Source of the DNA: Ascidia mentula
Taxonomy: Eukaryota; Chordata; Ascidiacea; Phlebobranchia; Ascidiidae
Assembly: GCA_947561715.1 (NCBI GenBank)
Contig: OX387197.1
Span: forward strand, 3,973,001 to 4,037,000
Length of the DNA stretch: 64,000 bases
Direction of reading: 5' to 3'
The notes below the pieces were generated by a model. That model did no database searches. It was not told the origin of the DNA and worked only from the letters and a program-made list of their open reading frames with translations. Within the stretch, counting starts at the first letter, position 1, and every line of letters begins with the position of its first letter. This document shows positions 1 through 64,000 of the stretch, one piece after another. The position numbers were made by a program, and so were the translations under genes.

Positions 1-453
1 AACATACACAACATCCTATGTGCATATAAATCAACACCAAACAATCGCATGCAGTGGAATGCAAAAAATTTTAGTAAGTATGATTTGGCTTTAAAATATA
101 TAATGAACAAAGAAAACGAACGATAAACCTTTCCAGGTTCAGCTTTATTTGACGTAAATTTTCATGGCACGAAACCTATTTCGCAATGTATTTTTTTTTT
201 TGCAAAATCATTGATTTGATTTCAATCATTTTATAAATTTGAATATCCTTTTGCAAATCAGTTTCAAAATATTTTAAAATCTTGAGTCAAAACGCTTGTA
301 TTTGTTGAATACATTTTATTCCTTAATCAGCATCTTCAATTCTTATTTAAATAAACACAAGCATTTTTACACAAGATAAAAATTATTGAAGCTTCCACTT
401 TTGTCACGTAAAAGTAGCGTTGCTGAAATAGGTGGATTTCGTGAAAAAATGTC
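1..453. repeat. Tail of a long diverged repeat unit (partial copy)
   Basis: This AT-rich stretch matches 5583-6040 in the same orientation. Shared landmarks include the run starting AACATACACAACATCC and a block near 356-453 that reappears near 5938-6033. It looks like the end of a repeat unit whose body lies left of the window. No gene is visible. I cannot assign the repeat to a known class: no transposase or reverse-transcriptase frame is readable. Confidence 0.7.
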
Positions 454-2135
454 TTAATATCAACAATTTAACATTTTTTATCTTAATATCAACAATTTAA
501 CGCGATGTGTGTTGGTTAGGTGAAGATCCTAGGACAAATGTTCGTTAAACCACACTTTTGGTTCTAAACGTTTTTCGTTCTTGACCTAAAAAAGCCGCTG
601 TAATAATTGCAGTGGTATAAGAAGCAGGTGCTTGAAAATTATTACCGTTTTTTTCTAACTTTACACAACATTACGAAACTTTTATCAAAACCATTAGTGA
701 ACACTCGCGGCACTACTGACACAGTTAAAGAAACCTTGGTCTATTGTGCATAGTTACTGATTGAATATGAACATTACAAAACCTTTGTTAAATTATCGCA
801 AAAAGGACAACAAAAACGTGAGAATAAACGTAACAAACGACCAGACAAAAGCTTTTTGTACATATTGCCCGTATCCATGTCCTGTGTTTATCTTAATTTT
901 AATTCTAAACGTTTAAATATCAGTAAATCACTTAAACTCTTTATTAAAATATGCTGACACAAATATTACGTTGCTGTTGCTGCCATACGTGATAATTTTG
1001 CAACGTACCGATATATCCTAGTTCAATAGTAAACGAACCTTCGGTAAACAAAAGTCCACGTTTAACTTTGCCAAATTTTTTGCAAATATAGCACAACAAT
1101 CGATACATCACTCAAACCAAATGCAGATCACCAATATTGGTGTGTCACTACACTGTTCCTTATCTATTTATTAACGAACTTAAAGTGTTTGGTCCGCGCA
1201 AGAATTTAAAGCTAGATACAAAATATGAAAGACAAAACCACTGCGCACAACACCTTACCGTAAGGAAAAGTTGGACCAACTGTGGGCACGTAAGTAAAAA
1301 AAAACTATAACCGTAGTTTGGAAATGAACAAAGTGTACAGCTCTCAAACGCCCTCTAGTTAGTTGCTACTTATATATTTTGATTACTAGAGGGCGGTATT
1401 GTGTGCTTTCGTAAATCTCATTTTCAGAGTGCAAAAAAACTATGAATCAATATTAAATATATTCACCTATATTTAACCATTTTGTTGAAATCTTAGAATA
1501 ATGTGCAATCAATCTTTTGAAACGGACAAATCACTGGTTGACGGTCGTTGCAAATCTCTAACTTATGGGCCTTTTTAACAGGAGCTTTGTACATCACGCA
1601 CAATCGAATCACTTGTCGGAACGTTCACGCAAACCTTGACCAGATTCAACGGGTGAAAATGGCCGCATTTTAATTACTGCCGTAGTTGGGTTGTTAAGTC
1701 GCAAAAAAAGATTCAAATCCTTTAGTCGATATTCTGCAGAATCCGGATTAAATCCTAGTCTTTGATGGCGACTTTTTTTGGATGATTGTCAAAGTACTTG
1801 TTTTGCAACAAATATCGTTTAACATTTCTTCTGTGCGCTAATTATGACGGTTTCCACACGCCAAATTGAGTCAATGTAGCATTTACTGCCAGTATGCGTG
1901 TTCGTTTATTAAATGTGCACATATTCGTCATATTCGTATTCGGTCGGGGACCTCGTTATTAAATTTGCTGTTAGAGGACTGTGTAGAACTAACGCTGCCG
2001 TATTGCAGCGAAGCGAATAAATTGCAGTCTCGTCGTGTTTCTGATTTGTGTTGACCGGAATTGTCATCCCATGTATGTCACGCAAGAAATTATTACAATG
2101 TTTCGCCAGTGTGTTAAATATACGCAGCACATACA
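454..2135. repeat. Long repeat unit, copy A (5' portion)
   Basis: This segment is colinear with 3711-5400, with frequent substitutions and small indels. Landmarks common to both are GCGATGTRTGTTGGTTAGGT (484/3748) and CAGCACATACAG (2124/5390). Similarity stops abruptly at about 2136, where a palindrome begins, so the copy is truncated or interrupted there. The short open frames here are not credible genes because they are not conserved in length between the copies. Confidence 0.75.
1349..1395. repeat. 11-bp inverted repeat CGCCCTCTAGT/ACTAGAGGGCG in copy A
   Basis: Two perfect 11-bp arms are separated by about 25 bases, and the same structure occurs at 4595-4641 in copy B. It could be a hairpin or the remains of inserted element ends. 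Each arm resembles the core of a CTCF site (YAGRGGGCG-like), but the match is partial and any insulator role is speculation. Confidence 0.6.
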
Positions 2136-2140
2136 GTATT

Positions 2141-2267
2141 CTGGAAAATTTCAACCAATCGTGTTATTACACATCGTGCTGGACGTTCTCTACTTTTAAG
2201 TTTGGCAGCTTGCCAGGAAAATCTTCCTGGATGATGTGTAATAACACGATTGGTTGTAAATTTCCAG
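2141..2267. repeat. Long palindrome with about 35-nt arms
   Basis: The left arm 2141-2175 and right arm 2233-2267 are reverse complements with only one or two differences; the core is AATCGTGTTATTACACATC and its complement. The loop is 57 bases. It sits exactly where similarity between repeat copies A and B ends, so it may be a small inverted-repeat insertion. No flanking target duplication is obvious. Confidence 0.75.
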
Positions 2268-2313
2268 AATTAATGATTAACCAACGAACGGCAAGACCTA
2301 AAACGCCGCCGAT

Positions 2314-3195
2314 CACACCGTTGTTCGATCGGTATGTTTGTGGAGGGGCGGAGGTTGGATTGCAACACGACAATAAATCACAGCGTACCAGAACAATAAA
2401 TTCTCTGTAACCATAGCGTCTGTTTAAAAAACATCCGCAAACAGAGGCGGCTCTTCGCTTGCCGAACTGTCACGCTATGTACTTTAGTTTCAGAAATTTG
2501 GAACAATATCTGAGTAACAATTAGAACAATAAATTTGAAAAAAAAGCATAAAATAACCCTTAAGCACACTAGCAATTTAGATGAAGGTCGTCACTATCTT
2601 TTAAGCGACTTTATGTGCATTTTAATGGTTATTCCACCTAGAGGGAGCAATGCAGTGAATCCAAGAACTGTACAGTAACCCCATAGCATCAAGTTAGCAT
2701 TGTTCCTTAGCTATTACTGCTAATAGCTATTACACAGTTGGATGATCCTTAACATTAACGCATAATCAACATATAGCCCCAATTGGATGAACAAAAGGCA
2801 TTGATTCTGGGCTAAACGTTCAAAATGCGAAAGCTTTTAGTTCCAAATGTTCATTGATCATATCATCATGTGGAAAAAGTCGATTACAGTAAAACTTGCA
2901 GTGATATAATATACAAGTTTACTATCGCTTTTTCAATTTTACACAACATATTGCGCAACATTTTTATAAAATATTGGTGTCAACTTGCGACACACTTGAG
3001 CGAGAAACCTTGGTCTATTGGACATGTTTCCGGAGTAAATATGAACAACTTTGCGAAACATTTGTTATCACACCGTTGTTCGAACGGTATGTTTGTGGAG
3101 GGGCGGAGGTTGGATTGCAACACGACAATAAATCGCAGCGTACCTGGACAACAAATTCTCTGTACCCATAGCGTCTGTTTAAAAAACATCCGAAA
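2314..3195. repeat. Direct repeat pair (2314-2440 and 3066-3195) within an unassigned stretch
   Basis: A block of about 125 bp, including GGTATGTTTGTGGAGGGGCG and CATAGCGTCTGTTTAAAAAA, is repeated in direct orientation at about 2320 and 3075 with a few substitutions. The stretch 2930-3070 also resembles 660-790 of copy A. An inverted related piece lies near 3540-3600. The region is a nest of rearranged repeat fragments with no recognisable gene. Confidence 0.6.
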
Positions 3196-3710
3196 CAAGA
3201 AATTAACATCATTACCCTCCCAAAATACGTATCTGACCATATTGCACAGTCAGAACTTAAAATTATTTTGAAAAAAGTCATTTCTTCCTACTAGTTGCTG
3301 CAACCAACCTCTCATTTGCGATCACGAGTTGGTCGGTATCAAAGCAATTAATTTTTTGCGCCATGTTGTCCGACAAAACTTGGAATGACCGATACACTGG
3401 GGAACAACACGTTAAAAACATATCCTGGCAACGCTTCACTGAAGGCAGGTTGTCACTTTTGTTCTGGCGCGCTTTGATTTATTGCATATAGTGTTGCAAT
3501 TTAACCTACGCCCTCCACAAAGTGCTTGACCAAATAACGTTCTTGATCGGTGGCATTTCAAAACCTCGTATTTGTTGGTTAATCATCACTTCTGGAATAT
3601 TGGAAAACAACATGTTTCAACAAATGGTGCAACGCTATACCATTAGTTACACGTTTTTTTTGGACTGTCCTATTTCGTTTACGCCAAACTTCCCAAGTCA
3701 TTTCAAGTTT

Positions 3711-6040
3711 TAAATGAATTTATATAGTATCGTAATATCAGCAGTTTAATGCGATGTATGTTGGTTAGGTGAAGATTCTAGGATAAATGTTCGTTAAACC
3801 GCACTTTTGTTTTCAAACGTTTTTCGTTCTTGACCCAAAAAAAGCCGCTGTAATAACTGCAGTGGTATAAGAAGCAGGCGCTGGAAAATTATTACCGTTT
3901 TTTCTAACTTTACACAACATTACGAAACTTTTATCAAAACCATTGGTGAGCCCTTGCGGTACTACTGACAAAGTTTAAGAAACCTTGGTCTATTGTGCAT
4001 ATTTACTGATTGAATATGAACATTACAAAACCTTTGTTAAATTATCGCAAAAAGGACAACAAAAACGTCAGAATAAACGTAACAAACGACCAGACAAAAG
4101 CTTTTTGTACATATTGCCCGTATCCATGTCCTGTGTTTATCTTGATTTTAATTCTAAACGTTTAAATATCAGTAAATTACTTAAACTCTTTATTAAAATA
4201 TGCTGACACAAATATTACGTTGCTTTTGCTGCCATACGTGACAATTTTGCAACGTACCGATATATCCTAGGTCAATAGTAAACGAACCTTCGGTAAACAA
4301 ACGTCCACGTTTAACTGTGCTAATTTTTTGCAAATATAGCACAACAATCGATACATCACTCAAACCAAATGCAGATCACCAATATTGGTGTGTCACTACA
4401 CTGTTCCTTATCTATTTATTAACGAACTTAAAGTGTTTGGTCCGCGCAAGAATTTAAAGCCAGATACAAAATATGAGAGACAAAACCACTGCGCACAACA
4501 CCTTACCGTAAGGAAAAGTTGGACCAACTGTGGGCACGTAAGCAAAAAAACTATAACCGTAGTTTGGAAATGAACAAAGTGTACAGCTCTCAAACGCCCT
4601 CTAGTTAGTTGCTACTTATATACTTCGATTACTAGAGGGCGGTATGGTACGCTTTCGTAATTCCATTTTCCGAGTACCTAAATCCTTAAATCAATATTAA
4701 ATTATATTCACCTATTTTTAACCAGTCTCTTGAAATGTTAGAATAATGTGCAACAGACAAATCACTGGTTGACGGACGTTGCAAATCTCTGAAAACTTAT
4801 AGACCTCTTTGACAGGCGCCTTGTATATCATGCGCAATCAATTCACTTGTCAGAACGTTTGCGCGAACCTTGACCAGATTCAACGGGTGAAAATGGCCGC
4901 ATTTTAATTACTCCCTTAGTTGGGTTGTTCCTTCGCACCAAAATAATTCAAATCGTATCACCTTTAGTCGATATTCTGCAGAATCTGGATTAAATCCCAG
5001 TTTTCGATGGTGACTTTTATTTTTAGATTGATTGTCAAAGTGCTTGTTTTACCACAAATATCGTTTAACATTTCTTCTGTGCGCTAATTATGCTGGTATT
5101 CCTGGCACCTAACAAGATTCCACACGCCAAATTGAGTCAATGTAGCATTTACTGCCAATATGCGTATTCGGCGTCGATTTTCAGGTTCGTTTAAATATGC
5201 AAATATTCGTCATATTCGTATTCAGTCTCGCTATTAAATTTGCTGTTAGAGGTTTATGTAGAAATAACGCTGCCGTATTGCAGCGAAGCGAATAAATTGC
5301 ATTTTCGTCGTATTTCTGTTTTTGTATTGACCGGAGTTGTCATTCCATGAAAATTATTACAACGTTTCACCAGTGTGTTAAATATACGCAGCACATACAG
5401 GACCTCCTTTATTTATCCCAGTGGCTCATAAGTATTAAAAGTAGACAGGAAAGAATGGGTTTTGCTTTACAATCCATTCCATCTCTAAATAATCTCACAC
5501 CAGCTCTCAAGAGTCCTGAAGGTGGAGAAACAAAAAACTTGCAGAGAAGCGACTGCTTGTTGTATTGGAAGAATAGCTTGCTGAAACATACACAACATCC
5601 TATGTGAACATAAATCAACACCAAACAATCGCATGCAGTTGAATGCAAATAATTGTAGTAAGTATGATTTGGCTTTAAAATTTATTTTGAACAAAGAAAT
5701 CAAACGATAAACCTTTGCAGGTTCAGCTTTATTTAACGTAAATTTTTAATGCACGGACCTATTTCACGAAGTAATTTTTTTTCCAAAATCATCAATTTTT
5801 TTCATTCACGTAGGGTTTTATTTAAATATCCATTTTTAAATCAGTTTCAAAATATTTTTGAATCTTGCGGCAAAACGCTGTTATTTTTTGAATACATTTT
5901 TCCCCTTATTAGGCATCTTCACTTCTTTTTGATTAGACACAAGCATTTTTACACAAGATAAAAATTATTGAAGCTTCCACTTTTGTCACGCAAAAGTGGT
6001 GTGTCTAAAGTAGGTGGATTTCGTGAAAAAATGTCTTTTC
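3711..6040. repeat. Long repeat unit, copy B (most complete copy)
   Basis: This copy carries the blocks seen in copy A (454-2135) followed by the tail seen at 1-453, so a full unit is at least about 2.3 kb. Between 5400 and 5583 it has a segment absent from the other visible copies. The inverted repeat CGCCCTCTAGT/ACTAGAGGGCG recurs at 4595-4641. No protein of a known transposon is readable. Confidence 0.7.
4595..4641. repeat. 11-bp inverted repeat, copy B
   Basis: This is the same pair of 11-bp arms as at 1349-1395, kept intact although the flanking repeat copies have diverged. Confidence 0.6.
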
Positions 6041-6147
6041 GTCGTTTTATATAATGACACGTTATATTCACAGTAATAAAGGTTTTTTTATGTACTAAAT
6101 AGAAGAATTCCACGCGTCCTCAATTTAGGTACTGCGAGTTAATATGT

Positions 6148-6506
6148 TCACATGTAATTTTTCAACCATTCCTTGTACCACCCGTCTAATGCCTGGTAAA
6201 CGTCGTTGGCGTAGCCTTGTCTTATGCCCATTGAAGTTAGACGATTAACAAACCGGTTTTTGTCCTTGTTTACTAATAGGAATTCGCCGAACAACTGAGA
6301 TGCCTAAGTAAAATACATGTCGGTCAATGATGCGTAATGTTAAAGGGATAATTATTACGGTATCTACCCACTAGCACGTAACCTTTGCCCTCAAGAAGTG
6401 AGCCGTTGACTTCACCAATGCCAGGCAATATGCGAATTGAAGCATCTTTCATTGAAGAATCATGTACAAATTTGTGGTAAACGTAAGTTTCAACAAATTC
6501 CTCCAT
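6148..6506 (-). CDS. Divergent barrier-to-autointegration factor (BAF/BANF)-like protein, two exons
   Basis: Exons 6372-6506 and 6148-6303 are joined across a 68-bp GT-AG intron in phase 0 and give 96 residues; BAF is 89. Seen in the sequence: a BAF-like N-terminus (YHKFVHDSSMKDA), the helix-hairpin-helix core (LPGIGEVNGSLLEGKGY, against LAGIGEVLGKKLEERGF in human BAF as I recall it), then LFGEFLLVNKDKNRF and a C-terminal WYKEWL resembling the BAF LREWCDAFL end. BAF is a small dimeric DNA-binding protein that bridges DNA and binds LEM-domain proteins at the nuclear envelope. The start is the Met at 6506; an upstream Met in frame at 6629 would add about 40 residues unlike BAF and is probably 5' UTR. 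The protein is clearly diverged, so it may be a BANF2-like paralog rather than the essential copy. Its left neighbour is the repeat block. Confidence 0.8.
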
Positions 6507-6663
6507 GTTTCTTAAATTTAAAGAGAAAAAAAACCTAATAGATTTAGGGAGATGAAATGTTTCTGTTGATTTAATCACATCAGAATTGATACATGCGTTT
6601 AAGTTACTGATAATTATCAGGATTTCCATACGGTTGTCAACTCACGACATAAAGCATTGAAAA

Positions 6664-6932
6664 TCAATACACAAGAAAAATTTTGCCAACCTCGTTAGTT
6701 GCAGAAAATTTCGCAGCTGAACCGCGTCTACACATAAGTTGAAACAATGCATTAGACCAGTGGAGTATTTTGTATTCCGTTGCTCCACTAAAGTAACGTA
6801 TAAGGCAGACACTGACCATCCTCATAACACACAGATTGCAGACAAAAAACAGCCAAACAAAACCATTTGCATAACCTCTATGCAACACTATGGGTACGAA
6901 ATGTGCTTGCCATAGGCCATTGTTGAGAATAC
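6664..6932 (-). CDS. Unrecognised hydrophobic open exon
   Basis: An open frame follows a plausible acceptor (TATTGCAG at 6933-6940, minus strand). It has hydrophobic segments (FVWLFFVCNLCVMRMVSVCL) followed by a polar part ending in stop at 6664. It may be a membrane-protein exon or a decayed gene. I could not match it to a family. It is upstream of the BAF-like gene on the same strand, but phase and content give no reason to join them. Confidence 0.25.
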
Positions 6933-7950
6933 CTGCAATATCCGGTTGTTAGATAACAAGACTCAAACGAAACATTCGCGAAGAACTAACCATGGTAGGC
7001 TAACTAACTGCGTGAAAAAAAACGTTTGGTTATTTACTAAGCGCAGGGTATTTTCGAGGCGAAACGTTCAACAGGCTTAAACACTATTGGTTATTATGAT
7101 GACATGCACCCAAGTTTTGCCTAAAATGACCTGAACACAATTCCTGTTTTCTTCACGGTATAGAAATAACTGGCAGATTTCCCATTTTGATTGGTTATAC
7201 CTTCATAATATGCCAATATCAGACAATATTTACTTCAACACGAACTAAGCTTACCCGGGTAACCGTTTCAATTTCACAAAAGGGAAACCTTTAGTTAACC
7301 TCTGAAACTGAATGCGACTGAAGGTTCAGAAAGGAATAGCTTGATGTTGATGTAACCCTAAACCTGTGTTCTCGATGAAAGAAAGTTGTTGAGAGTCTGT
7401 TTGTGCATCGTAAAATTTATGATTGTTGTACATTGTTACCCCTGGCCGGTATTTTATTTGACATGAATGTGCGTTCTTTGTCTAAATTGATTGTTTAAAT
7501 CTGGGCATTTAATTAAATTCGCTTCCTGTATTTGTCCTGCTCTGCATAACCGTACATAGTTTGTGTGCCCCCCCTTAACTTGTCCTAAATAAATCAGCAA
7601 AAATTTCGCTAGCCTTATATGTAGTCATATAGCAGCCTACATCATCAAATAAACATTTTTTGCTGAACTATGAATTAAAGTTGCTAATTGGCGGCATTGA
7701 CTATATTTGTAGCTTTAACACAGTTATGAGCGTTTCCGAATAGCTAAAAATAATTGTACTAATATCAACTGTTTTAAACCCCTAAAACAAAAAAAAATAA
7801 TAAAATTTACTATTTGTCTGTTTTACCTTGCGTTATAAAACTAGGAGTGCTCTGTTGTTTTTTGTTATTCCCGAACTGACTCATTTGGGGTTGGAGTGAG
7901 CAGTGAAGTAGTGCTGGTTTTGGAAATTGCGAAGTGGTTTATCAGTTAAA
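6933..7950. other. Intergenic region and promoter side of CYB561 copy A
   Basis: There is no gene here. An AP-1-type heptamer TGACTCA lies at 7877-7883, about 70 bp before the CYB561 start codon. No TATA box is evident at a fixed distance. Otherwise nothing is recognised. Confidence 0.4.
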
Positions 7951-10900
7951 ATGGCAGTTGATCAGGCTGAAGAGAACAATCTTCGAGGTTTTCCATGGAT
8001 TGTCGCCTTATCCCAGGTGCAAAAACTTTGTTTGTAAATATTTTGTGAGAATTTTAAAATAGAAAATCATTTTTTGCCAGTGTGTTGCAAGAAATACAAT
8101 ACTAACGTGACATTAGTTTATATTATACCCTTCAGAAAATTTATTTGAGCAAAACACAGTCATTTTGTTACTTCCATACCTTAGCTTTTTGTTCTTATTT
8201 TATTTATTATTTGTTTATATTTATTATTGTACATATGTTTGCATTGATTGTTTCTTTAATTTTTCTACCTGTCCATAACAATCAAGTTTTCCATATAAAT
8301 TGGTTATTCAAATAATAACAATAGTTGGTAATTTAATCTTCACTAGTCTCAATGATAATTAGTGTATATATATATATTATTTCTAAATTTTTTTGTGTCA
8401 CAGGGATTGGGAGTTGCAGTGGTTGTGATGGTGGGAATCTGGCTTAACACATATTTAGGTGGGTTTGCATGGGATGGAACCAGCAAAGAGTTCAACCTGC
8501 ATCCACTTTGTATGGTCTGCGGTTTTATATTCCTTTATGGAGAAGGTAATTTGCTTTGTATCAATAGTTGCTACGAAATGTGCCTTGTTTTAACAGTATG
8601 TAGACTTTGCCTACAACATTTTAAATGATGTTCCATTGTTAAAACCTACAACCAACTGAGTATGTACAGGTTAAAACATGTTTAAATATACCGGACACAC
8701 CTACTTTATAGCAGCATCTGTGTGAATTCCCACCTACACTGTAGTTTGTTTACGTTAAATTAATTTTACTTTCCAGCCATCATGACATACAGGATATTTA
8801 GACAAAGCCAAAAATTGAAAGTAAAAATTATCCATGCTGGTTTATTGATACTTGCTCTATTCGCAACAATCGTAGGTAAGTTATATATTGTAAACAATTA
8901 AATCAATTTGTACTTGTTTATTTGTATTGTTATTGACCATGTATGTTGAATTCTCATAACGCCCACTTCACAAAGATTTGATTACATCACTTGAGCAGGA
9001 TTTGTTTGAATGATTTACATTTATTTGATTCTGTTCCATAGGTTTGGTTGCAGTGTTTCAGTTCCACAACCACTATGGCATTAAAAACATGTACAGTCTC
9101 CACAGTTGGTGTGGAATGGCCACAGTAGTTCTGTTTGGACTTCAGGTGTGTGATATTGAACTTTTGACTACTGTTTTTTTATGTTTAACAACATTTCCTG
9201 GCTTTGCTATAGCTGGAGTTCCACAATAAAGCCTAATTTGTTCATTTTAAATTGACACATAAAGGATATAAGGTATATTTAATGATTAACAAATGTGAAA
9301 GCATAAACATGATAAAGTGTTGTAATGTTTGTATTTCATGGATGCTGTACCTAAATGTTAGTGTCGTTACCAACTGTTATGTTTGTGTCTTTGAACAACA
9401 GCTTGTCCTTGGATTTGTGTCGTTCTTGTTTCCTGGTGCCAGAGCAAGTCTTCGTGCATTTTATTTACCTCATCATCGATTTTGGGGTCTCGGCATCTTT
9501 ATACTCGCCACCATCACATGCATATCAGGCATCAATGAGAAGCTTTTCTTTGTTCTGTAAGTTGCAAATTTGTTCCATTGCATTGTTTTCCTATTTGTGA
9601 TATTTTCTGACACAATATAATTTTGTGTTCAGGATCTCATATTAATTTTTTTAAAAGCATTTCAATGCGATGGAAATTTTGTTTAACGTTTTTGCGGTCA
9701 CTATTGTGTATGCTTAGTAAAAACGCCAATCCTACCACAATAATTTGCCAGAAACAATAAGTTAAAAGGCGCTCAATTTCGGTGAAAACAAGCACATGTT
9801 ATATGACAGTTGTCAAACTCCGCCAAAGTTGCTCGAAATATTTCCTAAATCACCGGAAAAATCATACAAAATTTTCCAGAATTGCGGCGACGCTTTCTAA
9901 CCGCTTTTTGGATGTCTAGAAAACCAACGCCCGATCACGCATGTCATTTACCTCCGTGGACTGGCTTTACACGCAAAAGCATGACACTTGGCTAGCGACG
10001 TAGTTCGTGCGTTAAATAGGTATATATCGATCTGGCGGTGCGAAACCTTTTTGTCCAACCAGTAGTCAATGGGATGAAAAATACAATTGGCCTGTCTTGT
10101 CATGTCGCGCTCTTTTGGTAAGGGTTTTCTATGGTGTAATTATTAGTGGTCACGGTGCGATAAGATTTAGACCGTGTTTGTCGTATTTCCAAAGTCCTTA
10201 ACCAGCTCATGCATTGCTGAAGCAAAAATTTCCATTAAACAATACCGGAAATCACTTTCCATTCTAGTCCTGTGATCACAACGATTAAAACTTTTTGCTT
10301 TTGAACTCATTCATGAAAACATGTTTTACTGAAGCAAGCAACACGCTACGTCGTGCCGCCGTCAATATATTTGTGCAGGTTTTGTGGTGATGCCACTGCG
10401 ACCGATGTAATCACATTCTGCTCTTTTGGAAAAAATAGACAATAAAAACCGCTTTTAAAAATGTTTACAAATATGCAATAAAATATGTCTTGTTTAAGGA
10501 TCCACTCCGGCAGGTTTAGTAAAGTGCGAAAGTGAAAAGTCCTTGAAACATTGCTATTTATTTCCATATAAATTTCTAACATTAACAACTAAATGCAGTT
10601 TCCCAGCAATTCGCTTTGGCTTCGAAAAGATCAATAAATTAAAGTAAATTTCCGACAATCTAAACCTCTAAACGGAAAGCTTGTCGAACGCTTAAACGAA
10701 TTTTGTCATCATAACTTTAACATTCTGGAATCGACCTGCTGTTCTGGGGCTTATACACTCATTCCAATTTTCCGTTTTATTTTTGCAGCAGAGGTTCTGG
10801 CTATCAGCTTCTCCCGGGTCAAGCGGTGCTGGCCAACATGTGCGGACTCACCATCATCGCATTCGTGCTCACTGTCATCTTCATTGTGACGAACCAAGAC

Positions 10901-10984
10901 TGGAAACGACCTCCTGACGACGGTGATGACGCAGTCTCCGTCCACTTTCGGGCGCTTACAACCCACGATTCTGACACAGAGTAG
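7951..10984 (+). CDS. CYB561: Cytochrome b561 (transmembrane ascorbate-dependent reductase), copy A
   Basis: Six coding exons: 7951-8016, 8404-8545, 8777-8875, 9042-9145, 9402-9556 and 10789-10984. All have GT-AG junctions in phase and give 253 residues, close to the roughly 250 usual for animal CYB561. The four haem-ligand histidines are present with family spacing: H55 (FNLHPLCM), H89 (IIHAGLL), H123 (YSLHSWCG) and H162 (LPHHRFWG). The family passes electrons from cytosolic ascorbate across vesicle or plasma membranes to monodehydroascorbate or ferric iron, using two b haems in a six-helix bundle. The C-terminus keeps the family motif DWKRP. The start ATG gives a short cytosolic N-terminus as in mammalian CYB561. 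It lies tail to tail with a paralog at 14084-17300. Intron 5 is unusually long at 1.2 kb. Confidence 0.95.
9557..10788. other. Long intron 5 of CYB561 copy A
   Basis: This 1232-bp intron interrupts an otherwise compact gene. I see no coding frame, terminal repeats or known element in it. Its size relative to the other introns (about 165-390 bp) suggests an old insertion. Confidence 0.4.
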
Positions 10985-13900
10985 TGAAAGGTGCTGGGTT
11001 TTTTGTGTTGTTTTGACACGAATTTGGGCCCATTCTAGGTCTGACGGAATATACTCCAGCTTCTATGTGGTCCTTTAAATTTACATGCGTTTCGCCGCCT
11101 TTTGTAGATTCACAAACTCCAGTCTAATGGTGCGAATATTTATACACATTTGTGCAAATATAGGATGACCTAAAATACTCAAAAGTAAAAATTGACTTGT
11201 TTCTCTGGTCTATGAAAGACCAAAATCCCAGAATATTTCCAACAACACATTGTTCGGTGTCGCCCTTTCCTGTGCGTTCTTTGTATTACGTTGTTTCTTC
11301 TTTGTTTTTGTACCTCTGAAAATGTGGTGAAATGTGGCTTTGTTAACCAGGAAAGTAAAGAGATTATACCGTACTTTGCCCTTTTTTGTTTACAACCTGT
11401 TTGCACTATTGTAGTTACAACAGAAAATGGTACTGAATGTGTTCTGTCTACTCTTCACTGTCGGTTACACGAGATTTTTTAAAGTTAGCGAATATTGAGT
11501 AAGAGTTACTATTTTTCCTCTTTGACAATGAATCTCCATGGTTTTAACATTGGTTGTTAGGTCATAACCTTTTGTTATGAGTTTTGGTAACACCATGCTG
11601 TCGCATACCAGTTTATCAAAAACTTGAAAAAAAAATATGTGTTTTCAAAGCAAACCTCAAATTTCCAATTCAGCGCCTCAAATTTTCACACCCGTAAATA
11701 GATTGTGCATTGTGGTCATTTATTGGATGCTCAAAATATATTTCCATTGCTTGGCGCTTGCCTTTTCTTTAAACGAGAAACAAACCGTGAAATAGATTTT
11801 AAAATGGCCGTGTACCATCTTGTGGGTCTGCAATTTGTCTGTACAGGGTTGTATTTTTTTTTTAAATACTGTAACGCTTACTTACAAACTCACTTTTGGC
11901 TGCTATGTGCAATAATAATGTGAAAAATGTGTTGAAACGTTCATTGTATATACTGCATATGGTAAGGGTTAATTGCAATGACTTAAGCAAGGCACCAGCG
12001 AAGGTCCTTGTATTTTTCAGGCCATTTTTGTAAATTATACGTTATATGTGTGATTGAGATTGCAATGTGCTAAACGGCGTTGATCGTTATTACTCTATTA
12101 CTTGCTTTTTCTCACAACGTCTGGAGCATAAGGATTCACAATTCCCAAAATTGTGACATCTCAACACCTTCGGGCAGCCCAGTACCAATGGTTTTCTTGG
12201 CACCAAACCTTAAATAATTTATACGTTTTGCTTCAAATGTGAAAAACCTTCGTTATAACGTGACTGTGTAATCCGTATAACCCTTTATACCCAACTCCCA
12301 CACACCACAATGCAATGCATCTAGTCAGAACCGCCCATATGTCCCGAATTTAAACAACGGAGGAAAAGGAAATTGTCTCTGTGTAGATCGTCCCGTTATT
12401 TCGCTTTGGAATTCGCTATCCCACGCTTTGTGTTACGAAGGTTTCCAAGTTTCGTGGTTTGCAGTACACTCGAACAATGAACGGCTGATTATTTTCCGTA
12501 CTCTAATGTGTTTGTATTTGAACGCTGAAGTCACATATTCCGTGTACGCCGCAGTATATTTCGAATTGTCAACAAGTTTTGATAGATTTGTCGTGGTGTT
12601 ATCGACGGTAATGTGTCCAGCAACCAATAAACCGACTGCGCATCACAGAAACCCAATATCGGGTTAATCTACACTTGTTACGACTGTTTTCATTGCTGTA
12701 AATTGACTTATTTTGTCTTAAACCTGTTCTTTACAGTTGTATTTGAAACGGGTGAGAAACGGTTTGATCGAACTCACACTTAAGTGCATTTTTCCCCATG
12801 AAAAATTTTTAAATTTGCATCGATGCAGTGCTAACGCGTTACATAGATCCAACCTTGCATGGTCGGGTTATGCGTGTATTCGCACTCGCCATAATTCGAA
12901 TCTTTTTGAGTGTGAATTTACCTTGTATTTTATTCTCCGTTTATTCCAACAATTCTTTACGTGTTTTCTCTCTTCAGGAAAGTGGCCGCCGAGCCTTTTG
13001 TTTGTGTCGGATTTGTGCTTCTGTATTTCTATGTTGCCCACACGTCTGATCAACGTCGTGTATTTCCCGGATTTCCCATCGATTCGTATCATCGGATTAA
13101 AATCGATCTTGCGGGGTGGGGCAGACGTAACAATGCCCTCGCATGCGTAACAATGCCCTCTCCACCAGCTGCCCGAACGGCCTCAACTGGATATTTATTG
13201 GAGTAGAACAGTGTCATCGATTTTTTTGAATGCCATTAAAATGGAGCTCAATTTATGGAGAAAGTTGTCTGTTAGGCCTATTTTGGTTACTTTTAAAAGC
13301 TTAACATTTTGGTTGAGAAATTCACAGCTAGATATTTCGGTGAGACGTTCCAAACATACTATTTGTCATCATTTTATAGTTGGGGAGCAGAAAAACTGAG
13401 TAATTGATGGTTCACTTTAAATGAAAAAGCCAAAGTTTCGAACTCATACAGGGTTCATCATCAGTACTCAAAATGAATGAGCAGCACCAGCATTATGATG
13501 AACAGCATTCTAGCTTTGGCTTTTTTATTTAAACTACTTAACCCCAGATACTTTGCACTCAAGTGTGAAGGTGCACTATTTTCAACAGACTGACTGTTTA
13601 AAATCTTATTCGCACGAGCTTTCGCGGGCTTAATCTCGCTTCAGAAGGTGCTGCATTTTGAAGAAATGTAGCAGAAATCGGTTAATATTCACAAAAAAAA
13701 ACATCAAAATAATCCTTTTTATCGTTTCCAAGGTATTTTAGTGTTTCCAATGACGGAATTGATTTCCAAGATACATCCAAGTCCTATTTCTAAAAAAGAA
13801 ATCAAACCATGGCCTCGCAACTTTTTGGAATTACTGCATCTCACGAAAAAACATTGTTCAAAAGGTTTATTACACTTTAAGCATCAATTTGTGTCAACTG

Positions 13901-14083
13901 GAAATATACGCAACTTATCTGAAGTCGGAGACAAACATAAATAATACTTAGGCGTTGACATGGAAACAGACAGTATTGCACTTCAGTAAAACAGTCCTGC
14001 AACTTAATAACATTAACTTTTGAACTCATACAGTTGGTCAATCGCAAAGAATTACGGCAACACTTAATCACAACTTGACATCA
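10985..14083. other. Convergent intergenic region between the two CYB561 genes
   Basis: It holds the 3' UTRs of both genes. A minus-strand AATAAA lies near 13863-13868 as a candidate poly(A) signal for copy B. A short direct duplication of CGTAACAATGCCCTC occurs at about 13125-13160. Several open frames up to 137 codons exist on both strands, but they lack splice-site support or family resemblance. Confidence 0.4.
13424..13525. repeat. Small inverted-terminal element with a hammerhead-like but unclosed core
   Basis: Perfect 12-bp terminal inverted repeats AAAAAGCCAAAG / CTTTGGCTTTTT bound a 102-bp segment. On the minus strand it reads CTGATGA, a possible GAAC/GTTC stem, then GAAAC, as in hammerhead cores. 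A cleavage triplet and a closing stem I are not found, so this is either a relic or coincidence. Confidence 0.45.
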
Positions 14084-17000
14084 TCAATCGTAGGTCAAGT
14101 CGTTAGTTGCAATAAGTTGGTCGGACGCATCCTCGGATGGTCGTTTCCATGGCGACCAACGCACAATGAAGAGGACGGTGATGGCGAATGCAGCGATCAT
14201 GAGCGCGGTAGTGTTTCCAATAGCTGTTTTCTGTGGAATTTTACCAAGAGCGAGGGATTCCTTATCGCCAGCCGTCATACTAAAGCAGAAGCAGGAACAA
14301 TGATAATTGATGATGCAAATATAGCTTTTAACTCTCGTCTAAGCGCATATAGTTCGCCATTTCGTGGATAATCCAATTGATTGAAAGATTAGTTGTTTAG
14401 CCATACGCATAGTGGGAATCATCAATAATCCTAAAATTACCTGGTTTTATAGCAGTCGGTTGATAAACTAGTGTCTACATAAATGTATTTTTTGAAATAG
14501 AACTATGTGACTGCAATCAACCTCACAATGCAAAGCCAATACTAAGCCACGATTCATTAGTTTGCAGCCTAATTTATGCATACCAACACCAGCAATTACT
14601 GCAAAAAAATCAGTTTAGGATATCTCCGTACGCCAAATGTTGAATGACAAGAATCTCATTAGCGACATCTGCCGGAAATTAGTTTAGCTTTTACTTAAAT
14701 GTGCTTACCAAAGTATTAGGTATAAGTATAGCATTAGTGTGGTTTTGTTTTCCACAAAACTTTAACTTAGCTAATACACACTTTTTTGTCCTACCTTAAT
14801 GCGAGATGTTCTGCTATTCCAGATGCGCAAGTCGCAACCACAAGAAGCAAAATCGCCCCACCAAAGAACTGGTGGAAAGGAAGGACTTTTTTTCTCAACG
14901 TGGACGGTGACACCGGGATTAAGAAAAAAAGGAAGCCAGCGACAAACTGTAATCATTAAAAGAAATAGTCGTAAAAATGCGATGACTTCCTTTGACCCGG
15001 GATACAAGGTACAACAGCTAAATAAGATAAACTTATAGTGAACTGTCGTTTAAAAACACAGAAGACCAAATTGGATGTCGCAAAATGCCGCTTGTTGAAA
15101 GTCGATCTCACCATAAACTTTTATGCTACATATTTAACAAGGAATTTGTTTATTTTGTAACCACTTTCTATTCAGGTTTAACAGACCAGCAGAGCTTAAA
15201 CAATATTTTACCCGCCATGTTCATCCCTGCTCAAGTTGCATTTCATTAACATTTTCATCTATTCAAGTTAGATGCATTCTTAGCACTATTACAAGTTTTT
15301 ATAAGATCATGATATAGATTATGTTAGTTGGAAAAGAAGAAATGTAATATGCAGAAAACAAAAAATTTTATTCACCCCAGCAATATTTTTATTCACACTG
15401 GTTTGTCCCTTATACCCCGTTAACAAACATCGCACCAGACGGCCATAATACGTGAACAATGGTCACAGTCCTGCTTCACATTTGGGTCAGTCATAAAAAC
15501 AACTTCATTCCTACAAACACTGCGGCTTTACGACGCGTAAGTTAGGGTTTACCACCTTTACTAGACAGTTAACAACGTGTGTATTTGCCAACCTGCAATC
15601 CAAACAAAATGTAAGTGGTGAGTCCCAACCAACTGTGAACAGTCTGCAAGTTTGGTTCTCCCTTTGAGTTGTGGATCTTGAACACAGCCGCGATACCTTA
15701 CGAGGAAAATACGTCACTTATTTGCCATAAAATATTGTCTTAATTATTCGGGGCAAACTAATTCAACCCATGAATTGTAATTTCAAAAACCACTTGGATA
15801 TATTTTGACAAGCAATGGGTTAATTTCAGATTGTAACACAATTCCACTTAGCAACGCACGACTGAATGAACTTGATACCATAAGCAAAATGCGAATAACA
15901 GAAAAACAATGAGATAACGGCGATTCCTGTATGCAGCTGTTTACTTACCTACGCTAGCTGACGTCAATCCTCCCAGCAAGCAGAGAGCGTGTATCAGTTT
16001 GATGTATATTTTTGGGACTCCCCGAAATACCCGGTACACGAGCAAACCTGCAAGTTGTGAACTTCTTTTTGTCTATTGTACCATTTTGTTTCGTCAAGTG
16101 ATAGTAAACTTATGGTAGATAGCATGCATAGAGCTATATGGTTTTACTAAGGCTGTTGATGTAAATAACTTTAGGCGGGAGTTTGCTGTGATACGGGGCT
16201 TTTGATGAGATGCCCATTTAGGGTTTATCTGCATTTAATGCGAGGTCCTACGTATGAACAACAAAACCCTATGTTATGGATCGTCATTAAGTTCAGGTAA
16301 TTTGGCAATATCTCTGTACACATGTGCGCTTCAATGAAAATGCAGAGGTTTGCAGTGAATGCAGCTTTTTCGCTGTACGGTTGGTTCGATCCAGGAATGA
16401 CGCATGGGTTGATTTGGAGAAAGTCTCGGCATAAGAAGTCGGAAATAGTTTGAAAGAAGCGTTTTTGGAAAACAACGTCACGGACTATCCACTTTGAAGC
16501 AAGCAAATATTTACCAGCGACCCTTTCAATACAATGCTACTGAACGCCTTGCGAAAAAGGTTACACAAAATAAAATTTGATGTTTTCATTTTTCCCTTAC
16601 TACTTGTAGTATTCAATAAGGGTTTCGTACATTCAAAAGTAAGTCAAAACTGTTGTAATACCAGGTGCAAACAAACAAGGTGTGATTTTAAACCAACATA
16701 TTATGCACTATGATCTTTGCCCTGCGGCTGGGCTAAAATATGAATAATTAACTAAAGGAGGTTGTTTGTCATTGAATCATCACATGACACATGCTTGGCA
16801 GGCGGAAGGCAGGGGCTGTTACCGGTCCGGATGACAGTAAATGTTGGACTCTTCAAGGTAGCCAATGAACATTTACTGTCCCGTATACCCTTATTTCTCA
16901 CCTTCTCCGTACAAAAACACCAAGCCGGTAACCATGGCAACCGGGTGGATGTTGAACTGCTTCTCGCCGTCGTCCCACCCGAGCCCCCCGTTCATTTTTG

Positions 17001-17300
17001 CGAACCACACGTACACCAACACCAGCGCAGTTATCCCGAAAATCTGTTTGCGAAACAAATTTGGTTAAAAAAAATCGCAACACTATATAGCTCCCCGTCC
17101 AAAGAAGGCGTTTACGTTCAAGTTTTGCCAATCCACTTTAAATAAACGTTTGTAGATCCCCTGGCACGAACCGTTTGTGTTTAAAAGACGACTGGTTTGT
17201 TTAAAACATGATGGTATCTGCATTTTAATGAAAAAACGTAATCTCTTACCTGCGCCAACACGAAGGCAACAATCATTCCAGGCGTCACGCGGCTTGTCAT
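14084..17300 (-). CDS. CYB561: Cytochrome b561, copy B (inverted paralog)
   Basis: Six coding exons on the minus strand: 17250-17300, 16902-17043, 15949-16047, 15593-15696, 14795-14946 and 14084-14279, giving 247 residues. Exon lengths are 51, 142, 99, 104, 152 and 196, against 66, 142, 99, 104, 155 and 196 in copy A, with the same phases throughout. All four haem histidines are present: H50 (FNIHPVAM), H84 (LIHALCLL), H118 (TVHSWLGL) and H157 (PFHQFFGG), spaced 34, 34 and 39. The C-terminal region keeps WKRP. Expected role is as for copy A: ascorbate-driven electron transfer across a membrane. The sequences have diverged considerably (FVAGFLFFLIPVSPSTLRKK against [14 protein letters not shown]), so the duplication is old and the two copies may differ in tissue or membrane. 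A hammerhead-bearing repeat lies just upstream of the start. Confidence 0.95.
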
Positions 17301-17337
17301 CTTTAATTCTACTTCTAATAATTTAAACTTAAAATAC

Positions 17338-17620
17338 ACATTTAAAAACAGGTTAAAACAGATATTGTGTATAAGCTGCAGGCAGATGGCCACTGTTTCG
17401 ACCCAAAAGGTCTCATCAGTGCAGCTGGTGTGACTATAAGACGACTTTGCTGACCAAACGGCCAAGCAAAGACTTCCACTTTGTGGTGACTATACAATCA
17501 CCGTCATCCGTTGGGCACCAAACTAGGAGCAACCTTACGGAGAAAACAAGGTGGAAACACTACGGCCAAGCAAGCTAAACCAATAGTGCCGTCAGGCCCC
17601 GTGTCATATTGCTTATCATA
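17338..17620 (-). repeat. Hammerhead-bearing repeat, locus R1
   Basis: This copy is about 283 bp and colinear with R2 (20687-20990), including a shared outer block around ACAGGTTAAAACAGATATTG. The body contains TGGTGACTATACAATCACC, which can fold as a small hairpin, and ends in GCCGTCAGGCCCCGTGTCA. The ribozyme motif is at the left end, on the minus strand. It lies 38 bp upstream of the start codon of CYB561 copy B, so it may lie in that gene's 5' UTR or promoter. Confidence 0.85.
17374..17426 (-). ncRNA. Hammerhead ribozyme motif, R1 (weakened)
   Basis: On the minus strand the core CUGAUGA, stem II GACC/GGUC, GAA and stem I AGCUGCA/UGCAGC are intact. The U before the cleavage base has become C, so the triplet is GCC rather than GUC and the closing A-U pair of stem III is lost. 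Cleavage is expected to be weak or absent. Confidence 0.7.
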
Positions 17621-18970
17621 AAACAGATATGTTTACATTTCCAACAACCACTGTGCTGAGCAATTGCTCCCGATATCGGCAACCAGAAATCTGTACTCAA
17701 CTCAACGCTTCATCTCACTTTTTGGATTTGTGGTCATCCAGTCAGCACAAGAACATGTGCATTGGCTTGATGCGTAAATGGAAGTGCGAACACTGACGTA
17801 ATTCGGAAGTTGTGGAAATCCCAGAATCGTTGCTTCGTTGAACAGTTGTTCGTTATTAAGCTGTGGCTGCTATTCAAGACTTGGTTTCTTCGGGTGAATA
17901 CAACTCACTAATCACACAAAACCCCAAAACTTTCACAATAAAGCTCACAAGCACTTTCTTCCCAGTTGAACAGCGGTGAATATGCTGCGGTAGCAGTTAC
18001 TTGCAAATTTAATTTGAATACGTAGCGTATGAATTTACTTATACTATGCTCTCTGCATTCTTTCCTCAACGTTTGAGAAGTTTATAAAATTGCAAAATAA
18101 TCTGATAATATCAATAGAGGGAAAATATGCACAAGTTTTGATTGAGTCGTTGTGACCGATAGTTATCTCGCAACTGAAATACGTCTAATATAAGTTGACG
18201 TAGTGTGAATTGCAAGCCAGCAAACACAAACAACGTTATTAACAATGAACCATGACCTGCATCTTTCAAACACGTTATGTTTCCTTGCAACCGGGTGGCA
18301 TGGTGTCATACCGGATATTGTTTGTCACAAGACGCGGAAGAAAAAAGGAGAGAAAAAGAAAAAAAGAGATGACGTCGAAAGCCGGTCTGCTATTTTATCT
18401 CTCGGACCTCGGAGGTTTTCAAACTATGCGTCGCGGCGCACTGGTGCTTCGTTTTGGGTTTCCAAGAGCGTCGCGTTACAATTTTAACAAAGAAAATTGG
18501 GTGCTAAATGAAGGCAAATAACGAGCTATTTGTCCGCTTTTGCGGCTGACAATTGTAAACATAGGAACAAGTCGTCCTGATACAAAAGTAACTGGAACAG
18601 TTTGAGAAACTGCTGTCCCATATGGTAGGACTGGGAACAAGCGGGAAAAGGTGTCATATCATAAATATTTGACATTTACCCAACGCAGCAGATAAAAACG
18701 CATCATCACTTAAGGGAACAACAAAATTAACTGCATTTCGACATCTGTTTAACGTTAGCACACGATAAAATTACACCAATAATGCGTATTGTCAGGAATA
18801 CATGTAACGTATAAGCAACATTTTTTGATTCAAGGTGGTATGTACAACACGTGCAGCAGCGAAGGTGAAGATGCTTAAAAGCGTTGCTTAGCAGATCGTT
18901 TCCATCGAAAATAGTAAGCAGAACAATGTTGGAAATACAAATAAGTCAAGAATCCCTCATCGCAGCTTCA
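17621..18970. other. Intergenic stretch, nothing assigned
   Basis: No recognisable gene. A purine-rich tract (GGAGAGAAAAAGAAAAAAAG) lies near 18349-18368, preceding short overlapping open frames that have no family resemblance. Confidence 0.35.
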
Positions 18971-19262
18971 TCACTTGCTCTTTTTGAACGTGATCCCATC
19001 CTCATCGTGGAAGCTCTTCCCCAGCGCTCTCTCCCATCCTCTCTCCTCCAAACCCTCCAGGATGTGGACGTGGAACTTGGACTTTGCCTCCCTGTCCCAC
19101 TGGAAATTCGGATTGAAACTAATTTTCCGCTCGATGGCCTCCTGGAACGACGCTGACGTCATACGTGCCACTTTATCGTCGACGGACAGACAAGCGCTGT
19201 GAATGCATTCGAATGCTTCGATTTCGATTCCTCCCTTGGTGGTGATGCCAACGTAACAACGC
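18971..19262 (-). CDS. Unassigned terminal coding exon
   Basis: After an acceptor (CATTCCAG at 19263-19270, minus strand) there is a 292-bp open exon ending in a stop at 18971. It enters in phase 2 and encodes about 96 residues of mixed, protein-like composition, with segments such as ECIHSACLSVDDKVARMTSA, NPNFQWDREAKSKFHVHIL and LEERGWERALGKSFHDEDGI. I do not recognise the family. Upstream exons would lie to the right. A possible first exon is at about 22060-22096 (minus strand, MKLTGNMTFTDTTVNFV), but the phases do not connect directly, so I leave it unjoined. Confidence 0.4.
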
Positions 19263-19419
19263 CTGGAATGAGATGATATCGTAATCGCGTCGGTGAAAAC
19301 ATGCATGTATGACATCACAATAGACAACGTTTTTTTGCCGCTTATACTCTGAAAGCAGAATTTCCGTTTATGCTGTCTGTAAAACAAACAAAAGGCCCCT
19401 CTAATAAATCTAATGAAAA

Positions 19420-19700
19420 ATATATTTCGCCTAAAAAAGGATTTTATTTAGGTTTGAGAAATTGATGACGCCTTTCTAAGGCGAAATGTTTTTTTCAAAT
19501 AAACATCCACCATCTAAGCAGTCTACGGGTTGCTTTGCTAATTTTAACATATAAGCATATCGATACGGTGTGCGATCGACAGCCTGCCAGGGTGCCTTTG
19601 ATTGAAATTGATCCAGTTTTTTCATTCTGTTGTCACATTGCCCCTCTAACTTACTATATTGACAAAGGGACTACAAAGGAGCGTATTTTACTGACGTTTT
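19420..19700 (+). repeat. Repeat family S, copy 1
   Basis: This segment shares TGATACGGTGTGCGATCGAC-type sequence (here CGATACGGTGTGCGATCGAC, followed by AGCCTGCCAGGG) with 58660-58960. Both copies have a hammerhead-like hairpin about 65-70 bp upstream of the shared block, then drift apart downstream. The organisation recalls terminal regions of Penelope-like retroelements, which are known to carry hammerheads, but no protein is present to confirm it. Confidence 0.6.
19453..19499 (+). ncRNA. Degenerate hammerhead-like motif, family S copy 1
   Basis: UUGAUGA stands in place of CUGAUGA. It is followed by a GCCUU/AAGGC stem, GAAA, a very short stem III, and a closing stem UUUGA/UCAAA. The core C is changed, so activity is unlikely. 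Confidence 0.4.
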
Positions 19701-20686
19701 GCTGCTTATCAGATCTGCATCCTATTTTGCGGAATTTAGGCTAAGTCCGCTTTGCGTTTGAAAAACGGTTTTTCTCGTACTGCTGTCTGATGTAGCTGGG
19801 TGTTAAGAGTGCGTATTTACCTCACTGGTCTAAGAAAAACCCCGTCAGCTTAAATCTGGCCTGGCTTGTAACAAAACCTTGACAGGGGCGTCTGCATTCA
19901 AGCCGGCTTGGATTCATGACCACTGAAGCGTAAAAATCCGTGTACCGTACAGCGTCCCTTGAAGCCCCACAGACAATAACAACAATGCTGTTAGTGAAAT
20001 TAGGTGCACAACAGTAGGAACAAACGTTGCGTAAAAAAATACGATATTATGTTGCCCGGATGATGCATCTAGCTATAAACAAAATGTTTACGAAACTATC
20101 TTGCCCGGGTGATGCTATTTAAAGTACTTTATTTGGGGAACCTTTATGCCATATCGCTACTTTACTGTCTTAGATGTGTGTAGTACATAAAATGAGACAG
20201 AAACAATGAGAATGATAGGTTACGAAAGAGAGTCAGTTAGCGATATCCATCCATGTCAGCAGCACTGCGTTTATTTGACTACAGTGATCATAAAGAAATG
20301 TTGACTACGTTTAACTAGCTACAAATTCAACATATTGCTCATCAAACCAACGTTAAATTAACGCAGGAAACTGTCTGAGTTTTTTGTTTTTGCCAATCAC
20401 ATCCCTCTGTTATAACTCCTGGAAACAAACCTATGATAAGTTCAAGGGACAAACTTGCAACTATTGCTTTAACTTCATAACGTTTCCCCTCTTTATACGT
20501 GAGTTTAATTTGGTGCGTGAGATCCTTTCCGAAGCCCGAACCTGTATGTAGCAGCCAACGCATGAATTCGTCACAGACACACAAGAGACAATCGTAATAG
20601 GATATGACGAGTGCTCAGATTAGATTTAACTGATAACAAAGATCGTATAGGGATGATTTGCTGACAAATGCTGTCGCTAATATCGC
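19701..20686. other. Intergenic stretch with one possible minus-strand exon
   Basis: A minus-strand frame at 20342-20584 includes protein-like sequence (KDLTHQIKLTYKEGKRYEVK) after a possible acceptor CTACATACAG. It could be an exon of the gene whose last exon is at 18971-19262, but phase is not consistent with a direct join. Nothing else is recognised. Confidence 0.25.
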
Positions 20687-20990
20687 ATTTAAAAACAGGT
20701 TAAAACAGATATTGTGTATAAGCTGAAAAGACAGATGGCCACTGTTTCGACCTAAAAGGTCTCATCAGTGCAGCTGGTGTGACTTTCAGACGACTTTGCT
20801 GACCAAACGGCCAAGCAAAGAATTCCACTTTGTGGTGACTATACAATCACCGTTATCCGTTGGGCACCAAACTATAGGTGCAACCTTACGGAGAAAGCAA
20901 TGTGGAAACACTATGGCCAAGCAAAGCTCAACCAATAGTGCCGTCAGGGCCCGCGTCACAACAATCATATGATAAGCAAAGTGGAGGACT
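20687..20990 (-). repeat. Hammerhead-bearing repeat, locus R2
   Basis: This is the longest copy of the family seen here. Its left end matches R1 from CATTTAAAAACAGG onward. Its right end continues past GTCAGGGCCCGCGTCAC into CAACAATCATATGATAAG, which also occurs, inverted, at the start of R4. That sets the unit at about 300 bp. An open frame of 115 codons through it is a chance reading of the repeat. Confidence 0.85.
20721..20775 (-). ncRNA. Hammerhead ribozyme motif, R2 (stem I damaged)
   Basis: The catalytic core, stem II, stem III ACAG/CUGU and the GUC triplet are intact on the minus strand. The 3' strand of stem I reads UUUUCAGCU instead of UGCAGCU, so stem I is interrupted next to the cleavage site. 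Confidence 0.7.
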
Positions 20991-23900
20991 TGGGAACGCT
21001 GCATGCCTTTCATTGCATTAACATCCATCAAGCACAGCCTCCAGATGATCCCGACCAACCCCGAATTATGCATTATCAGTATAGGACAGTCTACGGGACG
21101 GTTTAGTCTGTCGAATTGGATCAATGGAAACAACTTTACATGCTGTTCTGAAACTGATTAGTCGACCAGACAGTGCCGTTGCACATGATCAGTGACGCTT
21201 TACCGAAAACAATAGCCACCGCGTCTAACAACCTGTCGATAACAGTTATATTATCATCCCGACACAGAGTCATTTTAGTAGATAGCTTCCCAACTAAGAG
21301 TCACGTTTTTGACAATTTCAATGCTAAACAGGAAGGTTTGGGTTCCATGTAAAAGGCTTGCATGACACCACGTATAGCCTTAAAAATACTAAACTCAGCA
21401 AAATGAACGTTATTATTAAGTCGACGTGGCTTTCATGCATGGTTCTCTATACTGTTGTCTAAAAACGATGTTTGGGTAAACACGTTTACAAGCTACAGCA
21501 TTTCACCATTGCAAGGTTTGATTCTGAAAGTAGGCTAATTCATTCATTTATTTCATTCGGGATAGAAATTACACACGTTATTATAGTGATCCGGTTAAAC
21601 GTTCTCGATTTAAAAGCATTTAAAGCATGTATATACACTCAAAATCAAAATCTCGAAGTTTGAAACAGGCCACGTAGTAGCTTGTACGAAAATTAAATGA
21701 TTATCTTTGCGAAACGGTAAAGAAATTACAGCAACGGTTAAAAAGCGCAAAACCCAATGATGGAAAGCAATTGCTTACACACACGCATTGAACCTATTGC
21801 ATAACTCAGTGGTTGCCTTCATGGTGATGACGTAGCAATATTTCAGCTTGGTAATTATAAGATCGTTACGCAATCAAGTGTTCGTCTGCTTTCGAAAGCA
21901 ACACAACCTTCGATATTAACCGTAAATAACTCTGATCACGCGATTAAATTTGCCGAATATCTCCGACAGATAGCGCCCTTCAACGAACAAAATGCTAATC
22001 TCACTCTACTCACAGGTAGCAAGTAGCAATGTGGAGCACAAAGTTTACTGTTGTATCTGTGAACGTCATATTTCCCGTAAGTTTCATCTTGCAGGCTGTT
22101 TTGTGAAAATAAAAAAAGATTAACCGATCCTGCCATTGTTGACTTTAAACTATTATAATGATGTAAATTTTATATCTTCTTGTCGAAAGGAAAACGACCA
22201 ATTTCAAAGACAAAGTTATGGATTGCCATGCTTGACTGCAGACACGAATTCATGGAAACACGTGACATAAACGTTCGATATCCTCGTGTAATTTTCCGGT
22301 TTGTTTTGTATGTTGTCTTTTATAACTAAAGAGTACTTTTTACAGATTGGTATGCCGTAGTATAACTGTTTCAGTTGCGTACAATCAAAAGTTACATAGC
22401 TCCAAGATTTGCTTCATCAGCAGTAGTTATTGCAAGCTCTGCAACTGCTGTGCAACGAAGTTGACGTGCACGACATTGCCGCGTAAACTGTACTTGGAGA
22501 TTGCAGCAGTCTCGAATCAAGGTGATCTGTGAAAAAGGTGGGAGAATCTATCTGAAAAACTTAACATTTTATAACTTGAACATTCTGTTGTTGTGAAACA
22601 TTATTCCACAAACTAATTTCATTGCAAAATATTTTTATATTTGTTGATTAAAACTATAAAACATATGCTGACTTTCAAAAGATGCTGAATATTGGACTGT
22701 ATGTTTATAATAAATATATGAATATTATTTTAAGCAACATGTTGCAGTATTTGCATTTCATAAACATAAGATAATTCTAAGGTGAAATATCTCTGAATTG
22801 ACAATATTTGATTTGTTTAAAAGGCAAGGAAACTTTAATTCATTGAAAATGTAGCATCATTAATTTTGTGTTAAACAACTATGGATTATGCCAGTGAAAC
22901 TGTTGGCTCTGGCAGTTCTAACATTTTTAATTCCTTTGTTAAAACTAGATAGAACCCTCGATTAAACTTGGAAGGTCTTTTAGCTTATTTCCAATTGATC
23001 ATTTTTTTCTTGATGTACATTTTCTATAGAAGTATACCAAAATTATAAGAGTATGCACATTGAAACTGCACCCAATGGTAATGATGGTACACAAACCAAG
23101 CCCAATGTTGTTTTGTATGGTTATTCAGTTTTATTAAAACTGTTCAGAGATAAATTTCATCAAAATGAACTTATTAGACACCAAGGAAAACATATTGTTA
23201 GTGTGCAGATACAGCAAATATTAGTTGTAGTTTTAAAGTTTGTTAAAACTCTTACATGCTTTCATTGATTATAAAAAAGCATGTCTTGTATCGACCCACT
23301 TACAAAATAAAATTACAAAATAAAGGTAAGTTGTTTGTTATAGATATAATATATTGGATAATGATCATGTTTTTAAATCTACAAACACTGCTTTTTGTTT
23401 TTTCAAAACCCTTGTATATCAAAAGCTATGTATAATATATATATATAAGATTGCACAGCAGCGTCACTTTTTTATCTTGATATTGATTTTGTTTCGCTTT
23501 CTATCTGTAATCTTTTTGGTCAGTTGAGCCATTGCACACATTTCCATTTGGCCCATTGATTTGGTTTCTAGTGCTTGGTTTGCTGGCAAAACTGTGTAAT
23601 TGCAATGCCAGAAAAAAGCCTTGTCATTGTGCAAAGGTTACAATATGGACAGACTGCCTGTACAGGTTTTATTTTCTGCAATTCAGCTGTGGTTGGAAAA
23701 TATTTTTGCAGATCATTATCAAGCAATATTCTTTATTGTCTGCATATAATTACTTTAAAAAAGCAACAGTGTGTTTCTAAAAATTTAAGAATGGTACGAG
23801 AAAGTGTTACATATGCTGGTTTACAGTAAAGGGATTTGAAGCTGATTCGCAGTAATAAGTTGTTTTCTCTTTTCTTTTCTAAGAAAGTCATTGTTTATTG

Positions 23901-24493
23901 CATCTTGTTGAACTTGTTTCTCATGGCAACCCCCTTCAGAATAGATATACTTGCACATAAAAATCTGGTATATATACCCACAAAGAGCATTCTTCTGATA
24001 ATGGTTGTGACACGCTCTCGTTCCGCAATAGAATTTGCTGGACAAGTTACATTTCAAACTTCCGTTGTTTCAAGTTCAAACCCACATATTTGGTTTACTA
24101 ATTTTACTCCATATCAACACTTCTAAAAGTAGATTTGTTCACATCTTCCACCATGCAAAGCAATTCAAAATAAATCCTTTAACCTTGGTTTTTACAACCA
24201 ATAAAGTCAATGACAGCCATTTGTAGGCATTTGTCCTCGTCAACATCCATACAATCTCGCCGACCGGTTACAACGAGCATGTCTGAGTTATAACATGTAC
24301 CATGTCCCCTAGACCAATGTCAGGCGATCAACCGAGCAACGATTTCGCTCTACAACGGGCAACGCGGTTCATACTGGTCGTCACACAGGTATCGCCTTCA
24401 CAAGGGCAACAAAGAACTGAGCCTTTCGGTCTACTGTTACTAGTTTGTTCGGCTGGCCCGTTCGGTTTTTGTCGGCCTGTGCGTTTGTAACTA
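20991..24493. other. Intergenic region, no gene assigned
   Basis: This 3.5-kb AT-rich stretch has no frame that resembles a known family. A TA microsatellite lies near 23436-23448. Short plus-strand frames at 23053-23268 and 23532-23829 are unsupported. Minus-strand sequence at about 22060-22096 could be a small first exon (MKLTGNMTF) between splice-like signals, but this is weak. Confidence 0.3.
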
Positions 24494-24498
24494 AAGGT

Positions 24499-24620
24499 TG
24501 TATTGACGTAATTGCTACAAGCGGTAAGGGCTCACATTAGCCCTGGTCGGCCTTATATAGTAGGCCACATATGACGTCACAATTACTGGGGCGTTACAGG
24601 CAGTGAAGCATTACGCTACA
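24499..24620 (-). repeat. Downstream (3') LTR of the Ty3/gypsy element
   Basis: This LTR begins TG and ends CA and is 122 bp. It is identical by eye to 28194-28315. On the minus strand it holds a CRE octamer TGACGTCA followed about 15 bases later by a TATATAA box, a compact promoter. Confidence 0.95.
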
Positions 24621-27600
24621 TCCTCCCACAACGAATCACCACACATAACAAAACACATTAAAGATCAAGACGCGCAGGAGGTACAACACGCCGTCCAGAC
24701 CGTGTATGATACGGCTGAACGTCAGGAAAGGGAACAATATGTGCACGATTCCTTCGTACATTTCGACCATTGTGGCGCACAATATATGACCTCGGATTTG
24801 TATGTGGCGACAGAACCTTGCATTTTTCCTTGGCTTTATCGAAATTGATCCACGCATATGTATCTGGAGACAATCTGGGCAAGGCACGTGTACGGTGACG
24901 CGCGTCAAAGTTACGCTTTTGTTTCTCCTTTAAACGCTTATTGTTTATCCGAAAACTGTCCAAGTAACTCCAGCATGGCACCAAGTTAGAAGGAAGCGTT
25001 GGTACGGTTGTCCTTATCTTCCTCCCCATGGACAACTCAGCGGGAGACCATCCACTTTGCAATGGCGTTGCACGGTACGATAGCAAAGCGAGATGCGGAT
25101 CCTCGGATTTTTTCAGCATGTGTTTGACAGTCTGCACACCTCTTTCCGCTTCTCCGTTGCTTTGCGCGAAATGAGGACTGCTTGTTGTATGCCTGAAACC
25201 ATACACTTTTGCGAAGTTAAGGAAATTAGCAGAGGAAAATTGCGGACCGTTATCAGACATTACACATTCTGGAATACCATGCCGGGCAAAAATTGATTTT
25301 AAATGTGCAATGACGTTATTAGCAGTTGCGTCCATCCCTAAGAGAGCAAGTTCAATATATCTTGAAAAGTAATCAACAACTAGTAAATATTGTTGCCCTT
25401 GTAAGAAAAAAAGATCGCATGCAACTTTTTGCCAGGGATATTCCGGTAACTCGGAACAAATCATCGGTTCTGGGTGGACAGTTCTTGACATAGTGCACAA
25501 ATGACAATTTGTTACAAAATTTTCTACATCACCGTTCAATCCTGGCCACCAGATAGAAGACCTTGCTTTTTCTCGACACTTGACTATTCCCTGGTGACCT
25601 TCATGAACTTTCTGCAGAACACTTCGCCTCAGCGATTCTGGAATGATCAGCCGGGTTCCTTTTAACAATAAACCTCGTTGATAGGAAATTTCATCAGCAA
25701 CCCTTTTAAAGGAGGCTAAGTTATTATTGACGACCACGGGCCAACCATGTTCACAAAACGAAATTATTTGAGAAGAAGTTTTATCAGCAATCAAAGCCTG
25801 TCGTATTTGATCCAACCATGTTTCGGAGGTAGATATTGCATTAATAACTGCATCCACGTGGATCTCCACCTCATCAGTCAGCATCGCATCAGTTTCTGAA
25901 ATAGGCGCCTGGGGCGATCTGGACAAAGCATCTGCAATTGCCAAGTTCTTTCCGCAGACGTATGTAATGGAATATTTAAACCACATCAATCGCATTCTAA
26001 ATCGTTGAATTCTGGGGGACAATTGATCCAAAGGTTTTTTAAGAAGCAAGCTGACCAAAGGTTTGTGATCCGTTTCAATTAAAAAGTCCATACCTATCAA
26101 GTAATCCCGAAACCGCTCACAGGCCCACGTCACTGCCAATGCTTCCTTTTCTATTTGTGCGTATAGAAAGGAAGGTCCACAATTTGTCTTTCCTGAGTAA
26201 ATCTCTCAAAGGAGATGTTATTTCTGCTAGGCCAGGTATAAATTTGGACAACTGGTTTGTCATTCCTAAAAATTCCCGAACATTAGTAACAGTGCAAGGT
26301 GACTTCATCGATGTAATGGCTGAAATTTTATCAGGATCTGGTTTAATGCCCTCAGAACTAACATAGTGGCCCAGAAAACGAATATTTGATTTTGCAAACT
26401 CACATTTGTCATTTAAAGTAAGACCTGAATCTTGCAAACGCGTTAGAACTTGTATGAGACGGTGGTCGTGCTCCTCTTGTGTTGAACCGAACACCAGAAC
26501 ATCGTCCATCTGACACACAACACCTCCCATGCCGGATAAGATAGCCGACATCTGTCGTTGAAAGTGTTCTGGGGCGGAGCAAATACCAAATGGCAGCCTG
26601 TTAAAACAAAACCGCCCGCTCGGAGTAATAAAAGTAGTCAACAGCTTCGAACTCTCAGTTAGAGGTATCTGCCAAAAACCTGAATTTGCATCCAATTTGC
26701 TGAACACTCGGGCATTTGCTAGTTTAGCTAGATTGCAATCAACAGTAGGCAAAACGTGATTTTCCCTGCATACATACTTATTCAAAGCAGTGTAATCTAC
26801 ACAAATACGCACTGTACCGTTTTTCTTTGGAACAACGACCATTCCAGAACACCATTCTGTAGGTTTTGTAACGCGGGTAATGACACCGTTGTTCTCCATC
26901 TTCTCAAGTTCAAGTTCTACTGCCGCTTGCAGAGGTAAGGGAACTCTGCGAGGGGCACTAAGACATACTGGGTCAGAATTTTCCTTTAACTTAATGTTAC
27001 ACTTCTCGTGTAATTTCCCCAAGCCTGTAAACAGGGCCGGAAACATCTTGCGAAAATCTTTGTTTTCAAGACCGACACTGTTAAGTGGCGAAAAAATATC
27101 TAGGGCTACAATAGCAGGCCAGCCCAACAATGGCTGGGTAAGTTCGTTGACAACAAAAACTGTCTGACTCGTATGTTTACCCCTGTAACTTAATGAAGCA
27201 ACAAATTTCCCCATAACCCGAAGTTTATTTCTTTGGGGGCCCAGCAGAGTTTCCGTCGAATGAACCAATGTGACATTAGCAATGCAGTTTAAATCAGCAG
27301 AAGGAATAACGCAAACATCAGCACCCGAGTCTACTCTAAAATAAAAAGGAGTGTTGTTAACTTTTATCCAGGCCATTGGCTTCTTATTGGGGTCACTGGA
27401 CATCAAACCAATAAAGTAATTATCAGTAGTTATACTTGAAGACAAACCGTTCACGCTTTGTCGACGACGACAGCAACGACTGAAGTGGCCCCTTTCTGCA
27501 CAACGGTAGCATGTGGCGTCTTTTGCAGGACACCGATAATTTCCAGCGTGAAATCGGCCGCAGGATCTGCATCGATTGCCCTCGCGTTGCGTTACCAACA

Positions 27601-28193
27601 ATCGTTGCTTGCGGACCGAGTCCACATCAGCACTTGGTCCCACAGGACAAAGTGCAGCCTGTTGTTTCTTAACAAACTCTGTGTTACGCACAACGTTGAT
27701 AGCTTTAGCAAGAGTTAGTTCCGGATCCAATTGCAACCTTTCAGTTAGAGATTTGTCGCGTATTCCCACAACAATGCGGTCTCTGATCATTTCCTCTTTA
27801 AGGTCGCCATAGTTACATTTATCGACTTGAGCATACAATGAAGTTATAAATTCTTCTACAGAGTTTATGGCGTTTTGTTCCATTCTGTTAAATACCGCCC
27901 GTTCATATATAACGTTTACTCGAACAGTGAAATAGTCGTTAAACTTCGAGACCACAAGATCATAATCGGTCGCTTGGTCGGCGTTTAACCCAAACGACGA
28001 AAATACATCCTCTGCTTTGCTTCCCAAAAGGTAGAGCAAAAGGTTCACCTGTTTCTTGTTTGACTCTTCATGCAAATTGGATGCATGTCGATAGCGTTCG
28101 AATCTTCTTAGCCAACTGCTCCAACCATCAGGGTTTCCAAGGTCAAACGCTTCCGGAGGCGTAAGCTGCGAATGAAACGCCATTCTGACACCA

Positions 28194-28315
28194 TGTATTG
28201 ACGTAATTGCTACAAGCGGTAAGGGCTCACATTAGCCCTGGTCGGCCTTATATAGTAGGCCACATATGACGTCACAATTACTGGGGCGTTACAGGCAGTG
28301 AAGCATTACGCTACA
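28194..28315 (-). repeat. Upstream (5') LTR of the Ty3/gypsy element
   Basis: This LTR is identical to the other one. The leader between it and the gag start codon is only about 10 bases and coincides with the primer-binding site. Confidence 0.95.
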
Positions 28316-29392
28316 AAGGTAATCGGTTTAGAATCCCATTGTCTTGTTGTTACTTAGCGATTTTACCGAGCTTGTTAGTTGTATGGCGAGCCTCGACAGT
28401 AGTTAGTAGTTGCTGTAGCAAAGATAATGTTCTGTTCAAGATTGTATAGGCAGTTATAAGTTCAACTATTTGCCGGTTGCGTGACGCAGGTTTGCAAACT
28501 GGACAGAACAGACCTTGCATATTGCGTTTCCGGAAATGAGTATTGTCATTTAGGAAGCAACCGGAGTTAGCTGCTTTTCAGTAAAAACCGCGCAATTTTA
28601 TTGATTGCTGGTCAAACCTGCTGTGTTCGCCATAGATCTTGGGTACAATAGGCAATTGAAATGTTTATAAACAGACATTCAATAACCCACTTTCGTTGCA
28701 GCTTTGTACCATCGCAGTTAATAGGACACTTTTTTGTTTAACTTCCTCGGCCAGCGCTTATTTGATTAACATTTTCCACCAGACAATGCGTCCCTTATAA
28801 GCTGGGTCTGTCAAACTTTCGTTGACGTTCCGTTTGTTCCAAGCGAAATGTTTGGTCTTTTATACACTTAGCATTGTAATAATGACGAGGCTCCTCGTTA
28901 AGCGAAGTACTTTGTCATGCAAGTGGCCTTCTTATGTAAACTTGTATTTTCTCCGTTGTGTAAGTGTATTGATCTTAGCCTGGGTGTCGGCCGCCCCTCA
29001 AGCATTGAATACAGCCATTGTACCATGGAACGTTGGTAATATGCTACATTTCCCCATGAACCCGCGTATGAACCCCTTTGCCCAGCGTTCTACGATATGT
29101 AGTAAAAAGCTAAATGTGCAGTTTAAAATTTGCAACTATACAATTATTTATACAACAATAATAAAGTTGTGATGTGCCCAGTCATTTGTAAGATTAATGT
29201 ATATACAGTGTATCGGTCGACTTGTGCGACAAGAAAAAATCAGAAGCTCTCATTGCCAGCATACATACCACAGCTCATGTCTGCTGTTTGTACTGTTACA
29301 AAATCAGTCCTTTATGCAAACAAACGAAACCGCCGGCGTATTCGAACTTTGTCACCCTTCGCTTTTGCGCAATACCGCCTCCTCGTCTTACC

Positions 29393-29465
29393 CTACGTCA
29401 CTGTGTCCTTCGTGACGTCACGGCGCAGTACATATCGCGTGATCGTGATGTAAGCACTGACGTTT
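29393..29465 (+). promoter_or_regulatory. CRE-like cluster upstream of PGC-1
   Basis: A full palindromic CRE TGACGTCA lies at 29413-29420. A half-type CTACGTCA precedes it (29393-29400), and CTGACGTT follows near 29458. PGC-1 alpha in mammals is a CREB target, so a CRE cluster about 1.4 kb before the start codon is suggestive. Function is inferred only. Confidence 0.35.
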
Positions 29466-30486
29466 CTCCGTCTGTGGCTCTGCTGTTAGTGGTCTTGTTT
29501 TTCAGGCTGCTATTGCAGCACAACAGGTATACAGGTTTTTGATGTTGCAGAAGTATTTGGAGTATTGACAGATTCCGATGCCTTGGCTTGGTAGAAAATC
29601 GTATCTGCATCGTATATTCCACGTTTTCTAGGCGATGCGTTAATTTTGTCCAGTTAATGTTGAAAACAAAGTAGTTTTGTATGCTTGCCGGAAAAGTAGT
29701 CACAAATATCAAAGGTGCCTGTTTGTAACCAGAACGTTCAAAGTTCAATTAATATTGTTTTTACCTTTTGTAATCATTAATTGATCAAATCCTGGTAAAT
29801 ACAACATCAGACTTGCCGAGCACCTCCAACTTCGTCTAGCACGCTATTAAAGAGCCTGCAAAGGCCCGTGACAGTTAGCGAGCGTGCATTTTCGTTATGG
29901 TTCAAACCCGGGTCTTCAAATACCGGGCCGCGACCTGCATTTTTGTAGCTTGTCGCATAGAGTAACATTGGCCATATTTTGAGGATGCTACACGCTTCAC
30001 ATGCACGATGCATGCAACGACGAATACAGTTAGATCACTTATTCAATTACCTTTGGTATTAACTGTGCCGATGCTTCCACTGGTACGGCGCTACAGAGAG
30101 TTGCAACTTACATGCACTTCTTTGTTTATCAATGTTCTATAACTTTGGAGACCGTTCCGTAAATAGACTAACTGCGTTAAACCGGTCCGTAGTGCAAATA
30201 AGGTTAACTTAACCCATATTAACTCAAGTATTGAATACACGCGACGTTTAACGTAATGATGAGTCACCCTTCAGAAAACTTTTAAATCGCTATATGGCTT
30301 CGAACCAATTCCCAATAGCATTAGAAATTTTTGAATAATCTTCCAGCCCAGGTTTTGCAAACTTAACAAAGAAACGCGGTTTCCCTTTAAAGTTGATTAG
30401 CAAGCTGTGAATAATTTCCCCTGGGCGGAAGAGCGCTCGCACCTAAAGCCAGCTCCTCTCTACGACGCGTTCTGTTTGCTAAAAAG

Positions 30487-30513
30487 CACGTGCTACTGCG
30501 AGAAAAACACGTG
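30487..30513 (+). promoter_or_regulatory. Paired CACGTG E-boxes near the PGC-1 5' end
   Basis: Two perfect CACGTG hexamers (30487-30492 and 30508-30513) lie 21 bp apart, two helical turns, with a CACGTA nearby at 30535. They are about 340 bp before the start codon, in the likely promoter or 5' UTR. Such sites bind Myc/Max, USF or CLOCK-type bHLH proteins. Confidence 0.4.
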
Positions 30514-30851
30514 CGACGGGAGTGGTTTAGCCGCCACGTATCTCGCGTGCTTTGCATAAGTGCCCAGTCTGTCTAACTGTGAGGTTGTACCAGGTGCTTT
30601 GGTTCTGAAATTTTTGTGGTTTGAACCGCGGTTTTACACAAATGAATTATTGTAATTGAAAATACTTAAGACAGTCTTGGGATGTGGAGATAGACTCTCC
30701 TAGTTATGGTGGTATCATGCCTATGTATTGGTACAGCTATTTGATTTTAAAAAGATCTATTAACAGATGTGACAGCTGACGAGTTGTTTTTGGAAATGTT
30801 AAATAGTACATTAGTGTGTTAAGTTGTGGTGGTTTTTGCATTAGACAAAAA

Positions 30852-33800
30852 ATGTCGGAAATACTGGATTTAAGTCAACTTCTTGGCCCAGAGCCACTGC
30901 ATGTGGATTCATGGGTATGCTCAGCAACATAACCAATTATTTTTTTTACATGATATACAAACTAGTATCATATACTATACATCGGGGATCTGCAACCTCT
31001 GGCCTGCGTGCCATGAGTAGCACTCAAAAGTGACTATTCATGGCATGCCAAGTGCTCACCAGGTTTTCACACCCCCCGCTTCGGTGTTCTTACTGAACAC
31101 ATTCGTTTATTGTTTATTTTATATACGTATATAAAACTATTAAAAATCATAACTCTCCAAATCCATAGGACAAAATTAATTTGCAACTGCCAGTGTTCCG
31201 CATTGACAGAGATTGTAGATACAATCAAATCATTTGCTAATTAATTTTAGCTATATGGACTATGGTGTTTGCCCTAAAACTATTTCATTGTTTAATTCAC
31301 AAATTCGTTTCCACACACTAACGGTTTGATTTAATTTGTAAACTGGAATATATTGCATTCAAAAAGTTGCCAACCCCTTCTATATATTTACATATCTTTT
31401 TATTTTCATGTTACAGCCTTGAATCATAATGTAAGATAAAATATTACAAGTGTTAATTCTTGTGCTGTGTTATCATGGATGTTGTCACTTCTCATTGTAA
31501 ACAAAAAATATGATATTTTTCAGAATATTGGACAGAACTCAGATGACTTTGACATAATGACGGCTCTCGGCGTTTCTCAGGATTATCCCGATCTTGATGA
31601 ACTCCTTGATATTGGGGATGCAAACGATGTTGTCCCCAACTCTACATCTTCATTTGATACAAACTGTATTGAAATCCACGATTGGTATTCTGACACATCT
31701 GCAGCCCCCCACCACCAGTATGGATCACAGATTGAATATGAGGTTTGTGGATTCAATAATTTGTGTTTTTCGAAAATGTTGAAGGAGTTTTATTTTTAGT
31801 TGTGATAATTTTTGGGAAATAAAATGCAGTACATAACTTGAAAATCACATTAGACAGCAGTAAATATTTCTGTAATACTTTGCATATTGTACAATACACA
31901 TATAAAAGCAATAGATTAATGTGCACACAGAAAGACAAAAAGGAAAATGAAGTGGGACTTCTGGAGGCTCTCCAAAAATCGATGGACATGGAATGTGAAA
32001 CTGTCCCTGATCTTGTATGCCTTTCCTCTTCATTAATCCAACCTCCTCTTTCATCAAATGTCTGTTTCTCATCCACTTTAAACCACTGCAGTTTACCTAC
32101 ATCTTCGTCAAGTTATTCGCCACATCCTGGATCTAGTCTGTCGCCCTCTACTGGTGATAACATGTCTCTTACGTCAGTAGTGAGCAGTGCTGCTGAAGCA
32201 TCACTTGAAGAAGTGGAGGACAGTGATGAGTCCGTGGTAAGTGGAAAATATCCAGAATAAAATATAGAAATGCTGTATAATATAATTAATACATATGTAT
32301 CTTAAGTATGCAAGGTATTTAAGTTGTTGTTTTAAATTTGTTGTTATTTTGGGCGTTTTCACTCGATCAGTCAGTGAATGTAAAGCAGTAGAATCAGTAA
32401 AAGAAACACATAGATAGTTTCTTTGATAAATTGTAATTGCTTTGTGTAAGCTGCAGACAGATGGCCACTGTTTCGACCTAAAAGGTCTCATCAGTGCAGC
32501 TGGTGTGACTTTCAGACGACTTTGCTGACCAAACGGCCAAGCAAAGACTTCCACTTTGTGGTGACTATACAATCACCGTCATCTGTTGGGCACCAAACTA
32601 GGTGCAACCTTACGGAGAAAACAAGGTGGAAACACTATGGCCACGGGGCCTGACGGCACTATTGGTTGAACTTTGATTGGCCATAGTGTTTCCACCTTGT
32701 TGGCCGTTTGGCCAGCAAAGTTGTCTGAAAGTCACACCAGCTGCACTGATGAGACCTTTTAGGTCGAAACAGTGGCCATCTGTCTGCAGCTTACACATTC
32801 ATATTATTGGCTCCACTTAGCTTGTATTTGCTTTGTTCCACTACCCACTGTTTTAGTGTAGTTAACAGCGTTGCTAATGAGAGTTTATACAATGAGTCAA
32901 AAAAACAAAACTTTTCTTTAAATAGTTTTGTTTTTGTGCTTTTGACAGTTAAAACAACTCCTATTAAGTCAATCGAACACCAACTACCCACGCGAAGTGG
33001 ATTCCAACAATAATTCCATGCTCGATCATGTTGCAGTCAACATTGTACCCAAGGTACTTGCCTGACTCCCCACATAGTTAATACCTGTACCTGTATTTTA
33101 AAAAAAAGTGGTAGTTCAGTTAAATTTTTTGCTTGTGACATTAAAGACTTTTAAGTGCCACGAATTTATTCAGTGTGCTGTATTTAGCTTACGCATTGTT
33201 TACTGGCTGTAATCATAGATCAATTTATTCTAGAATACTTTGGCAATATTGGCAGGAAGTGTCTGGCATTGTTTTGTAGCGGAAACGTTAAGTCCACTTA
33301 TATTACCAATGACAAAATGTTTAGTGACGGTGGCTTAAATGTTTTTCACCAACATTGTATGTCAACAACCATACATATAACCAGGGGCGTATCCAGGAAT
33401 TTTTAAAGGGGGGGGTCCAATTTTTTTAGGGAATTCCCCGATTTTCAGGTATAAACTAAGTGTAAACTATTGTGGGCGAGAATCGCAAAAAAGCGCCGGT
33501 GTTTGCGCCAATCGTCACATAAACGGTGGCTTTCTGGCTTGCGCAATTGTGCAACGCTATGGAAAGTTTAACAACTAAACTAATTGACTTTCACGCAAAT
33601 AAACCGCTTGTCATTACAACGTGGCCACTGAAAAACGACGTTTCGTCCGTAAACTGACGAAAAATGACACATGTTTCGTAACAATGCAACATGTTTGGTA
33701 ACAATGCCAAGTGTTCGGTAACAATGCTCCCTGTTTGGAAACAATGGCGAATGCAACACGATGCGGTTTTTAGGTCAACGTCAAAGAAAATTTCTGGTTT

Positions 33801-36800
33801 TCACGCGGATTTTGACAAAAAAATCAGTGGCGTTTGTTTAGTTATCAAAAAAGACCAAAATATTTCACAAAAGGGGGGGGTCCGGACCCCTCGGACCCCC
33901 CCCCCCTGGATACGCCCATGCATATAACATATAGTTTGCTGTGATTGTAAATCAATGTTTAACATGCCTTAAGCATCTCTGTCGCTTATTTTTATCAGAA
34001 GACACAAATGTCCTTTGAGTAAGGTCAAGAAATTGCTGTTGGTTGTAAAGGATTTTTTGAAAGAAGTAAAGTGATATATATATATTGCAAATATAAGAGC
34101 AAAATTTGTCATAAATGCTTTGCTATTACAGAGTTTACAAATTTCAATAACTACCCGACACAAAAAGATTTAAAATTTTTTAATTTTATCGGAACCCTGT
34201 CACCGATTTTATCCAAACAGTAATTTCCTTTATTAAGTAAGATCGTGTGGAGCTTGCATGATTTTACTGATAACTTATATAAGTATTGTATATTGTAGAT
34301 GGCTGACAACACTTTCGAAGAGCATAGGCGTAAAAAGAAGACTTCTAAGAAGTTGGGGACAAACAAGAAACCTTTCACTGAATTACTGAAACATTTTGAA
34401 TCGACAAATCCTGACAGTGCATCAAGTAAGATTAGACATTGTGCAACAACATATCCAGATATTATTGGAAAATGCAGAATTGATATCAGCTTAATGTACA
34501 CATTAGTACCCCTGTTTGATGATACTGACAATGCATAAATGTATACGCAATACATATATCAAAAACATCACGACAAATTATTTTTTTATGTTTTTTTACC
34601 CCTGTTTGATGATACTGACAATGCATAAATGTATACGCAATACATATATCAAAAACATCACGACAAATTATTTTTTTATGTTTTTTTCTGGTGTAGCATT
34701 TTAAACCATGTAAAAAATTTTGTGCATATAGTGTTTGGTGAAAAGTGAATAAATTTCAAGCCAATATATTTTTTGCAAATTCATGGTGTGTGATTATAAA
34801 ACTGGATTCTCATTTCAGAAACGGCCAAAACCAACTCAACGAGGGTTGTAAATGCAAGTCGGTACCAGAAGCAGTATGGTTCCACTCCAGTGAACAGGCT
34901 TACATCACCTACAGAGCATTCCATAACTGTGAATGTGGCCCCCAAAGTAGTGAAACCAGCTAGAAGGGCACCGGTGGTCTCTAGGACAATGGCACGAAGA
35001 CAAACTATAGAGTATGACTTTTGTTTGTCTTCAAAAGATTGTAGACATAGTTGAGCATTTTACTTTATACCAAAAACATGCTTTTTATTGATTATTAGAT
35101 TTTTTAGTTTAGAGTGCCCTGCATGTAGATTAAAACTTGCGTATAAACAAAAACCAATCTGACCCTTGTTTTTTCAGTGTTTCGCTTCCTCTTAAGAAGT
35201 CGTCAGTCGCTGTTTCCAAATCTCATATTGAAAGTAGTGAAAAAAGTAAGTCAGTAATTGATGAAACATCGTTATGATCTTCCAAAAGCACGTTTTCACA
35301 ACGTCAACATTGATTTTGTTGGCTTGCCACCATCACAAGAATGCAGTCAATAGTTATCAGCAGAATACGGTTAAAACTTGTTAGAACTGAAGAACATCTT
35401 CAAAATATTCTGAAATGTGTAGTTATATTATGTAGCAAAATTCTGACATGGACAAAGAAAGTTACTGCAGGAACAATGTACCATATGTGGTGTAGGGCCC
35501 TGTACCTGTTACATGTAATCAGATGTATTTACGATCCCATTTAGTACATTTTTTTCATTGTAAATTTAATATTTGTTTTTGTGTGACAGTGATTGTAGCA
35601 GCTGATGCCAACACACTTCTTGACATTTTGGAAAACAAATCTGCACCAGAATGGAGGCCTCAAGGTATATTGGCTTTTGTTTTGCACCCGACTTCATTGT
35701 TGGATGGTGTGATCAGTTTTATGAACTAAAAACACTTTTGCATAGGTATGAAAAATTCATGGTTATTACTAAGTACAGTCACTTTTATCTGATGCATGTC
35801 ATGTTTCTAACGTAGTTGGAATTGACTGCTCATCAATCAAGTCGCGGATGTTAATCGATAAACGCAGATCCACCGTTCTTATCGATCCGCTGCCGCACAA
35901 ACGACAAAAGATAAATAGTGATGACAAAACTACTGATGAAGAGTCATGTAGAAAAGAACAACCAGAGTGCACAGAAAAGCCTTCTGCGGAACATGATTAT
36001 TGTCAAAACAAGGTTTCTGAACCAAATAGTTCTGACCTGCTGACTGAAGTGTTGCAAGCAAGTGGTCTTCCATCATCGCAAGACGAAAACCAGGATGTTG
36101 GTGATGATGTTGGCGCAAAAGCAAGCAAGGTTTTGAAGTGGCAAGATTACTTGCAGCGTGTACGTCTGGGTATACGAAGTGCCCCAAACAGTCCAACATG
36201 TTCACCAAAGATTCAACGTGGCTCTGCAAGGGTCCCGAACAACTTCATGGTGCAAAATCATGGCGGAGTTGTAAAAACAACACCTCGACCTGTAACGCAC
36301 CTCGTAGAACCAATAGTGGCTGCCAAGGCACCCAAACAAAAGTCTAACTTAAAACTGCAGGAATTCGAGGAGTACCTTGCCAAACTCCAGAACAAAACAG
36401 TTGTTTCCGCTGTTGCAAGTTCCTCATCCGTGTCAGACAAAGAAAAAGCCCCTTCTGCAAAATCGGACAGGTCAACATCTCACAAAAGCCAGTCCCAGAA
36501 AGATGACCCCATACTGGTGAAGCCGAAAGCATTGCCCAAGCGTTCCAGGCAAGTAACGGTACCCAACATCTCAAGCAAGTCCTTTGTAAAGATTAGTACG
36601 AATGGAGTGGTGCACACTGCTGCAGTATCTTCAGCTCAAAGCTCGGTCACACCTCTGGTAATGATACAGATTCCCAAAATGGCAAGCGCAGCAAGCCTTG
36701 GTACGCACGTCTACACCGCTGCAACAAATGCCAAGTATGTATCTTCTGTCATGGCACCGACAACATCGAATGGTGTCGCATCAGCCAATAACCAGTTACA

Positions 36801-39800
36801 AGACCCTCGAAAAACGTTGAAGCCCAAGTCAAATTCCCACAAAATGATGGACAAACCAATATCAAAGGTCAAATGGAGCGCAAATGCCGTCACAAATGTT
36901 TCACAGTCTTCCACAATTCCTGCTCAATGCGTGACATCATCTGGTGAAACCACTAAACCTCCAACATCTGGTCCCACTTTTAAGCTTGTTACATCGAACA
37001 AGGGTGGTTTGGAAACCAAGTCACTGATTCTCAGTGGAGTTTCTGGAAAACTGAAGGAAATTCTCACTTTGTTGGCTCAACAGCAACAGGTGAATAAATG
37101 TTGTATACATACTTGTTACAGACATGTTGACCATATGGACTTTTTACTTTTTAGTGTGTATTGGTTGCTTAACTTTCTTGCATCCTTTTCCCACTTATTG
37201 CAAGTTAACTAAAGGATAAAAAAATCCCTTTTTAAGGGTCCAGACAAACATATATACCCATTTAAATTTTTAGCAGTTTACAGTAAATTCTACCAATATA
37301 CGCTTTTTGACATCCTTGCACAAATTGTTACAGAAATCTGTTATGCGGAATTTAGAAGCATATTTTCATTTAATGATTTCAATCGTTTAAAAATATATTT
37401 GTGCATTCCAGCAACAGGGGGCAGCTACGACCACTGCGGACTCCTCCCAGCAGCAACAGAAAACTCTTCAACAACTTCTCACAGCAGTTTCAAACCTTAA
37501 AACATCCACTGCAAGTTTGCCGGGTGCCAACATCTCTACCAGCCCTTCCACGACATCCACGTCCATTAGCTCCAAAAGCACTAGCAGCAAAACTGCATCA
37601 AATGAAACTCTCAGGTCTGTTTTAACATCAGAAAGCCGAAAGTCTGTGCCCTCGCCCTTGTCGCTTATCCACGAAATCAAGCAAAATTTGAATAAAAAAT
37701 CTGACACTGTTGTCGCAACAACCAGGTTTTCTACAAAGGCAAAGCCACAATATGTTTACACTGTTCCTGCATCGTCATCAGTAAATTTGATACAAGCTCC
37801 TGGAAGTTCAACAATGACCACGGGTGGAGGTGTTTTGTCGTTGGGCAGGAGAGCAAGTGCAGATGACATGGAAACCTACCCTAAAACGACATTGGGCAGG
37901 AGGCATTCAATCCAAGAGCGCCCTAAATTGCAAAAGGTTGCAAAGGAGCTTGAATCTCCGAACACAAATGCTGAATCAAGCAATCAAATCACAGTTTTCG
38001 TCGACCAGGAAAAATCATCGACAAAAAAAGATTGCAAGGTCCGAGATGACAACTTCCTCATGGAGAATGAGTTGTTCGACATGGAGTTAGCATCCAAAGA
38101 ACAAAACGCACAAGACAGCACCCTGTCAGAACTAGACTTATTAGCAGGCAATGATCTTCCCCAACACGAAATATTACCATACATCGACTCTGTACCTTAC
38201 GGCAAAGCTGGTTTCTTGAACTTATCAGCACAGACGGCACAACCACGATTGTCACATCCCAGGACAGGGTTTACTATTCAAATGAAGTCAACGGATTTAA
38301 ACTCTCAAGGGTCTATCAACTTTGTGAATGAAGCTTCAAGTTACCCTACTTCAACTTCAAACCACCCCATTCCTGCTCCACTGACTGTGTGTTCCTTATT
38401 GGAACAAAAATCACCAGATGTCAAAAAAGAACTTCATGTTGGAGAGGAAGGAAAACACAAAGATGTGAATAATCGAACCGAGTCGACCCTTTTGCAACAG
38501 TGTATTGCTTCATCAGCAACAAAAGATTTTAATATTGAAGATGTCTTGCAGCAAGTAAGTAAATTATTGGGAAAACCAAGTTATAAGAGTATAGTAATAT
38601 GAAGGTTATGGTCCGGCTGTATATTTTCTTTTTGCCCCTAACCATGGTGTTTTTAACGTAAAGGCACCAGAAACCGGCGGTATACAGACTGCTGACGTGG
38701 TTGATCTGCATCCGATGATTGATGAAGTTGGAGTGCAGGAGACAGTTGAATGCGCTGATGAAAGCGGAAATGAAGAACAACCAGTACTTTTCAACAAACT
38801 ACCAGCCTATCTCTACTCTGGCAAAGTTCTCAGTTCAGGTATGAATGAAAAATGATGATATCAGTTTCTTTTTTGTGTAGTTGTAGACATAGGTGTCAAT
38901 TCCTATCTCCCAGAGAAGGCCAGCCTAACCTGTAAAATATCCAGGTTAGGCTGCCTACCCTGGTTTTAAAAGGTCGCTGTCGTTCTTTAAGCTGATATAT
39001 CGGCAATTATCATCGTTGTCATTCATCACGCACTGTGCTAAACATATATAAAGAAGAGCTCGATGAAATGGACAAAAAAAAACTTTTTAAATCAATTTGT
39101 GTTGCGTAGTACAACTCGCAAAAATATCTTCGCCGTTTTATAAATTAAAGTGGGTGTTGTTAAGTTCATTAATTTTAGTTTTTTTTCAATAAATGTTGAT
39201 ATGTTTCAAGCTCTTATTGTTTTCTATGACAAAAGCACCAAGTCCGTAAATTGACTCGGTAATCGCGAGACAAGTACGACACGAATATGCCACAGAACCC
39301 AGGCCCAACAATAATTTTCCCTGACCTAACCTGGAAACTGAAAAAATCGACGCCTATGGTTGTAGGTATAGGTGGAATGTAACAGGGTCCTTAACCAAGG
39401 ACTGGGACTGGCTCTGGTCTGTACACAAAGAACCAATTATTGGCACAAAAAATGCTACATACACACCCCATGTCTGCACAACCAACAAATAAACTGTAGT
39501 TTGACACAGCTTTTTTTGAAATTTTTTGATTCAACAATTATTTAAATGTAAATAAATCATTACTTCCTCTGCAATAACTATTGATTATATTCAAGCACTG
39601 ATCATTTCTTTCAAGGTACCACTACCAGCCAATCATCAAACGAGTATCGCAATAATCCAGCGGTAAAGGGTTTAAAAGATCTGAACCACGACCCTTTAAT
39701 TGGAAGTTTGGAGAAAGAACAAGACCAGGAAGTTTTACATTACAACAAGGTTCCTCACTATCTGAGAGGGGGAAAGGTCCTTCCCAGGTGTGTTGGTTGT

Positions 39801-42800
39801 TTCTTTGTAACAGTGTAGATAACGTTTCTTGCCCAGTATTACATGAAGTTTTTTTGCCGGTCCTTCAATATTATTTTTACATTAAATGGATTTCTTTTGG
39901 TACGGAGCGCATACTTTTGCCTTATTATATTTTATTTTTTATTTTTATATGTTCTTTTAAATACATTTTAGATAATTAAATGGGCTGTCAAAGTATTTAA
40001 AAATTTAGTGGTCCGTAATTGCAAAAGATTCAATACACAATACTAATATATGGAGAAAATCTGCTCATGGATTGAAATGAGTTGCAATTTAATTATAGAA
40101 AATAAATGTGCTTCAAGCAACTACGTTGTTAATTTGGTTTCACTATTTATTGTCCGAATCCATGTCAAATTTGTTTGTTTCAGTTACAGAATGAACAGAA
40201 ACTAATGGGTTTACACTGATAATGATTGATTTTTTTGTTAAATTACATAAACCACAGCAGGGCAGGGTTGGATTTAAAAAATCAATACCGATATAAATTG
40301 GTTGGTTTGCAATTGTAATTAAAATTAAACGTGTAAAATAAAATTTTGGACAACCAGTGTTTTTTCCAAACAATTTGCTCCGATGCTTAAGCTTTTCACA
40401 ATCCTAGTTTTAAAAATAATAAATTTTCTTAGAATGCCGAAGGACTTGCATTCTGTGGGTAGCCGACATCGTGCAATGAGCTCTGACAATTTTGAAAACT
40501 ATCCTGTATTGAAACGGACACCAGAGGGCGCTGTGGTCAACACAAAAGAATTGTTTTACTCCAGGCTTCCATCATATTACAGGTACGAAAACTTCTTTGC
40601 CATTTTTCTTGTGTACTTATAAAAAGTAAATTTATGACTAAAGACAATAAAATCATAGTCTTATGTCACTAAACTGTTCCTCTTTGGAATTCGGCACTTT
40701 TTGAAAATGTGAAGAAAAAAACTGGTTTGTTTTGCTGCGTTTGTTTTACGCACAAGTGTCCAATCAAGTAACGTTTGGTGTTTTTCTTGCAAAGTTTTGT
40801 GAATATTTTCTACTTGTTGTGTTTTAGTTCTGGTCGTTATCATGTGGTTGACACAGTAACTGAACCTCCGCCGACAGAAGATGTTACCGTTACCCCGGAA
40901 ACCATGTGGAAACAGGATCAAGAGGAAAAGTAAGTCTAACTATTTTTTGGAAATTCGGATATTAGGCCAAACCAAAAATGACGCACAACAATTGACAATT
41001 AGTTTAAATCGTAAATGAAAAACATCATCAACACAGAAATTACTGATATGTAAACGACTGTTCCGTCGGTACAGTCTCGTTCCTTCAGTCGTATCTTATG
41101 CGACAACTTACTAATCGCAGGCGCAAGAAGCGTGAAAAGAAGAAGAAACGAAAGAAGAAGCGAAAGAAGCAGAGCAAAAAACAGGAAAAACAACTGGAAA
41201 ACGACCGCCTTCTCTACTCCAAACTTCCCCACTACTTTCTTGCCGGTCGTCGCTCATTGGTTCCCGATCGCCGAGCCTCGGAGCAGTCGTATTCCTCTTC
41301 GCTCTCTGATACGTCAATTTCGGACGACCAAGAAGCTAACACCAGTTTCAGGTCCCGCACGTATCAACGTTCCTACTCACCTAAGCGTGGCCGTTCCGCT
41401 TCGACTAACAGCTGGAGTTCAAGGTCACCTTCCCGTAGTCCGGAGTAAGTGTGTGTCTGGTATATTACTAATGTTAAGACGAATTCTGACAGTTTTTCGC
41501 TTCTGTTTTAAGTTGAAAGTCTCAAATTACCGATTTAAAAAAAATTTAAATGGGTTTGAATCTGATCTCTGTCTTGCAATTTCGACATTGAACAGAATTC
41601 CATTTTCTTGCAGTCGGTCGTGGAGGTCACAGCGTTACAGAGTTAACTCAAGGTCTCCGACTCGTCGCTACAGCTCATCCGATTCTGATTATTCCACTCA
41701 CAGGTATTGTACATCAACTTTTCGGTTTTCATAACATAACATGTTCTTGAAAATTCAAACGGTTGAATCTTGAAAAATTTACGATTGAATTCATTGTCAC
41801 ATAATTTTGTGAATAACAGTTATTTGATGCTTATGGTTCAATACAGTAGCAACTAACTATATTATATAAAACATCTTCTTTTCTGAACAATTTATTTTAT
41901 GTGTTTCCACCAATGTGCAATAGGTCAAAGGTCACACGAAAACGTCGCCGATCGCCTTACTCCAGTGGTTCGGATTGGGAGAGCAAACGTCGTAAGAAAG
42001 CAGACGATCGAAAACGAGAGGTTAAGGTAAAATGGGCGTGTCCGTTAAAAAAGGGGCGTGTCGACAACGTCGTTATTTGAATGCGACCCCTTTTTTGTTT
42101 CACTGCAGACATCGGTTTTACAAACAAAATGCCAGTTTCAACAAAGCAATGTCAACAATACAAATGACTTCATCAGTTTTTATATGTTAGAGCTTTGGCA
42201 ATTTGCATTGTTCTAAACTAAACGATTGTCCAATATCCAACCGCCTTTAGTTTGCTCGTTCGGCCAGTAAGTGATCCTCTATGTTTCGCATTACAGAACA
42301 AGGCTATACAGGAACGTCGTGTTCTCTACGTTGGTGGCATCGATGATTCTGTGTCGAAAAACGACCTCCGTAGAAGGTTCGAGAAGTTTGGAACCATCGA
42401 AGAAATATCCCTGCATTTCCGTAGAGACAGGTAAGATTCTGCGTTAACCCCCATTACGTTGATTAACAATCGTTTCACAATTTAATCCGATTTTATCTAC
42501 GTAAAATCATGCATTAACCGTACAAAGAAAAGGAAAGATTAAGACATAATTTTGTGAGTGGAGAAGCCATTCAAATTCCCCAACTATGTAAACAATGCTA
42601 TGAAGCCTGAAAAATGCTTCTAAGCCCCTTTATTACATCTTATTCGTTTTTTTATAAATGGCTTTGTATATATGAAGTGATGGCATGATCACTTCTACAA
42701 ATAAGTCAAGATATTCCACTGTGTACCCTCATAACATTTATATTCACGTATTTTAACAATTATTACGTCATACAGAGACAGTTATGCCTTCATTACGTTC

Positions 42801-43629
42801 CGCTTCACTTGCGACACATTCGAGGCAATCGAGAAGGGCAATAGTGACGTCACACAGAAAAAATACACCCTTTGTTTTGGTGGACGTCGTGAGTTTTGTC
42901 AAGTCGAATACGCCGACCTTGGTAAGCCAAAGAACTCCATGTATTGGGGGAACATTGTTTTTTTGGGAAAATTGCTGGGTTTTAATTGACAGCTTGGCTG
43001 TAAAGTATGGTGATTATGGTTGACACAGTAGAACACTGGGAGTTGATGGTAATAACTTCTATACGTTCCATTATTTTACGTAATCCAATGAGCCCAAACA
43101 TATGTAATCGTTTTTATTATTCGCATTAATGTAGTGTTAACAAATGATAAAGGTATTTAATAAAATGGTATAGGCATCGCTAAAACTACAGAAGTAGTAC
43201 CAACCCTCTTTCGCCAAAAACTTCCTTGGAAAATTTTATTATCATATGATTATTGTGACACGGGGCCTGACGGCACTATTGGTTGAGCTTTGCTTGGTCA
43301 TAGTGTTTCCACCTTGTTTTCTCCGTTTTGGTGGCACATAGTTTGGTGCCCAACGGATGACGGTGATTGTATAGTCACCACAAAGTGGAAGTCTTTGCTT
43401 GGCCATTTGGTCAGCAAAGTCGTCTTATAGTCACACCAGCTGCACCGATGAGACCTTTTAGGTCGAAACAGTGGCCATCTGTCTGCAGCTTACACACAAT
43501 TGAAATTTTATTGTTTGGACAAAGAACTTACAATGTTATTTTTTCCCAGACGAGGCGCCAGAGAGCAATCAACAAGCGTCGGCAGAAGACGATTTCGATA
43601 CTTTGCTTAAAAAGGCGATGAGGCGGTGA
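30852..43629 (+). CDS. PGC-1/PPRC1-family transcriptional coactivator, 19 exons
   Basis: Coding exons: 30852-30914, 31524-31742, 31931-32236, 34299-34425, 34819-35011, 35178-35245, 35590-35664, 35816-37089, 37412-38554, 38664-38838, 39616-39787, 40433-40582, 40828-40929, 41121-41444, 41614-41703, 41924-42026, 42297-42430, 42776-42921 and 43550-43629. All join in phase and give 1647 residues, near human PPRC1 (about 1660). Domains: acidic N-terminus with LSQLL and DLDELLDIGD; FTELLKHF (about 222), matching PGC-1 alpha SELLKYL; the HCF-1-binding tetrapeptide EHDY (409-412), followed by CQ as in PGC-1 DHDYCQ; LQQLL in exon 9; four KLPxY repeats (about 1200-1400); an Arg/Ser-rich segment; an RRM (about 1530-1615) starting QERRVLYVGGI; and the end DDFDTLLKKAMRR, like PGC-1 DFDSLLKEAQRSLRR. 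The family docks on nuclear receptors, NRF-1 and HCF-1 to drive mitochondrial genes. Introns hold two hammerhead repeat loci and two hAT-type MITEs. Confidence 0.93.
30983..31378. mobile_element. Possible hAT-type MITE in PGC-1 intron 1
   Basis: The segment starts CGGGGATCTGCAACC and ends GTTGCCAACCCC, imperfect terminal inverted repeats of a type common in non-autonomous hAT elements. No convincing 8-bp target duplication is seen, so the limits are approximate. Confidence 0.35.
32449..32501 (-). ncRNA. Type I hammerhead ribozyme, intact, R3 left arm
   Basis: On the minus strand all parts fit: stem I AGCUGCA/UGCAGCU (7 bp), core CUGAUGA, stem II GACC/GGUC with loop UUUUA, GAA, stem III ACAG/CUGU with loop UGGCCAU, and cleavage base C after GU. 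It is antisense to PGC-1. Confidence 0.9.
32739..32791 (+). ncRNA. Type I hammerhead ribozyme, intact, R3 right arm, sense in PGC-1 intron 3
   Basis: It is base-for-base the same 53-nt motif as the left arm but on the plus strand. Every invariant hammerhead position is present (C3 to A9, G12-A13-A14, A15.1-U16.1, C17). Cleavage would fall after the GUC, four bases before the end of stem I. Because PGC-1 is transcribed in this direction, the motif is made in its pre-mRNA. Confidence 0.9.
33382..33920. mobile_element. hAT-type MITE with 8-bp target duplication, PGC-1 intron 3
   Basis: The terminal inverted repeats are CAGGGGCGTATCCAGG and CCTGGATACGCCCATG, with one mismatch. The exact direct repeat CATATAAC flanks both sides (33374-33381 and 33921-33928). 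G/C runs sit just inside both ends. The 539-bp element has no transposase. An 8-bp duplication and CAG-type ends indicate the hAT superfamily. It contains a short tandem array near 33668-33747. Confidence 0.9.
33668..33747. repeat. Four tandem 19-20-bp units inside the MITE
   Basis: The unit is close to ACATGTTTGGTAACAATGC and is repeated four times with substitutions. Confidence 0.75.
34507..34686. repeat. Perfect 90-bp tandem duplication, PGC-1 intron 4
   Basis: The block 34507-34596 is repeated exactly at 34597-34686, from TACCCCTGTTTGATGATACT to the T-run. Identity implies a recent duplication, or an assembly artefact. Confidence 0.9.
38880..39366. mobile_element. hAT-type MITE, PGC-1 intron 10
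   Basis: The element 38888-39358 has ends CATAGGTGTCAATT and AATCGACGCCTATG-like inverted repeats, with further inverted similarity inside (CAGCCTAACCTG and GACCTAACCTGG). It is flanked by GTTGTAGA (38880-38887) and GTTGTAGG (39359-39366), an 8-bp duplication with one change. No coding capacity. Confidence 0.75.
43239..43500 (+). repeat. Hammerhead-bearing repeat, locus R4, PGC-1 intron 18
   Basis: This near full-length copy is in the sense of PGC-1. It starts ATTATCATATGATTATTGTG, runs through CACGGGGCCTGACGGCACTA and the body, and ends with the ribozyme and CTTACACACAATTG. It lies just before the last coding exon (43550). Confidence 0.88.
43438..43490 (+). ncRNA. Hammerhead ribozyme motif, R4 (core mutated)
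   Basis: It is identical to the intact R3 motif except that the core reads CCGAUGA instead of CUGAUGA. The changed residue is the invariant U4, so cleavage is probably lost. Confidence 0.75.
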
Positions 43630-43948
43630 CGGCGGTCAGTAGTTTTGCGGGATTTCTCCTTGTTTTCTGTGCGAAAACACCCACGTTTTGACTTCCACAT
43701 TAAACCCATGCAATCAGCTAATTAGACCTTGTTACCAAATTCAACTGGGGTTAACCACAATTGCGTTTGTCTTTTTGAAAGGTTGAACTTGCGAGCGATC
43801 TCAAAATCGTTTCTTGTGTATTTTCACAAAAAAAAGACAGCGGTTCCTACGAAACATTAAAAAAAAACAATAGTTATCATTTGAAAACGCCTTTGAATGG
43901 ACCGACCCCCATATAAAGCCATGCAGAATTGGTAACAGTTTTTTCATT

Positions 43949-43954
43949 AATAAA
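43949..43954 (+). promoter_or_regulatory. Candidate poly(A) signal of PGC-1
   Basis: AATAAA occurs 320 bp after the stop codon, the first on the plus strand that I noticed downstream of the gene. Confidence 0.45.
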
Positions 43955-46232
43955 CGTAGCAATGACAATCTACTGGTTAACACCATGTGTTTATTCATAC
44001 GTCTGGACACACTGTGTTGTTAAGCGAGACCTCTCGAGTACCTGTATCGTCTCCGTTATGCGTATTATCTTTTACCCGGTGTACTTGGTGGTGCTACGTT
44101 CATTTTTGTGTGTGTGCGCGTGTGTGTTACGTTCTCAGTTCAAAGTGTTTCGTGATTTTAGTTGTGCTTGTGTCAGAAATATGTTCCATAATACCGAAGT
44201 GCTTCACTGGCTGTGTAACCAACTTATTGAATAATTTAATAATGCTGGATCCCCCGATGTGCGTGTTGCAGAATGTCACAAATATCAGTAAATGCATTTT
44301 TCTGATAATTTATGAAAACTAAATTGGAATTATTCTGTATTTCACTTTACAAACAAATTTTACATTTATTTCTGTCCGCTTTTTGCCATCTCCAGCTTTC
44401 AAAAACGACTGCAGAAATCCATTTGTTTTTCATTCGTGCCCCACATGTTGTTCCACACCACTGCCAAGCCCATCTTATGCTTTACTGCAATTTTTACGTT
44501 TTGTCGCATTTTTTTGGTTTTTAAGCGTGCACTTGGTCGTTGCGTGCGATTTTCGAATGCTCCTTTTTTGTGTTCTTTTTTGTTGACGTTCGTCGGCCTT
44601 GCAAAAGGGAATAAAAAATTCTCGTGAAATTGCTGTTGCAACGGATTTATTTCTGTCATATACAGTAGTTTCATATACAGTGCCTACTGGCACCCAAAGC
44701 TATTGTTACAGATTGCTTGAAAACTACAATATACCACTGGTCATGCAGATCTTGCTAAGGCATGTAACTAAAGATTACGTACGTTTTTGACTGTTAGTTA
44801 GGACATTTTTGGTGGTGACAAAGTGGCTTTCTTTTGGTAAAACCGCCGGTTTAATTGGTTTCGGTGCTGGCAGAAGTAAAAGAAGAGCTCCCAGAGTACG
44901 GGCTCGAATCACCACCCATACAGAAGCATATTTAATGACACTTAATCCTAACAGGAACACACAACTGGACAGTGGACATTTGTTTATTTTCCCCATCCCA
45001 GCAATAAACGACCTTATCCGATTTCTTGACACTGGAACATCCAGCGCTGGCCGGCCGACTTTTGGTACAGGCATTCTACCCCGCCCAGACCAGTCTACAC
45101 AGTAACATTATCGACTAGTAATCATGTTTCTGCCTTCAACAGAGACAACGCTCGAAGCTACTCTCGCAGTGGGCCTATTGTTTCAGTTCGAAGAAGCCTG
45201 GCGTATCCACGCAACTATCAAATTACAACTGCTGCTGTTGAATGATATACGACCGGAGAGGTATTAAACAGCTAGAAAGAGGTACGTGCTGTCAGTAGAC
45301 ACAGTTCCACGAACCGGTATGCACATTGCTGTATATTTGGTTGTAAGTTATTGGTATTGTTTCATTTAGAGTTGAAGTGTTGCTACTTGTATGCAGTTCA
45401 AGGTCAGAAGGTTACGCGCTCTTAACTACAGCATGGGTTGGACAAACCAGACTTTGAAAGTTGGATAAATTTTATTGCAATTGACTCCTAATTGCAAAAA
45501 TATCAGTTGGTCGAGTTGGAGTGGTTTAAATTAGGGTCGTGGTAAACAAGTGGTCCAGGAGCACTGTGGCAAAAAGCTTGCAAGCGACCTTCTCAAATTG
45601 AACTTAATGATGGATCTTGTGTATTGATTTTAGGGAAAATATGTCATGTATGAACGAAATGTAAAGCAAGTATATAATTGCCTACAACATAGCACTACAA
45701 ATCAAATTTTGTTGAAACACCCATTTTCCATTAGAAAGCACTTGACAACCGCAAATCTCATGTAATAAGCTATGCCAAAACCACAAAATATTTGCACCCC
45801 CTTGAAGAGAGCCGCATGTTTTTTACGTCAGTCAGTCGTGAAGTGCATCCTGCTTATGACAAGGTCGAAGACCCTAGAGCGCAAAGATTTCATTTTCTGT
45901 GTTTTTTGAGATTTAAGCGGCTGTGTCTACCTAATTAGGCATAACGCAATCTTAGTTCGGGCAAACTTATAATTTAAAAAGCTCTGCATGGAAAAAAGTG
46001 AAAGATGGTTACAGTTCAAGGTAAGAAAATGTAACAAATCTACTCTATCTACCAGAATCAAAACTGTTAATTTCCGCTTTCTTCTCTCAAACTGTTCACA
46101 CCATTTTGCTATGTAAGCCCCATTATTGATCACAATTGTCCATTATGACATAAGGTCAATGGTATTAAGCTAACTTTAAACAGTACAATTTTGCTACACG
46201 TTTTCAATGAACAAAGCGTTATCAACATTACC
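43955..46232. other. Intergenic region between PGC-1 and the THEG-like gene
   Basis: No gene is recognised. Overlapping open frames near 44399-45105 on both strands lack splice support and resemblance. A short frame at 45988-46020 (MEKSERWLQFK, then GTAAGA) looks like a mini-exon, but its phase does not fit the THEG-like exon at 46316. Confidence 0.35.
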
Positions 46233-49200
46233 ATGACTATCGCAACGAGGCGTTCGGGTAGGTTAGAAAAGATCAACTTTTTTTAACTACTAACATTTAA
46301 TGCCAATTTTTTTAGGCCCCGTGAACTACCAGACCAACATTCTACCAACAACTCCCAGGTAAGTTAAGTCTTATAGTTTGAGTTTTTGTTTCTCAATACG
46401 ACGTAAATTACGAATACATTACGCTTGCATAGTGACCGGCCTCTTTCGCGCGGATATTCGAAGCAACGAATACTTTCACTGTCGAAACCGAAGGACACAA
46501 AGCAAATATGGCTGACAAGTTTTGGGTTTGTAAAACTAACTAGTTGAATCACATTTAAAAATGAGTAATTTAGAAATATTTCCTAACGGAAATGGTTCTT
46601 AAAGGCATGGAAGGGTGTGCATATGATTTTGCGTGGGAATGTTGCTGTACACTGTTTTTTGAAATACTTGCTTTGCACTTGCACAACAACAGTGGCTGTA
46701 ATTTTCGTGCAGACCAAAGCTGTACTGGGGCGACCAAGACATGATGTGGCCGGTTTCCAAGGAAACGCTCCACTCCAGACCGACTGCCCGACTTGTACAG
46801 CTCGCAGCAGCCAAGAAAAACTTTCAACTTGGCACAAAACAGGTGAAATGACGAAAGTCCAATAACGGAAATATTCTTTGGGAAATCTGTTGTTTCCGTT
46901 GTGGGGAGAACAGTAGTAATTTTGAAAGTTACCATGCCATTTATCTGGTTGCACTAGTGATATTATTGCCAATTTTTGGAATTTGCTATAGTAGTGTTCC
47001 TTTTTTGAACTGGGTTTTAATTGCTGCATAGCAAAATCTCCATATTTTCAGGTAAATAGACCGGAGTTTGTGTACAGCTGCGGGCGGAACTCACAGATAT
47101 GGGAAGTTAGCAAGATGGCGATGAAGGCAGAGCCAAGTAACCACCTGAGTAAGCTCGCCAAACCAAAGCAGCCTCCACCGCAATACCAGGAACACCGGTA
47201 AGCTCCAACGAACATCCCAGAATAACTTTTAATGAAATCTGCTTGCTGTGCAAAGCCACGTATATATTCCGTTTCATTGTGTGGAGTAATTTTAACATTT
47301 TAATTTACAAATCTAAATCAATATCATTTTTATACACTCTTTACAACCTTTGAACATCACAACAACACAGTATATGCCATTTATATAGGTGCCATTATTT
47401 CCTAAAACGGATTTAAAGACTTTCTCATCCAGATGTAACGGGAGTAAAGTTCAACAAGTCCTTATTTAGCATCCAGACAGCCGTAATTAGGATTCCGATT
47501 GGTCTAACTTTGTTCCGTCGCTTCCCCAAGCAATTCAGCCACAACAGCTGTCTGCTGAATCCCATACACAACAAAAAGCTTTTGTTAGGGAGCGTCCGCT
47601 TATGGTTGGCACGCGTCGGACACGAAAGCTTCAAAGCCTAAAGGGCACTCGATAAATGCCGTAATTGCCACTTAGCTGTGATTGACAATTTGAACTACAT
47701 ATGGTTATTAGCGTTATCGTGGTTTCTTTTTTAGAACAAGGTTTTTTTCAGATAACTTTGTAAGCATTGTTTGGCCCGTTATCCGTATAAATCCATCCCA
47801 AATATCCTTATAATCCGACTCCATTTTTCACATTCTTCTTCCGTCCACTACAGTGCATTACGCAGTAATTTGGTAGTAGTTAAATGTATTTTTATAGTAA
47901 ATGTAGGAGAGCGTTTAATTGCACGATCACATTTGTCGAAAAAGCAACATAGTCTTTCTTGGTTATTGGTACATTTTAATGCGTATGGAGGCCACACTTG
48001 ATGCCCACATATGTACAGCCGCATGCAAATTGTAATTGCATATTTGTTAACTTTTCCGTTTCTTCATCATGCTATAGAAGTCACCCAAGAGAGTTGTTGG
48101 TCCCCGCATGTTCTGTCATAACGCTTATGACCTAAATCTCCCGTTACTCGACCCCACATTTCCAACCACCCGTAATGGTGTATCGGATTATGAAAACGAC
48201 ACCCTGTCACAGCCAGGAGATGCGCCCAAGGCAACCTGGACATCGATCATTCTCTTGTTTTAGTCTTTTGTTTAACTTTAAACGTAAACTGTTGCGACAC
48301 GCGACAATTGCTGTTACTTGCGACACGCGACAACTGCTGTTACTGCTTGCAGATAAAAAAGAAACCCCCCAGAATCTTATGTACACGCGGCTTCGTAAAG
48401 CTAGTACATGCTAAATAGAACACGCCTGTCTTTAGTGGCAAGCGTACATATCAAACCATCATCCTTGGTCGTAGAAAATTAAACTTGCATCACGTCATTT
48501 TAACGCAAGTTCTCATAACACCTGCTCCACAATAGCTCCCGGCACGACAAATCCTGTACTTTTAGTCTTTGTACTTCAAAGTGTACAACAATTATCAGCC
48601 AAAATTGTTTGATTTAGTTTTACTTAAATATTGATTCCAGGCACAACCACCAGTACAGTTGCGGTCGTGTTTCCCCCATCTGGCAAGTCGGTATTGGAGC
48701 GTTGAGATGTCCGGACCGACCGAGGACTGCCGAGCTCGCTAAGCCGAAAACTCCCCACCTAGAATACGTTCCGAATAGCGAGGTACTGATTATGTGGCTA
48801 TTGGCTGTTTGACTGTTGTAATCTCAGGCTTTATGTGCCAGTATTTGTACAGGACTTTGTCTAAGATCATGATTTATAATACTGATGCCCTCGAGAGAAA
48901 AAAACACGTCGGTGCGAGGACCTTTTGTAATAGAGATCATTCGACATTATCAGTGAAACCAAACTTTTCAATAGAAATGCCTTAATTCGTGGGACCCTAT
49001 TTATTAATCAAGGCGTATGGCCCCCTGCTGCGTCGCACCGGCTGCACCCCTCTTAACCTCGTGGGACCTGATTTATAATAACCTGCAACTGTCGCCCATA
49101 AATAAAACCCGAACTGTGGGCGAGGACATGTCGCGACCCAAAATTAAGCTTAGAAAGCCCCAAAAATGCCGAAAAAGTTGTGACAGAGGCATTGTTTGTC

Positions 49201-50615
49201 CAAGGCAAGTCAGAAAATCTTTTGTGGCCATCACTGAACCCAATCATTCTACGCAAACAAAGCCCAACTGAGTAGGTAAAGTAGGCACTAAATTTGCCCT
49301 CAGATCTTACAATACACAAACTATGGACCGTACGCTTACATTGGGGAATGACCTGAAAAAATTGTCTTTTATTGAAGGTGGAGACGGTGATCAAGCCAGT
49401 TGCGCTGAAGGCAGCCTGCTCTGAACGCGTCGGCGACTTGGCAAGACCTAAAACACGAGGAGACGGACCTTTCATCGACTCAAGATCACCTGAGGATTCA
49501 ATATGGAGGGTAAAAAATAATGCCGGAATTTGGAACAATAACGCACGGTTTTATCTTCAAAACTAAACAATAATATACCCCATAACAAATTTAAACATTG
49601 CGAATGATCGTAAAACAATATTTTAACATCTGCCAAAACGAATTTTACATCATCTGGAGTATATTTGTTTATTTATTTTAATCACGGTATATTCGAACAA
49701 AATAAACAAAATAGTGTTGATAATTCAGTTTTATGCAATAAAAGATATACAAAGACAGCGATATGGATACAATACATTGGATGAGAGAAAAAGTGTGCGC
49801 ACATAAATTACTGTTACCTTTGGAAAAACTTTTGTGTCCAGGTCAGTCACAATGCAAGGGCGGCGACGGCCTCCCCTCGACTAACGGAGCTTTGCAAATA
49901 CAAGGGATTTGCTGAGGGTTACGTTTCCAACCGCTCCGTCCAGTGGCAGGTGTCCAGGGCGGCCAGACGGGCAATTTCCACACCACGGACGGGTGAACTC
50001 GCAGCTCCAATAATAAGGTAAAGTGAAATAAGCCATGGGATGCTGGTTCTAGTGTTACTTGTGTTAGTTTTGAATGTATAATCATTAATTGTGTGCTGTA
50101 CCTAGATGTAAATATTGGTTTTCTTGGTGCGCATACACGGCAATCAGTTTCCTTAATTGTTTGGCTCTTCCGCGCCTTGGTAACTGTCGGGCGAATTGCC
50201 AAAAACCCTGTGCTCTAGCGTCACCACGTGTACTTATTCTTTTCACCCTTCGCTTTGAAACGAACGTTATTAATGTCGAGTTTCCGCTTTCCTGAAGCAA
50301 AAGCATAAATAAAAACAATTTGGATTTAAAAGCGGATAATATTGACTTTTTCACCTTTTACAAATCGAACAAACACGATTTTAAAACGTATTGTTTTTTT
50401 AACTTTTACACAAATTTTTGTCGTTAATTTATTTCAATACATACTTCTTACCTTGAAAACGTTTTAAACTGTGTAAAACTTAGCCTATTTTAATTTGCAG
50501 AGCTTCAATGGACCACGTCCAGTTCAACCCCAATGCGTTTATCGTTAGCGAACTAGCGCGAAAAGCGCGGTGCACTCCAAGATTGGAGGAGCTCGCCCGA
50601 CCAATCCACCGATGA
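46233..50615 (+). CDS. THEG-type sperm microtubule-associated protein, eight exons, seven repeats
   Basis: Exons: 46233-46257, 46316-46358, 46713-46842, 47052-47197, 48641-48782, 49378-49509, 49842-50017 and 50501-50615. All join in phase and give 302 residues. The protein is built of about seven THEG repeats, for example MWPVSKETLHSRPTARLVQL, IWEVSKMAMKAEPSNHLSKL, IWQVGIGALRCPDRPRTAEL, then VALKAACSERVGDLARPK, VSHNARAATASPRLTELCK, VSRAARRAISTPRTGELAAP and VSELARKARCTPRLEELARP. The shared pattern is W-x-V-S...R...LA-x-P-K. Vertebrate THEG (SPMAP2) and its relative are spermatid and sperm-tail microtubule proteins, so a sperm axoneme role is expected by family. Repeats broadly follow exons, except exon 7, which completes two. 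The chosen start (MTIATRRSG) is the only nearby ATG exon in the right phase; the first exon is the least certain. Confidence 0.85.
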
Positions 50616-52067
50616 TGATTTGCTGTTCTATTTCTTTGTTTTTACTCCCCTCGCTTCGTGAACTATCACTTGCCCGTTTGTGTGACACACTGCGATATAT
50701 AAAGAAACCGCTGCCCTTTCGTGATTTCTCTTCCTTGTGTGTTTATTTAAAAGCAATGTAGGCAACTACTTGTACCACGTTCATCTACAGAAGGGGTCGG
50801 CAACTTTTTGAACGCAGCGGTATTTCAGTTGACAAAGACCTGTATGTCAAATTGTTTGCGTATCCACAATTTTGTGTGTAGTTAAGGACTCGGACAATGT
50901 GAGTACATTTAACAGTATGGAATATATGAACTCGTAACTCACTTGGCGTGCTAGCCGTGGCGCTGTAAGTGTTCGAGTCGTGCAGAATAAACCACAGAAA
51001 TTGTTCTGATATTGCAGTCGTGAGATGATATACCAACACTTAAGTTACAACAAAGCAACGTTATCAAGAGCAGCGTTTATTTGATTTCAATGAAAGCATT
51101 ACGACAGTGGTTCCCAACCTTTTTTGTCCTATGCACCCTTTTAGTCGATATTCAAATCTAATTCTCCCCTACAATTTTTTTTCTCAGCTCATATATGGCA
51201 AATGCAACAATAACACATAGCACATACAACCAGCAAGAGACTAATATTGTGACACAAATTCCCCCCTACAAATTACAAAATTCTCCCCTAGTGTAGAATT
51301 CCCCCCTGGTTGGGAACCACTGCCATATGGTATTCATTAGGATTGTGTGAGTGTGGGCAGAGGGCGGGTCCAGGAGGGGGCAAAATTGCGATCACCCCCT
51401 TCCCCTCACTAAAAAACGCTGCCGTGGCAAAAGGGTTGTCTTGAGATTTTTCAATAGCGTACCTTGTCTTGCGCACATGCGTGACTATCTTCTCTTCGAG
51501 TGACCAAGATCTTTAACATTGCGTCACAACGAGTTTTGGTTTGTAATCTCTCGCCTTGCGTAGAAAAAATCTGGATCCAACTGTGATTTAATGTGGTTTG
51601 ATATGAGGTTGAATATATTAACTAAAAATTTCAGATTTACTGATGTGGAAATTTACAATCAAGGTTCAGTAAAAAATATAAACTTTATTTGCCAAACAAC
51701 AAGAAAAAATCTCTGCAATCACACAGTGGAATCACACACACACAGTCTTGTCAGCAACATAGAAATACCGAAAACAAAAATCATTCCAGTCCGAAATGGA
51801 AGTCCAGTCCGAATGGAATCAACCAGTCCGAATGGAAGCCATTGCATTGACAAATAAACGTGTCGCAAATTTGTTGACGGGGTTAGGTTTAAATTGTCAA
51901 TATTTTCCATCACAAACTTCGAACTGTGTTTTTGAGTCATTTGAAAATATTTTGGGAAAGCAATATTTCGGTGGCGGCAAGACTAAACATATGCAGCAGT
52001 AAATCAAGTGTTTCCCGGTCGTATTCAGTTTGTGTAAAGCCCGGGACGACGTGACCCGAAACACTTT
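50616..52067. other. Intergenic region with MITE remnants
   Basis: The stretch has no gene. A fragment at about 50790-50815 (AGGGGTCGGCAACTTTTTG) matches the end of a hAT-type repeat. A complete small MITE lies at 51105-51322. Short open frames elsewhere are unsupported. Confidence 0.4.
51105..51322. mobile_element. 218-bp MITE with 15-bp terminal inverted repeats
   Basis: The ends CAGTGGTTCCCAACC and GGTTGGGAACCACTG are perfect reverse complements, and C-rich runs (CCCCTAC) recur inside. Such ends are typical of non-autonomous hAT elements in animals. A clean 8-bp target duplication is not visible. Confidence 0.8.
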
Positions 52068-55000
52068 TTACCGATACACCCCTCTTAACTCTAACCAGTC
52101 CGCCGCTTCGCCAAGTGTGTGCCTGCCTCGCCACTTGAGGTCGCTATTGAGCTCATTAGCCCTAGCCGCCAAAAACTCGAAGAAGGCGTCCATCCCCTCT
52201 GGTGTATTCGTAGACGCACAGGTCGACGTAATTTGGCGCATTTTGGCCATGGAAAAACTGGCCAGGTCAAAGGTGACCCCGTCGTATGTGACGTAATAAT
52301 GGTTGGCGGTTTCACGTGTCGTTGAGCGCGGCCGTCGGGAACGCCGTTGTGTGCGGTGAGGCGTGAGGCAAATAGATGAAGCGTAACCGTCGTCATGGGA
52401 CTGATTCACGCGGTCGAAGTCCTTGTGGGTGATGCCAGAAGGTGCCTGCTTGAGAATTAGAAACAATTTGTTGCCAGGAGAAAAATACAGGTATATTATG
52501 GGCCTTAACAAATTCTTCATTAAATAGGTGGCTATTTGAGTTCATTTTGGGCTTATTTTCGATTAGGTTTAATAGAAACATGACAAAATTTGTAGCACAT
52601 CTTAGTTAGAATGCAGAAACATTACTATCGCTGCATTTTTTTACTACTGTTACCTCATTCGATAAGATCTCGTTAAATTGTTCCTCCGCCATCGGGATTC
52701 CAAGTCTTCGTTCGCGCGGTTCTTCCGCAGGGTGGAACACGTTGTCATCCGATGACTCGGCTCCATTAATACCGGCGACTTGCGATCTCGTCACGTGATT
52801 AACTTGCGGCGTCGAACTCCTTTCTCGTCTCCACATCGACAACTGATGATGCGCCCGGTGTTTCGCCGTTGGTTTATTGCGAAGTTTAAATCTTTTCAGC
52901 GACTTTGATTTCGAGCTGCATGGCGACGATGTGCTAACTCCTTCTATCGACGTTCTAGATCCATCGACCTGACTCTTACCCACACTTTCTTCTTCTTCTT
53001 CTTCTTCTTCTTCTTCTTCCAAAACACTGGACACGACAACGCTATTGGGAGTATTAGAACTAGGAGTTTTGGAAACCGATTCTCGCTCCTCTGTCTCCAC
53101 GATGGTATCCAGTTTCCCGGGAGGTGGGGGATCTTCGGAACACTGCTGGTCGACCTCCTCTGTCCTGGGAACAGATTGTCGTAAATGCTCCCGTATGGCT
53201 CTGTTCTCCCACGAGAGTTCGGCGATCCTTCGGTGCTGGTCTCGACAGATCCAATCCAGACCTCTGCAGTCCTCTCTCAGGTTGTGTATAGCGTGCTCGT
53301 ATCCGCTGATGACCTGGCGATCTTCTTCCGTCACGGCTAACAATTCCGAGTGTTTTTGCTCAGCCTTTGAAAGTTCATCTTTCGTTCTCTTATTCTCCTC
53401 CACATCAGACTTCATCTCTTCCACTCGACAAAGCAAGACTTTATTTTCCTGTCGAACAGCTTTATTTTCTGATTTCAAATCGTGATTTTCTTTATTCGAC
53501 TGCAACAATTGTTGTTCAAACTCCGAGATTCGGTCACGCAGATATTTGTTCTGGCGTTCGTGTTCCTTGGAAGAAATTCCCGACTCTAATTCCCTCTCCT
53601 CCAAACTCTTTCTGAGTCTCGAGTTCTCGTTTTCAAGGTTTGTGATAATTCTCTTTAATCCATCAAGCTCTTGAGAGCGAAGTTGGATTAAGTTCTCGAA
53701 TTCTTTTTTTGAATCATCCAGCGCACGATCCCGTTGTTCCGAAGTAATCTTCAAGCTCTTAATCTGCTCCTTTCCACGAATATTTTCCTCCTTGCTCCTA
53801 ATCTGCTCTTCCGAGAGAATTTGCATCTTAGTTTTAATTTCATGAAGGTGTTCTTCTTTTTCTGCATTCAAGGTTTGGGATTCCTCTAATTCCTCCCTCA
53901 AATGATCTTCAAAAAATCTTTGCTCCTTCAGATTCGAAGCGAGTTTCCTACATCGTGACAGAACCTCCTGCAATTCCTCATCACGACGGGAGTTTGCAAC
54001 TTCCTCCTTAGCTTCACGGATGCAGTTTTGCACCAAGAGAGTTGCTCTTATTTGAACCATTCGTTCTTGCTCTTTCAGTTGAATCGATTCTAAATTATGA
54101 GAAATATCCTGAATATTTTTCTCCTGGAGTGAAGCTTTTTGCGTCATCTGATCCATCTGCGTTCTTAACATGCATTCAGTTCGCTTTGCTTCTTCCAGCT
54201 GACTTTCAGCCAGACAAACTTTAACTTTTTCATCTTTTAGCTTTTCTTTCGTGTCGCGTGTCTCGTTTAGCGCTTCCTCTAACGCGACACGCGACGTGCG
54301 CATTTGGCTCGTCTGCGCTTTCATGGATTCCAGTGACGACATCAGTCGATGACGCATCTTGTCGCAACGAGCATTGGCGGTCTCTAGCGCCGCTCTGGTG
54401 TCCGTTAGTTGTTTTTCATTGCCTTCAGATAAGACCAAAGAGCACTGAAATTGAATCAAAGTTAATTATTCAATTTATATAAAGATAACAAGCGTATTTG
54501 AACAACGAAACGATACGAACAACACATTTAGGTAACTTACAAAGACAGCGTTAAAACAATGGGCATATATTTATTCAGTAATCAATATTTGAAATCTGTG
54601 CAAGATGGTTTATGACTAGACTTCAAATCTCAAACATGTCCAAACCTGCGTGGAGTTTTCAACCACTTCAGGTGAGGCGGTTTGACTTGATTGCATCACG
54701 TGACTGTTCCGCACGGGTGATTTTGTTTGCTCGCTGTCGGCAAGTCGTTGGGTCAAAGTCATTACCTATTCATGAGTTATCAAACATTAAATCAAGTGAT
54801 TGTTGGCATTCGGCTAAATTAGATGAATTACCACCACTTTTTTGTCACCTCGGTGCTAAAGCGAGGCTTTAAAGTTGTGATACAAAATAGCCATTGACTA
54901 TTACGGCTCTTTTGCGCATAAAATAGCCTTCGATATACAACTTATCAGATTGATTTGTATACACAATAGTCAGACGTATGCATACATCGATGCTACCGAA

Positions 55001-57920
55001 GCAGAATTGCCATAAAATACTCGAAATATTATCACACCAAAATGTATTCGTACTACAGCTATTTTCAGTTACGTTTAATTAAAGAATTTCTTTTTTAATT
55101 CTAAACCTTCAACCTGTTCTTGGAGCTCAACAATCGTTCGTTGGTTCGATTCATTCTTATCAACCAGTTCATTGTTTTGTGAAACAGTAGCTTTTAAATC
55201 TGCGCACAGCCTTTCAGCTTCCATGTGGCTTGCCTGTGTAAACACAGTATCAAGGGATCAATATTGAAGTCAGCTGTCGGCGCGTATGACGTATATGATG
55301 GTAAGGTACAACAGCAAAAAAATAACATGTGACATTTTTATGCGATTCTATTGATGATAGACGTGTGCTTGCAAATTGTAGCGTTATAAAATTATTAGGC
55401 CTATTTATAGCACATAATTAGCCACAGGAATACAGTATTCGAAGTGAAACGTAGGCATCCATGATAACAACTGGAACAACCGGTTCGCAGAGCTCATAAA
55501 AATTCCAAAAACCGGTTCGCGCCGAATCCCACCATATTGAAGAACTGAATCCGTGGAAACAGTTTCTTATTTGGTTGCTAAATAAAATTACAACGTCCAA
55601 AAGCCAACCTGTAATTTTAATTCCGACTCCTTTTGCCTTGAAACGAAGCGTTCGGTGGCATCGGACAATTGTTGGTTGAGATTCTCTTGTAATCCTTCGT
55701 GGTAACTTATCCATTGCTAATTTTAAACACAAAAGATTTTAGATTAAATTGCTCACTTACTCTATGTCACAGATGCAACCAGGCAAATTGACATTGCAAA
55801 AAGCCCTTTTGGCGACATAGCAAGTATTAAAATTCGATTTGTTGAATGTTTTTGGTGTTGCACTTTGGAATTTAACACGATGTTGGTGCCAACTTAGGAG
55901 ATAAATCCTAATAAAGGCTGCTGTATGATAAGCGATAGTTTTTCTGTATTGCCAGAAGAGGATTTTTGCTTTGGTCTATTAAATATTAACATTTATTTGT
56001 GTTTCGCTCACGTGGATGTACGATTCCTTGACAAAAACCACTTTCGTATGCGCTTAAAACTAATGCAAAACGTGGTATGATATGGGGGCACAGGTTAAAG
56101 TTATCCCCGGTGAAAAGTTATTGACAACATTTATATAAGCATGTGGAGCCAAATAATATGAATTATGTTAGCTGCAGACACATTGGTCGGTGAGATCGCC
56201 TACAAGAGTCACACCAAGCTGCACTGATGAGACCTTATAGGCCGAAACTGCGGCCATCTGTCTGCAGCTCTGAGAATTTATAACATATATATCAATGAAA
56301 TATTCCATTGTGTCTCTTTAGGATAAAACAAAATTAATTAATGTCGACAATTAGGCCAGCTTTACAGCTAACAAACCTGTGCATTTTCTAATTCAAGGGA
56401 GAGTTCGTCTCTGCGAGCATTTGCTCTTTCCAATTTTTCTCGCATTTTTTCAACATCCTCGAGTTCTTTATGCACCTTCCTTCCATCACCACTATCGGCA
56501 ACGTCGTGGACCACTTTGGCCGCCTTGGACATCACCATCATGCCGAGTTGGTACGCCAGCGACGAGCTGGGGGTGTTGACTTCAACCTCGCTATTACTGG
56601 ATGCTGTGTTTTTGGGGAAAGAGGAAGAAATGCTCATAACTGCAACAGTAAAAAAATGGGACTGAAATTTGGGGCGGATCCAAAAAATTTCCTAAATTTC
56701 CTAGGCCTATAGGTTTTCAGCTACTGATTGTTAATGGTGGGCAGTTACCAAAACTAATTGTGACGCTTTAGTGGTGATTTCAGTCGCCATATAGCCATAC
56801 ATGCGCCAGAAAAAGCTCGCTAGTGATGAAAGAAAATCCATCTTTAACAACCCTTCAATCTGTCACCAGCAGTACTTTTTTACTGTTGTAACATTTTCTT
56901 AGGGATTGTCTAAACTAAAAGGACTAACTATAAACATAAAACGAATTGTTGTCTTATATTTGACGTTTTTACCTTCATTTGAGCTGGCTAAAGAAAATGG
57001 TTCGCCACTCGCGTGCAGTTCAGTCATTTCAACCCCTTCTGTTTCATCATTTTCCAGATTTATTTCGCACCAATTTTGCGTCGTTCTGTCAACATTTGTC
57101 CTGGTTACGCCATTTGACTCCAACACAGTTGTTTCTGGGTACACTGAGCATTTTGGGTTTATATCCGCACTCCTTTCGCTGTTCTGCATCGATATTTTGC
57201 AAAAATATTTTTCTTCCTTTATGCTTTCATTACAGCTAGGCTCGTCATCGACGTTCCAATCCCATTCTGCCAAAAAATGTGTCTTGTTAAAGAAACAAGT
57301 CGGTTGTACTACTTTTTATGTGACAGTAACGTATGCCCTGGACAAACAGATAGCTTTCGTTGTGTTGGTCGGTGGTTTTCACACATCACATGAATGTATA
57401 TCTATTACACCGGTGCTACCCAACCATTGGGTCGCGATCCATTGGTGGGTGGCAAAGCTTTTACAGGTGGGTCACGAAGCATTTCTAAATGTTACAGTGT
57501 TCTATCGGATCACGAAATTATTGCATTATCATTAGGTAACATCGTTTGGTCATGTCCCATTGTGGGTCGCACAATAAAACTCGCATTAAAAGTGGTCGCG
57601 AACTGAAAAAGTTTGGGAAGCACTGTATTACACAACGTACTTGTAGAAATGTTAAACCAAACTGATCAAATATTGGTTATGATACGCCAATGTCAATATA
57701 TACTCTCATTTACCAATTCTGAAATGCACCACATTTGTTGATTGAATCAACTAACATTTAAACCAAATACATTGTTGTAAGTCACATACAAACAGATACG
57801 GTTAGATAGTACAAGCTACAGAATGACTAACCTCTGTCCAGTAGGTTTTACCTAGTTTAGTAACTCAAACTTACTGAATAACCATTTACCTGCACTCGAC
57901 CAAAACACATCTTCCTCCAT
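52068..57920 (-). CDS. Long coiled-coil protein (994 aa), family not recognised
   Basis: Minus-strand exons: 57890-57920, 56973-57266, 56377-56639, 55609-55716, 55114-55233, 52654-54444 and 52068-52445. All join in phase. It starts MEEDVFWSSAEWDWNVDDE (acidic and Trp-rich, reminiscent of adaptor- or kinesin-binding acidic motifs), then a low-complexity linker. Heptad-rich coiled coil runs from about residue 200 to 650 with few breaks. Then come a proline/acidic linker with a run of about 11 Glu, a basic segment (KSLKRFKLRNKPTAKHR) and a C-terminal part, HYYVTYDGVTFDLASFSMAK to LGEAADWLELRGVYR, that looks globular. Exon 6 alone codes 597 residues. Likely a scaffold of cytoskeleton, centrosome or Golgi, but this is inference from architecture. 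The donor after exon 5 (GTTGAAG) is weak, and the order of exons 4 and 5 rests on phase. Confidence 0.8.
52986..53019. repeat. CTT trinucleotide run inside the coiled-coil gene
   Basis: About 11 CTT/TTC units on the plus strand read as a polyglutamate run in exon 6 of the minus-strand gene. Length is likely polymorphic. Confidence 0.85.
56169..56271. repeat. Hammerhead-bearing repeat, locus R5: minimal palindromic copy
   Basis: A 103-bp locus starts TAGCTGCAGACACATTGG and ends CATCTGTCTGCAGCT. The left part is a remnant of the minus-strand ribozyme end and the right part a complete plus-strand motif, with almost none of the usual body between them. It lies in intron 3 of the coiled-coil gene, antisense to it. 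Confidence 0.8.
56217..56269 (+). ncRNA. Hammerhead ribozyme motif, R5 (stems weakened)
   Basis: Core CUGAUGA, GAA, the GUC triplet and stem I AGCUGCA/UGCAGCU are intact. Stem II reads GACC/GGCC and stem III ACUG/CUGU, each with one mismatch. The invariant bases are all present, so residual activity is possible. Confidence 0.75.
57403..57633. mobile_element. hAT-type MITE with target duplication TATTACAC
   Basis: The element 57411-57625 begins CGGTGCTACCCAACC and ends GTTTGGGAAGCACTG, imperfect inverted repeats. TATTACAC flanks it exactly on both sides (57403-57410 and 57626-57633). It lies in intron 1 of the coiled-coil gene and has no coding capacity. Confidence 0.88.
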
Positions 57921-58659
57921 ATTTTACTTGTTTGTTGTTATGCATCAGCTGATAGTGGCATTATTTCGTCACAAGCAACCCTCAAACAGGCTGGCAAGCA
58001 ATAAGTCATGAGCGTAACTATTTGTTTGCTCAGAACGGAGCATCTGGCGACGAAAGGCATTCCATCCATTGTACGATAAACCGAAATTCAACCGTAAATT
58101 CGACGCATTGTTTGCCTTTGTTGCTACGTATCCTCTTACAAATGGGACAGCACAGTACAACTTTTACCACACCAAAGCGTTGACAAAATATCGCTTACCA
58201 AGTTCAGTAGCATCCGATAGTTCATGTCATGGCCTGTTTTACCTAATTTTCCGAAAAAAACTTGTCATATTAGTTTTGTGTAGCACAAGGTTTGTGTGCA
58301 AAATATATTTGTACATGCGTTCAAACATTTGCAAAGATACTGCGTAATGTTTGTATACTGTCAGGTGTAGTTCTTTCTCCGATAAGTTTATGATATTCAC
58401 TTTTGCAAAGCTTTTTTGTTGATGTTTTTCAATGTAGACCAGTTTGTGCTGGTAGAGTTGGTGAACTCAAGCGTGACCCAATAAAAAAAAATGACAACAA
58501 ACAACAATTTTTCTGGCAGAAAAAGAATGAAACGGTCAATTGTAAGTTCGACGTGGCGTTAGAATAAATGTTATTTTAATATCGTTAAAAACTGCTTAAC
58601 GATAGTTATAGCAACGGAAATATGATTTGGTGTAAAGAAATTGGACAGATCTTCTGTTG
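57921..58659. other. Divergent intergenic region, left part
   Basis: This separates the minus-strand coiled-coil gene from the plus-strand sulfotransferase, so it should hold both promoters. No TATA box or other clear element is recognised. Confidence 0.35.
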
Positions 58660-58960
58660 AAACAATATTCAAGATTCTATTTGAATAAGTTTTGGTAAAT
58701 GGAGAAACTGATGATGCCGTTTTAGGCGAAATATATTTTTCTCTAAATAAATCGATCTGAGCTGTTTGAAGATCGCTGTGTTTGGATTTTAATACATTAT
58801 TATTGATACGGTGTGCGATCGACAGCCTGCCAGGGGCCTTTGGTTTTTTTGGATCCAGATTTGATTTACTAATCACATTGAAACAATATTCTATTTTATT
58901 TGTCTTGTGACAAACCACAACTGTTTTAGTTTCTTTTAAAACACTGTTTTTACAGAGTTT
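58660..58960 (+). repeat. Repeat family S, copy 2
   Basis: It shares the block GATACGGTGTGCGATCGAC plus AGCCTGCCAGG with 19562-19591 and also carries a hammerhead-like hairpin upstream. The long minus-strand frame that crosses it (58571-59104) runs over the repeat and over exon 1 of the sulfotransferase, so I do not call it a gene. Confidence 0.6.
58702..58743 (+). ncRNA. Compact hammerhead-like motif, family S copy 2
   Basis: It reads stem I GAGAAA/UUUCUC, core CUGAUGA, an extra U, stem II GCC/GGC with loop GUUUUA, GAA, then AUAUAU as a minimal stem III and U as cleavage base. Very short stem III is known from hammerheads of Penelope-like elements. The short stem II and extra base make activity uncertain. 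Confidence 0.5.
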
Positions 58961-59005
58961 GTAAATAAGGTGTGGTTGTAATGAGGTGTACAGCATGCGA
59001 GGAAC

Positions 59006-62000
59006 ATGTTTCGATGCAGAAAAACACGTGGATTTATGCCTCGGAAACTGTTCTTTATCATTTGTGCCACAACTGCCTTTGTGGTAACAATTGAAATCTT
59101 CCACAATTACCGACTTACAACAGGTCTAAGATCTAGCAGCAATATTCCCATTAAAACCACTACTGCCAACCGAATACAACGCTTGCATTTAAACCATTTG
59201 GCACCATCAGATGAGCCTCAGCAAAGGCATGTTATTTCTGTTGAGTTGATGAAAGATGAATACAACAAAGCAAAGATCCTGCAGAAATCAAGAATACAAG
59301 CTCATGACAGAATAGCACCAGGCTACACAATAAGAAGCGTTCAAGATGTTGTCAATCAGGTTTGCACATTGGGTTTTAGAAAGATTTCTACATGATTATA
59401 ACACAAAACTTCATCAATAAGTGGTAAAAGGATGTCCAATAGTCACGATTTACTTTAAAATTATTATTGTAGCTCAAAATTTTTCACAAAAGAATAAACT
59501 GATCCACAGGTTTGAAACAAACTTGTTATAATTAGTTGTGAAAAAATTTATCATTGAAATCTTTCCTTGTCAAAAGCTGTTTTTTCTACAGTATTTTATG
59601 CATTCGATACTTGTAATGTTAATTGTCTCTCCTGCAACATTCTTTTGTGCCAGGATGGAAGTGCTGAGCTGCAAAAAGTAGTGTTTCCAAACGTTTACAA
59701 AAATGATTCACTGGCAATGCAAAGATATATCAACTATCTACAAACTCGTGAAGAACCTCTACCACTTCAGACCAAAGCTGTAATTATATTGACCAACTAC
59801 AGATCAGGTATATATATATGATGCGACAAAACCTCAAGACAATTAGTGGCAATTCAGTAATGGTTGATAGTAAATACTGTTTACCCATATATTCAAACTT
59901 TTTGGGGAAAAGTCTTTGCTGCAAAGTGCACTAAATTTATTCATGCAGGTTCATCCTTTTTTGGAGAACTTTTAAATCAACATCCGGACGTGTTCTACAT
60001 GTTTGAACCACTTATACTACTTTCCAAGTTGGACCACTGCCATACTAACTCCGAGTTGAAGAAGAATATTTTGAAAGACCTATTTCAATGCAAATTGCCA
60101 GATTGGTTTAAAGTATACTCCAGTATGTATAGCATGTGACTCTATGTTTTTGTGATATGTGTAAGTAGTGGAATAGTTGCATGTAAAGAAAACAATAATA
60201 TTATTTACACAGAAAGAATATAAATATGTCCTTTTTAAAATATTGTTAAAAAAATAAAATTTACCAATTTACTTAAATGGACAGCCACCAAAGCTTCCAA
60301 GGATTTTCAGCATTATCATTTTTCAACAGGCATATATCAAAGTTATTCAAACCAGCCTTGCTCTATTTTAGATTTGCCGCATACATTACGACCGCCGATG
60401 ACAAAAAATATTTTTACTTGCATCCGGAAAAAATCCTGTTTTTCTCCATTCACTAAAGATCTGACAAAGGAAAAGCACTGTCCCCGTGCAGTTATAAACG
60501 TTACAAGGTCAGTCATTATTAAACACACTATTTGTAAAGTGTATTATGTTTGAATTTGCATTACTTCTCAATAAAGCCAATAGTACAATGTGTAATTAAG
60601 AGTTAATGCACCCAACTAACAACCAAAGATTATTATACACATATTGAAAGAATTTGTTGATGTTTGTTTCAAAGTGTTCTGGCACCTCATAGATCATAAA
60701 ACTTTTTATAATTTTTTTAGGCCATTTAATGCGTGGGATCACTGTGGTGCTATTAACCCCAATCTAGCAGTGAATGACTGCCGAAAAAAACAGTTGGTTG
60801 CCATTAAAGTTATAAGGTTTTGTAATCTGGCTGACCTACAAGATGTTGTCTCAAGCATTGAAACAGATGTTAAGGTAGATAAATTTTTAATTGCGATTTT
60901 TGTTTTCCCATTTCATACTTTTATTGCATGACACAAAATGTGTATAGTTACTGCTGTTAAATTGCTATTAAGCATCAACGTAAGGAAGTTTTTGCAATGT
61001 ACAGCAACATCTTGTCTTGTAGGTTTTGTGCCTTTCTAGCCTTCAATACCAGTCCTCTTGATTTCTACGCATTTCCTTTGAATGGCGCACACCCGATCGT
61101 GCACGACCACGCTTGTTCCGGTTTATTAAATTTCATCGTGCATTACCATGTCCTACCATTGCATTGTCCCGTCATTTTTTGGCTGCAATTCGTTGTCAAT
61201 TAATTTTACAAGCGCTCTATTGAATTGTCATGTAGCATTGTGTTCGACCTATACTGTCTCATCAGTACAGCTTGGTGTGACTCTGAACGATGTTGCCGGC
61301 CAAACGGCAAGGGTATACAATCACTGTTGGGCACCAAAATAGGTACATCCATACGGAGAAAACAAGATGGAAACACTATGGCCAAGCTAAAGCTAAACCA
61401 ATAGTGCCGTCAGGCCCCGTGTACCAATAAATAACATAAATAAGCATGCAACCAATAATATAAATTGGTAAGCCACATACAGATGGTCACTCGACCTACA
61501 AGGTCTCATAAGTATAGCTGGTGTGGCCACGAACGATGCATGCAGTTCACAAAATTCATGTTATTGACTTCGTGCTTGTTTATCTTATTTTGACTTTACG
61601 AGAACTTTCTACATCTCTGTATCGTTTTTACGTGCAGGTAATTCATCTGATTCGCGACCCACGTGGAATCGCCCATTCGCGTCACGTGATCCATCGTCGA
61701 ATGAACTTGGCCGAATCGATGAGGTTCACTTGCAGGCGGCAGAGAGACAACGCCGAACTCGCTTTTTTCGAGAGGCCGGAGTGGCTGCATGGTCGTTACA
61801 AGGTATTGAAGAGGGAAAGTTGGGTTAAGGGCATGTTGGAAAGTAACGTTTTTCCGAAGTTTTGGTGCTTTTGGGAAAGGTACTACATGTGTTGAATTAC
61901 CAGTTGATTTTGAGTGTTAGAAACTCATGAAATCATTTCGTTGGAAAAGGTTTTACTAAACCATTGCATGGAACTTAAAATAATTATGCGTATATAACAG

Positions 62001-63347
62001 CCTTTTGTAAAATTCATGTTGCTTATTTTGCAACTTGGACAAAGATATTCACGCTCTTTTTTGTTAAGAAGACAATTAACATCCTTGTTATCACTAAAGT
62101 TACTCTAGGTTGTCGGTTGGCGCGTTACCACATCTTGTGTACGTATCATACCCAACAACACCTATAGTTTTCTTGACATATTGCCTCGGGTAATTATTGT
62201 GGTTTCAAACAGTTTGCTTCATGGGATAGGATAAACACTCAGTCATTTTTATGTTGGTTATTCCAGGGCTTTTGAAGCTATGGTTCGTTATTATCCTATT
62301 TGTGTTCACGAAACAGACATACCACCTATATCACTTAGGTTTATAATGAGACATGTAATGGTTAATTATTAATGAGGGGTAGGTTTCCTCATAGGGATCG
62401 CATATAAATCTCCTTTTTGAAATAAGGTTTGCAAAACAAAGCAGTTTAAGACCCCGCGCTATTGTATATACAAAGTACAAAGTCTCCGACAGTAAAACAA
62501 CAATATTAAACCCAACGTAAAACACTGTTGATTGTAAGTGGCGATATATTCGAAACACCAATTTTTCAAAAACAACCAAATCGTTCGTTGAAGTTATTAC
62601 AGTTGGCGAGTTTCCAAAAAATCACTCATTTTTTTCGAAGATGTTCCGATACGAAGATGCCGCACTCCGCCCGTTTGAGGTCGCCCAAGATCTCTTCAAA
62701 TTCGTCGGCCTCGAATTTCCGGAGGAAGTGAAAAACTGGATTGTAGAAAACACGAAACAGCCGCTACCTTCGTTCATGAGGTGATTCTCAACACAACCAC
62801 AATTGTTCTATGCCATCTGTTATTCTGGAGCAGTTGTTCCCAAACTTTAGGTCACGGACCCGTTTTTAAAAAAATCTCTGTGGAACCGCAGTAAAATTTG
62901 CCTAATAGCTCTTGTAAAACTTGGTTCTAAAGTAGAAATGGGTGTAAAAGAACAAGCAGGCAAGACCAGAAACCAAAATCAATTTAAAGTAAACAACGTC
63001 TGATCTAGATTCTGGGTTATATCATTCAACAGTTCCCAGACCTTCGCCACTATCAGTGTGGCTCATTTTGATATTTCAAGTTATTTATAGTTGTTTTTCC
63101 CAAAGTTTTAATTGAAAGTTTTTCGTGTTTGCGAGCCAAAATTACGTCATTTAACAGTGAAACCGAAACATTGTGGCCACCCCCAAAATCCTGCTGTTAG
63201 TAATAAGAAGGGGGTGTTTTTCACCGATTCTATAAAATTTTAGACCAACTTCCTCGGAAGATGAGCAAGAGGATGAGGAGGGGATGCGGAAGTTGAGCAT
63301 CCGGGAACAACAATTGATAAGAATTCGATCGAATCGAGACCCCTGGG
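59006..63347 (+). CDS. Golgi carbohydrate 6-O-sulfotransferase (CHST1/3/7 type), 3' end beyond the window
   Basis: Exons seen: 59006-59359, 59654-59807, 59949-60122, 60330-60507, 60721-60874, 61638-61802, 62641-62780 and 63244-63347. All join in phase (474 residues). The open phase at 63347 and the missing C-terminal helix indicate at least one more exon past 64000. A type II signal anchor lies near residues 13-32 (RKLFFIICATTAFVVTIEIF). The 5'-phosphosulfate loop is TNYRSGSSFFGELLNQHPDV (164-183). The 3'-phosphate site is VIHLIRDPRGIAHSR (339-353), and the family motif FRYEDAALRPFEVA follows. Family members transfer sulfate from PAPS to C6 of Gal, GlcNAc or GalNAc in the Golgi. The cysteine-rich middle resembles chondroitin 6-sulfotransferase (CHST3), so a chondroitin/GalNAc substrate is possible but unproven. 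An in-frame stop at 58982 supports the start chosen. Confidence 0.9.
61240..61545 (-). repeat. Hammerhead-bearing repeat, locus R6 (decayed), sulfotransferase intron 5
   Basis: A minus-strand copy at 61240-61427 keeps the body and the GCCGTCAGGCCCCGTGT end. A second ribozyme-end fragment follows at about 61477-61545. In the first, GAAAC is changed to GAACA. In the second, the core reads CUUAUGA and GAAAC is lost. Both motifs should be inactive. Confidence 0.75.
62829..62900. mobile_element. Truncated hAT-type MITE end
   Basis: CAGTTGTTCCCAAACTTTAG followed by GTCACGGACCC resembles the end of the element at 57411-57625. A matching right end is not found nearby, so only a fragment is called. 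Confidence 0.4.
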
Positions 63348-64000
63348 GTGAGCACAACCCATTATTGAAATGTTTTTAATTACAAATTGAGAAAAATTAC
63401 CGTTACAAAATACTAGCAAAGCCCCTACGTGTGCAACGTTATCAGTGACAAATTTCTGTGAACGCAAGGGGTAACAAAGTGTCAGCCAGTTGCAAGTTAA
63501 ATATTACGCAAGTGTACTGAAATGTAGTACCAGAAAAATCCTTACGTGTGCAGCAGCATCATCAGCAATAATTTCCTTAAGCTTAAGTATAATCACACAT
63601 ATTTTTGGATAAGGTGTAGACGCAAGGCACGATATATGTGTTTAGCAAATACAGGTAAAAAGTATCAGCAATTGCCTCTACTGACTTAGGATTGTTCTGA
63701 CGTATGTAATTGTTATTTTTAGTGAGTGCAATAACGTCAGTTCAGTTTGGTTGTTGACGTAACTTTAATGATAGCTAGAGCAGATATTGTGCTACTGCTG
63801 AAGTCAGATTTGGATGAAAAAGTTGTCACGTAGCAAAGTAGAGCGTGAAAAAACGCATTTGGATTCGCAGAAAGTAACTGGAGACCAAAAAAGTTGGATG
63901 CAGTGTATGCTACCTTTTCCACAAGAGTTCATCCCAGAGGTCGCTTTCGAGTCTTTTTGCATGCGAAACCACCAAACACAAAACCCCGGATATACTGAAC
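63348..64000. other. Sulfotransferase intron or downstream sequence
   Basis: No exon fitting the end of the sulfotransferase was recognised before the window edge. This is probably an intron. Confidence 0.4.

Follow-up and report, generated by a model that had tools for sequence, protein, structure and literature searches.

A hammerhead ribozyme in a PGC-1-family intron of Ascidia mentula belongs to a short repeat, probably a non-autonomous Penelope-like retroelement, inserted head-to-head

Introduction

The conserved intronic hammerheads of amniotes are few, conserved motifs residing in the introns of host genes. Dispersed hammerheads are far more numerous: according to a review, minimal type I motifs number in the thousands across animal genomes, and both what they do and their part in retrotransposons are still a mystery (PMC7761336). 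Host-gene intronic hammerheads are also mentioned in the article on animal retrozymes (PMC7229834), and nine type I hammerhead loci are reported for the tunicate Didemnum vexillum (PMC8704543). Judged by title and opening of the abstract, none of the matches listed in our literature search dealt with ascidian hammerhead elements.

The closest described systems are the pseudo-LTRs (pLTRs) of Penelope-like elements and the non-LTR retrozymes of metazoans. Penelope-like pLTRs are described as carrying a minimal type I hammerhead near one end, with AT-rich target duplications of 8-16 bp, variable 5' ends, tandem copies, and inverted copies that meet head-to-head at a palindrome (PMC11167929, PMC7761336, PMC3846280). 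For Penelope elements of the rotifer Adineta vaga, both direct and head-to-head inverted pLTRs are described, together with palindromes at the junctions and duplications that measure 8-10 bp (PMC3846280). The hammerhead of the lizard element PAc sits where pLTR and ORF meet, and its reverse transcription is described as beginning inside the RNA, within an AC-rich stem-loop, and as using AT-rich targets (PMC11167929). Hammerhead cleavage of PAc was dispensable for insertion in vitro (PMC11167929), which cautions against presuming the ribozyme essential. The frame of PAc begins with the AUG contained in CUGAUGA. Animal retrozymes, in turn, are described as short non-coding tandem units with one type I hammerhead each, a G+C content under 50%, and target duplications of more than 4 bp; LINEs or Penelope-like elements have been proposed as their movers, and action as a dimer is described for those of amphibians (PMC7229834).

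Here we analyse a stretch of 64,000 nucleotides of the ascidian Ascidia mentula (contig OX387197.1, positions 3,973,001 to 4,037,000; hereafter the window), in which an initial annotation had proposed that an intact hammerhead provides the pre-mRNA of a PGC-1-family gene with a self-cleaving site.

Results

The host gene is predicted on the plus strand. Its exon upstream of the motif (31931-32236) has an open frame and a donor-like GTAAGT end, the next exon follows at 35779-37089, the two parts of an RRM are encoded at 42297-42430 and 42776-42921, and the last predicted exon (43550-43629) ends with DFDTLLKKAMRR. The RRM and C-terminal exons join into a single open frame, and a protein search with this part of the gene returned 75 proteins, every one with an RRM domain. 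The informative names among them include PGC-1alpha and PPRC1, and a few proteins carry other, unrelated names. The best match, with 82% identity across 77% of the region, belongs to the ascidian Phallusia mammillata; the second best, at 58%, is from the ascidian Clavelina. By its C-terminus, the predicted protein matches the PGC-1 family, and the proposed location of the motif, in sense orientation within an intron of such a gene, is borne out.

The intron also holds a 90-nt exact tandem duplication at 34507-34687. Elsewhere in the window, two overlapping frames on the minus strand (24661-28231) encode reverse transcriptase, RNase H, integrase zinc-binding, and integrase core domains, an order that we take to be that of Ty3/gypsy-type retroelements. 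A tRNA scan of the window gave 0 matches.

The motif itself occupies 53 nt of the plus strand at 32739-32791, with the letters AGCUGCA-CUGAUGA-GACCU(UUU)AGGUC-GAA-ACAG(UGGCCAU)CUGU-C-UGCAGCU. Helix I has 7 bp, helix II has 5 bp with the loop UUU, and helix III has 4 bp with the loop UGGCCAU, a count that includes the A15.1-U16.1 pair of the hammerhead numbering. The core consists of CUGAUGA and GAA, and GUC precedes the predicted cleavage site after position 32784. All invariant residues, the three stems, the 7-bp stem I, and the GUC triplet that the initial annotation had named can be read in these letters, and its assignment to type I also holds, as a conserved core, three helices, a cleavage triplet, and an open helix I are all present. 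Helix I runs for seven uninterrupted base pairs and then opens, lacking the loop or bulge through which canonical forms make contact with loop II; as a predicted structure, the motif is a minimal type I hammerhead. Loop III contains the self-complementary UGGCCA, through which two hammerhead RNAs could pair, in line with the dimer action described for amphibian retrozymes (PMC7229834).

The core pattern, CTGATGAG-N-CGAAAC-N-GTC, occurred four times in the window, compared with no occurrence in 100 dinucleotide shuffles. A looser structural scan found two sites, the motif and an exact inverted copy of it, and likewise two in 20 mononucleotide-shuffled windows, so that by itself the fold would be only modestly improbable; the motif is better supported by its repetition. 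Folding of the 53-mer was slightly better than that of its shuffles (z -1.55; 12 of 200 equally good), and its minimum-energy structure is a competing one, at -17.4 kcal/mol versus -16.0 kcal/mol for the hammerhead. Covariance models gave the annotation no backing: at gathering scores, the Rfam search returned no match for the window motif, and the best hammerhead scores at this site were 20.0 bits for RAGATH-1 (E 0.87; gathering 56.3) and 18.0 bits for Hammerhead_3 (E 0.54; gathering 48.5). Hammerhead_1 was absent among the 20 matches listed for the window up to E 5, and in the whole genome none of the 73 sequences scored, from 27,659 candidates, exceeded its cut-off. The hammerhead motif at 32739-32791 is nevertheless confirmed as real.

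Both hammerheads found by the structural scan belong to a single insertion of 378 bp (32446-32823), which lies between the predicted exons at 31931-32236 and 35779-37089. Its bounds are given by a flanking duplication and its layout by BLAST with one unit: an inverted copy on the left and a shortened sense copy on the right, arranged head-to-head. The left target site duplication, GTAATTGCTTTGT (32433-32445), is identical to the right one, GTATTTGCTTTGT (32824-32836), at 12 of 13 positions and shares with it a 9-nt exact core, TTGCTTTGT. Oriented like the gene, the right copy is missing 79 internal nt and bears the reported ribozyme near the 3' end of the insertion.

The left copy carries the exact inverted hammerhead (32449-32501, minus strand; core at 32456-32494), whose core start lies 290 nt upstream and which had been overlooked in the initial annotation; on the plus strand it is an antisense predicted to mask the sense ribozyme. 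It is part of a 98-nt arm (32443-32540, minus strand) that is 98% complementary, with two differences, to the right arm bearing the sense hammerhead (32700-32797, plus strand). The two arms meet near a 24-nt palindrome, the left half of which (32620-32643) is 100% complementary to the right half (32678-32701).

When up to three mismatches were allowed, five matches were found in the window, namely the 32739 motif, its inverted twin at 32456-32494, and sites at 17381, 20730, and 43445. The last of these belongs to a second sense copy (43239-43499, plus strand), located between PGC-1-family exons, in which the core (43445-43483) reads CCGATGA for CTGATGA and which is flanked by a 10-bp target duplication, AAATTTTATT. 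On the minus strand, an element copy at 17365-17606 (core at 17381) has the cleavage triplet GCC and a 12-bp target duplication, TAAAACAGATAT, and another at 20712-20986 (L081; core at 20730) has an exact core, a broken helix I, and no detected duplication of at least 7 nt. A short diverged copy at 56207-56269 (plus strand) carries a core variant at 56224 with mismatches in helices II and III, and an old diverged copy at 61243-61525 (minus strand) is 77-81% identical; no duplication was detected for either. Each of the four further core-bearing copies (43445, 17381, 20730, and 56224) has a visible defect.

The genome, of 195.8 Mb, contains 1,222 copies (643 + 579) of the 39-nt core when up to two mismatches are allowed, compared with 0 for the reversed pattern. 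The anatomy of the copies was studied in a sample that was not random, made up of the best matches (L001-L030; 40 scored of 2,237 candidates), the first 30 exact cores, all on contig 1 (L061-L090), and the window. Scanning these loci with a real two-unit stretch and removing overlaps yielded 60 elements, 57 of them away from the locus edges. One unit has 285 nt and a G+C content of 46%. Among the matches listed, most copies stop soon after the ribozyme, at TGCAGCTTACACAA or TGCAGCTTATACACAA, and others, with the copy at 32739-32791 among them, extend about 30 nt beyond that end. The 5' ends are variable, and element lengths range from 35 to 699 nt.

Target duplications are present at about half of these insertions: 29 of 57 carried one of 9-16 nt, a length of 9 nt being reached in 29 of 1,970 mismatched flank pairs. 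Ten insertions had duplications of 7-8 nt, none of at least 7 nt was found in 18, and none of at least 9 nt in 28 of the 57. The duplications of 9-16 nt comprise 26 distinct ones (one common to three loci, another to two), which are 79% A+T, compared with 61% for the window.

Same-strand neighbours form ten pairs on contig 1, nine of them 284-286 nt apart and one 570 nt apart. Arrays contain two to six cores at 285-nt spacing, and many insertions are single or partial units. Head-to-head inversion is frequent: 20 of the 57 insertions have the layout '-+', compared with one '+-' and one '+-+', and the other 35 occupy a single strand only. Neighbours within 600 bp among the 90 exact cores of contig 1 were likewise arranged '-+' in eight cases and '+-' in none. 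The junction palindrome of such pairs is documented for the window copy (32620-32701) only.

Changes in helix II were scored as possible traces of selection on the ribozyme. Pair 4 showed single changes on the left in 13 copies (seven of them G-U wobbles) and on the right in 21; both sides were changed at pair 4 in three copies, one of which restores pairing, and at pair 3 in one copy, which restores it. One further compensated copy, with a mutated core, is found in L018. This covariation is too thin to demonstrate selection and gives no clear sign of it. A repeated segment of about 1.2 kb with further element hammerheads 2.8 kb apart is present at G000:C1:21261280-21264330 (L094), and some copies of the family apparently multiply through host duplication rather than insertion.

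For the RNA of 32443-32797, the predicted structure is a near-perfect hairpin at -266.9 kcal/mol (z -28.7), a stability that 0 of 100 shuffles reached. With energies that omit Mg2+ and tertiary contacts, the hammerhead fold has a computed probability of 3.4e-2 in the 53-mer; the value is 3.1e-3 in the right arm and 1.5e-60 in the whole insertion, where it falls this far because an exact antisense copy lies upstream in the same transcript. We surveyed 45 exact-core copies with enough flank. Ten of them, in six insertions, have an exact antisense core at most 600 nt upstream, and their log10 probabilities lie between -60.1 and -27.3. For the other 35, the median is -4.6 (range -47.8 to -1.5), the low values among them being due to a partial or mutated inverted copy upstream.

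In work on a different ribozyme, complements placed upstream are described as having blocked its assembly near-completely in vitro when they were 10 or 12 bp long, and one of 12 bp as having left no detectable cleavage in yeast (PMC2817708). The probability drop from about 3e-2 to 1e-60 makes self-cleavage of the PGC-1 pre-mRNA unlikely, and masking of the ribozyme at 32739-32791 by the upstream antisense is predicted as the likeliest outcome. A minimal hammerhead may be able to act as a dimer.

We also searched for an autonomous partner. GIY-YIG frames gave 134 matches in the genome, and in 33 stretches (30 of these matches and three more) no Penelope-like element with the 285-nt unit as its pseudo-LTR was found. 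The unit itself is too short to encode both a reverse transcriptase and a GIY-YIG endonuclease. At G000:C67:6139419-6148416 (L045-L047), Penelope-like elements follow one another in tandem at intervals of about 2,870 nt; their open frames span 892 residues, with a reverse transcriptase part recognised by eye. This array is a likely source of the mobilising enzyme, which we infer to be Penelope-like by analogy with the described pLTRs. Related hammerheads near GIY-YIG fragments at L050 and L060, two of the 30 loci, were considered as partners but look like separate old insertions; the three additional stretches contained none. A full-length Penelope array near C1:21.26 Mb, where three minus-strand cores lie 2.8 and 3.3 kb apart, was also rejected, as the repeated segment between two of them has no frame of more than 105 residues. 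At L034, near 1935 on the minus strand, a half-hammerhead-like stretch, CTGATGAAGCGAGAGGTACTCGCGAAAG, adjoins a GIY-YIG frame.

Outside animals, the hammerhead pattern was found in 0 stretches of prokaryote genomes and in six stretches of viral contigs, where the flanks are unrelated. The IMG/VR viral contigs L096-L100 (e.g. L096:12909-12935) contain a hammerhead-like motif with a helix II very similar to that of the element and, by eye, a type III layout shortly upstream of a start codon; L095, also viral, holds another hammerhead-like motif with other flanks. Four of the six viral stretches were tested against Rfam, and none gave a gathering-level match.

Discussion

The hammerhead in the PGC-1-family intron probably forms the ribozyme-bearing end of a short repeat that was inserted head-to-head. 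This repeat is likely to be a non-autonomous retroelement of the Penelope-like pseudo-LTR type, and its upstream antisense copy is predicted to block cutting of the pre-mRNA. As in Penelope-like pLTRs, the hammerhead is minimal and near one end, duplications of variable length flank copies at AT-rich sites, 5' ends vary, and copies occur in tandem and head-to-head, with a junction palindrome in the window copy (PMC11167929, PMC7761336, PMC3846280). Unlike Penelope-like elements, the repeat has no reverse transcriptase or endonuclease frame, and the 33 stretches contained no autonomous element with the same unit. Its helix III has 4 bp, whereas the minimal forms of Penelope-like pLTRs are said to lack the non-conserved part of this helix (PMC11167929, PMC7761336, PMC3846280).

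Such an element could spread as follows. A reverse transcriptase encoded elsewhere, most likely Penelope-like, would take multimeric or circular RNA of the element as its template and copy it at AT-rich targets, and the hammerhead would trim the element RNA to units. Because the pair at 32446-32823 is head-to-head, an antisense arm lies upstream for both strands; a polymerase on either strand would make that arm first, so that each hammerhead would emerge beside its complement and be trapped.

The initial interpretation as a whole is partly supported, its weak part being function. A ribozyme that cuts PGC-1 pre-mRNA and tunes expression would fit the complete core, the sense orientation, the intronic position, and a hammerhead structure within 1.4 kcal/mol of the best fold of the separate 53-mer; we consider it very unlikely, however, since the motif is one of 1,222 near-exact cores of a mobile, dispersed repeat and sits in an insertion with its own target duplication, has an exact antisense upstream that lowers the fold probability to about 1e-60, scores below the gathering level of Rfam, and is accompanied in the gene by another sense copy whose core is mutated. 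A ribozyme private to PGC-1 is rejected on account of the copy number and the antisense arm. With the intronic hammerheads of amniotes the element shares its intronic position, but unlike them it is a repeat that has many copies, boundaries of insertion, and an antisense partner. The same hairpin could instead have been selected as a source of double-stranded RNA that silences the family through small RNAs or editing. Its near-perfect length and the eight exact-core '-+' pairs on contig 1 alone agree with this proposal, yet intronic hairpins are frequent by-products of inverted repeats, and we regard such selection as highly improbable.

Among the explanations that start from a mobile repeat, a true metazoan retrozyme, in which active hammerheads release 285-nt RNA circles, mobility is of the LINE rather than the Penelope type, and head-to-head copies are by-products, seems unlikely to us. 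The tandem 285-nt units with a type I hammerhead each fall within the 150-450 bp of such units, and a G+C content of 46% and duplications of more than 4 bp also resemble animal retrozymes (PMC7229834). The element hammerhead, however, is minimal and has no helix I loop, unlike the canonical retrozyme motifs with their loop-loop contacts; many copies are single or head-to-head, and the frequent head-to-head inversion favours Penelope. Seen alone, the window copy resembles a MITE, a 378-bp element with inverted arms of 98 nt and a duplication, whose terminal repeats would merely happen to include the motif. This reading is exceedingly improbable, as 35 of the 57 insertions are single-strand, elements can be as short as 35 or as long as 699 nt, the duplications differ in length, and tandem units are present; single-strand, tandem, and variably truncated copies contradict a DNA transposon in general.

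The probable Penelope-like repeat is thus of limited novelty as a further member of the Penelope/retrozyme hammerhead world, and its self-masking geometry is the notable part. A large dispersed set of hammerheads can now be linked to a single short element that has clear boundaries of insertion, a unit of 285 nt, and copies arranged head-to-head. A ribozyme that looks intact within an intron can be rendered unlikely to act by its own inverted neighbour, and claims of intronic ribozymes that rely on the motif only should pass a check for such a neighbour.

It is conceivable, although we hold the idea only tentatively and think it rather doubtful, that the head-to-head insertion works as a built-in safety catch, in which either transcribed strand yields the antisense arm first. 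If this is true, self-cleaving elements would be tolerable in introns in either orientation without cutting of the pre-mRNA, and intact solo ribozymes would be underrepresented within introns in the sense orientation, but head-to-head pairs would not. From such a depletion, one could measure what genomic hammerheads cost the genes that host them.
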